Shown: one piece after another, positions 1 through 40,505 of the stretch
Numbering within the stretch: the first letter of the stretch is position 1
Layout of the letters: each line of letters begins with the position of its first letter
Assembly (NCBI GenBank): GCA_947625575.1
Contig: CANQOV010000007.1
Span: 1-40,505, forward strand
Direction of reading: 5' to 3'
DNA from: an uncultured Bacilli bacterium
Lineage (GTDB): Bacteria > Bacillota_I > Bacilli_A > RF39 > UBA660
DNA: 40,505 bases
Notes under the pieces: generated by a model
What the model was told of the DNA's origin: nothing
Seen by the model: the letters and a program-made list of their open reading frames with translations, nothing else
Database searches by the model: none
Program-made: the position numbers and the translations under genes

Positions 1-40
1 ATGTGGAGCCAGCCAGTAATATGCCCTTATAGGGCTACAT
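1..40. other. Structured edge segment of unknown identity
   Basis: This stretch can fold: ATGT at 1-4 pairs with ACAT at 37-40, AGCC at 8-11 with GGCT at 33-36, and alternatively GCCCT (23-27) with AGGGC (31-35). It sits directly before an intrinsic terminator. It may be the 3' end of an RNA gene or of a mobile element cut by the window edge. I could not match it to a known RNA family and no long reading frame runs through it. Confidence 0.25.
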
Positions 41-71
41 AAAAACCACTAGTTGAACTAGTGGATTTTTA
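41..71 (+). terminator. Intrinsic terminator before the CarD-like gene
   Basis: CCACTAG (46-52), loop TTGAA, CTAGTGG (58-64), followed by a T-rich run and preceded by an A run, so it could act in both directions. It ends whatever lies upstream of the window. Confidence 0.75.
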
Positions 72-89
72 TTTTGTTATGGAGGTATT

Positions 90-590
90 ATGTATAAAGT
101 TAATGATTATGTAGTTTATAAAAAAGATGTCTGTTTGGTAAAAGAAATAAAAAGTAATAGAATAAATGATAGTTATTATTATGTTTTGATTCCTATTGAT
201 GATGATTCTCTTAAAATTAAAGTGCCAGTTGATAATAAAATGGGTTTTATTAGAGATATTATTAGTAAGAAAGAAACAGAAAAGTTAATAGAAAAGATTC
301 CTTTTATTGATCCTTTAGCAAATATTGAAGATAAATATATTGAAAAAACATATAAAGATTTAATTTATAATGGAAAACAAGAAGATTTAGTTAAAATAAT
401 TAAGACTGCATATTTAAGAAATAAGGATAGGGAAAGTGCTAATAGAAAGTTAAGTGATAAAGATATTCACTATTTTGAACAAGCAGAAAGATATTTGTAT
501 AATGAAATAGCAATTTCATTGGGAGTAAGTTTTGAAAAAGCAAAGGAATATATTGTTGATAAAGTATCCAAATTAGTAAGCAATAAGTGA
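90..590 (+). CDS. CarD-like transcriptional regulator
   Basis: A 166-residue protein that begins MYKVNDYVVYKKDVCLVKEI, the opening of the CarD/TRCF RNA-polymerase-interacting domain (a Tudor-like fold, about residues 1-60). A helical C-terminal part (about 65-166) fits the DNA-contacting domain of the CarD family. CarD proteins bind the RNA polymerase beta subunit and stabilise open complexes at promoters. The start is supported by GGAGGT four bases upstream. It is a single gene after a terminator, with about 100 bases of T-rich DNA before the next gene. The family call is fairly secure; target promoters cannot be deduced from the sequence. Confidence 0.85.
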   Translation: MYKVNDYVVYKKDVCLVKEIKSNRINDSYYYVLIPIDDDSLKIKVPVDNKMGFIRDIISKKETEKLIEKIPFIDPLANIEDKYIEKTYKDLIYNGKQEDLVKIIKTAYLRNKDRESANRKLSDKDIHYFEQAERYLYNEIAISLGVSFEKAKEYIVDKVSKLVSNK

Positions 591-696
591 TTTGTTTTTA
601 TTAATAATTGATTACTTTGTTTTTTGTTGATAAAATAATTATTGAAAGTATTAACATAGTTAATAGGTTATGGAACATAATAATAATTGAGGTTAT

Positions 697-1185
697 ATGG
701 AGATAATTGAATATGATTTAAAATATTTAGATGATGTTAGAGCATTATTAACAGAACTTGAAGAATATATTGTATCTATAGATATTGATAAGTTAGATGT
801 TGTTCACAAAGATTATTATGAAAAAATGGCTTTGGTGGATTTGGAAAAAATTAATAAAAGTAATGGCAAATGTTTTTTGGCTTTAGAAAAAGATAAAGTT
901 GTTGGGTTAGTTATGGGGTGTATACCTTTGTATGATGAATTTGATTATTTGGATTATAAGTGTCCTAGACGTGGTGTTGTAAATGAATTAGTAGTTACAG
1001 AAAAAGCAAGAAGAAGTTGTGTGGGATTAAAACTTTTAAAGGCAATGGAAAATTATTTTATTAACAATGGTTGTGAATATGTGATTGTTGATGTTTTTGC
1101 TTATAATGATAAAGCAATTAATTTTTATAATAAGTGCGGATATCATACTAGGATGTATACAAATATAAAAAAGTTAGGTAGGTAA
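697..1185 (+). CDS. GNAT-family N-acetyltransferase
   Basis: 162 residues. The acetyl-CoA binding region shows NELVVTEKARRSCVGLKLL at about residues 97-115. The usual Q/R-x-x-G-x-G/A loop is weak here (RRSCVG). The C-terminal GNAT signature is AINFYNKCGY near residue 147. Such enzymes move an acetyl group from acetyl-CoA to an amine on a small molecule or protein; the substrate is unknown. A weak GAGG ribosome site precedes the ATG. The gene is spaced only two bases from the downstream DUF1653 gene, so the two are probably translated from one message. Confidence 0.8.
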   Translation: MEIIEYDLKYLDDVRALLTELEEYIVSIDIDKLDVVHKDYYEKMALVDLEKINKSNGKCFLALEKDKVVGLVMGCIPLYDEFDYLDYKCPRRGVVNELVVTEKARRSCVGLKLLKAMENYFINNGCEYVIVDVFAYNDKAINFYNKCGYHTRMYTNIKKLGR

Positions 1186-1187
1186 TT

Positions 1188-1439
1188 ATGAGAGAGTTAA
1201 AAATAAATGGAGTATATAAGCATTTTAAAGGAGATTATTATTTGGTAGTAGATGTAGCAATTAATTCTGAAACTTTGGAAAAATATGTTATCTATAGAAG
1301 TTTATATGGCAATGGTAGTCTTTGGATTAGGCCTATGGATATGTTTTTGGAAAAGGTTGATAAAGTTAAATATCCTAATGCTGTTCAAGAATATAGATTT
1401 GAATTACAAAATATAGATAGTGTTTCTAATAATAATTAA
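1188..1439 (+). CDS. DUF1653-family small protein
   Basis: 83 residues. The pattern GVYKHFKGDYYLVVDVA, then E-x-L-E-K-Y-V-I-Y-R-S-L-Y-G, then WIRPMDMFLEKV matches the whole-length DUF1653 family, a small beta-rich domain of unknown function common in Firmicutes and Proteobacteria. The protein has about the usual family length. It starts two bases after the acetyltransferase stop. No catalytic residue can be assigned. The gene ends 60 bases before the prfB start, and that gap holds the prfB promoter. Confidence 0.75.
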   Translation: MRELKINGVYKHFKGDYYLVVDVAINSETLEKYVIYRSLYGNGSLWIRPMDMFLEKVDKVKYPNAVQEYRFELQNIDSVSNNN

Positions 1440-1449
1440 ATTATATTGA

Positions 1450-1478
1450 TTGCTATTATCTTTGGTTTTTTGTATAAT
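1450..1478 (+). promoter_or_regulatory. Probable sigma-A promoter for prfB
   Basis: TTGCTA (1450-1455), a 17-base spacer, and a perfect TATAAT (1473-1478). The start codon is at 1499, so the predicted untranslated leader is only about 14 bases. Confidence 0.65.
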
Positions 1479-1498
1479 ATAGATAATTGGAGGAGCTT

Positions 1499-2588
1499 AT
1501 GGATAATAATTTAGTTAATTTGTATAGTACTCAACTTGATAGATTAAATACTTTATGGAGGTTACTTTGAAATTGATAAAAAATCAGAAGAGCTTTCTTT
1601 ACTAGAAGAAGAAACCCATAAAGAAGATTTTTGGAACGATGTTGATAAAGCTAATAATATTTTTAAAAAAATATCTTCATTAAAAGATTTAGTTAGTGAA
1701 TTAAAAGATTTAAAAAATAAAATTACATCTAATATTGAAATATTAAATGATTTAGTTGCTGATCAAGAAATTATTGATCTTTTAACTGAAGAGATTAATA
1801 CTATTACTAAAAAAATAGATAGTTTAGAAATAAAAACTTTGTTTAATAATAAATATGATAGTGGTAATTGTATTGTTGATATTCATAGTGGTGCTGGTGG
1901 AGAAGATGCTTGTGATTGGGCTTTAATGCTTTTTCGTATGTATACGAGATTTTTTGATAAAAAAGGTTATAAATATGATGTTATTGATTATTTAGATGGT
2001 GACGGTGCAGGAATTAAAAGAGCTTCAATTATGGTATATGGAGAATATGCTTATGGATATTTAAAAGGAGAAAGTGGTGTTCATCGTTTAGTTAGATTAT
2101 CGCCTTTTGATTCTAATAACAAAAGACATACTTCCTTCGCTTCTATTTCAGTTAGTCCTATTTTGGATGATGTTAGTGATGTTGTAATACGTGATGAAGA
2201 TATAAAAATAGATGTTTATAGATCAAGTGGTGCTGGTGGACAATCAGTTAACACTGCCGATAGTGCTGTTAGAATCACATATTTGCCTTCAAAAATTGTT
2301 GTGACATGTCAAAATGAGAGAAGTCAGTTACAAAATAAAGAAAAGGCAATGGAAATTTTGAAAAGTAAATTAAAGATGATTGAGATAGAAAAACAAGAAG
2401 AAGAATTAAATAAAATAAAGGGTGTCAGTAAAAATATTGAATTTGGATCACAGATTAGAAGTTATGTATTACATCCTTACTCAATGGTTAAAGATCATCG
2501 AACTAATGTGGAAGAGAGTAATGTCAACAAAGTTTTAGATGGGGATTTGGATTTGTTTATAGAATCTTATCTTAGGATGGTGAAATAA
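1499..2588 (+). CDS. prfB: Peptide chain release factor 2 (programmed +1 frameshift)
   Basis: Release factor 2 ends translation at UGA and UAA. The gene is read in two frames. The zero frame starts at ATG 1499 behind GGAGGAG and stops after 23 codons at TGA (1568-1570). The rest starts at GAA 1569 and runs to 2588, about 362 residues in all. The ORF track lists only the part from 1839. The tripeptide anticodon SPF (VRLSPFDSNN) marks RF2 rather than RF1, and SSGAGGQSVN is the catalytic GGQ motif. A functional RF2 agrees with UGA being a real stop here, unlike in Mycoplasma. The stop overlaps the next start (TAATG), so prfB and the yitT genes are probably co-transcribed and translationally coupled. 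Confidence 0.95.
1556..1571 (+). promoter_or_regulatory. prfB +1 frameshift signal
   Basis: An internal Shine-Dalgarno (GGAGGT) lies two bases before the slippery CTT-TGA; slipping on CTTT brings GAA into frame. This is the standard RF2 autoregulation device: low RF2 makes the ribosome pause at UGA and shift. Confidence 0.93.
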
Positions 2589-3451
2589 TGGATCAAGTTA
2601 GAATTTTAAAAGAAGTTATGAAAAAACATCGTTTTACTAGATATTCACAGTTGCTTTTGGGACTATTTATTTCTGCTCTTGCTTTTAATTTGTTTTTATT
2701 GCCTTTTGATATCGTTAGTGGAGGGGTAAATGGTATTAGTATAATTATTACTAATTTTGTAAGAATAAATCCTGCTTCGTTTATTATGGTTGCGTCTATT
2801 GTTTTATTAATTATTAGTTATTTTGTACTTGGTTGGGAAGCTACTAAAAATTCAATTTTAGGATCAATATTGTTTCCTTTATTTGTACAGTTAACTTCTT
2901 ATATTGCTGGGTTTATTCATTTTTCTACGAATGATATATTGCTTATTTCTATAATTGGGGGAGTTATGTATGGATTTGGAGCAGGACTTGTATATAAGGC
3001 AGGTTTTACAACCGGAGGAACAGATATTATTATTCAGATACTTAAAAAATATGCAAAAATTTCTTTTGGAAATGCAATTCTTGCTATTGATGGAAGTATT
3101 GTTTTAGCAGGTGCTTTTGTCTTTGGATTTACTAGAGCTATGTATGGTATTGTTGTTTTGTATTTAGTAAGTTTATTAACTGATAAAGTTGTTATGGGAA
3201 TATCTAATTCTAAAGCTTTCTATATTATTACTAATAAATATGATTTAATTTCAGATTTTATTATTGAAGAACTTGGACATAGTGTTACAGTTATAGATGC
3301 AGTTGGTGCTTATTCTAATACTAAAAATAAAGTTTTATTTACAGTTATTCCAACAAGAGAGTATTTTAAATTGAAAGAGGGCATTGAACTTATCGATAGT
3401 GGGGCATTTTTTACAGTTGTTGATGCTTATGAAGTAATGGGTGGAGAATAA
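2588..3451 (+). CDS. YitT family membrane protein (first copy)
   Basis: 287 residues. About five hydrophobic segments fill the first 200 residues, with the YitT/DUF161 hallmarks LLPFDIVSGGVNGISI (near residue 37) and YKAGFTTGGTDIIIQIL (near 137). A C-terminal DUF2179-type cytoplasmic domain follows (about 205-285). It is an integral membrane protein, and its transported or sensed ligand is unknown for the family. The start overlaps the prfB stop by one base, and the stop overlaps the start of a second copy in the same way (TAATG). The two paralogues are clearly diverged, so this is an old duplication. Confidence 0.85.
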   Translation: MDQVRILKEVMKKHRFTRYSQLLLGLFISALAFNLFLLPFDIVSGGVNGISIIITNFVRINPASFIMVASIVLLIISYFVLGWEATKNSILGSILFPLFVQLTSYIAGFIHFSTNDILLISIIGGVMYGFGAGLVYKAGFTTGGTDIIIQILKKYAKISFGNAILAIDGSIVLAGAFVFGFTRAMYGIVVLYLVSLLTDKVVMGISNSKAFYIITNKYDLISDFIIEELGHSVTVIDAVGAYSNTKNKVLFTVIPTREYFKLKEGIELIDSGAFFTVVDAYEVMGGE

Positions 3452-4317
3452 TGAAAAAGTTACTTTTTTCTAAAACTTTTAAAGATTATGCTATTTATAC
3501 TTTTGCACTTTTTTTATCAAGTTGTTTTTATAATTTGTTTCTTAGAAGTTTAAATATTGTTACTGGTGGAGTAAATGGAATTGCTATTATTTTAGAAAAT
3601 GTTACTAAGGTAGATAATTATGTTTTACAATTTGTTTTAAACTTTTTGTTTTTATTATTAAGTTTTACTTTTATGAAAAAACAGGGAGTTATAGGTGTTT
3701 TATATTTAACGATAGTTTATCCATTGTTTGTTTATCTTACAGGAATACTTACTACAATTTTAGTTATTAGTAAAGAAGAAATGCTCTTATATTCTTTTTT
3801 GGCAGGAATAGGTGTTGGTGTTTCTAATGGACTTATCTATAAATCTGGTTTTACAACTGGAGGAGTTGGGGTGTTAGCTTTTCTTTTGGCTAAAAAGATG
3901 AAAGCAAGTGTCAGTTTGATAAATGCAATTTTAAATGCAGTTATTGTGTTTGCTTCAGTTTTTGTTTTTGGATTTGAAGAGATGTTTTATGCTTTAATAG
4001 TTATTTATGTTAGTAAAGTAGTTAGTGATAAATTATTTTTAGGTATTTCGAATAATAAAGTTTTTTATGTTATGAGTTCTAAGTATGAAGATATATTAAA
4101 TTTATTGTTAGATATTGGTCATGATGCTACTATTTATGATGTTAAAGATAAAAATAAGAAAATTAAATCAAAGATGATTATGTGTGTTGTACCTACTAAA
4201 GAATATTTTGTTGTTAAACAGTTTATAGAAGATATGGATCCTAATGCATTTGTGTTTATTTCTGATAATTATGAAGTTTCGTATCAAGATGTTTCGATAA
4301 ATTTTAATAAAGATTAA
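3451..4317 (+). CDS. YitT family membrane protein (second copy)
   Basis: 288 residues with the same plan as the gene before it: NIVTGGVNGIAIILENV near residue 35, YKSGFTTGGVGVLAFLLA near 130, then the DUF2179-like C-terminal domain with VPTKEYF and EVSYQD. It is last in the prfB-yitT-yitT group; an intrinsic terminator overlaps its stop codon. The two copies may act as partners (a heteromer), but that is inference. Function unknown beyond an integral membrane role. Confidence 0.85.
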   Translation: MKKLLFSKTFKDYAIYTFALFLSSCFYNLFLRSLNIVTGGVNGIAIILENVTKVDNYVLQFVLNFLFLLLSFTFMKKQGVIGVLYLTIVYPLFVYLTGILTTILVISKEEMLLYSFLAGIGVGVSNGLIYKSGFTTGGVGVLAFLLAKKMKASVSLINAILNAVIVFASVFVFGFEEMFYALIVIYVSKVVSDKLFLGISNNKVFYVMSSKYEDILNLLLDIGHDATIYDVKDKNKKIKSKMIMCVVPTKEYFVVKQFIEDMDPNAFVFISDNYEVSYQDVSINFNKD

Positions 4318-4345
4318 ATTTTTGTAGAATTTTAATCTTTTTTTT
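4309..4345 (+). terminator. Intrinsic terminator of the prfB-yitT operon
   Basis: AAAGATTAAA, an AT-rich loop, then TTTAATCTTT followed by a run of T. It includes the yitT stop codon. Confidence 0.8.
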
Positions 4346-4353
4346 GCTATACT
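4345..4353 (+). promoter_or_regulatory. Extended -10 promoter for the TasA-like operon
   Basis: TGcTATACT follows the terminator T-run directly. No good -35 is seen. Predicted start near 4360, at the ribosome site GAAGGA. Confidence 0.5.
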
Positions 4354-4376
4354 CTTAATAGAAGGATATGACGGTT

Positions 4377-5006
4377 ATGAAATTTATTAAAAATAATTAT
4401 TTATTTATTATAATGGCGGTTGTTATTTTTAATGTTATTGCTATTGGTATATCTTTGGCTTATTTTACTAATAGAACAGAAGAAAAGTTAAATGTGTTTA
4501 CTGTTGGTAATGTTAATATTAATGTTAGAGAAGATAATTTTGATAAAGAAAGTGCTAAAACAGTTACTCCTAATGAAGAGATAGATAAAGATCCTTATGT
4601 AGTTAATGTTGGGAGTAATAGTGCTTATGTGTTTATGATGATTGAGGTACCAAGAAAAAATGTTATTATAGTAGATACGGATAATGTTACATTAAAAAAA
4701 CGTAGTTATGTTGATTTGTTTACTTATAATGTTAATTCTTCTTGGCAGTTGATATCTAGTGATGTTAGTGATGAAAGTAGTATATATGTTTATGCTTATA
4801 TGAAAGGTGTTTTACAACCTGATGATAGAACAGATGCTATTTTTGATAAAGTTAAATTTGCTAATGTGTTAGAAGGGGAGATTTCTTCTAATGACAGTTT
4901 TAATGTTGTTGTAAGTGGGTATGCTGTTCAAAGTGATTCTTTGGAAGTTAAAGGAAGCACAGATTTAGAAAAAATGACTTATATATATACTAATTATTTA
5001 AAGTAG
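4377..5006 (+). CDS. TasA/camelysin-like exported protein 1
   Basis: The ORF track starts at ATG 4368, but GAAGGA ends one base before that; ATG 4377 (MKFIKNNYLF, 209 residues) has a workable spacing of ten. One N-terminal hydrophobic segment ends in SLAYFTNRTEEK, the SipW-type signal-peptide and cleavage pattern of TasA/CalY proteins. The body shows FTVGNVNINVREDNF and DPYVVNVGSNSAYVFMMIEV, typical of the TasA beta-sandwich. Family members form surface fibres or biofilm matrix in Bacillus. It is the first of four similar genes in a row. There is no cysteine. The family call is good; fibre formation is inferred. Confidence 0.75.
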   Translation: MKFIKNNYLFIIMAVVIFNVIAIGISLAYFTNRTEEKLNVFTVGNVNINVREDNFDKESAKTVTPNEEIDKDPYVVNVGSNSAYVFMMIEVPRKNVIIVDTDNVTLKKRSYVDLFTYNVNSSWQLISSDVSDESSIYVYAYMKGVLQPDDRTDAIFDKVKFANVLEGEISSNDSFNVVVSGYAVQSDSLEVKGSTDLEKMTYIYTNYLK

Positions 5007-5015
5007 GTGATTTTA

Positions 5016-5537
5016 GTGCGTAAGTTTAAAGTTAATTCTTATTATTTAAAGTTAGTATCTTTTGCTTTAGGGATTGTGGCAGTTGCTATTTTATCTTTTA
5101 GTGCTACATATGCATATTTGACCAGTAAAGATGTAGTTAATAATAACTTTGGGGTTGGAGAAAATACTGTTGAAATTGAAGAAGAGTTTGAGCCTCCTCA
5201 TAAAGTTACTCCGGGTGCTACTATTAAAAAAAGACCAAGTATTAAAAATACTGGTAATGAAGATGTCTATGTTAGAGTGAGAATTCTGTTTTCTGATGAT
5301 AAAGTAAAAGAAATAATTGATGATTTGGAAATTAATTCTAGTTTTGTCTTAAATGACGGTTGGTATTATTATAACAAAGTGTTAAAAACAAATAGTTCTA
5401 CACCTGATATATTTCAAGATATCAAAGTTAAATCTAATATAAGTCAAGAGGCTATATTTGATTTTGACGTTATTATATATGCTGAATCTGTTAATAGCTC
5501 TAAATATAGTAGTTATCAAGATGCATTTGGTTTATAG
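5016..5537 (+). CDS. TasA/camelysin-like exported protein 2
   Basis: The track start (GTG 5007) sits inside the ribosome site AGGTGA; GTG 5016 lies five bases after it and gives MRKFKVNSYYLKL, 173 residues. The signal segment ends SFSATYAYLTSKDVVNN. The TasA-like core has VTPGATIKKRPSIKNTGNE, VYVRVRILFSDD, NDGWYYYNKVL and FDFDVIIYAESV: the order of a proline-glycine turn, an NTG strand and a W-Y-Y-Y strand seen in SipW-dependent proteins. It starts ten bases after protein 1 and ends nine bases before protein 3. Probably exported and assembled with its neighbours. Confidence 0.78.
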   Translation: MRKFKVNSYYLKLVSFALGIVAVAILSFSATYAYLTSKDVVNNNFGVGENTVEIEEEFEPPHKVTPGATIKKRPSIKNTGNEDVYVRVRILFSDDKVKEIIDDLEINSSFVLNDGWYYYNKVLKTNSSTPDIFQDIKVKSNISQEAIFDFDVIIYAESVNSSKYSSYQDAFGL

Positions 5538-5545
5538 GAGGCGTT

Positions 5546-6256
5546 ATGAAGAAGAAAAAGGTTTTGTATGTTGTTTTAGCTTTATTACTTATTGCTTCTA
5601 TATCTATCATGTTTGCAGTCAGTTATGCATTTTTTACTTCTAATGATAGAGTGGATAATACATTTGTTATGGGTGAAGTAAAAATAAGCTTAGATGAGCC
5701 TAGTTGGGATTTGGAAGATAAGGGTAGAGATTTAATCCCTGGTACTTGTTTAAATAAAGACCCTTATATTACTGAATTAGAGGGAGAGTCTTATGCTAGA
5801 ATTATTGTTCAATTTATAGATAGCGATACTAAAGAACTTATTACTGATAAAGAAAGATTAAATGCTATTAGATCTGTTATTTATTATGATAAATCTTATG
5901 ATGTTAATAGAGATTTAGTTACAACTAATTTAATTGAAGGATCATCATATTCTAATAATACTTTAAAAGAAATGGTTAATGATACTTTAATTATTCCATT
6001 TTATAATTATGAAATGTTTATTTTAGATGAAAGTCGTAGTCATGACGGTTATTTTGTTTTTAATTGTCAGGATAAACTTAATAAAGGAGATCGGGCTGTT
6101 TTATTTACAAATATAGTTATTCCTACAGATTATGTTAATAGTGATGTGGATCTTTTAGGAAAATTTGAGATTAAAATCTTTGCAGAAGCTATTCAAACTT
6201 TTGGATTTGTTAATAGAGATGCTGCCTTCCTTGAATTAGATAAGGGGGTTAAGTAA
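5546..6256 (+). CDS. TasA/camelysin-like exported protein 3
   Basis: 236 residues behind a strong AGGAGG. The signal segment ends FAVSYAFFTSNDRVDNTF. The core has WDLEDKGRDLIPGTCLNKDP, YARIIVQFIDSD and LGKFEIKIFAEAIQTFGF, the last being the closing strand shared with the other members (IYAEAIQ-like). Two cysteines (GTCLN, FNCQD) lie in the mature part and could form a disulfide or a pilin-like cross-link. The stop overlaps the start of the large fourth gene (TAATGA). Function inferred from family and operon. Confidence 0.75.
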   Translation: MKKKKVLYVVLALLLIASISIMFAVSYAFFTSNDRVDNTFVMGEVKISLDEPSWDLEDKGRDLIPGTCLNKDPYITELEGESYARIIVQFIDSDTKELITDKERLNAIRSVIYYDKSYDVNRDLVTTNLIEGSSYSNNTLKEMVNDTLIIPFYNYEMFILDESRSHDGYFVFNCQDKLNKGDRAVLFTNIVIPTDYVNSDVDLLGKFEIKIFAEAIQTFGFVNRDAAFLELDKGVK

Positions 6257-8940
6257 TGAAAAAATTAAAATTAAAACAAGGGTTTGTTTGGTTTGGTTTT
6301 GCATTAATTATTTTTGCATTTGTATTTGGAGTTAGTTATGCTCTTATTGAAGTTGCTAATAGTACAATCAGTAATATTAATACTAAAAGTTTAAAAGTTA
6401 GTATTGTTGAAGATTATGAAGAGCCAGAAGAAGTTTTACCTAGTAGTATAATTACTAAAGTAGTTGATGCTAAAAATACTGGAGAAATTGAAGTTTTTGT
6501 TAGAGCTAAAGTTACTAAAGTATGGGGAGATAAAGATGATTCGGGATCTATAGTGGTTGATCCAAGTTTGGAAACTGATAATATCGTTGTTTACTATAAC
6601 AATACTTATTGGGTTGATGGAAAAGATGGTTATTTTTATTACAAAGGTATTTTAAAACCAAATCAAATTACAAAAGAGCCATTACTTACTGATTTTTCTA
6701 TTGCTTCTTCAACTGATAATAGATATCAAGGTAAAGCTGCAGATATAATTGTAGAATTAGAAGCTATTCAAACTACTGGTGGTGCAGTTGGTGATTTATG
6801 GGGAAAGACTTATGAATTTTTAGAAGTAGAAGAGCCTAAAACTAAAGATTATGGTAAGACTGTTGTAACATATTTATCACCTTCTAAACAGTTTGATATT
6901 AGAACTAATCCAATTGATTTATTTGTAAATTTTAAAGATTTAGAGCCCGGTGTTAGTAGAAGTCAAATTGTTACTTTAAAAAATGATTATAAAAGAGCAC
7001 AAGGTTTTGGGTTAAAAGCTGAAGTTACTAAACAAGATGAAAGTTATGATGAAGAACTTATTTATGATTTAATAGATAAATATGTTAATATTGAAATATA
7101 TGATGGAGATAGTCTTTTATATAATGGACCTATTTGGGGTAATTTAGATGATAACTCTAATAATATGAGAGATTATATTGATCTTGGTACTGTTCCTAGT
7201 AATAATTCTAAAGATTTATTGATAAAGTTATCTGTTAGTAAAGATATGGGTAATGAATATCAAAATTTGTTAGCTTATATTAAATGGACATTTAAAACTG
7301 TTTATACTGATCCTACACTTTTGGTACATCATTATTTATATGGTACTAGTTATAGATTAGCAAATGATGAACATCATAATGGAACATATGGTTGGACTTA
7401 TGAAACTACACCAAATGCTAAATTGTTAGAAAAATATGAACTTGTAGGTATGCCAGATAATGCTAGTGGTGTCTATGATGATGAAGAAATAGAAATTACT
7501 TATTATTATAGAATTATTGAGCCAGAATATGAAAAACCTTCAATTGTTAAAGACGGTACAGAATTTATTGCAGTTGATGATAGAAGTGAATTAGTTTATG
7601 TTGAAGGACAAGATGTTTTAGAAAAGTTTGCTATTAGTGAAAAGATTACTTATAGTATTACAATAAATGAATATAGGGGTAATGCAAAAATTACAATTAC
7701 TGATAAATTGCCTCAAAAGATAACTGGACAGTCTATTCTTGATGGTGGTGTTTATGATGAGAAGAGCAACACTATTACTTGGGTTGAAGATGTATTCGTA
7801 GATACTTATGCAAATAATGGTCCAATTACGTTAACTTTTGTTAAAAATGTTAAGTTGTATTATAAAAGATATGTTAGAAATATGACTGATATTGCTACTG
7901 GAGATATAAAATTTGATAATGGAAGCGATGTTCCAGAAGTTAATGATACACATACTACAGTAGTGGATATAGATTCATTGGTATTAGTACATCATTATTT
8001 AGAAAATACTACTACTAGTGTATTTGATGATGAATTGTTAAGAGGAATAGTGGGAGATCCATATGAAACTTTTGCAAAAGAATCTTATAAATATGAAGTT
8101 GTAGGAATACCAGATAATGCTAGTGGAGAATTTTTAGATGATGATATAGTGGTTATATACTATTATAGATTAAGAGAGCCTATAGAAGAAAATGAAGTTA
8201 GTAAAATTGGACTTGATGTGTTAAAACATTTTGATGATACTTTTGAATATACAGTAGCTTATAATTTAAAAATATCTCATTATAAAGGGTTGGTTACTAT
8301 CAAACTTGTTGATTATTTACCATATGCAATAGATTATGAGGCTTCTAATTTAGATGACGGTATTTATGATGATGAGAAAAAAACTATTACTTGGACATAT
8401 GAGATAGATGTTGATTCTCTTGAGGCAGATTATACTCAATATATACAAAAAAATATTATAGTTAAATTTTTAGATATTGATTATACAAAAGATATTGTCA
8501 ATAAAGTAAAAAGTACTTTAAAATATAATGATAAAGAAATAACAGATGATGATGAAGTTGTTACAGATATAGATTTAAATGCTAGAATTATAGTTAATCA
8601 TTATTATAAAGATACAACTAATAAATTAACAGATTCATTGGAATATAGTGTTAAAATTGGTGATAAATATAAAACAAGTTATTCTAAAGAAGTTGAAAAA
8701 AAAGGCTATAGATTAGTTAGTGTTGTAGGAATTGAAAAAGGTATTGCTGATAAAGAAGAAATAGTAGTAAATTACTATTATGAAAAAGTAGAAAATCCTT
8801 ATACGGGTGATCAAATTACTATGTATGTTGTTTCTTTTGTAATAGCGGTAGTTGTACTTATTGCAGTTTGTTTAACATTTACTTATCTTAATAAAGGAAC
8901 TTTATTAAATATTAAAAATAAACATAATAATATTAGATAA
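6256..8940 (+). CDS. Large TasA-like surface protein with MucBP-like repeats and NPYTGD anchor
   Basis: 894 residues. Residues 1-190: a signal segment (VFGVSYALIEVANS) and a TasA-like domain with DAKNTGEIEVFVRAKV, DGYFYYKGILKPNQIT and DIIVELEAIQTTGG. About 355-418, 574-638 and 778-845: three MucBP-like repeats that open with VHHYL or VNHYYKD and close with YYYR/YYYE; the first two contain PDNASG. Two DUF11-like segments lie between them (KITITDKLPQ, VTIKLVDYLP). The C-terminus is NPYTGDQI, a hydrophobic span and a basic tail (NKHNNIR), the layout of a sortase-anchored protein with a non-LPxTG motif. It is the likely wall anchor for the three small TasA-like proteins before it. No sortase or SipW peptidase lies in the window. 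Confidence 0.75.
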   Translation: MKKLKLKQGFVWFGFALIIFAFVFGVSYALIEVANSTISNINTKSLKVSIVEDYEEPEEVLPSSIITKVVDAKNTGEIEVFVRAKVTKVWGDKDDSGSIVVDPSLETDNIVVYYNNTYWVDGKDGYFYYKGILKPNQITKEPLLTDFSIASSTDNRYQGKAADIIVELEAIQTTGGAVGDLWGKTYEFLEVEEPKTKDYGKTVVTYLSPSKQFDIRTNPIDLFVNFKDLEPGVSRSQIVTLKNDYKRAQGFGLKAEVTKQDESYDEELIYDLIDKYVNIEIYDGDSLLYNGPIWGNLDDNSNNMRDYIDLGTVPSNNSKDLLIKLSVSKDMGNEYQNLLAYIKWTFKTVYTDPTLLVHHYLYGTSYRLANDEHHNGTYGWTYETTPNAKLLEKYELVGMPDNASGVYDDEEIEITYYYRIIEPEYEKPSIVKDGTEFIAVDDRSELVYVEGQDVLEKFAISEKITYSITINEYRGNAKITITDKLPQKITGQSILDGGVYDEKSNTITWVEDVFVDTYANNGPITLTFVKNVKLYYKRYVRNMTDIATGDIKFDNGSDVPEVNDTHTTVVDIDSLVLVHHYLENTTTSVFDDELLRGIVGDPYETFAKESYKYEVVGIPDNASGEFLDDDIVVIYYYRLREPIEENEVSKIGLDVLKHFDDTFEYTVAYNLKISHYKGLVTIKLVDYLPYAIDYEASNLDDGIYDDEKKTITWTYEIDVDSLEADYTQYIQKNIIVKFLDIDYTKDIVNKVKSTLKYNDKEITDDDEVVTDIDLNARIIVNHYYKDTTNKLTDSLEYSVKIGDKYKTSYSKEVEKKGYRLVSVVGIEKGIADKEEIVVNYYYEKVENPYTGDQITMYVVSFVIAVVVLIAVCLTFTYLNKGTLLNIKNKHNNIR

Positions 8941-8942
8941 TT

Positions 8943-8970
8943 AGTCAGGAGTTATCTTGACTTTTTATTT
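8943..8970 (+). terminator. Intrinsic terminator of the TasA-like operon
   Basis: AGTCAGGA, loop GTTA, TCTTGACT (one G-T pair), then TTTTATTTT. Confidence 0.75.
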
Positions 8971-9012
8971 TGTGAAAATAATGTGAATTATGTAGAAATT
9001 TGTCTAGCGATA

Positions 9013-9021
9013 TGATATAAT
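9013..9021 (+). promoter_or_regulatory. Extended -10 promoter for ftsEX
   Basis: TGaTATAAT, a perfect extended -10; no clear -35. Predicted start near 9028, about 19 bases before the ftsE ATG. Confidence 0.6.
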
Positions 9022-9046
9022 TTTAATATATAATGAGGTGTTATGT

Positions 9047-9745
9047 ATGGAAATGGTCAGAATGAAAAACGTATATAAAACTTATCCTAATGGGGTTGGG
9101 GCTATATACGATTTGAATTTAGTTATAGAAAAAGGAGAGTTTGTCTTTATAATTGGAGGAAGTGGATCTGGAAAAAGTACTTTGATTAAAATGCTTTATA
9201 GAGAAGAAAAACCTTCTAGAGGAGAAATTATTCTTGGGGGTGTTACTGTAAATAAACTTCGTAATTCTAAAGTATATAAATTGCGTAGAAAAATAGGAGT
9301 TGTCTTTCAAGATTATAAACTGTTACCAAAACTTACAGTATATGAAAACGTGGCTTTTGCTTTGGAAGTTACGGGAGCAGATAGTAAAACAATAAGAAAA
9401 CGAGTTATCGATGTTTTAACAAAAGTTGGTTTAAGACATAAAGCTAATACTTATCCTGATAAATTATCTGGTGGAGAACAACAAAGAGTGGCTATTGCAA
9501 GAGCTATTGTCAATGATCCAAAAATATTGATTTGTGATGAGCCTACGGGTAATTTGGATGCTACTATAAGTATGGAAATTATGAAATGTTTAGTAGATAT
9601 TAATAAAGAACTTGGTACAACAGTATTAATGGTTACACATGATATAGATATTGTTAAGTCAATGAAAAAAAGAGTTCTTTTATTGAAAGAGGGTAGATTA
9701 GTAAAAGACTATCCAGAAGGGAAGTTTAAAAATGAAACTATTTAG
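9047..9745 (+). CDS. ftsE: Cell-division ABC transporter ATP-binding protein FtsE
   Basis: The track start (GTG 9038) lies within the ribosome site GAGGTG; ATG 9047 (MEMVRMKNVYKTYPNG, 232 residues) has the right spacing. Walker A GGSGSGKST near residue 37, Q-loop FQDYKLLP, ABC signature LSGGEQQR near 140, Walker B ILICDEPTGNLD near 160, switch His in VTHD. FtsE is the cytoplasmic ATPase of FtsEX, which switches peptidoglycan hydrolases on through a membrane partner. It overlaps ftsX by 14 bases, and a PcsB/CwlO-like hydrolase follows, so the whole pathway module sits here. Confidence 0.95.
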   Translation: MEMVRMKNVYKTYPNGVGAIYDLNLVIEKGEFVFIIGGSGSGKSTLIKMLYREEKPSRGEIILGGVTVNKLRNSKVYKLRRKIGVVFQDYKLLPKLTVYENVAFALEVTGADSKTIRKRVIDVLTKVGLRHKANTYPDKLSGGEQQRVAIARAIVNDPKILICDEPTGNLDATISMEIMKCLVDINKELGTTVLMVTHDIDIVKSMKKRVLLLKEGRLVKDYPEGKFKNETI

Positions 9746-10631
9746 AGCATTTTTTAGAAGTATTAGAGACGCATTTAAGAGTGTTGTTAGAAATTTTAGT
9801 TTGTCTTTAGCATCTATTTCTTGTATTACAATTACTTTAATTATAATTGCGTCTGCTATACTAATTTCGTTTAATGTAAAGAATTTTACTACTGAAATTG
9901 AAAATGATGTAACAATTGTAGTGTTTTTAGATTATGATGTTGTAGAAGAAGATAGAATAAACTTTGAAAATGAAATTAAAAAATTAGATAATATAGATTC
10001 TTATACTTTTAAATCTAAAAGTGAAGTTACTCAAGAAATGATAGATGAATATGATACTTTTGGGGAAATACTTAGTAGTTGGGAAGAAAATGAAAATCCA
10101 TTAAAAGATACATATAATATAAAAGTTTTAGATGTTAACAAAATTGGAGAAACAGCTTCTTTAATTAAAAAAATAGATAGAGTTAGTCTTGTTCAATATG
10201 GAGAAGGATTAGTAGAACAACTTTTACAAGTTTTTGGTGCTGTACAAAATATTACTATAATAGCGGCAGTTAGTCTTATATTAGTAACAGTATTTTTGAT
10301 TATTAATACAATTAAACTTACAATATTTTCTAGAAAAAGAGAAATATCTATTATGAGATTAGTTGGGGCTAGTAATAGTAGAATTAAGTTTCCATTTGTT
10401 ATTGAGGGTATTATACTTGGAATAATTGGATCTATTATTCCTATAGTGTTTACTATTTGGGGATATGGATCTTTATATACACATTTTGGTGGACAGTTAT
10501 TTTCTCCAATTATTAAATTAGTTAAACCAATGCCTTTTGCAATGTATACTTCTGCTATATTGTTAATAACTGGTGTTATAGTAGGTATGATTGGTAGTGC
10601 AAGAGCTGTTAGGAGGTATATAAAGATATAA
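9732..10631 (+). CDS. ftsX: Cell-division permease-like protein FtsX
   Basis: 299 residues. The first membrane span (LSLASISCITITLIIIASAIL) is followed by an extracellular domain of about 110 residues and three further spans at about 175-200, 225-250 and 270-295, the four-helix FtsX topology. The segment KREISIMRLVGASNSRIKF is the conserved FtsX/MacB cytoplasmic loop that contacts the ATPase. It overlaps ftsE and its stop overlaps the hydrolase start (TAATGA). It passes ATP-driven movement to the hydrolase outside the membrane. Confidence 0.93.
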   Translation: MKLFRAFFRSIRDAFKSVVRNFSLSLASISCITITLIIIASAILISFNVKNFTTEIENDVTIVVFLDYDVVEEDRINFENEIKKLDNIDSYTFKSKSEVTQEMIDEYDTFGEILSSWEENENPLKDTYNIKVLDVNKIGETASLIKKIDRVSLVQYGEGLVEQLLQVFGAVQNITIIAAVSLILVTVFLIINTIKLTIFSRKREISIMRLVGASNSRIKFPFVIEGIILGIIGSIIPIVFTIWGYGSLYTHFGGQLFSPIIKLVKPMPFAMYTSAILLITGVIVGMIGSARAVRRYIKI

Positions 10632-11806
10632 TGAAAAAGTTAATAGTTTTCTTTGCTATTTTATGTTTTTTTGGGTGTTTTAATGTATCTGCTAGAACTA
10701 TTAAAGATTTAGAAAAAGAATTACAAGATTTAAAAAATGAACAAAAAGAAGCAGAAAAACAGAGTGAGGAGATACAACAACAAATAGATGCTAATAATGC
10801 TAAAATTAAACAAATAACTGTAGATATTGCTAATGCTACTACAGAACAAGAAAATTTAGAAAGTGATATAGTTACTTTAGAAGATAAAATAGATGTTAAA
10901 AATGAACAGATAAAAGAGTTATTGTCTTTTTATCAAGTTTCTAATAGTGAAAATTTCTATTTGAAATATTTATTTGGATCTGATAGTTTTACTGACTTTA
11001 TATATCGTTTTTCTGTTATTGAACAGTTAAGTAAAAAAAGTGATGAATTAGTAGATGAAATGAATCAATTAATAAAAGAAAATAAAGAAAAGATAGAACA
11101 ATTGGATAAAAAGAAAGAAGAGTTAAGAAAACTTAATCAAGAAGTGTTAGCTATTGTTAGTAAATTAGGAAGTAAGAAAACAACATATATAGAAGAAGCA
11201 GAAAGTTATGATGATCAAATTTCTACTTTAACAAAAAGAATTGATGATTATAAAAAATATTGTGATGATGATGAAGATTTGTCTAAATGTTATGGTGATG
11301 TTCCAGTAGAGTTTAGTGGTTTTAGTAAACCATTAAAAAGTGGATGCGTTACAGATGAATTTGGTATGAGATATCATCCGACACAACATTATTGGAAATT
11401 ACATACAGGTATTGATTTAGGTGGTAATAGAGAGGGTACACCGGTTTATGCTCCAGCAGCAGGTAGAGTTGTTAAAAAATCATTGAAAAATTCTTGTGGT
11501 GGAAATATGTTATATATTAACCATATTATAAATGGAAAATATTATACTACACAATATATGCACCTTTTAAAATTTAATGTTAAGGTTGGAGATGTTGTTG
11601 AACGTGGAGATGTTATTGCTTATGTTGGTGGAGGAACTACTACATATGATTCTTGTTCAACAGGAGCTCATTTACATTTTACAGTAGCAACAGGACATTA
11701 TTATGGAACGGGTGCTAATAGTTATACTAGTTATTCTAAATATTTAGATAAATTAATAAATCCAAGAGAAGTATTAACTTTCCCTAATTATGGATATTGT
11801 TGGTAA
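10631..11806 (+). CDS. M23 murein hydrolase / FtsEX-controlled hydrolase activator (PcsB/EnvC-like)
   Basis: 391 residues. The N-terminal signal peptide probably ends near NVSA-RTIKD. A long charged coiled coil runs from about 24 to 195, as in PcsB, CwlO and EnvC. The M23 peptidase domain occupies about 235-385, with zinc ligands in HTGIDLG and HLHF and the glycine-rich GDVIAYVGGG. The zinc motifs look intact, so it is likely an active endopeptidase. The position behind ftsX with overlapping codons points to direct control by FtsEX. Six cysteines in the mature protein (near KKYC, SKCYG, SGCVT, NSCGG, DSCST and the final GYCW) are unusual for a Firmicute hydrolase and could form three disulfides. 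Confidence 0.88.
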   Translation: MKKLIVFFAILCFFGCFNVSARTIKDLEKELQDLKNEQKEAEKQSEEIQQQIDANNAKIKQITVDIANATTEQENLESDIVTLEDKIDVKNEQIKELLSFYQVSNSENFYLKYLFGSDSFTDFIYRFSVIEQLSKKSDELVDEMNQLIKENKEKIEQLDKKKEELRKLNQEVLAIVSKLGSKKTTYIEEAESYDDQISTLTKRIDDYKKYCDDDEDLSKCYGDVPVEFSGFSKPLKSGCVTDEFGMRYHPTQHYWKLHTGIDLGGNREGTPVYAPAAGRVVKKSLKNSCGGNMLYINHIINGKYYTTQYMHLLKFNVKVGDVVERGDVIAYVGGGTTTYDSCSTGAHLHFTVATGHYYGTGANSYTSYSKYLDKLINPREVLTFPNYGYCW

Positions 11807-11829
11807 AAAGAAACTTATGTTTCTTTTTT
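11805..11829 (+). terminator. Intrinsic terminator of ftsEX-hydrolase operon
   Basis: AAAAAGAAAC (11805-11814), loop TTAT, GTTTCTTTTTT. It begins within the stop codon (TAA 11804-11806). Confidence 0.85.
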
Positions 11830-11854
11830 ATGGGAATAATGTTTTAAAACAAGT

Positions 11855-11894
11855 AAAAATGTGTTATTATATAAATAAAGAATAACACATTTTT
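11855..11894 (+). promoter_or_regulatory. Perfect 14-bp inverted repeat over an extended -10
   Basis: AAAAATGTGTTATT (11855-11868), a 12-base centre, AATAACACATTTTT (11881-11894). The left arm contains TGtTATTAT (11862-11870), an extended -10 for the next gene, which would start transcription near 11877 inside the centre. The upstream operon already has its own terminator, so an operator is as likely as a second terminator. Confidence 0.55.
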
Positions 11895-11919
11895 TGTTAT
11901 GTCAAAATGGAGGATAATT

Positions 11920-14491
11920 ATGGAAAATAAAAAAATAGTCTGGGGGGGGGGCAACTAGAAAAAATATAATCCTAATCGGAGGATTAGTATTAACTTTGTT
12001 ATTAGTAGGAACAAGTTATGCTCTTTTTAGAGCAAACTTATTAGGAAGTAAAATTAATAGTGTTGGAACAGAAAGATTTGAATTACACTTTAAAGAAGGT
12101 AATGAACTAAATGTAGTAAATATGTATAAAAGTGATGAAGAAGCAATAAAAGAAGTTCCATACTTTGAATTTACTATTGAAGGCAAATATCAAAAAGGAA
12201 GTAGTTTGGATTATACAATATATTTAGAAGAGATATCAAAAGATAAAGATATAACTTTGGAATCTGTTAAATTAAATTTAAAAAAGATAGTAAATAATAA
12301 AGAACAAGAAGTATTAAAAACAACAAAAATAAGTGAATTAGAAAAATATAAAGAAACAGATAATAAATACTCACTATATAGTGATACTATGACATTTTCC
12401 AAAGTATATTCTAATCCAAAAGACACATATAGATTAAGAAGTTGGATAAATGAACAAAATATAGATTTAGGTAATCTTGGAGAAATAGACGGACCAATAG
12501 TAATCGAACCAAAGAGTTATAAATTTAGAATAAATGTTGAAGCAGGTAATATTGAAGAACAAAATGTCAATGCACCAATATTGTTAGATAATATGATACC
12601 AGTAATCTATGATGAAGAAAAAGAAAGTTGGATTAAAACAACTACAGATAATTGGTACAATTATGATAAGAAACAATGGGCAAATGCCATAACAATAGAT
12701 AACACAAAAGCTTATGATTTATCTAAAAATAAAAACCATGTACCAATAACAGGGCCAACAAAAGTATCAAATGGTTTAAAGTTTGATGGGAAAGATGATT
12801 ATATTGATATTGGCTTTGCAAATAAAGAATTTACAAATGGTTTTACAATGAATACAAAATTTATCTTCACTGAGCAGCCTGTGAATAGTAGCAATTTGTT
12901 TTCTAATATAGAAGCTGGAGGATCATTGATTTATGTTGTAGATAATACAATTAAAGTTGATGTACATGATGGAACAGGTTATATAAATATTGGTGTTACA
13001 GGGCCAATAGAATTAAATAAAGAATATGAAGTAATAGTGACCTTTGATAATACTGATGGAAATTTTTATTTAAATGGAAAATTAATAGGGAGTCATCATT
13101 GGGACACACCAACTAAAATGAAAATTTCTTCTGCACCATTTACAATTGGTGCTGAGCCTGATGCAAAAGGAGGGCATAATTTTTACGCCAATGCTATAAT
13201 CCAAGAAGCAAGGCTATATGAAAGAGCCTTATCACTAGAAGAAGTAACAAAATTATATAATAATGAAGAGGTAAGTGATAAGGGATTACTATCATATTAT
13301 AACTTTGTAGATGAATTTAAACCCGGACAAGAAATAGATATGAAAATGATAAATACTATGTGGGTATGGATACCAAGATATAAATATAGAATATTTAATG
13401 CCAATTTAACTGGTGGAGAAACAGCTAATGAACAAGAAATAGAAATAACTTTTGAAAAAGGGAAAGAAACAACAGGAACAGTGAAATGTGTTGACAGCAT
13501 TAATAAAAATGACGGAACAAGCGAAACTTGTGATGACAAATTTAATAATGGCATTAAAAATGGTGTAAGCACTTATACCCATCCAGCATTTACTTTTGGT
13601 GGAGAAGAGTTAACAGGATTTTGGTATGGTAAATTTGAAGACGGAATAGAATCATCACAATTTGTTATAAAACCTGATGTAGCACCAAATAATACTCAGG
13701 ATATATCTACAAGGTTTCAAAAGATAAGAGAAATGGAATTGCAAAACAATATTTATGGTTTCCTAAGTAATGCAACAGCTTATACTGATACAGGAGACTT
13801 AACTGGGGATAATAATAACTTTGATACTCATTTAACTAAAAATATTGAGTGGGGTGCAGTAGCCTATTTAACACACTCAAAATATGGAAGATGTAATAAT
13901 GGGGCTTGTTCAGAAGTATATGCAAATAACACTAAAGCTTATACAGGAAGAAGTAGTGGCATTGTTAGCTCTGAAACAACTTCTTCATATGGCTCATATT
14001 CCTATGATGATTATATAGTAAATGAAAGTAATGTTAAAACATCAAAAGTTATTGGTAAGGGAACTGGAGCAAGTACCACAGGAAATATCTATGGAATATA
14101 TGATATGTCTGGAGGATTATATGAAAACACAATGGGAATAATGATACCGGCAGATAACAGTTTTGAAACAGTAACGAAATTTAAAAGTAATCTTAATAAA
14201 AAATATTATGATTCCTATAGCTGGGGAACAACAGTTGATGATGTAACATCTTATAAAAGAGGAAAACTTGGAGATGCAACAAAAGAAATAATAAAAAGAC
14301 TTGATAATTCTAATAAAAATGGTTGGTATGGTGGCAAATCAAGTTTTGTAACCACTGCAAGTTGGAATCGTCCATTTTTTATTCGTAGTAAGACTAGTAA
14401 TAGTACTGCTAATGGAGTACTTTCTTTTGCTAGTAATGGAAATAGTGTATGGGAAGAAGGCTCGTTTAGATCTGCTTTAGTAATCTATTAG
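11920..14491 (+). CDS. Phase-variable exported LamG plus lectin/sulfatase-like surface protein (frame broken at G10)
   Basis: The true start is ATG 11920, five bases after GGAGGA. Translation reads MENKKIVWGGG and stops at TAG 11956, because a run of ten G (11942-11951) shifts the frame. With nine or twelve G it continues as ATRKNIILIGGLVLTLLLVG, a proper signal segment ending GTSYALFRAN, and gives about 856 residues. The track shows only the part from TTG 11996. Domains in the ON frame: a SipW-type N-terminus, a LamG/concanavalin-like jelly roll at about 285-445 (KFDGKDDYIDIG, GNFYLNGKLIGS, EARLYERALSLEEV), then a module opening TMWVWIPRYKYRIF with YDMSGGLYENTMG and ending SFRSALVIY, like formylglycine-enzyme/C-type-lectin folds. 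Four cysteines. Base use is richer in A than in neighbours, hinting at transfer. Likely an adhesin; ligand unknown. Confidence 0.75.
11942..11951 (+). repeat. G10 homopolymer, candidate phase-variation switch
   Basis: Ten consecutive G in very AT-rich DNA, codons 8-11 of a surface-protein gene. The present length puts the ATG out of frame. Slipped-strand mispairing by -1 or +2 would restore the frame. An assembly error in the homopolymer is the main alternative. Confidence 0.8.
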
Positions 14492-14520
14492 CATATGTTT
14501 TAAAAAAAACATATGTTTTT
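14492..14520 (+). terminator. Intrinsic terminator after the LamG gene
   Basis: CATATGTTTT, an A-rich loop, AAAACATATG, then a T run. Confidence 0.85.
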
Positions 14521-14559
14521 TCTTGACTTTTTGGGGTTATATGTGATAGATTATATGTG

Positions 14560-14580
14560 ACACAAAGATGTGTTTTTATT
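14560..14580 (+). terminator. Short terminator-like hairpin before secE
   Basis: ACACA, loop AAGA, TGTGT, then TTTTATTTT. It lies between the LamG-gene terminator and secE. A -35-like TTGACT is at 14523, so this could be a second terminator or an attenuator of a longer secE transcript. Confidence 0.4.
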
Positions 14581-14593
14581 TTGGTTTTATTCA

Positions 14594-14599
14594 TATAAT
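14594..14599 (+). promoter_or_regulatory. Candidate -10 for secE-nusG
   Basis: A perfect TATAAT 14 bases before the secE ATG; no convincing -35. If used, the leader begins at the ribosome site AGAGGTGG. Confidence 0.35.
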
Positions 14600-14613
14600 T
14601 AAAGAGGTGGATT

Positions 14614-14781
14614 ATGAAGTTTTTTAAAAATGTTTATCAAGAGATGAAAAAGGTTAAATGGCCTGATAGAAAGTATATGGTTAAGTATTCTATTGCTACT
14701 TTGTCTGTTATTATTTTCTTTTCTTTATATTTCTTTGTGATTGAACTTATTATGAGTGCTTTGAAAGTTGGTGTTAGATAA
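14614..14781 (+). CDS. secE: Preprotein translocase subunit SecE
   Basis: 55 residues, too short for the ORF track. It opens MKFFKNVYQEMKKVKWPD; the conserved amphipathic SecE stretch (E-M-K-K-V-K-W-P) comes just before a single membrane span (about 28-52, IATLSVIIFFSLYFFVI). It is the small essential subunit that clamps SecY in the export channel. AGAGGTGG lies at good distance from the ATG. The stop overlaps the nusG start (TAATG), the usual secE-nusG pair. The secG partner is at 33739; no secY lies in the window. Confidence 0.93.
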   Translation: MKFFKNVYQEMKKVKWPDRKYMVKYSIATLSVIIFFSLYFFVIELIMSALKVGVR

Positions 14782-15317
14782 TGGATAAGAAGTGGTATGT
14801 TGTTAATACTTATTCTGGGCATGAGAAAAAAGTTCAAGAGAAATTGATGATGCGTACTGAATCTATGGGTATGCAAGATTATATTTTCCGTGTTATTGTT
14901 CCGGAGGCTAAAGAAGTTGAGGTTAAAGACGGCGTAAAAAAAGAAAAGATTAAAAAGTTATTTCCCGGATATGTTTTAGTGGAAATGATTATGACTGATG
15001 AAGCTTGGTTTATTGTACGTAATACTCCGGGTGTTACAGGTTTTATTGGCTCTAGTGGTAAGGGTGCTAAACCTACACCATTACAACCTTATGAAGTTGA
15101 TAAGATATTAAATAGTATGGGTATGTCTAGATTGGAAGTTTCTACTGATTTAGCTGTTGGTGAATTGGTTAAGGTTGTTTCTGGACCTTTTGCGGGTATG
15201 GAAGGCAAGATAGAAAGTTTAGATTTAGAAAATAGTATTGTTTATGTTTTATTAGATTTATTTGGACAAGAAACTTCAGTAGAAGTAGAATTGTCACAAA
15301 TTGAAAAAACTGCATAA
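14781..15317 (+). CDS. nusG: Transcription termination/antitermination factor NusG
   Basis: 178 residues. N-terminal NGN domain from KKWYVVNTYSGHEKKVQEKL to about residue 110 (FPGYVLVEMIM, VRNTPGVTGFIGS) and C-terminal KOW domain (VGELVKVVSGPFAGMEGKIE). NusG rides on RNA polymerase, affects pausing and couples transcription to translation. The start overlaps the secE stop by one base. The gap behind it holds a separate promoter and an L1-binding leader for rplK. Confidence 0.96.
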   Translation: MDKKWYVVNTYSGHEKKVQEKLMMRTESMGMQDYIFRVIVPEAKEVEVKDGVKKEKIKKLFPGYVLVEMIMTDEAWFIVRNTPGVTGFIGSSGKGAKPTPLQPYEVDKILNSMGMSRLEVSTDLAVGELVKVVSGPFAGMEGKIESLDLENSIVYVLLDLFGQETSVEVELSQIEKTA

Positions 15318-15323
15318 TTTTGC

Positions 15324-15352
15324 TTGCAATTTTTATGAATAAATGTTATTAT
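15324..15352 (+). promoter_or_regulatory. Promoter of the rplK-rplA operon
   Basis: TTGCAA (15324-15329), 17 bases, TATTAT (15347-15352) with an upstream TG (TGtTATTAT). Predicted start near 15359, before the L1-binding mimic. Confidence 0.7.
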
Positions 15353-15384
15353 TTAGTCGCTATGTATTTTTTGTACATATATTA

Positions 15385-15422
15385 AGTGGGAGGTGCGGAT
15401 ACAACAAACTGTTATGACCACT
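15385..15422 (+). promoter_or_regulatory. L1-binding mRNA motif, first copy (rplK leader)
   Basis: AGTGGGAGGT at the 5' side and ATGACCACT at the 3' side can pair as AGTGG/CCACT. GTGGGAGG and ACCAC are the two strands of the L1-binding helix of 23S rRNA (H76 region). Ribosomal protein L1 is known to repress its own operon by binding such mimics, so this is the expected autoregulatory site upstream of rplK. Confidence 0.65.
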
Positions 15423-15453
15423 CGCGAGAAATTTTAAATTGGAGGTGTTTTTC

Positions 15454-16062
15454 GTGGCAAAAAAAGAAGTTGTAAAAGTAGTTAAGTTACAAATTGCTGC
15501 AGGTAAAGCTACACCAGCTCCACCAGTAGGAACTGTTTTAGGACCAGCAGGAATTAATTTAGGAGAGTTCTGTACAAAGTATAATGAAGCTACAAGAGAT
15601 AAAATGGGAGATATTTTACCTGTTGAAATCTCTATTTATGAAGATCGTTCATTTGATTTTGTAATTAAGACTCCACCATCACCTTTTTTAATTAAAAAGT
15701 ATGCTAAAATAGATAAGGCTTCTGGTAAGGGAGCTAATCAAATTGTTGCAACTTTAACAAAGGAACAAGTAAAGGAAATTGCTGAAATTAAGTTGCCAGA
15801 TTTAAATGCTTATGATGTTGAACACGCAATGAGTATCATTGAAGGTACTGCAAGAAACATGGGTGTTGCTGTAAAAGGTGTTAATGATAAGGAACTTGAA
15901 GAACAAGGTAAAGCTGCTATGCTTGAAGAAAAGGAAATGGCTGAAAGAGCACAAGAACTTGAAGCTATGGAAGCTGAAGTTAAAGAACATGCTACTGTTG
16001 AAGTTCCAGATTCAACTGATGAAGTAAAAAAAGAAGATAACGAAGAAAAAGAAGAAGAATAA
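15454..16062 (+). CDS. rplK: 50S ribosomal protein L11 with an acidic C-terminal extension
   Basis: GTG 15454 after GGAGGTG gives [20 protein letters not shown], 202 residues; the track's TTG 15439 lies just before the ribosome site itself. The N-terminal domain has the proline helix [20 protein letters not shown], and the C-terminal RNA-binding domain includes [12 protein letters not shown] and [14 protein letters not shown]11 binds the GTPase-associated centre of 23S rRNA. A normal L11 ends near residue 141; here about 60 more residues follow (from [11 protein letters not shown]), almost all acidic or helical and ending in a run of Glu. The reading is clean, with no frameshift. The tail is unusual, and what it does is unknown. 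Confidence 0.95.
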
Positions 16063-16085
16063 TAATTAATATACATAGGGTTACC

Positions 16086-16120
16086 TATGTGGGAGGTATA
16101 TAATCCGCAAATACCACATA
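16086..16120 (+). promoter_or_regulatory. L1-binding mRNA motif, second copy (rplA leader)
   Basis: TATGTGG (16086-16092) pairs with CCACATA (16114-16120). The left strand continues GTGGGAGGTA and the right strand reads AAATACCAC, both matching the 23S rRNA L1 site closely. It lies between rplK and rplA, 14 bases before the rplA start. The track reads it as 16 extra residues of L1, which is wrong. Confidence 0.7.
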
Positions 16121-16134
16121 AGGAGGAATTAGAT

Positions 16135-16830
16135 ATGAAAAGAGGAAAAAATTATAAGACTCTAGTTGCTAAAGTAGAAAAAGGCAAACTATATTCTAAA
16201 GAAGAAGCTGTTAAACTTGTAAGAGAACTTTCTAGTTGCAAGTTTGATGCTACTGTTGATATTGCTATGAATCTTAATTTAGATGTTAAAAAAGCAGATC
16301 AACAATTAAGAGGAGCTTTACAGTTACCACATGGTACTGGTAAAAGTGTTAGAGTTTTAGTTATAGCTAAAGGTGAATATGCTACACTTGCTAAAAATGC
16401 TGGTGCTGACTATGTTGGAGAAGTTGAATTATTAGAAAAAATGCAAAAAGAAAATTGGTTTGATTTTGATGTAATGATTGCTACTCCTGATATGATGCCT
16501 GTTTTAGGTAAGTATGGTAAGTTATTAGGACCAAAAGGTTTAATGCCAAATCCTAAAACTGGTACTGTAACAACTGCAGTTGATAAAGCAGTTATGGAAG
16601 CTAAAGCTGGTAGAGTTGAGTATCGTACTGATAGTTATGGTAATGTTCACGGTGTTATTGGTAAAGTTTCATTTAGTGAAAGTGATTTATTAGATAATTT
16701 AAATGCTTTTGTTAAGACAATAATTAAATTAAGACCAACTTCAGTTAAGGGTACTTATATTAAATCAGTTGCAATTTCTGCAACTATGGGTCCATCTGTT
16801 AAAATAGATCAAAATAGTTTTGACAATTAA
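16135..16830 (+). CDS. rplA: 50S ribosomal protein L1
   Basis: ATG 16135, after AGGAGG, gives [20 protein letters not shown], 231 residues, the usual length. Typical L1 features: [63 protein letters not shown] and the closing [17 protein letters not shown]1 forms the stalk near the ribosomal E site and represses its own mRNA. Its last codons carry the -35 box of the next operon's promoter. Confidence 0.96.
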
Positions 16831-16848
16831 TAAAAATTTAGTTATAAT
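16820..16848 (+). promoter_or_regulatory. Perfect consensus sigma-A promoter for rplJ-rplL
   Basis: TTGACA (16820-16825), exactly 17 bases, TATAAT (16843-16848). The -35 overlaps the final codons of rplA. The only perfect consensus promoter I found in the window. Confidence 0.85.
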
Positions 16849-16861
16849 ATTTAGTGATTTA

Positions 16862-16956
16862 GGTGCCAAAGACAGTAGGTGTTAAAGTAAATCCTACCGA
16901 GGGACTATACTATTGATAGTTAGGAGTCTTTGGATTGGGCTCCTTTTTTAGGCACT
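16862..16956 (+). ncRNA. Ribosomal protein L10 leader (attenuator)
   Basis: The segment GCCAAAGACAGTAGGTG, then CCTACCGAGGG, is the conserved core of the L10 leader, the site bound by L10-(L12)4. CCAAAGAC (16866-16873) is fully complementary to GTCTTTGG (16926-16933). That pairing shares base 16926 with the terminator hairpin AGGAG/CTCCT (16922-16944), which is followed by a T run, so the two folds exclude each other. GGTGCC (16862) and GGCACT (16951) close the outer stem. Transcription probably ends when L10 is in excess. Confidence 0.85.
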
Positions 16957-16982
16957 TATATATATTTATAAGGAGGGTGTGT

Positions 16983-17474
16983 ATGCCAAGTAAAAAAGTT
17001 TTGGATGAGAAGAAGAATATTGTTTCTGAAATTAAGTCTAAAGTTCAAAACTCTAAGAGTATTGTTTTGTTTGACTATCGTGGTTTAACTGATAATGCTT
17101 GTAAGAATTTAAGAGTTAAGTTAAGAGATATTTCTTCAGATTACAAAGTTTATAAGAACACTTTGCTTAAACTTGCTTTCCATGATTTAGATATGGATTT
17201 AGATCAATATTTGGAAGGTCCTACTGCGATAGCATTTTCACAAGATGATGTTGGAGCAGTTAAGATTTTATCAGATGTTGCTCGTGATAATGAAGCTTTA
17301 GTTTTAAAAGCTGGTGTTATTGAGGGTGAAGTCGCTGATAAGACTAAGCTTTCATATTTTGCAAGTATCCCATCAAGAGAAGGATTATATACTATGCTTG
17401 CTGGTGGTATGATACAAATTGCAAAAGATTTATCTATTGCTCTTAATTTATATGCAGAGCAAAAACAAAATTAA
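16983..17474 (+). CDS. rplJ: 50S ribosomal protein L10
   Basis: ATG 16983, after AAGGAGGG, gives MPSKKVLDEKKNIVSEIKSK, 163 residues. The track's start at 16935 lies in the L10 leader terminator and is false. Conserved parts: SKSIVLFDYRGLTDNACKNL, YKVYKNTLLKLAF, EGPTAIAFSQDD and ASIPSREGLYTMLAGG. L10 is the base of the L7/L12 stalk; its C-terminal helix carries L12 dimers. It is co-transcribed with rplL, 25 bases downstream. Confidence 0.95.
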   Translation: MPSKKVLDEKKNIVSEIKSKVQNSKSIVLFDYRGLTDNACKNLRVKLRDISSDYKVYKNTLLKLAFHDLDMDLDQYLEGPTAIAFSQDDVGAVKILSDVARDNEALVLKAGVIEGEVADKTKLSYFASIPSREGLYTMLAGGMIQIAKDLSIALNLYAEQKQN

Positions 17475-17499
17475 AATAAGGAAATAGGAGGAATTTAAA

Positions 17500-17865
17500 A
17501 TGGCTAAGTTAAATAAAGAAGAATTTATTAGTTCATTAAAAGAAATGACATTATTAGAAATTAAAGAATTAGTTGACGCAATGAAGGAGGAATTTGGTGT
17601 TGATCCAAGTGCTGTAGCAGTAAGTGCTGCTCCAGTTGCTCAAGCTGAAGAAGGACCATCTACTTTAACAGTTGTTTTAACAAACGCTGGTGCTGCTAAG
17701 ATTAATGTAATTAAGATTATTCGTGATGTTACTGGTCTTGGTCTTAAAGACGCTAAAGATTTAGCAGATAATGGTGGTAATATTAAAGAGAACATTTCTA
17801 GTGATGAAGCTAATGAACTAAAAGCTAAATTAGAAGAAGCTGGAGCTACAGTTGAATTAAAATAG
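17500..17865 (+). CDS. rplL: 50S ribosomal protein L7/L12
   Basis: 121 residues behind TAGGAGG. N-terminal dimerisation helices (MAKLNKEEFISSLKEMTLLE), a short alanine-rich hinge (AVAVSAAPVAQAEE) and a C-terminal factor-binding domain (INVIKIIRDVTGLGLKDAKD, KAKLEEAGATVELK). It recruits elongation factors to the ribosome as the stalk protein held by L10. A strong terminator follows. Confidence 0.96.
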   Translation: MAKLNKEEFISSLKEMTLLEIKELVDAMKEEFGVDPSAVAVSAAPVAQAEEGPSTLTVVLTNAGAAKINVIKIIRDVTGLGLKDAKDLADNGGNIKENISSDEANELKAKLEEAGATVELK

Positions 17866-17880
17866 TTTAAATTTAGTTTA

Positions 17881-17918
17881 AAAGCCATGCTATTTATATA
17901 TATAGCATTTGGCTTTTT
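17881..17918 (+). terminator. Intrinsic terminator after rplL
   Basis: AAAGCC plus TGCTAT pairs with ATAGCA plus GGCTTT across a short loop; TTTTT follows. Confidence 0.85.
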
Positions 17919-17939
17919 GTGTTATGAAGGAGATAAAAT

Positions 17940-18530
17940 ATGAATCATTATTTTACCAATTCTGATATTCCAAGTAATTTAAAAAAAATAGATATTTATA
18001 TAAATAATAAAAGTTTTGTTTTTAATACTGATAATGGTGTTTTTTCTAAAAATAATCTTGATTTTGGTAGTAGAACACTACTTGATGTTTTATTAAACAT
18101 GAATATATATGGTAATGTATTGGATATCGGGTGTGGTTATGGTGTTATTGGTATTATTTTATCTTCTTTTTTTGATAATTTAAGTGTTGATATGGCTGAT
18201 GTTAACAAAAGAGCTATTCATTTATGCAATATGAATATTAAAGAGAATAATGTTTTTGGATGTAATGCTTTTGTTAGTGATGTCTATGATGAAGTTAATC
18301 ATAAATATGATTTTATTGTTACTAATCCACCTATTAGAGCGGGAAAGAAAGTTTTGTATGATTTTTTGTTTAAGGCTAAAAATTATTTAGTTACTGGTGG
18401 ACAATTAATTTTTGTTATTAATAAGGATCAGGGTGCTAAAAGTGTGATAAAAGATTTAAGTTTAGTTGGTAATGTTTCGATTCTTAAAAAAAATAAAGGT
18501 TTTTTTGTAATAAATTGCATTTTTGATTGA
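17940..18530 (+). CDS. ybxB: RsmC-like class I SAM methyltransferase (YbxB)
   Basis: 196 residues. SAM-binding motif I is VLDIGCGYGVIGI near residue 60, the acidic motif II is MADVNKRA, and the catalytic motif IV is TNPPIRAGK near residue 124, the N-P-P-x-R pattern of guanine-N2 rRNA methyltransferases such as RsmC. In Bacillus the homologue YbxB occupies this same place between rplL and rpoB. It probably methylates a guanine in 16S rRNA, though the exact base is not shown for this group. AAGGAG precedes the ATG. Its stop codon overlaps the rpoB promoter -35. Confidence 0.88.
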   Translation: MNHYFTNSDIPSNLKKIDIYINNKSFVFNTDNGVFSKNNLDFGSRTLLDVLLNMNIYGNVLDIGCGYGVIGIILSSFFDNLSVDMADVNKRAIHLCNMNIKENNVFGCNAFVSDVYDEVNHKYDFIVTNPPIRAGKKVLYDFLFKAKNYLVTGGQLIFVINKDQGAKSVIKDLSLVGNVSILKKNKGFFVINCIFD

Positions 18531-18556
18531 CATGTTGTTTATTTTATGTTAATAAT
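18527..18556 (+). promoter_or_regulatory. Promoter of rpoBC
   Basis: TTGACA (18527-18532, overlapping the ybxB stop), 18 bases, AATAAT (18551-18556). Confidence 0.6.
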
Positions 18557-18623
18557 ATAAGTTGGTAATGTGTCTTTTTGACGCATATATTCGTTTAAAA
18601 TTTTGAAAGTAGGGGTGAATAGC

Positions 18624-21600
18624 GTGGCATACAAATTAGTTAGTTGTGGTGACCATCGTAAAAGAAGAAACTTCTCAAAAATCAAAAATACATTTGCGTT
18701 GACTGATTTATTGGAAGTTCAAAAAAAATCATATCAGTGGTTTATTGAAAAAGGTATTAAAGAAGTATTTGAAGATTTATTCCCCGTAGAGAATTTTGCT
18801 GGTACATTATCTTTGGAATTTGGTGATTATCATTTTGATGAGCCTAGATATTCTATTAAGGAGTGCAAGGAAAGATATGCAACTTATGCTGCTCCATTAA
18901 AAGTAGATGTTAGATTATTTAATAATGAAACTGGTGAAGTTAAGGAACAAGAGATATTTTTAGGAGATATGCCTTTGATGACAGAGTCTGGTACTTTTGT
19001 TATTAATGGTGCAGAAAGAGTTATTGTATCTCAATTGGTACGTAGTCCTAGCGTTTATTTTAATCGTGAACAAGATAAAAATGGTAGGCTTTTAATCACG
19101 TCTCAAATTATTCCTACTCGTGGTACTTGGTTAGAGTTTGAATCTGATGCTAGAGATATTCTATATGTTAGAATAGATCGTACAAGAAAAGTTGCTCTTA
19201 CTACAATGCTTCGTGCTTTTGGATTAAGTAGTGATGATGATATTATTAAATTATTTGGAAAAAGTGATTATATTGAGTATACAATTGCTAAAGATTCTAC
19301 TAGAAATACAGATGAAGCTTTAATTGAAATTTATGAAAAGTTAAGACCTGGAGAGCCTGCTACTTTAGATAGTTCTAAAAATCAAATTATTACTAGATTT
19401 TTTGATGAATTTAGGTATGATTTAGCTAAAGTAGGTAGATATAAATTTAATAATAAACTTAATGTTACAGAACGTTTATTAGGACAAGTTTTAGCAGAAG
19501 ATATTAAAGTTGATGGACAAGTTGTAGTTAGTAAAGATACTACTATTACTAAAGATGTTTTAGAGACTTTAAAACCTATATTTGAAAATGGATATGGTGT
19601 TATTGAGGCTAAAATTAATCAAGAGTTAGATACTTATGGTAAAGTTCAACAAGTTATGATTTATAAACCTGGTACTAAACAAAAGATTAAGGTTATTGGA
19701 AATGATCAAACAATTGAGTCAAAAAGACTTACTATTTCTGATTTTTATGCAGCTTGTTCTTATTATTTAAATTTATTAGATGGTGTTGGTAATTTTGATG
19801 AAATTGACCATTTAGGAAATAGACGTGTAAGACAAGTTGGAGAGTTGTTACAAAATCAATTTAGAGTTGGTGTTACTCGTATGGAAAGAGTTATTCGTGA
19901 GAGGATGACTACTCAAGAGATTGAAGAAGTAACTCCTAAGACTTTAATAAATATAAGACCAGTAACTGCTATTTTAAAGGAGTTCTTTGGTAGCAGTCAG
20001 TTATCTCAATTTATGGATCAAAATAATCCTATTGCAGAACTTACTCATAAGAGAAGATTATCAGCATTAGGTCCAGGTGGTTTATCTAGAGATCGTGCTG
20101 GTATGGAAGTTAGAGATGTTAATGAATCTCACTATGGTAGAATTTGTCCTATTGAATCTCCAGAAGGACCAAATATAGGACTTATTACAGCACTTGCTAG
20201 TTATGCTAAAATTGATGATTATGGATTTATTATGACTCCATATCGTAAAGTTGAAAATTGTGTTATTACTGATGAAGTTAAATATTTTACAGCAGATGAA
20301 GAAGCTGATTTAGTTATTTCAGAATCTACTGTTGCAACTGATGAAAATAATAAGATAGTTGCTGATAGTGTTATAGCACGTTATCGTGGAGAAAATATTA
20401 TTGTAACACCAGATAAGGTTGATTATATTGATGTTTCACCACAACAAGTTGTTTCAATAACTACAAGTTGTATACCATTTTTGGAACATGATGATGCAAC
20501 TCGTGCTTTGATGGGTGCAAATATGCAACGTCAAGCTGTTCCACTTTTAAGACCAGAAGCACCATATGTTGGTACTGGTGTAGAGTATATTGCTGCTCGT
20601 GATAGTGGTAGTTGTATTGTGGCTAAAGCAGATGGTGTTGTAAGTTATGTTGACGCAAGAAAGATTGTTATTAAAAATAAACTTGGAGAAGATGTATATT
20701 ATTTAACTGATTTTACTGCTTCTAACCAAGGTACTTGTCTACATCACAAACCAATTGTTAATGTTGGTGATAATGTTAAGAGAAATCATATAATTGCGGA
20801 TGGACCAAGTACAGATATGGGAGAACTTGCATTAGGTAGAAACATGGTTGTAGCATTTACAATGTTTAATGGTTATAACTATGAAGATGCAGTTATCTTA
20901 AATGAAAGATTAGTTAAAGAAGATGCTTATACTACTATTCATATTGAAGATTATGAAATGCCTTGTCGTGAGACTAAATTAGGTCCTGAAGAAATTACAA
21001 GAGATATTCCAAATGTTAGTGAGGAATCTCGTAAGAATCTTGATAGTAATGGTATTGTAAGAATTGGTACTGAAGTAAAAGAAGGAGATATTCTTGTAGG
21101 TAAAGTTACTCCTAAAGGTATGGCAGAACTTACTAGTGAAGAAAAGTTATTGCATGCTATATTTGGAGAAAAGACCCGTGAAGTTCGTGATACTTCTTTA
21201 AGAGTTCCACATGGTGGAGATGGTATTGTTCATGATGTTAAGATATTTACTCGTAAAGATAGTGATGAACTTGCTGCAGGAGTTTCAAAATTAATTCGTG
21301 TATATATAGTTCAGAAACGTAAAATTCAAGTTGGAGATAAAATGGCTGGACGTCATGGTAATAAGGGTGTTATTTCACTTATTTTACCTGAAGAAGATAT
21401 GCCATTTATGCCAGATGGTACACCAGTAGATATAATGCTTAACCCATTAGGAGTTCCATCACGTATGAATCTTGGACAGGTTTTGGAATTACATTTAGGT
21501 ATGGCTGCTAAAAAACTTGGTGTTCACGTTGCTACTCCGGTATTTGACGGTGCTAGTGAAGATGATATATATGCAATGATGAAAGAAGCAGGAATGGATC

Positions 21601-22253
21601 CTGATGGTAAGACTGTTTTATATGACGGTCGTACAGGAAGAAAATTTGATCATCGTGTATCAGTTGGTGTTATGTATATGATAAAACTTCATCATATGGT
21701 TGATGATAAAATGCATGCACGTGCTACTGGTCCATACTCTTTGGTTACTCAACAACCTTTAGGAGGTAAAGCACAATTTGGTGGACAAAGATTTGGAGAA
21801 ATGGAAGTTTGGGCACTTTATGCTTATGGTGCAGCACATACATTACAAGAGATATTAACTGTTAAGTCTGATGATGTTGTTGGACGTGTTAAAGTATATG
21901 AGGCATTGGTAAAAGGAAATAAAGTAAATCAAGCTGGAGTTCCAGAATCGTTTAGAGTTCTTATTAAAGAGTTCCAAGCACTTGGACTTGATATTCAAAT
22001 TATTAATGATAAAAATGAAGTTCTTGACTTAAAAGAAATAGAAAAAGAAGAAGAAAATGAGAATTTAAATTTTGCAATTGATGATTTAGAAATTAAGAAA
22101 ATCACTGATGATAATGAAGTTAGTGAAAATGAACTGATGGGAACGGAAGATTCTTTGGAAGATGATTATTCTGAAGATGATGAAGATGATTCATTTGATG
22201 ATGAGGATATAAGTGATATAGACTTATTAAATGATAGTGAGGAGGAATACTAA
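18624..22253 (+). CDS. rpoB: DNA-directed RNA polymerase subunit beta
   Basis: GTG 18624 follows AGGGGTG by seven to eight bases and gives [17 protein letters not shown], 1209 residues; the track's TTG 18603 adds seven residues that cover the ribosome site. The rifampicin pocket reads [25 protein letters not shown], with Gln, Asp, His and Ser at the positions usually changed in resistance, so it looks wild type. Other hallmarks: [62 protein letters not shown]. After the normal end ([10 protein letters not shown]) comes an acidic tail of about 80 residues ending [18 protein letters not shown]. It is followed one base later by rpoC. Confidence 0.97.
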
Positions 22254-22254
22254 G

Positions 22255-25200
22255 ATGGCTATAGATGTTAATAAAATAGAAGCTTTAAAAATTGGTATTG
22301 CATCTCCTGAAAAAATTCGTGATTGGTCATATGGAGAAGTAAAAAAACCTGAAACAATTAATTATCGTACTTTAAGACCTGAAAGAGATGGTTTGTTCTG
22401 TGAAAAGATTTTTGGGCCAACAAAAGATTTTGAGTGTGCTTGTGGTAAGTATAAAAGGGTAAAGTATAAAAATATTATTTGTGATAGATGTGGTGTAGAA
22501 GTTACTCGTTCTAAAGTAAGACGTGAGAGGATGGGTCATATTGAGTTAGCCTCTCCTGTATCACATATTTGGTATTTCAAAGGTGTTCCATCTCGTATGG
22601 GTACAGTTTTGGATATGAGTCAAAGAGATCTTGAAGAAGTACTTTACTTTGTATCTTATGTTGTAATTGATAAAGGTATTGCACCTTTAGAAAATAAGCA
22701 AACATTATCAGAAAAAGAATATCGTTCATATTATGAAAAATATGGTGACGGTTTTAAAGTTGGTATGGGTGCTGAAGCAATTAAAGAATTGTTGAAACAA
22801 GTTGATTTGGAAAAAGAAATTGCTGATATTAGAAAGAAATTAGAAAATGCTCAAGGACAAAAAAGAACTAGTCTATTAAAACGTTTAGATATTTTAGATG
22901 CTTTCTATAAATCTGGTAATAAACCTGAGTGGATGATTATGGATGTTATTCCTGTAATACCTCCAGAACTTAGACCTATGATTCAACTTGATGGTGGCAG
23001 ATTTGCTACTAGTGATTTAAATGATTTATATAGACGGGTTATTAACCGTAATAATCGTTTGAAGAAATTAATTGATTTAGGAGCTCCTACAATAATTATT
23101 CAAAATGAAAAAAGAATGTTACAAGAGGCTGTTGATGCTTTATTTGATAATGGTAGACGTGGTAAGAGTGTAACTGGTGCTGGAAATCGTGCACTTAAGT
23201 CTTTATCTAGTATGTTAAAAGGTAAACAAGGTAGATTTAGACAAAACTTATTAGGTAAACGTGTTGATTATTCTGGTCGTTCTGTTATCGTAGTTGGACC
23301 ATCTTTGAAGATGTATCAATGTGGTTTGCCAAAAGCTATGGCTTTGGAATTATTTAAACCTCATGTTATTCATGGTTTGGTAGAAAAAGATATTGCTCAC
23401 AATATTAAAGCTGCTAAAAAATTAATTGAATCTCAAGATGAGAGAGTTTGGGACGTTGTTGAAGAAGTAATTAAAGAACATCCAGTTATGTTAAACCGTG
23501 CTCCAACATTGCATAGATTAGGTATTCAAGCATTTGAGCCAAAATTGATTGGTGGTAAAGCAATTCGTTTACACCCATTAGTATGTCCTGCATTTAATGC
23601 TGATTTTGATGGAGATCAAATGGCAGTTCATGTTCCACTTTCTGAGGAAGCTCAAGCAGAGGCAAGACTTCTTATGTTAGGTGCTAACAATATTTTACAT
23701 CCAAAAAGTGGTGAGCCAGTTGTAACACCAGCTCAAGATATGGTTTTGGGTAATTATTATCTTACTCAAGAAGAAGTTGACTTGGAAAATGAAGGCCGTG
23801 TACTTAAAGATAGCAATGAAGCTTTAATGGAATATGAAAGAGGAGATTTACCACTTCATTGTCGTATAGCATTAAGAGCTGATTCATTTAAACATAAATT
23901 GTTTACTGAAGAACAAATGGATAAATATTTGATTACTACAGTAGGTAAATTAATATTTAATGAAATTTTACCTGATACTTTCCAATATCTTAATGAGCCT
24001 ACTAAAGAAAATATTGAGGGTATTACTCCAAATAAATATTTTGTTAGTATGGGAGAAAATATCAAAGAGAAGATTAAAGAGTTACCTTTAGTACAACCAT
24101 TTACGGTTAAAGCTTTAAATGATATAATTGCTCAAATATTTAAACGTTATAAAACTACTGAAACATCTATGATGCTTGATAGATTAAAGGATTTAGGATT
24201 TAAATATTCTACTATTTCTGGTACAACTATGTCTGTTCATGATGTAGCTATATCTAAGAATAAACCTGCTATTATAGCAGAAAGTAAGAAAACTGTTGAA
24301 AAGATTAATAAGCAATATGCTCGTGGTTTAATTACGGAAGATGAAAGATTTGAAAGCGTAGTAAAAGTTTGGGAAAAAGCTAAAAATGAAATTCAAAATG
24401 AGTTACAACAAATTGCTGATGAAGATCAAAATAACCCAATATTTATGATGATGAAATCAGGTGCTCGTGGTAAGATTTCACAATTCGTCCAATTATCTGG
24501 TATGAGAGGTCTTATGACTAAACCTGGTGGAAAAGTTATTGAAATTCCAGTTGTTTCATCATTTAAAGAAGGGCTATCTGTTTCTGAATTCTTCTTGTCA
24601 ACTCACAGTGCTCGTAAGGGTAGTGCAGATACAGCACTTAATACTGCGTCAAGTGGATATTTAACTAGACGTTTAGTTGATGTTTCGCAAGATATTATAG
24701 TAAAAGAAGAAGATTGTGGAACTGACTTTGGTGTAATTGTTGAAGCATTTGTCAATGAAAAAGACGGTACAGTAATTGAAGGACTTTATGATCGTATTGT
24801 TGGTAGATATGCTTCTAAAAAAGTTGTTCATCCTGAAACTAAAGAAGTGTTAGTTGATCGTAATCAAATGATTACTGAAAAGATCGCTAAAAATATAGTT
24901 GATAGTGGTGTTGAAAAAGTAGAGATTAGAAGTGTACTTACTTGTAATTGCCGCGGTGGAGTATGTCAGTTATGTTATGGTAAGAATCTTGCTACTGGTA
25001 ATTTAGTTGAAGTTGGAGAAGCAATAGGAATTATGGCTGCTCAATCAATTGGAGAGCCTGGTACACAACTTACTATGCGTACTTTCCATACTGGTGGTGT
25101 TGCAGGTGGCGAGGATATCACTCAAGGTCTTCCTCGTGTTGAAGAGTTATTTGAAGCCCGTAATCCAAAAGGTCAAGCTACAATTGCAACTGTTGCTGGT

Positions 25201-25887
25201 ACAGTTTCTAAAATTGTTGATGATCATGGTAAATTTAAGATTACTATTAAGAATAAGATTGATGAGATTGAACACGTTACAAATTATGGTGCTAAATTAA
25301 GAGTTGAAAAAGGTGATAGCGTAAATCCCGGAGATAGACTTACTGAAGGTAATATTTCTCCAAAAGAGTTATTAGCTGTTACAGATCCAATTACTACTCA
25401 ACAATATATATTGAAAGAAATTCAAAAAGCATATCGTTCTCAAGGTGTTGATATTTCTGATAAGCATATTGAAGTTGTTGTTAAATCTATGATTTCTAAA
25501 ATTCGTATTTATGACGGAGGAGATACTGATTTATTAATTGGCTCTGTTGTAAGTATAAGAGAATTTACTGATAAGAATAAGGGTGCTATTATAAATGGCA
25601 AGAAGCCTGCAATTGGTAAACCAATTTTACTTGGTATTACAAAGGCATCTTTGGAAACTGAATCGTTCTTATCTGCGGCATCGTTCCAAGAGACTACTAG
25701 AGTATTAACTGATGCATCTATTAAGGGTAAAATTGATACTTTACAAGGATTAAAAGAAAATGTTATTATTGGTAAGTTAATCCCTGCTGGTACTGGTGCT
25801 AGACAATATAGAGATGTATCATATGCTTTAGAAAAACAATTGATTGATGATGATGCAATGGAAGCTTTAGAAGATAATTTAATGTAA
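22255..25887 (+). CDS. rpoC: DNA-directed RNA polymerase subunit beta'
   Basis: ATG 22255 after GAGGAGG gives [20 protein letters not shown], 1210 residues; the track's ATG 22231 would overlap rpoB by 23 bases and is not needed. Zinc finger [17 protein letters not shown], bridge and catalytic loop [12 protein letters not shown] (three magnesium-binding Asp), trigger-loop region [37 protein letters not shown], second zinc site [13 protein letters not shown]. Normal Firmicute length with no large insertion. Ends with a strong terminator. Confidence 0.97.
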
Positions 25888-25890
25888 TAT

Positions 25891-25921
25891 AATAAACCTT
25901 GTTTGAAAAACAAGGTTTATT
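25891..25921 (+). terminator. Intrinsic terminator of rpoBC
   Basis: A 14-bp stem AATAAACCTTGTTT / AAACAAGGTTTATT with a three-base loop. Confidence 0.85.
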
Positions 25922-25962
25922 TGTTTGTAAAATGAGTTTGGTTTCTCATTTATAAGTTTTAA

Positions 25963-25990
25963 AAAAAGTGTCAGAAGACACTTTTTGTTT
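25963..25990. terminator. Bidirectional terminator between rpoC and gap
   Basis: AAAAAGTGTC, loop AGAA, GACACTTTTT, with A and T runs on both flanks. It lies between convergent genes and can serve both; gap ends ten bases further on. Confidence 0.85.
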
Positions 25991-25998
25991 TGTTTTAT

Positions 25999-27000
25999 TT
26001 ATTTTAAATTATTTAAATAGTTTATTGTTCTATACATTTGGGCACTGTAACCCATTTCATTATCATACCAACTTATTATTTTTACTAGTTGTTCATCATC
26101 TGTGGTAATTATGTTTGTTAGTTGGCCGTCAATAATGGTTGCATAGGTAGTTCCTGTAACATCTTGGGATACTATTGGGTCATATGTTATATCTAAGTAT
26201 GAATTTTTATTGTTTTCAAATAATTTATTTAATTCTTCAACAGAAGTTTTTTTAGCTAATTTTAAAGTTATATCTAAACTTGATGATGTTGGTACTGGTA
26301 CTCTAAAGGCAATGCCATCTAATTTACCTTTTAGTGAAGGTATAACATTACCTATGGCACTTGCTGCTCCAGTTGAAGTTGGAATAATATTAGTGGCGGC
26401 AGCTCGTCCTCTTCTTGAGTTGATACCTTTTTTATGGGCGATATCTAAGATTGATTGATCGTTTGTATACGCATGAACTGTTGAGATAAAACCTGTTTTA
26501 ATTGTGTAGGTATCATTTATTAATTTTAATATTGGGGCAAGAGCATTGGTAGTACAACTTGCAGCACTTATTATTATGTCATCTTTTGTTAAAGTATCAT
26601 GATTTACACCATAGACTATTGTTTTCATATCTTTTCCCGGAGCAGATATTATTACTTTTTTAGCTCCAGCTTCTATATGGGCATAGGCCTTTTCATAAGA
26701 AGTGTACTTACCAGTTGATTCAATTACTAAATCAATATTTAATTTTTTCCATGGTAAGTCTTTTGGATCTTTTTCATTATACACTGCAATACGTTTATTA
26801 CCTACAATTAAAGTATTATTATCAAATGTTATTTGATCTTTTAAATATGATCCTTGATTTGAATCATATTTTAATAAATAAGCTAAATCCTCGGCAGATG
26901 TTAAGTCATTTATGGCAACAATTTCTATATTTGAATCGTTGTTTAGTAATCTAAACATTAATCTACCTATTCTTCCAAAACCATTTATTGCTATTTTCAT
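25999..27000 (-). CDS. gap: Glyceraldehyde-3-phosphate dehydrogenase
   Basis: 333 residues. NAD-binding INGFGRIGRLMFRLL at the N-terminus, with NDL after the second strand, which favours NAD. The catalytic cysteine sits in SAASCTTNALAPIL. Further conserved parts are HAYTNDQ, RRGRAAATNIIPTSTGAA and WYDNEMGYSAQ. It performs the oxidative step of glycolysis. The ATG follows GAGGAGGTATAA, and that TAA is the stop of the nucleoside kinase upstream, so the two genes abut and share a transcript. It is isolated from the usual pgk-tpi-pgm-eno partners. Confidence 0.96.
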   Translation of the reverse strand: MKIAINGFGRIGRLMFRLLNNDSNIEIVAINDLTSAEDLAYLLKYDSNQGSYLKDQITFDNNTLIVGNKRIAVYNEKDPKDLPWKKLNIDLVIESTGKYTSYEKAYAHIEAGAKKVIISAPGKDMKTIVYGVNHDTLTKDDIIISAASCTTNALAPILKLINDTYTIKTGFISTVHAYTNDQSILDIAHKKGINSRRGRAAATNIIPTSTGAASAIGNVIPSLKGKLDGIAFRVPVPTSSSLDITLKLAKKTSVEELNKLFENNKNSYLDITYDPIVSQDVTGTTYATIIDGQLTNIITTDDEQLVKIISWYDNEMGYSAQMYRTINYLNNLK

Positions 27001-28659
27001 TTATACCTCCTCAAAATAACTATTTCCAATAAATTCTCTTAATATTGAATCTTGTGGAATACTATCAGGTGCTACATCTAAAAACATATTTAGAAAATCA
27101 ATTAGTCTTCTTGCTACTGTATAACTTTTTTCTTCTTGGTTTATAGCATATAGTAGTGGTAAGGTATACAATTTTAAGACTCCAATTTCATAAATTAAAG
27201 CTGTGTTATAAACAAAGTCTGCGTCTTGTTGGAAAGGGAAAATATTTGCTTCTTCTCCTAAACGTACTTCTTCAAAGTTATTTATTGTCTCAGAAGCAGA
27301 ATAATTTCTTGTTCTATGATCTCTTATTATTCTTCTTATTAGTCTTAAATCACTGGTACTAACAGTGTTGTAATCATCAATATTTAAGTCTATTAATGGA
27401 GATACATATACTTTATATTTATTTTCTTTAGGAATATTTGATGTTAATTTTTCATTTAATCCATGTAATCCTTCAATTATTAAGATATCATTATCTTTCA
27501 TTTTTATTTTGTTACCTTTATATTCTTTTAAACCTGTTTGGAAGTTAAATGTTGGAACTGGGACTTCTTCTTTGTTTAAAATTTCTTTTAATTGATCATG
27601 GAATAGTTCTAAATCAACAGCATTTATAGATTCATAATCATATTTACCATTTGGTAATTTTGGAGTTTTTTCTCTATTTAAGAAATAGTTATCAATTGAT
27701 AATGTTACAGGGTTAATACCAAAACTTTTTAAAAACATTGCTAATTTTTTAGCTGTAGTTGTTTTACCACTTGATGATGGTCCAGCGATTAAGATTAGTT
27801 TTATGGTGTCTTTTTTTTCATAAATTGTTTTGGCTAGTTGTAATAGGTTATTGTTTGATATTACTTCATTTAAGTGAATTATATCATTTATTTTATTTTC
27901 AGTTATAGCACGATTTAAATCTGCAACATTAAATATATTAAGTTTGTTGGCTAAATCATAGTTTTCTTGATAAGCTTGCATTATTTTAGGGATATTGGAA
28001 TAGCTTGGAATCTTTAAATTATTGGCGATAGTTGGGAATAATAGAACAAATTCAGATTCATTTAAAAGCTGTAGATCAAATTCTGTAAAAACAGAAGTAT
28101 CTAGGGGCATTGGTATATAAAAGTAATCATACATTTTATCTAATTTATATAAATTTATATAATGATTAGAAATGTATTTTAAAGATTCTTTTTTTGAGTA
28201 TTCACAGTTTGCTGTAAAATATTTGTCTGCTTCTTTTTTACTTACTAAATATTTTTGAAAGGGAAGTTTTTGATTTACTAATTCTTGCATTTTATTTTTT
28301 ATTTCTTGAAGAGAGTTTTCTGTTAGTTTAAATTTAGAGGTTATTTTTACACCTTGACCTATGGAGTGGGAAACTCTTAAGTTTTCTTTGTTACCATGTA
28401 ATAATTTGGTTGCATATATTAAAAGAAAGATTAATCCTTTTTTATAAAGTAGTTCTCCTAGACGAGTTGTTCTATCAATGAAAGTTATGGTCGAATCTTT
28501 ATCTAGTTTGGTTTCAAGATTTGTTAGTTCATTATCTACAATAGCTGCTAAAAGAGGATACTGTTTTGTTTGATAATCTTTAGATATTTGTTCTAAAGAT
28601 ATTCCTTTGGGATATGTTTTTGTTTCATTATCAATTGTTAATGTTATATAGTCGTTCAT
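27001..28659 (-). CDS. TGS-domain nucleoside (uridine-type) kinase
   Basis: The start at 28659 (MNDYITLTIDNETKTYPKGI, 552 residues) has AGGAAGGTG six bases upstream; the track's first 11 residues fall in the leader. About 1-60 is a TGS domain like that of threonyl-tRNA synthetase, about 90-200 resembles the synthetase second additional domain (SHSIGQGVKI), and the C-terminal half is a uridine kinase/phosphoribulokinase-like fold with P-loop LIAGPSSSGKTTTAKKLA near 285 and the phosphate-acceptor region TLSIDNYFLNREKTP. Proteins with this plan are widespread in Firmicutes and are called nucleoside kinases; the real substrate is unsettled. It leads the minus-strand operon with gap and is divergent from clpP. 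Confidence 0.85.
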   Translation of the reverse strand: MNDYITLTIDNETKTYPKGISLEQISKDYQTKQYPLLAAIVDNELTNLETKLDKDSTITFIDRTTRLGELLYKKGLIFLLIYATKLLHGNKENLRVSHSIGQGVKITSKFKLTENSLQEIKNKMQELVNQKLPFQKYLVSKKEADKYFTANCEYSKKESLKYISNHYINLYKLDKMYDYFYIPMPLDTSVFTEFDLQLLNESEFVLLFPTIANNLKIPSYSNIPKIMQAYQENYDLANKLNIFNVADLNRAITENKINDIIHLNEVISNNNLLQLAKTIYEKKDTIKLILIAGPSSSGKTTTAKKLAMFLKSFGINPVTLSIDNYFLNREKTPKLPNGKYDYESINAVDLELFHDQLKEILNKEEVPVPTFNFQTGLKEYKGNKIKMKDNDILIIEGLHGLNEKLTSNIPKENKYKVYVSPLIDLNIDDYNTVSTSDLRLIRRIIRDHRTRNYSASETINNFEEVRLGEEANIFPFQQDADFVYNTALIYEIGVLKLYTLPLLYAINQEEKSYTVARRLIDFLNMFLDVAPDSIPQDSILREFIGNSYFEEV

Positions 28660-28757
28660 TTTAAGCACCTTCCTACTATAATATTTTATCATATATTGTT
28701 GAGATTTAGTATGTATATTTTAAATATTTTAGATTAAATTATTATTGGGTGAAGATA

Positions 28758-29336
28758 ATGGGTTTAATTCCTACAGTTATTGAAAAGGAAGTTAATGGAG
28801 AAAGATGTTATGATATTTATTCTAGGTTATTAAAAGATAGGATAATTATTTTAAATGGAGAGATTGATGATGATTTAGCTAATTCTATTGTTGCTCAACT
28901 ACTTTATTTAGATTCTTTAAATCATAATGATATTAGTATTTATATTAATTCTCCGGGAGGTAGTATTACGGCAGGTATGGCTATTTATGATACGATGAAT
29001 TTTATTAAGAGTGATGTTGTTACTATCTGTCTTGGCTTATCTGCTTCAATGGCAGCGTTTTTAATGTCTTGTGGAACAAAGGGTAAAAGATATATTTTAC
29101 CAAATAGTGAAATTATGATTCATCAGCCTTTAGGAGGGGCGAAAGGTCAAGCTACAGAAATAAAGATTGCAGCGGAGAGAATTTTAAAACTTAAAGATAA
29201 GTTAAATAGAATATTAGCTAAAAATACTAATCAGCCTTTGGAAAAGATAGAACTGGATACAGAAAGAGATTATTTTTTATCTGCTAAAGAAGCTGTGGTG
29301 TATGGATTGGTTGATAAGATTATAGAAAGTAAGTAA
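28758..29336 (+). CDS. clpP: ATP-dependent Clp protease proteolytic subunit
   Basis: ATG 28758 after GGGTGA gives [20 protein letters not shown], 192 residues. Catalytic triad: Ser in [20 protein letters not shown], His in MIHQPLGG, Asp in ELDTERDYF. It forms the double-ring peptidase fed by Clp ATPases, and it is the expected destroyer of proteins tagged by the tmRNA found at 37302. The 98-base region shared with the divergent kinase shows no CtsR heptad repeat and no CIRCE element. No Clp ATPase gene is in the window. Confidence 0.96.
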
Positions 29337-29404
29337 TGTGAAGTTATAAAATTAGGCATATACTTTTTTAAAGTGTCTACTTTTTATTAGGGACTTCATA
29401 ATGC

Positions 29405-29433
29405 TTGCTTTTTTTTGTTTCAATATTTATAAT
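29405..29433 (+). promoter_or_regulatory. Promoter of the lipid kinase gene
   Basis: TTGCTT (29405-29410), 17 bases, TATAAT (29428-29433). Predicted start near 29440, about ten bases before ATG 29450, which rules out the longer track start at 29405. Confidence 0.7.
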
Positions 29434-29449
29434 GGTGGTGGTGGTTTGT

Positions 29450-30367
29450 ATGAAAACTTGCGTTTTAATTTGTAATAAAGAAAGCGGATTTGGTATTAAA
29501 GATAAAGAACTTGATAAGATAAAACAAATTTTGGTTTCTAAAGGATATTCTGTTTCTTTAGCGTTTACTTCTGGAACAGATGATGCTAGTAAAATAATTA
29601 AGGGTATTGATCATGCTGATTTGGTTTTGTCTATCGGTGGAGATGGAACATTTAATGAGATTGTTCGTGGTAATTTGGAAAGAAAAGAAAGACTTTTAAT
29701 ATCTCATATACCATGTGGTACTACTAATGATATTGGTAATATGTTAGGTCTTGGCAAGAATATGGTTAAAAATGTAATGGAAATTTTAGATGGCGAAGTT
29801 AAGGCTGTAGATATTGGTTCGATTAATGATGAAGCGTTTGTCTATGTTGCAGGGTTTGGGAAGTTTATAAATGTTCCTTATGCTACTTCTAGAAAACTTA
29901 AGAAAAAGTTTGGATATTTGGCTTATTTAATTAATGGAATTAAAGAGTTTTTTCAAGTTACAAGATTATATGATATGGAATATAAAATTGATGATAAAGA
30001 GTATCGAGGATTATTTTCTTTGGTATTAATTTCTAATGCTAATAGGATTGCAGGTTTTAATAATATATATAAAGATGTCAGATTAGATGATGAGAAATTA
30101 GAGGTTATTTTCTGTAATATTTCGAGGAGAAAAGATTTAGCTAAGTCTTTATTAATTTTAATGACTAAAGGAATTTTGGCAGTTCCTGGAATATATTGTT
30201 ATAAAGCTAAGAAAATAGAGATTAATTTTATGGAAAAAGTTAAGACATATTGGACTATTGACGGAGAAAAAAATCATAAACTTGCTAAGAGGTATGTTAT
30301 TGAAACTGGAGAAAAAATGAAGATGTTATTACCAAAAAAGAACTTAGATAAACTATTTATTAAATAA
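29450..30367 (+). CDS. Diacylglycerol kinase-like lipid kinase (YegS/DgkB family)
   Basis: MKTCVLICNKESGFGIKDKE, 305 residues, starting at 29450 (see the promoter). The catalytic domain shows LVLSIGGDGTFNEIVRG near residue 60 and HIPCGTTNDIGNMLGLG near 85, the GGDGT and nucleotide-binding motifs of the family, and ends with a second beta domain (TYWTIDGEKNH, where the conserved DGE is present). It phosphorylates diacylglycerol or a related lipid, recycling it for phospholipid synthesis. It stands alone, and its stop directly abuts that of the convergent whiA. Confidence 0.88.
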   Translation: MKTCVLICNKESGFGIKDKELDKIKQILVSKGYSVSLAFTSGTDDASKIIKGIDHADLVLSIGGDGTFNEIVRGNLERKERLLISHIPCGTTNDIGNMLGLGKNMVKNVMEILDGEVKAVDIGSINDEAFVYVAGFGKFINVPYATSRKLKKKFGYLAYLINGIKEFFQVTRLYDMEYKIDDKEYRGLFSLVLISNANRIAGFNNIYKDVRLDDEKLEVIFCNISRRKDLAKSLLILMTKGILAVPGIYCYKAKKIEINFMEKVKTYWTIDGEKNHKLAKRYVIETGEKMKMLLPKKNLDKLFIK

Positions 30368-31300
30368 CTAGGAATTATTTTTTAAATTGTTTACTAGTTC
30401 TTTTATTTTTTTAAGACGATGATTTAGACCTGATTTTGTTAGTTTTGTTCCTGTTTCATAACTTATTATTTCACTTAGCTCTTGGTAGGAAGACTCAGGA
30501 TATTTTTTACGATAGATGATTATTTCTTTTAATTTTTGTGGAAGTGAGTCTATATCAGTGTTTTCAATTAAATAATCTATGTCGTTTATTTGATTTTGAG
30601 CTGTCTGTAAGGTTTTATCAATATTAGCTTGTTCACAGTTATTTAATCTATTAGTCATGTTTTTATGATCTCTATAGATTCTTATGTCTTCAAAATACAT
30701 TACAGCACGAGAAGCACTTATTACTCTTAAAAAATCAGATATTTTTTCGGATTCTTTGATATAGAGCATATAACCTTTATCTTTTTTTATTATTTTTGAG
30801 GGGATTATAAAATATTTTAATAGTTTGCTTACAAAGTTTGCTTCTATGATATTATCAATAAAAAATTCAAGATGATAACTAGAGGTTTTTGGATCATTTA
30901 CACTGCCAGTGGCGATAAAGATTCCTCTTAAATAAGCTCTTTTTAGGTCTTCTTGGTCTACAAAATAAGGTTTTGGTTGGTCAAGATAGTTATTTTCTTC
31001 ATCATATATCATTAATTTAGTTAATATTTCTTTTATTTTACTATTTATATGTAATTGATAGATAGCTTTGCTACCAAATTTAGTTTTACCAATTTGAGTT
31101 ATGGTAGGACTTATATCAAATAGTTCTTTAAATAGTGAAAATATCTTTCTTATTACTTTTAAATTTTCGTTTGTTAGAATAATTTCTTTATCTGTTTTAG
31201 TGCCATTATTTCTTGTAAATGCTGATAGAAAAGTTAAATCTTCTAGATAAGAAAATTTAAGAATAGATATTTCTTCTTTTATTTCTGTGGAAAAAGACAT
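30368..31300 (-). CDS. whiA: DNA-binding protein WhiA
   Basis: The start at 31300 (MSFSTEIKEEISILKFSYLE, 310 residues) is preceded by AGGTGATTCAA; the track's GTG lies in that ribosome site. The N-terminal two-thirds has the LAGLIDADG-endonuclease-like WhiA fold (LKRAYLRGIFIATGSVNDPK, YHLEFFIDN), and the C-terminus the helix-turn-helix (YPESSYQELSEIIS.. LTKSGLNHRLKKIKEL). WhiA helps time cell division and chromosome segregation in Gram-positives. In Bacillus it sits with yvcJ-yvcK not far from clpP; only clpP remains nearby here. Confidence 0.95.
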   Translation of the reverse strand: MSFSTEIKEEISILKFSYLEDLTFLSAFTRNNGTKTDKEIILTNENLKVIRKIFSLFKELFDISPTITQIGKTKFGSKAIYQLHINSKIKEILTKLMIYDEENNYLDQPKPYFVDQEDLKRAYLRGIFIATGSVNDPKTSSYHLEFFIDNIIEANFVSKLLKYFIIPSKIIKKDKGYMLYIKESEKISDFLRVISASRAVMYFEDIRIYRDHKNMTNRLNNCEQANIDKTLQTAQNQINDIDYLIENTDIDSLPQKLKEIIIYRKKYPESSYQELSEIISYETGTKLTKSGLNHRLKKIKELVNNLKNNS

Positions 31301-31318
31301 TTGAATCACCTGTTATTT

Positions 31319-31347
31319 ATTATAATTTTTTTGTTTTTTAATGTAAA
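31319..31347 (-). promoter_or_regulatory. Promoter of whiA
   Basis: Read on the minus strand: TTTACA (31347-31342), 17 bases, TATAAT (31324-31319). Start about 10-12 bases before the ATG. Confidence 0.7.
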
Positions 31348-31381
31348 TAAAGTTATTTCAATTTGTGAAATAACTTTATTT
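31345..31381. terminator. 16-bp perfect inverted repeat at the femX stop
   Basis: AAATAAAGTTATTTCA, loop ATTTG, TGAAATAACTTTATTT. It includes the femX stop codon and touches the whiA -35. On the minus strand there is little T run after the stem, so termination strength is uncertain. Confidence 0.6.
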
Positions 31382-32641
31382 GTTTTGTTTATGAATATTT
31401 ATATTTAAAAATTTAGTGTTGTGATATATATTATAGAGTGTTTTTTTAATTATTAAGTCAAATTCTCCAATATATTCTGTTACATCAGCATTAAAACCTA
31501 GTTTCATTTCATTTAATCCATGGTATTTATTGTTTTCTGTAAATTGACCTGTGATAGCATTTAAATCAAAGTAGATTGCTCCTAGTTTGGAGTATTTTTC
31601 TATTATATGCCATTTTAGTAAGAAAGTTGGATAGAAAAGATTAAAGTTTTGATCTAAGCCTTCAATTATAAAGTTAATACTAAATTTTTCTATTACAATA
31701 GCACATGAGGCAATTATAAGACCATTGGGGTTGGTTTCAAATAGTTTTGATGCCGTTAATAACTCTTTTTTATAGATAGCAAGGAGACGATCGGAAGTTA
31801 TTTTTGAATTTATTAATCTTTCTTTTATTGTTCCTTCGTTAATGCTTTCTAGTTGAATCTGATCATTTATTTTAGCATTATTATTTATTTCTTCTTCATA
31901 GATAGCTTTGATGTTTTTTAAATAATTTTCAGTATTCAGTTTAGCAAAGTATATTTCAAATTTGTCTTTAAAACTATCTTGGAAATCTTGATAATATTTT
32001 AAATTACGATAGTGTTTTTTGGCTACAAAACTATAAAATACTTCAAGATCAGCTTTTGTTCCTTGAATTATTTCTACACCGCGGGACTCGGCTTTTCTTA
32101 TTTTATTTTTAATATTTTTATCAAAATTATTAAAGAGTGTTTTTGATGAGCCAGTTACTTTTAAAATAGCGTTCCATCTTGGTTTTAGGGTACCAAAGAA
32201 CTTATTTTCTCCAAAATGACTATAACCAATACTTTTTAAATAAGGGATTAAATCGTTGGAATAAGTGCTTGGAACAATATTACCATTTCGATCTCTTTTA
32301 TTGTTGACGACTGGAGGATCTATTTTTAGAAAAATAAAATTGTTTTTAGATAAGTAATCTTTAAATTTTATAGATATTTCTTTTATTAGATCTTTATCGT
32401 CATAATTTATTAAAAATCCACGTGGGGCATAAGCATATTTAAAATTTAAGATAAGTTTTTTTTCTAAAAGAAGAGTTGCTCCGATTAAATTATTTTTATC
32501 ATCAACAAAACCAAAGTATCTTGTTGTATAACCAGTTTTTTCCATTAAAGAGGCATACATTGAGGTTTGATACATAGTATGAAGAGGATGATTATTTGAA
32601 AAAATATCGAATTGTTGTTGTGTTAAAAAAACTATTTTCAT
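31376..32641 (-). CDS. FemABX-family peptidoglycan bridge aminoacyltransferase
   Basis: 421 residues. Two GNAT-like subdomains: the first with PLHTMYQTSMYASLMEKTGY and YAPRGFLINYDD, the second with FFGTLKPRWNAILKV, KNIKNKIRKAESRGVEI and, near the end, YFDLNAITGQF and YHGLNEMKLGFNADVTEYIG. A helical insertion (about 240-310) fits the coiled-coil arm of FemA-type enzymes. They add amino acids from charged tRNA to lipid II or nascent peptidoglycan, building the cross-bridge. This is good evidence for a real cell wall in this organism. The exact amino acid added cannot be told. The start follows AAAGGGTGAT. Confidence 0.88.
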   Translation of the reverse strand: MKIVFLTQQQFDIFSNNHPLHTMYQTSMYASLMEKTGYTTRYFGFVDDKNNLIGATLLLEKKLILNFKYAYAPRGFLINYDDKDLIKEISIKFKDYLSKNNFIFLKIDPPVVNNKRDRNGNIVPSTYSNDLIPYLKSIGYSHFGENKFFGTLKPRWNAILKVTGSSKTLFNNFDKNIKNKIRKAESRGVEIIQGTKADLEVFYSFVAKKHYRNLKYYQDFQDSFKDKFEIYFAKLNTENYLKNIKAIYEEEINNNAKINDQIQLESINEGTIKERLINSKITSDRLLAIYKKELLTASKLFETNPNGLIIASCAIVIEKFSINFIIEGLDQNFNLFYPTFLLKWHIIEKYSKLGAIYFDLNAITGQFTENNKYHGLNEMKLGFNADVTEYIGEFDLIIKKTLYNIYHNTKFLNINIHKQNK

Positions 32642-32667
32642 CTTATCACCCTTTATCCTATATTAAT

Positions 32668-32696
32668 ATAATAACTTTTTTTTGTTAAAAAATCAA
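32668..32696 (-). promoter_or_regulatory. Promoter of femX-like gene
   Basis: On the minus strand TTGATT (32696-32691), 17 bases, TATTAT (32673-32668). Divergent from the antiporter gene. Confidence 0.65.
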
Positions 32697-32707
32697 TATT
32701 AATATCA

Positions 32708-32713
32708 TATAAT
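32708..32713 (+). promoter_or_regulatory. Candidate -10 of the antiporter gene
   Basis: A perfect TATAAT 15 bases before ATG 32729; the ribosome site GGGTGAT starts where the transcript would begin. No clear -35. Confidence 0.4.
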
Positions 32714-32728
32714 TTTTTGGGTGATATA

Positions 32729-33679
32729 ATGGTAATTGTCTTGTTTTTCTCTTTAGCCTTTTTAACAGTTTTTTTAAGTATTAGATTATCGATACTATCG
32801 GATTGTTTAAGTAAAAATAGTAATGTTTCTAAAGCTGTTATTGGGGGAATTTTGCTTGCAGGTGTTACAGCTTTACCTGAATTAGTCACTTGTATATCTT
32901 CGATTGTGGTGGGAAATCCTCTTTTAGCTATGGGAGATGTCTTTGGAAGTAATTTTTTTAATATTTTTATGGTTTGTTTTTTTGATTTAGTTTTCTTAAA
33001 AGTAAGATTTTTTAATAAATTAAGAGATAAACATTATAAAATATATTTGTTTTTAATTATTAATTATATTTTTATTTTACTTAGTATGAGCAATGTCCTT
33101 TCTAAAACTTTTATTGTAGGAATACCTAGTTTGGTTATTATTTTTACATATTTTTGGTATTTATTGAAGTTAGAGAAAAATGATGATGTTGTAAAAGATG
33201 AGAAAAGAAAGATTAAATATTTAAAAACAAGACTTGTATTGGTTAGTATATTTTTAGTTATTTTTAGTAGCATGCTTACCTTTACTGTTGATAGAATAAG
33301 TGTGTTATATCCTAGTTTTTCTAGTAGTATATTGGGTGCTGTATTGCTTGGTGTTACAACATCTTTACCTGAAGTTATTACTTTTTATACTTTGTTTAAA
33401 TTAGAAAATTATGATGTGGCTTTGTCTGATATAATAGGAAGTAATTTGTTTAATTTACTGGTGTTAGCTATTGGAGATTTTGCTTTAAAGGGAAAGAGTA
33501 TTTATACTTATTTTGATAAGATGACTAAGGTTATTTTAGTATTATGTATTTTTGTTAGTTTTTTAGGATTTTTACAAGTTATGAGAAAAAGAGTTAACAA
33601 TTGGTTTTTATATGGGATTTTGTCTATGTTAGTGGTTATTATTTATGGAGTGTTTTGGTATCTTAATTTTGTTTTATAA
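32729..33679 (+). CDS. Calcium/cation antiporter (CaCA family)
   Basis: The start at ATG 32729 (MVIVLFFSLAFLTVFLSIRL, 316 residues) has GGGTGAT upstream; the track's TTG 32717 is in the leader. The two inverted alpha-repeats of the family are clear: ILLAGVTALPELVTCISSIV followed by GDVFGSNFFNIF, and VLLGVTTSLPEVITFYTLF followed by SDIIGSNLFNLL. The acidic residue in each ALPE/SLPE motif and the GSN asparagine bind the ion. About ten membrane spans with a charged loop near the middle. It exchanges Na+ or H+ for Ca2+; the ion is not certain. Confidence 0.9.
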   Translation: MVIVLFFSLAFLTVFLSIRLSILSDCLSKNSNVSKAVIGGILLAGVTALPELVTCISSIVVGNPLLAMGDVFGSNFFNIFMVCFFDLVFLKVRFFNKLRDKHYKIYLFLIINYIFILLSMSNVLSKTFIVGIPSLVIIFTYFWYLLKLEKNDDVVKDEKRKIKYLKTRLVLVSIFLVIFSSMLTFTVDRISVLYPSFSSSILGAVLLGVTTSLPEVITFYTLFKLENYDVALSDIIGSNLFNLLVLAIGDFALKGKSIYTYFDKMTKVILVLCIFVSFLGFLQVMRKRVNNWFLYGILSMLVVIIYGVFWYLNFVL

Positions 33680-33682
33680 TGC

Positions 33683-33711
33683 TTGCATTTATCTTGGTTT
33701 TTTGGTAGAAT
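33683..33711 (+). promoter_or_regulatory. Promoter of secG
   Basis: TTGCAT (33683-33688), 17 bases, TAGAAT (33706-33711). Confidence 0.65.
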
Positions 33712-33738
33712 ATTTTGTAGTTAGTTAGGAGGCATAAT

Positions 33739-33954
33739 ATGGAAATTGCATTAATGGTAATAAGTGGTATATTAATAGTGTTAGTTTTAATACAGAGTTC
33801 TAAAGCAGAACCTGCTTCACAGATTTTTACTGGTAATAACACAGAGTTATTTAAAAATAGAAAAGAACGTGGTAGTGAGCTTGTTATTAGTAGAGCTACA
33901 ATGATAATAGGACTTGTATTTTTTATTCTTTGTTTAGTTATATCATTTACATAG
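33739..33954 (+). CDS. secG: Preprotein translocase subunit SecG
   Basis: 71 residues with two membrane spans (ALMVISGILIVLVLIQ and ATMIIGLVFFILCLVISF) joined by the conserved loop QSSKAEPASQIFTGNNTELF; it is the small helper of the SecYEG channel. TTAGGAGG precedes the start. SecG next to rnr, smpB and ssrA is the standard Firmicute order. A terminator follows at once. Confidence 0.92.
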   Translation: MEIALMVISGILIVLVLIQSSKAEPASQIFTGNNTELFKNRKERGSELVISRATMIIGLVFFILCLVISFT

Positions 33955-33979
33955 AAAAGGGTTGTTAACTCTTTTTTAT
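33955..33979 (+). terminator. Intrinsic terminator of secG
   Basis: AAAAGGGTT, loop GTT, AACTCTTTT (one G-T pair), then more T. It overlaps the -35 of the rnr promoter. Confidence 0.7.
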
Positions 33980-33993
33980 TTATATGGTATTAT
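33965..33993 (+). promoter_or_regulatory. Promoter of rnr-smpB
   Basis: TTAACT (33965-33970), 17 bases, TATTAT (33988-33993) with the extended TGg. Predicted start near 34000, at the ribosome site GGAGGG. Confidence 0.65.
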
Positions 33994-34009
33994 TATATTG
34001 GAGGGCAGT

Positions 34010-36091
34010 ATGGAAGAGGCAATATTAAAAATTTTAGATGTTCAAAGAAATAATGCAATAGATGTTAAGCAACTTTATAAAAGAGTTGGATATAGTAATG
34101 TTAGTTTTGATGAGTTTTGTAAAGTTATTGATGAGATGTCTAAAGATAAAAAAATATATAATACAGGACATGGTTATACATTAAATCCTTTTGTTTTGGG
34201 TACGTATCACTGTAATAAGTATAATGAAGAGTATGTTAGTTATCAAGATAAAAAGATTACTATTAAGTCTAATAATAAGTATAAGTGTTTAGATAAAGAT
34301 TTAGTTTTAGTTAGGATAACTGATTTTAATACGTATACGGGAAATATTAAAGAGATTGTTAAAAGACATGGGATAGTTGGAGAAGTTAAGACTTCTAAAA
34401 ATGTTAAGTATGTTGTTTGTAATGATGATGTTTATTTGATTGATAGAAATGATATAGTTGATGGGACAATTGTTGGTGTTTTGGTTGAAGATGTAAAAAG
34501 TGGAAGATTTTATAGGGCGAAAGTTGATACAATTCTTGGACATAAGACTGATCCAGATGTTGATTTAAGAGAGATTTTATATAATTATGATTTTATTGTA
34601 GGTTTTTCAAAAGAAATAGAAAAAGAGTTAGAAGATGTTCCTGTTGCTATTAGTGATAGTGATATTGTTGGAAGAAAAGATTTAAGAAGCAAGATGATTT
34701 TTACAATTGATGGCGATGATACGAAAGATATAGATGATGCGATTAGTTTAGATATTTTGGATAATGGTAATTATTTGTTGGGGGTACATATTGCAGATGT
34801 TGCTCACTATGTTAAAGAGGGAAGTGCAATTGATTTAAGAGCAAGAGATAACGCCACTAGTGTGTATATGCCAGGAAGTGTTAATCCAATGTATCCTAGA
34901 AAGTTATCTAATGGGATATGTTCATTAAATCCTGATGTTGATAGATTAGCTATTAGTTGTATGATGGAACTTGATAGTAATGGAAAAATTGTTAATAAAG
35001 ATATTTTTAAGAGTGTAATTCACTCAAGAAAACAAATGACTTATAAAAAAGTTAATTCAATTTTAGAAAAGAATATTGTGCCAGATGATTATGTAGAATA
35101 TAAAGATGTTTTAAGAGCAATGAATAAACTTGCTAAGATTTTACATGATGAAAGAGAAAAAAGAGGGGCTTTGGAGTTTTTCTCTCAAGAGATTAAGATT
35201 TTAGTAGATGATAATGGAAAACCGATACAAATTAGTCAAAGAGAAAGTGGCGAGGGTGAAAAGTTAATTGAAGAGTTTATGTTGCGTGCTAATGAAACAG
35301 TAGCTACTTATTTGCAAGATTTGGGTGTTCATAGTATTTATCGTGTTCATGATTTGCCAGATGTAGATAGATTAAAAAAGGTAATAGAAATATTAAAAAA
35401 TTATGGAAATGATATAAAGTTTAAAGCAAGTGGAAAGAATTTGGGATTTGTTAAAGATGTTGTCGATTGGTTAAAAGATTCTAAAAATAGAGATATTTAT
35501 TCAATGATGATATTAAGATGTATGGCAAAGGCTTGTTATAAGACGATTAATATAGGACATTTTGGTGTAGGTATTAGTGCTTATAAAAAGGAGGCTTACA
35601 CACATTTTACTTCTCCAATTAGAAGATATCCTGATACTTGTATTCATAGAATTCTTACTGCTGTTTTAGACGGTGAGATTGAAAAGGTATATCAAGATGA
35701 GTTTTTAGAGTTGTTAAATGAGATATGCTATAATTCGTCTTTAAAAGAGATTGATTCAGAAAAGGCAGAAAGAGAAGCTAATAAAATGAAAGCAGCAGAA
35801 TATATGCAAGGGTTTATTGGCAGTTGCTATAAAGGACGCATAAGTGGATTTACAAAAAGTGGTATGTTTGTTATGTTGCCTAATTTGATTGAGGGAAGAC
35901 TTGATTTTAGAGAGCTAGATGGTTTCTATTATTATGATATGGATAGGGAAATCATTGTGGAAGAGAAAACACATAAAGTGTATAGACTGGGAGATAAGAT
36001 AGATGTTTGTGTTATAAGATCATCAAAGGAAGATAGAGAGATAGATTTTGCTTTGGATAACAAACATGTAAATGTAAGGAAGAAAGATTGA
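34010..36091 (+). CDS. rnr: Ribonuclease R
   Basis: ATG 34010 after GGAGGG gives MEEAILKILDVQRNNAIDVK, 693 residues; the track's 16 extra residues lie in the terminator and promoter. Order: N-terminal helix-turn-helix, cold-shock-like domains (GVLVEDVKSGRFYRAKV), the RNB catalytic domain with FTIDGDDTKDIDDAISL (metal-binding Asp cluster) and HFTSPIRRYPDTCIHR, and a C-terminal S1 domain (YKGRISGFTKSGMFVMLPNL). RNase R is a 3'-5' exonuclease for structured RNA and works with SmpB-tmRNA in clearing stalled messages. smpB starts just after its stop. Confidence 0.95.
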   Translation: MEEAILKILDVQRNNAIDVKQLYKRVGYSNVSFDEFCKVIDEMSKDKKIYNTGHGYTLNPFVLGTYHCNKYNEEYVSYQDKKITIKSNNKYKCLDKDLVLVRITDFNTYTGNIKEIVKRHGIVGEVKTSKNVKYVVCNDDVYLIDRNDIVDGTIVGVLVEDVKSGRFYRAKVDTILGHKTDPDVDLREILYNYDFIVGFSKEIEKELEDVPVAISDSDIVGRKDLRSKMIFTIDGDDTKDIDDAISLDILDNGNYLLGVHIADVAHYVKEGSAIDLRARDNATSVYMPGSVNPMYPRKLSNGICSLNPDVDRLAISCMMELDSNGKIVNKDIFKSVIHSRKQMTYKKVNSILEKNIVPDDYVEYKDVLRAMNKLAKILHDEREKRGALEFFSQEIKILVDDNGKPIQISQRESGEGEKLIEEFMLRANETVATYLQDLGVHSIYRVHDLPDVDRLKKVIEILKNYGNDIKFKASGKNLGFVKDVVDWLKDSKNRDIYSMMILRCMAKACYKTINIGHFGVGISAYKKEAYTHFTSPIRRYPDTCIHRILTAVLDGEIEKVYQDEFLELLNEICYNSSLKEIDSEKAEREANKMKAAEYMQGFIGSCYKGRISGFTKSGMFVMLPNLIEGRLDFRELDGFYYYDMDREIIVEEKTHKVYRLGDKIDVCVIRSSKEDREIDFALDNKHVNVRKKD

Positions 36092-36092
36092 T

Positions 36093-36533
36093 ATGGGGAT
36101 TTTAAATAAAAAAGCAAGGTTTAATTATTTTGTTTTGGAAGAGTTGGAGTGTGGAATTGAACTTTTTGGTAATGAGGTAAAATCTATTAAAGAGGGAAAT
36201 TGCAATATAAAAGATAGTTATGCTGTTGTTAAAAATAATGAAGTATATCTTTTGAATATGTTTGTTAAGAAGTATAAGGAAGCCTCTATTTTTGCCTCTG
36301 ATGAAACAAGGTCAAGAAAGTTGCTTTTGCATAAGAAAGAGATTTTGAAGTTAAGGGATAAAGTTAATATTGAGGGATATACTTTGGTGCCACTTAAGCT
36401 TTATTTTGTAAAGGGAAGAGTAAAGGTTTTACTTGGAGTTTGTAAGGGTAAGAAAAATTATGATAAAAGAGAGAGCTTAAAAAAGAAAGATATTGCAATG
36501 CAAATTGAAAAGGAAACAAAGGTGCGTTTTTGA
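36093..36533 (+). CDS. smpB: SsrA-binding protein SmpB
   Basis: 146 residues: NKKARFNYFVLEELECGIEL, GNEVKSIKEGNCNIKDSYAV, YTLVPLKLYFVKGRVKVLLG, then GKKNYDKRESLKKKDIA, the oligonucleotide-binding barrel and the basic tail of SmpB. It escorts alanyl-tmRNA to stalled ribosomes. It starts two bases after rnr, with its partner RNA ssrA 770 bases downstream. Confidence 0.96.
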   Translation: MGILNKKARFNYFVLEELECGIELFGNEVKSIKEGNCNIKDSYAVVKNNEVYLLNMFVKKYKEASIFASDETRSRKLLLHKKEILKLRDKVNIEGYTLVPLKLYFVKGRVKVLLGVCKGKKNYDKRESLKKKDIAMQIEKETKVRF

Positions 36534-36583
36534 TTTGTTGCAAATTTGTTGAAAATATGTTAAAACTATAATTGGGTGATACT

Positions 36584-37258
36584 ATGGAAAGCGATGAGAA
36601 ATTAAGAGTTAAAAAGGTTATGACAAAACAGGCATTATTTTTGTTGGTTGTAGCTGTTTTGGTATTTGGGGTTGGAACAAGTTATGCACTTTATAGTTTT
36701 TCAGGTGTTATTAGAGGTGGTAAGGAAAATACAGTGTCAACTTGTGCAATTAATTTAGATATTTCGGAAGAAAATCCGATTAATTTAAGTGCTACTTATC
36801 CTATTAGTGATGCAAAAGCTGCTAGTCTTACCCCATATACTGTTACGATGAATAGAGAGGGTAGTAATTGTAAGGCTATTTCTTATACTTTTACAATGCA
36901 AAATTTGTGTGATGTTTGTGAAAAAACGGATAATATTTGTACAAGTGGCGATAACACGCTTAATTGTTCTAGTGAATATTTGATAAATCCAGATATGATA
37001 AAGTATAAAGTTGTTGATACAACTTCTAATCAAGATTACTCTGGAAGTGATCCTGTTTCTAATATGAGTATTCAATCTGTTCTTGATGATGCTACTACTA
37101 GCAGAACATATGAAATAAGATTATGGATTAGTAGTGAAGCAGGTAATGATGATATTTATGTTAAAGGTAGCGAAGATAAATATTTAGTTGACGAAAATGG
37201 TATGTTTGTTGGAAAAAATTATGCTACCAGATTAAAGATTGATGTTCAGGCTAATTAG
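36584..37258 (+). CDS. Cysteine-rich exported protein with SipW-type signal
   Basis: ATG 36584 follows GGGTGAT by four bases and gives MESDEKLRVKKVMTKQALFL, 224 residues (the track adds four). One hydrophobic segment ends GVGTSYALYSFSGVIRG, almost the same signal end as in the phase-variable gene (VGTSYALF). The mature part is beta-rich and holds six cysteines (STCAI, SNCKA, LCDVCEK, NICTS, LNCSS), enough for three disulfides. No catalytic motif is recognised. It sits between smpB and ssrA, normally neighbours, so it may have been inserted here. Probably a surface or pilin-like protein. Confidence 0.6.
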   Translation: MESDEKLRVKKVMTKQALFLLVVAVLVFGVGTSYALYSFSGVIRGGKENTVSTCAINLDISEENPINLSATYPISDAKAASLTPYTVTMNREGSNCKAISYTFTMQNLCDVCEKTDNICTSGDNTLNCSSEYLINPDMIKYKVVDTTSNQDYSGSDPVSNMSIQSVLDDATTSRTYEIRLWISSEAGNDDIYVKGSEDKYLVDENGMFVGKNYATRLKIDVQAN

Positions 37259-37263
37259 AGTTA

Positions 37264-37292
37264 TTTACTTTTTGTCTAAAAAATGTTATAAT
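37264..37292 (+). promoter_or_regulatory. Promoter of ssrA
   Basis: TTTACT (37264-37269), 17 bases, TATAAT (37287-37292) with the extended TGt. Predicted start near 37299-37302, matching the tmRNA 5' end. Confidence 0.8.
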
Positions 37293-37301
37293 GTAGTCCA
37301 T

Positions 37302-37648
37302 GGGGCTGCAATGGGTTCGACAGAAGTTAAATGGTTAAAATGGCAAGTAGATGGCAATCTATAAATGCAAAATTAAAAATAACTGGAAACAGAAATCAAT
37401 TAGCTTTCGCTTAATTTAATTGCGAATCGCTTCTTTTATTTCCTTTCCTACGGGAGATATAAGAGGCTCATTTTTAGTAGGATATAAAGTAGCTTTGTTC
37501 TAGAGTTATTTTGAATTTTTTAGGACTTACTGTCAAGATGGATTGTTAATCTCCGATACTTGATGGGACATTTAAAGATTAACTAAACTTGTAGAAGTTT
37601 TAATTTGTTGGCTTTTGGACAGGAGTTCGATTCTCCTCAGCTCCACCA
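37302..37648 (+). ncRNA. ssrA: Transfer-messenger RNA (tmRNA)
   Basis: The 5' end GGGGCTGCAATGGGTTCGAC and 3' end GAGTTCGATTCTCCTCAGCTC with an encoded CCA form the alanyl-tRNA-like domain: GGGGCTG pairs with CAGCTCC including one G-T pair. About 347 bases, the usual size. The tag frame lies at 37367-37414. tmRNA with SmpB frees stalled ribosomes and marks the unfinished protein for proteases such as ClpXP; clpP is also in the window. Confidence 0.96.
37367..37414 (+). other. tmRNA proteolysis-tag reading frame
   Basis: From the resume codon GCA the frame reads AKLKITGNRNQLAFA then TAA. The hydrophobic end LAFA is in the range of known Clp-targeting tag ends (LAA, LAFA). The tag starts with Ala as usual; the middle is more basic than in Bacillus. 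Confidence 0.85.
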
Positions 37649-37696
37649 TTGACGAATCTATTCGAACTTTTTTCGAATATTGATATAAAAAGATAG

Positions 37697-37750
37697 CCCC
37701 ATAGGTTATTTTGATATACTTGTCAAAATACCTAGGGGTTTAATATTTTT
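37697..37750 (+). terminator. Long intrinsic terminator after ssrA
   Basis: CCCC-TAGGT-ATTTTG pairs with CAAAAT-ACCTA-GGGG, with two one-base bulges on the 5' side, then TTTAATATTTTT. Confidence 0.8.
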
Positions 37751-37767
37751 GGCATAAAGAAATTGTT

Positions 37768-38355
37768 ATGGAGATGAGATATGTGAAATATGTAGGAACA
37801 AAAAATATAGAAACAAATAGATTATTCTTAAGAAAGCTAACTGTAGAAGATGCGTATAATGCTTTTAAAAATTGGTGTAATAAAGATAATGTAGACAAAT
37901 ACGTTTTGTGGAAAAAACATGAAACTGTTGATATAACACTAAAACAATATGAGAATTGGGTTTTAGAATACGAAAATCCTAAAACTTTTAGATGGATTGT
38001 TGAATTAAAAGAGAATAAAGAAGTAATTGGTACTATTGATGTATCAACTAAATTTTTACAGTATGGAACATGTGAAATTGGATATTGTTATGGAGATGAA
38101 TTTTGGAATAAAGGATATGCAACAGAATCTTTGAGGGCTGTTATAAAATATTTATTTGAAGAAGCTGATGCAGAATTAATTTGTGCAGAATATATGAGTA
38201 ATAATCCAGCAAGTGGTAAAGTTATGGAAAAATCAGGAATGAAATATGAGGGCATATTAAGAAGTAGAGTTGTTGACAAAGATAACAAAAGAAATGATTT
38301 AATATCTTATTCAATAACTAAAGAAGAATATTTTAATAGTAAAAGTTGTAAATAA
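37768..38355 (+). CDS. RimJ/RimL-type GNAT acetyltransferase
   Basis: 195 residues from ATG 37768. GTG 37783 (VKYVGTKNIETNRL) is an alternative start with GGAG nine bases upstream, whereas ATG 37768 has no clear ribosome site. The family pattern is strong: TNRLFLRKLTVEDAYNAFKN, VIGTIDV, EIGYCYGDEFWNKGYATESL (acetyl-CoA loop), NPASGKVMEKSGMKYEGILR. Such enzymes acetylate protein N-termini or small molecules, sometimes antibiotics. It is the first gene after ssrA, a common insertion point, and belongs to the accessory tail. Its last codons are part of the repeat at 38341. Confidence 0.85.
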   Translation: MEMRYVKYVGTKNIETNRLFLRKLTVEDAYNAFKNWCNKDNVDKYVLWKKHETVDITLKQYENWVLEYENPKTFRWIVELKENKEVIGTIDVSTKFLQYGTCEIGYCYGDEFWNKGYATESLRAVIKYLFEEADAELICAEYMSNNPASGKVMEKSGMKYEGILRSRVVDKDNKRNDLISYSITKEEYFNSKSCK

Positions 38356-38453
38356 CTTCTACATCGCACCAATGTAGTATTACACAAACTTCCTGTTTGT
38401 TCGTTGATATTTTGGAAGAGGTATATACTCTTTTTTTATGCATTTTTATTTAA
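38341..38453 (+). repeat. Structured intergenic repeat, copy R1
   Basis: About 113 bases, similar to 39446-39562. It contains a hairpin AAGTT/AACTT, CTACAT/ATGTAG, the shared ACCAATGTAGTATTA, ACAAAC/GTTTGT, and a long-range stem AGTAT-TAC with GTAT-ATACT that ends in seven T, so it can end transcription. It overlaps the end of the acetyltransferase gene. Confidence 0.65.
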
Positions 38454-38479
38454 TTACTGCATATAATAATATTAGATAC

Positions 38480-38508
38480 TTGACGTACGTAAAAAAGTAC
38501 GTTATCAT
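38480..38508 (+). promoter_or_regulatory. Toxin-antitoxin promoter with operator palindrome
   Basis: TTGACG (38480-38485), 17 bases, TATCAT (38503-38508). Between and over them, ACGTAC (38483-38488) and GTACGT (38497-38502) form an inverted repeat, a likely binding site for the YefM or YefM-YoeB repressor. Confidence 0.7.
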
Positions 38509-38527
38509 ATAAATGAGGTGATTAATA

Positions 38528-38785
38528 ATGAGTACAATAAATATAACTAATGCTAGAGCAAACTTATATCAATTGGTATCAGATGTTAATGTTGGTTTTA
38601 ATCCTATTACTATCGTAAATAATAAAGGAAAAAATGCTGTATTAATATCGGAAGATGAATGGAAAAATATTGAAGAAACGTTATTTTTATCAAGTATTCC
38701 TGGTTATGTAGATAATATTAATAATATAAGAAAAAATGAAGATTGGAAATCAGCAAAACAATATGATAAGGATGAAGAATGGTAG
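38528..38785 (+). CDS. yefM: Antitoxin of the Phd/YefM family
   Basis: 85 residues after GAGGTGAT. The N-terminal Phd/YefM DNA-binding domain reads INITNARANLYQLVSDVN, then ITIVNNKGKNAVLISEDEW; the charged C-terminal part (NNIRKNEDWKSAKQYDKDEE) should wrap the toxin. It neutralises the YoeB toxin and represses its own promoter. It overlaps the toxin gene by seven bases, the classic arrangement. Confidence 0.9.
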   Translation: MSTINITNARANLYQLVSDVNVGFNPITIVNNKGKNAVLISEDEWKNIEETLFLSSIPGYVDNINNIRKNEDWKSAKQYDKDEEW

Positions 38786-39054
38786 ATATATATACAATTA
38801 AATTTTCTAAACAGGCAGAAAAAGATAAATTAAAACTAAAAAATTCTAATCTTGATAAAAATTGTAAAAATATATTAAATCTAATGATGGAAAATCCTTT
38901 TTGTTATCCACCATCATATGAAAAATTAACTGGTGAATTATCAGGACTTTATTCTAGAAGAATTAATAGACAACATCGAATTGTTTATGAAGTAGATGAA
39001 GAAAAAAAAGAAATTCATATTATTAGAATGTGGACTCATTATGATAAAATTTAG
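38779..39054 (+). CDS. yoeB: Toxin of the YoeB/Txe family
   Basis: 91 residues: YTIKFSKQAEKDKLKLKNSN, NPFCYPPSYEKLTGELSGLY, SRRINRQHRIVYEVDEE and an end RMWTHYDKI. The Glu, Arg, His and Tyr pattern (YEKL, SRRI, HRIVY, HYD) is that of YoeB, a ribosome-dependent mRNA endonuclease held in check by YefM. It looks intact and full length. Such pairs often ride on mobile or accessory DNA, as the location after ssrA also suggests. Confidence 0.9.
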   Translation: MVDIYTIKFSKQAEKDKLKLKNSNLDKNCKNILNLMMENPFCYPPSYEKLTGELSGLYSRRINRQHRIVYEVDEEKKEIHIIRMWTHYDKI

Positions 39055-39081
39055 TTATGGCTTTACTTTTAATAGACTAAT

Positions 39082-39090
39082 TGTTATAAT
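39082..39090 (+). promoter_or_regulatory. Extended -10 upstream of the decayed fragment
   Basis: TGtTATAAT, a perfect extended -10, with AGAGG following before ATG 39123. It suggests an expressed gene once began here. Confidence 0.45.
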
Positions 39091-39122
39091 AAAAACCAAT
39101 TTTTTGAGAGGAAAAAATTATA

Positions 39123-39430
39123 ATGAAAGATTATTCATTAAATATTTATGATTCTAAGACATTTATATTGTCTTATAAAATGAAAAAATTGAAAACATGA
39201 AATTGAGTGTTAGTAAAAAGGCTATTAAACAAAATAGAATTACAAAAGAGTGAAAATAAGGAGCCATTTAATATAAATAATATTGATAACTATTCGTTAA
39301 GCATTTAAAAACATTAAAAAATAATATTCAAAGAATTTTTTCATTTGGATTTAAGGAAGACGAAACTATATTAGAAGATACAACAAAGAAAAAGGTAAAA
39401 TGTTATTAGAAATTGATATAAAATTATAAA
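39123..39430 (+). pseudogene. Probable decayed gene fragment
   Basis: A promoter and a loose ribosome site lead to ATG 39123, but the frame stops after 25 codons (MKDYSLNIYDSKTF...). Pieces that look coding continue in other frames (NIQRIFSFGFKEDETILEDT) with stops between them and no start. This fills most of the 39055-39610 gap. I do not recognise the family. A short real peptide of 25 residues cannot be excluded. Confidence 0.4.
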
Positions 39431-39445
39431 TTTTTAATTTGTGAG

Positions 39446-39562
39446 AAAAGTTGTAGATAACTTTTTTACCTTCACCAATGTAGTATTAAACCAATTTTTC
39501 GTTTGTTTATATATATTTTGTGAGAGGTTAATACTCTTTTTTTGTTGCGTTTTATTTTTAAA
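39446..39562 (+). repeat. Structured intergenic repeat, copy R2
   Basis: Diverged copy of R1: AAAAGTT/AACTTTT hairpin, ACCAATGTAGTATTA identical, then a long-range stem AGTATTAAACC with GGTTAATACT followed by seven T. It begins with AAAAGTTGTAGATAA, comparable to the last codons of the acetyltransferase plus stop in R1. Confidence 0.65.
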
Positions 39563-39576
39563 ATTGATAGTAGATA

Positions 39577-39585
39577 TGTTATACT
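39577..39585 (+). promoter_or_regulatory. Extended -10 promoter of the class I amidotransferase-like gene
   Basis: TGtTATACT, about 26 bases before the GTG start; no clear -35. Confidence 0.5.
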
Positions 39586-39610
39586 TAAATTGTAAGGTTG
39601 TGGTATTATT

Positions 39611-40327
39611 GTGAAACCTATTATTGGAATTATTCCTAGAGGTTATTCGAATCTTGATCAAAATGGTAATGTTATATCTAACTTTATATGTTTTCAAGAA
39701 AAAATTAGAACGAATTTGATAAAAGCTGGTGGAATTCCTATTGGAATATTACCACCACAATTAGTGGAATATAGTCAAAGTATTCCAAGTAAACTTCCAC
39801 TTTTAACTTCTTTAGAAAAACAAATGTTAATAGATCAGATAAAATTATGTGATGGTATTTTATTCCCGGGTGGAAGTAAGCGATTTGAGTGTGATATGTT
39901 TATTTTAGATTATGCCTTGAAACATGATATTCCTATATTGGGAATATGTTTAGGGATGCAAACATTTACATTTGTTGATGAAGAGGGCAATTATAATTTA
40001 AATGTTGAAAGAATTGTTGGTAATTTTAATCATGGAAATTATAATAATAATGTATTTCATGAAGTAACTATATCTAAAGATTCTAAATTGTATCAAATTT
40101 TAGGTAAAAGTACTTTTATTGTTAATAGTACGCATTTAATGAGAATAAATAATTCAGGAACTTTTACTATTTATGGATATAGTAGCGATGGAGTACCGGA
40201 ATTAATTGAAAGACATGATAAAAAATTTGCTATAGGTGTCCAGTGGCATCCAGAAGGTTTAGTAGCAAATGATCCTGATCAAGCTAAATTATTTGAAGCT
40301 TTTGTAGAAGCTTGTAAAATTAAATAA
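39611..40327 (+). CDS. Class I glutamine-amidotransferase-like hydrolase (peptidase C26, PuuD-like)
   Basis: 238 residues from GTG 39611, with AAGG upstream. Catalytic Cys in PILGICLGMQTF near residue 114, then His and Glu in FAIGVQWHPEGL near 217; the N-terminus MKPIIGIIPRGYSN and CDGILFPGGS fit the family of gamma-glutamyl-GABA hydrolases and related C26 peptidases. In the cytoplasm it would cut a gamma-glutamyl bond; the substrate is unknown. There are no partner genes for putrescine breakdown here, so PuuD itself is not claimed. A terminator follows. Confidence 0.85.
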   Translation: MKPIIGIIPRGYSNLDQNGNVISNFICFQEKIRTNLIKAGGIPIGILPPQLVEYSQSIPSKLPLLTSLEKQMLIDQIKLCDGILFPGGSKRFECDMFILDYALKHDIPILGICLGMQTFTFVDEEGNYNLNVERIVGNFNHGNYNNNVFHEVTISKDSKLYQILGKSTFIVNSTHLMRINNSGTFTIYGYSSDGVPELIERHDKKFAIGVQWHPEGLVANDPDQAKLFEAFVEACKIK

Positions 40328-40358
40328 ATTTTGATGTAATTGGAATTTTAGTTTTATA

Positions 40359-40383
40359 AAAATGCACAGTGATTGTGCATTTT
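40359..40383 (+). terminator. Intrinsic terminator of the amidotransferase-like gene
   Basis: AAAATGCACA, loop GTGAT, TGTGCATTTT. Confidence 0.85.
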
Positions 40384-40399
40384 ATGTCGAAAAAGAATA

Positions 40400-40436
40400 A
40401 AAAATGCACAATATTTGGCAATTATTGTGCATTTTT
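40400..40436. terminator. Second hairpin with the same arm, possibly for a convergent gene
   Basis: AAAAATGCACAAT, an 11-base loop, ATTGTGCATTTTT. It shares the arm AAAATGCACA with the terminator just before it. Confidence 0.6.
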
Positions 40437-40441
40437 ATTAT

Positions 40442-40487
40442 GTTTGACCGTTAAAGGTCAAACAAAAAACTACCGGCTATGCCGGTA
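40442..40487. repeat. Two tandem hairpins at the right edge
   Basis: GTTTGACC/GGTCAAAC (40442-40463), then AAAAAAC, then TACCGGC/GCCGGTA (40471-40487), which is GC-rich for this DNA. They may belong to the end of a mobile element or an RNA leader cut by the edge. Identity unknown. Confidence 0.4.
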
Positions 40488-40505
40488 TGAATATAATAGC
40501 AGTAG

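Follow-up and report, generated by a model that had tools for sequence, protein, structure and literature searches.

TasA-type fibres hold Bacillus biofilms together. How the cell holds them is not settled, not even for Bacillus, in which an anchoring role of TapA is no more than presumed. Class B sortases cleave NPxTG(D) motifs; SrtB of B. anthracis cleaves NPKTG and is optimally active only when Asp comes next (PMC11987632). The closest known system to the gene block studied here is srtB–sipW–bsaABC of C. perfringens, whose BsaA polymers occur mostly outside the cell and do not depend on SrtB (PMC7395162).

The window, i.e., the whole analysed stretch of DNA from an uncultured Bacilli bacterium, spans 40,505 nt. 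Its four ORFs of interest (Table 1) are real and, as had been claimed from the sequence, translationally linked: 0-9 nt separate the ORF1 stop from the ORF2 start, ORF3 follows ORF2 after 8 nt and is preceded by AGGAGG, and the ATG of ORF4 overlaps the TAA of ORF3. ORF1 could also begin at 4368, but the ATG at 4377 chosen by the first-pass annotation is its most likely start. A scan for terminator-like stem-loops reported 2 in the region vs. 1.1 expected by shuffling. It demands G-C pairs and did not flag the hairpin between yitT2 and ORF1.

Table 1. Features of the four-gene block and its flanks (window coordinates; residue numbers refer to ORF4).
Feature	Position	Strand	Basis
Possible terminator in the yitT2–ORF1 gap, A+T-rich hairpin + T-run	4309..4346	+	by eye
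ORF1 (209 aa), putative TasA-like fibre subunit with SipW-type signal peptide (A|YFTN...)	4377..5006	+	homologue of sipW-adjacent subunit in relatives
ORF2 (173 aa; GTG start at 5007 or 5016), BsaA/TasA-family subunit	5016..5537	+	TIGR04090 match
ORF3, third TasA-like subunit, 236 aa	5546..6256	+	profile scores; relatives in common with ORF1
ORF4, predicted anchor/base subunit, 894 aa	6256..8940	+	domains; collinearity with relatives' anchors
TasA-like domain, residues 29-190, aliphatic donor-strand-register residues (I at +2, +12 after A29)	6340..6825	+	profile comparison
D2, residues 212-350	6889..7305	+	stand-alone anchored protein adjoining TasA-like genes in other genomes
MucBP domain 1, residues ~354-425	7315..7530	+	
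Interspersed repeat 1, residues ~430-572, formerly 'DUF11-like'	7543..7971	+	
MucBP domain 2, residues 578-638	7987..8169	+	Pfam PF06458 best stretch
Interspersed repeat 2, residues ~655-780	8218..8595	+	
MucBP domain 3, residues ~783-842	8602..8781	+	
NPYTGD, residues 847-852, predicted class B sortase sorting motif	8794..8811	+	motif; PMC11987632
Membrane span (residues ~853-880) + basic tail	8812..8937	+	
Terminator-like stem-loop 3' of ORF4, between block and ftsE	8943..8962	+	weak evidence

The three small proteins had been described as TasA/camelysin-like, and profile searches agree. ORF2 scores 63.8 bits with the BsaA model TIGR04090, above its cut-off of 60, and falls just below that of Pfam M73 (22.0 vs. 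22.5). Taken alone, ORF1 and ORF3 stay under the cut-offs of the TasA/BsaA-family profiles. Within the set of ORF1 and eight relatives, however, TIGR04088 is matched in 9/9, TIGR04090 in 8/9 and the TasA model NF046066 in 6/9 cases, and residues 1 to ~90 of ORF3 match relatives that ORF1 also matches. That is, SipW-type signal peptide and profile match place the block's subunits in the TasA/BsaA family of SipW-dependent matrix proteins. A residue comparison further shows F/L/I at +2 and F/I at +12 after the alanine in ORFs 2-4, equivalent to F29/F39 of TasA, while the donor-strand register of ORF1 is one residue longer than that of TasA. No LPxTG-like sorting motif was found in ORFs 1-3, such that a sortase could only anchor but not polymerise a fibre.

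Fold predictions, which addressed the TasA jelly-roll/beta-sandwich fold, were too weak to be of use. The AlphaFold model of ORF1 is mostly beta and of low confidence (pLDDT 65); Foldseek relates it weakly to the TasA fibre 8aur (rank 16, E=0.014, TM 0.26). The model of ORF4 is unusable (mean pLDDT 48). PDB sequence searches with ORF4 or the ORF1 family returned no match, and the BsaA-like profile reached TasA 5of1 at E=0.28 only. Viral contigs searched with the ORF1 and anchor alignments yielded no relatives.

ORF4 comprises a TasA-like domain, the β-rich D2, three MucBP domains with two interspersed repeats, NPYTGD and a membrane span. Its N-terminus, proposed to be TasA-like, indeed matches the ORF1-family profile (98.5%, E=3e-15). 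This profile excludes ORF4, which makes it a clean comparison on TasA-likeness, whereas the comparison of anchor and BsaA-like profiles is partly circular, since ORF4 is part of both. The annotated MucBP-like repeats are reflected in three stretches matching PF06458 (57.7 bits vs. gathering score 23, E=2e-15). For the repeats labelled 'DUF11-like', the repetition is genuine (two internal repeats) but the Pfam search gave no DUF11 match to ORF4. The C-terminal motif and the subsequent span were located correctly. TapA models do not match ORF4, whose domain make-up differs from TapA.

Neither sipW nor a sortase gene is found on this contig, as the first-pass annotation had stated for the vicinity. 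The matches listed for the genome include one SipW-type peptidase (contig C6, 96.7 bits vs. cut-off 51.85). They also include three sortases, on C6, C30 and C35, of which the C30 enzyme belongs to class B (TIGR03064, 173.6 bits vs. 153.75). With SipW and these three sortases, including the class B enzyme, encoded elsewhere in the genome, the suggested processing in trans is possible. NPxTG[DN] occurs 4 times among the matches listed for the genome (reversed control 0; ~0 expected); 3 of the 4 lie at a C-terminus together with a span and a basic tail, and two proteins besides ORF4 carry such an NPxTG-type sorting signal. ORF4 thus has the C-terminal motif, span and basic tail of a class B sortase substrate, and the genome encodes a class B enzyme as its putative partner.

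In six relatives, which belong to five other genera, a compact cassette encodes an anchor, a TasA-like subunit, SipW and an adhesin-like repeat protein. The anchor adjoins the subunit in 6/6 relatives, sipW is present in 5/5 for which the contig reaches far enough, and a class B sortase gene is immediately upstream in 3/6 (all three above cut-off). We used this adjacency because SrtB is found in 323/372 family genomes, which renders genome-level co-occurrence of anchor and SrtB uninformative. The relatives' anchors consist of TasA-like domain, D2, NPxTxD and span. ORF4 is collinear with them from end to end, except that ~500 residues of repeats have been inserted ahead of the sorting signal, and NPxTxD is invariant throughout; an alignment with the L043 anchor in it, which misplaced D2 onto the TasA-like domain, was discarded. 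ORF1 is a homologue of the cassette's subunit (31-34% identity to the six relatives). Six genes in five other genomes encode D2 as an anchored protein of its own, next to TasA-like genes, such that the TasA-like–D2–anchor order of ORF4 appears as a fusion linking both.

The exact four-gene set was not found elsewhere among 372-386 family genomes. The window's set is thus a derived version of the cassette, which in other genomes carries sipW and often srtB. That is, the set's conservation, raised as a check by the first-pass annotation, holds for the pairing of anchor and subunit and for sipW (5/5) but not for the exact combination. We examined both observations it had named as speaking against a fibre, i.e., relatives with separate genes and a genome without sortase or SipW; neither was made.

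We consider it probable that the block encodes a fibre of donor-strand type that is processed by SipW and anchored at its base by sortase B, using sipW and srtB in trans and housing adhesive repeats inside the anchor. ORFs 1-3 would be exported and cut by the SipW-type signal peptidase, freeing an N-terminal strand that, by analogy with TasA, would insert into the next subunit (donor-strand exchange). ORF4 would act as base: its TasA-like domain may join or nucleate the fibre, as TapA in Bacillus, while D2 and the MucBP/repeat stalk would keep domain and fibre off the wall and could bind mucin-type glycoproteins. The class B sortase would presumably cleave NPYTGD and thereby link ORF4 to peptidoglycan. 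This reading is suggested by sequence comparison, i.e., by TasA/BsaA/SipW-type membership, adjacency of anchor, subunit and sipW, ORF4 collinearity, D2 fusion, the NPxTG[DN] signal and the donor-strand register. The anchored fibre proposed initially is also supported by SipW and class B sortase in the genome and by the relatives' joint anchor and subunit. On the other side, deletion of the neighbouring srtB in C. perfringens left BsaA polymers and pellicles unchanged (PMC7395162). Further counterpoints are the low-confidence ORF1 and ORF4 models, the register offset of ORF1, the near-ubiquity of SrtB and a four-gene set seen only here.

Alternatively, ORF4 might be a sortase-anchored MucBP adhesin with a TasA-like head only, and ORFs 1-3 might be secreted or membrane-tethered, binding ORF4 or each other without any long fibre. 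SipW-type TasA-like proteins are numerous and scattered singly in the genome and the family, i.e., the fold alone does not imply a fibre, and in relatives, large surface adhesins of an ordinary kind also contain the repeat region of ORF4 (35% identity). We nevertheless regard this as unlikely: relatives keep anchor, TasA-like subunit and sipW adjacent, stand-alone D2 anchors adjoin TasA-like genes, the donor-strand register is present, and fibre formation is known for both TasA and BsaA (PMC9674648, PMC7395162). A real fibre with ORF4 in another role, capping or cross-linking fibres or serving only as receptor for fibres released to the matrix as in Bacillus, would fit BsaA, which needs no sortase to polymerise and is recovered mainly from the extracellular fraction (PMC7395162). 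The anchors' donor-strand residues are aliphatic instead of aromatic, so binding may differ. However, the fusion of TasA-like domain and anchor module suggests a permanent joint and TapA provides a precedent for donor-strand initiation near the cell, which makes such a role quite improbable.

By position and strand, directly upstream of ftsEX-pcsB, the block could be thought part of cell division. Yet it sits in a conserved prfB–yitT–ftsEX locus that is without it in 27/27 evaluable relatives, with ftsE directly preceded by yitT (20) or prfB (2) in 22 of them, and is followed by the terminator-like hairpin. Based on this synteny, we rejected the idea as very improbable. Camelysin-type metalloproteases, to which the weak M73 matches might point, are hardly credible: M73 is a label carried by TasA/CalY-type matrix proteins, and the protease reading was rejected since HExxH is found in none of the four proteins.

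Our literature search found no published description of such a fibre with a mucin-binding-type stalk and a sortase-signal base. It is conceivable, if somewhat short of probable, that the locus represents a class of hybrid fibres, patchy in this bacterial family and Clostridia, with TasA-type donor-strand shafts and bases that class B sortase attaches covalently to peptidoglycan via the previously unnamed D2, either stand-alone or TasA-like-fused; in the window's organism, adhesive repeats would have moved into the base. A linked sortase-anchored base fused to a TasA-like domain would give a concrete, testable answer to the attachment question for one group of uncultured bacteria, joining donor-strand fibres and sortase surface display, usually kept apart, in one system. 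D2, as a newly defined anchor domain, can be searched for in other genomes.

Sortase-assembled pili resemble the proposed fibre in a base that is wall-attached via a C-terminal sorting signal and in separate adhesive domains, whereas ORFs 1-3, the putative shaft, lack sorting signals of their own. The TasA/CalY/CapP filaments of B. cereus (PMC13082335) combine several TasA-like subunits in heterofilaments with a helper protein, a composition that the window's block may share; there, the filaments are sortase-independent according to the authors and the helper is chaperone-like, while the window's fourth protein bears a sortase sorting signal. With tapA-sipW-tasA of B. subtilis (PMC9674648, PMC10151520), the block shares TasA-like subunits, predicted processing of SipW type, a putative accessory subunit with donor strand and the spacing of hydrophobic residues that follow the cleavage site. 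It differs by three subunits instead of one, by the missing TapA homologue and by a much larger, multidomain accessory or base protein with predicted wall anchoring. The srtB / sipW-bsaABCRSD cluster of C. perfringens (PMC7395162) likewise encodes BsaA-family subunits with SipW-type signal peptides and several secreted proteins per operon. In contrast, the window's operon is without sipW, two-component genes and srtB, and ends with the protein of TasA-like, D2 and MucBP domains that is predicted to be anchored via NPYTGD. A sortase B gene neighbours sipW in C. perfringens; in three of the window's relatives, it is the anchor gene that has such a neighbour.

We studied the relatives of the four-gene block, i.e., three genes for small TasA-like proteins (ORFs 1-3) followed by that of an 894-residue anchor (ORF4), based on an ORF1 search in 386 family genomes from 150 genera. 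As few candidates were scored per genome, each number of relatives is to be read as a minimum. At least six full-length ORF1 homologues were found in five other genera, and their six neighbourhoods share one common cassette (see table). Therein, the ORF1-like subunit adjoins an ORF4-like anchor (TasA-like domain, second β-rich domain D2, NPxTxD and membrane span) in 6/6 cases, i.e., anchor and TasA-like subunit are kept together rather than apart. A sortase gene lies immediately upstream in 3/6, all three being class B above cut-off. By our own estimate this adjacency is not chance, since a roughly thousand-gene genome holds only a handful of sortase genes. SrtB co-occurrence by itself is uninformative, given its presence in at least 323/372 family genomes. 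An anchor profile, built with ORF4 residues 1-363 included, was run on 372 genomes; among the matches listed, only ORF4 and the six relatives' anchors are full-length, and the cassette is thus patchy. Only one of these anchors has an NCBIfam match (BsaA model).

Features of the four-gene block, its surroundings and the related cassettes
Feature	Position	Remarks
ORF1	4377-5006	ATG 4377 most likely start, AGAAGG upstream
ORF2	5016-5537	GTG start at 5007 or 5016
ORF3	5546-6256	starts eight bases past ORF2 stop, preceded by AGGAGG
ORF4	6256-8940	ATG overlaps ORF3 stop
ORF4 SipW-type signal	N-terminus
ORF4 TasA-like domain	residues 29-190
ORF4 D2	residues 212-350
ORF4 MucBP domains (three)		Pfam E=2e-15; alternate with two copies of a repeat
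ORF4 NPYTGD	residues 847-852	then membrane span, basic tail
A+T-rich hairpin with T-run	5' of ORF1	found by eye
Terminator-like hairpin	8943-8962	3' of ORF4
831-aa protein	11996-14491	SipW-type N-terminus, laminin-G-like domain (PF13385, 5.9e-17)
NPDTGD/NPNTGD plus span	G000:C25:3226 and 11774 (L131, L132)	ends of two secreted proteins, own genome
Cassette: anchor		about 370-397 aa
Cassette: ORF1-like subunit
Cassette: SipW-type peptidase		5/5 where contig long enough
Cassette: large protein		about 590-790 aa; one scanned, with Listeria-Bacteroides repeats

Next, we compared ORF4 with the relatives' anchors. Its residues 1-350 align with them, and the alignment resumes with the sorting signal and the span; N-P-x-T-x-D is invariant there. 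In between lies an insertion of about 500 residues (MucBP and repeat sequence) that shares 35% identity with the repeats of ordinary large surface proteins from relatives; ORF4 thus reads as a cassette anchor that gained an adhesin stalk. The MucBP-like repeats and terminal NPYTGD plus span annotated at first pass are confirmed, while of the DUF11-like repeats two repeat copies are present without a Pfam DUF11 match. Compared to the cassette, the window operon is without separate adhesin gene, sipW and srtB and carries the subunit gene as three divergent copies.

D2 also occurs stand-alone, in proteins that have a signal of their own and a span at the C-terminus, namely in G248 (two copies), G081, G008, G338 and a Clostridia MAG (L043), two of them with a sorting-type motif (PPQTGD, QPKTGD). 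The respective genes are directly beside TasA-like genes, usually with sipW too. Since both domains are fused in ORF4 and the six anchors and separate elsewhere, domain fusion argues that fibre subunit and anchor work as one unit. D2 is an unnamed domain with a PG motif near its start and W-x-F near its end (L118, L120, L154, L144, L043); the one stand-alone protein scanned has no Pfam family. In L118 (G248:C5:26000-44000), the whole adhesin-TasA-sipW-TasA-anchor cassette is tandemly duplicated, and sipW and the TasA-like genes next to it have identical-looking ends.

Processing had been expected from elsewhere in the genome, and genome searches found one SipW-type peptidase (contig C6, 96.7 bits), whose separate operon also encodes another TasA-like protein, as well as three sortases (C6, C35, C30), of which that on C30 is class B (173.6 bits vs. 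cut-off 153.75). Searching the genome for the nucleotide pattern of NPxTG[DN] gave four sites (reversed control 0; about 0 expected). Three of these sites are C-terminal before a span and basic tail, i.e., in ORF4 and two secreted proteins on C25; given the latter two, NPxTGD seems to be a general sorting signal of the host organism. For B. anthracis SrtB, which recognises NPKTG, the following Asp is required for optimal activity (PMC11987632), a preference matched by ORF4's NPYTGD. Also on C6, a 682-aa large serine recombinase gene (G000:C6:16428-19033; L034 8428-11033) abuts a truncated TasA-like ORF just upstream of sipW. This ORF is without signal peptide and 5' end, and the missing part was not found on C6; the arrangement resembles the insertion of a mobile element in a SipW-type gene.

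ORF2 scores above the cut-off of the NCBIfam BsaA model TIGR04090 (63.8 bits vs. 60), while ORF1 and ORF3 have a single NCBIfam match each, sub-threshold, to the SipW-type signal model TIGR04088. ORF1 and eight relatives together match TIGR04088 in 9/9, TIGR04090 in 8/9 and the TasA model NF046066 in 6/9 cases; judged by these relatives' profile matches, ORF1 is a family member. The ORF4 N-terminal domain matches the profile of the ORF1 family (without ORF4) with 98.5% and E=3e-15, which places it, on profile comparison, in the same superfamily. The TasA/camelysin-like assignment, including the ORF4 N-terminus, is thus borne out. HExxH is absent from all four proteins, such that Pfam's 'camelysin metalloprotease' label is not to be taken as enzymatic and a metalloprotease reading is rejected.

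A cell-division role was considered given the gene order prfB, yitT, yitT, ORFs 1-4, ftsE, ftsX, pcsB-like M23 peptidase, the 831-aa protein, nusG, ribosomal proteins, rpoB and rpoC (some names assigned from the sequence itself). The window is all of contig C7 of a 1.15 Mb genome (75 contigs, 94% complete), the sole member of its genus in the set searched. We compared the ftsX surroundings in 29 other genomes, 27 of them evaluable at ftsE. There, yitT (20/27) or prfB (2/27) directly precedes ftsE, and none of the 27 has any one of ORFs 1-4 at this locus. The block is a lineage-specific insertion in a conserved locus, and a link to cell division is thus not indicated. The four genes exist and are tightly linked (short spacings, ORF3/ORF4 overlap), as annotated; the flanking hairpins weakly suggest that they may form their own transcription unit. 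A protein similar to the 831-aa one begins on C35 (L035 3-1778); G021 (L190) has a homologue as the gene directly preceding ftsE. prfB (about 1540-1840) has its usual, ordinary programmed +1 frameshift site (GGAGG, then CTTTGA); a truncated gene is rejected, the 249-aa ORF being only the portion past a late TTG.

With regard to assembly, TasA subunits join into fibres through donor-strand exchange, whereby the donor-strand residues F29, I32 and F39 are buried in adjacent subunits; TapA supplies the first donor strand (PMC9674648, PMC10151520). ORF2, ORF3 and ORF4 show hydrophobic residues at +2 and +12 past the conserved SipW-site Ala, i.e., the F29/F39 spacing, relative to which ORF1 has one residue extra. 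The relatives' subunits keep F/F, and the anchors including ORF4 have aliphatic residues at +12 where the site is placeable. By analogy, ORFs 1-3 would polymerise by donor-strand exchange and ORF4 would supply the fibre base. AlphaFold models from shallow alignments reach pLDDT 65 (ORF1) and 48 (ORF4); with the low-confidence ORF1 model, Foldseek ranks the TasA fibre 16th (TM 0.26).

We found no published account of such an anchored TasA-type fibre in the open-access literature on these systems. C. perfringens BsaA polymerises without SrtB (PMC7395162), in line with a sortase role in anchoring, not in polymerisation. The underlying observation of the first-pass annotation is confirmed, and its anchored-fibre reading is well supported by the relatives' cassettes and the genome's SipW and class B sortase: a SipW/TasA/BsaA-type fibre system with a sortase-B-type anchored base, i.e., a variant of known systems.
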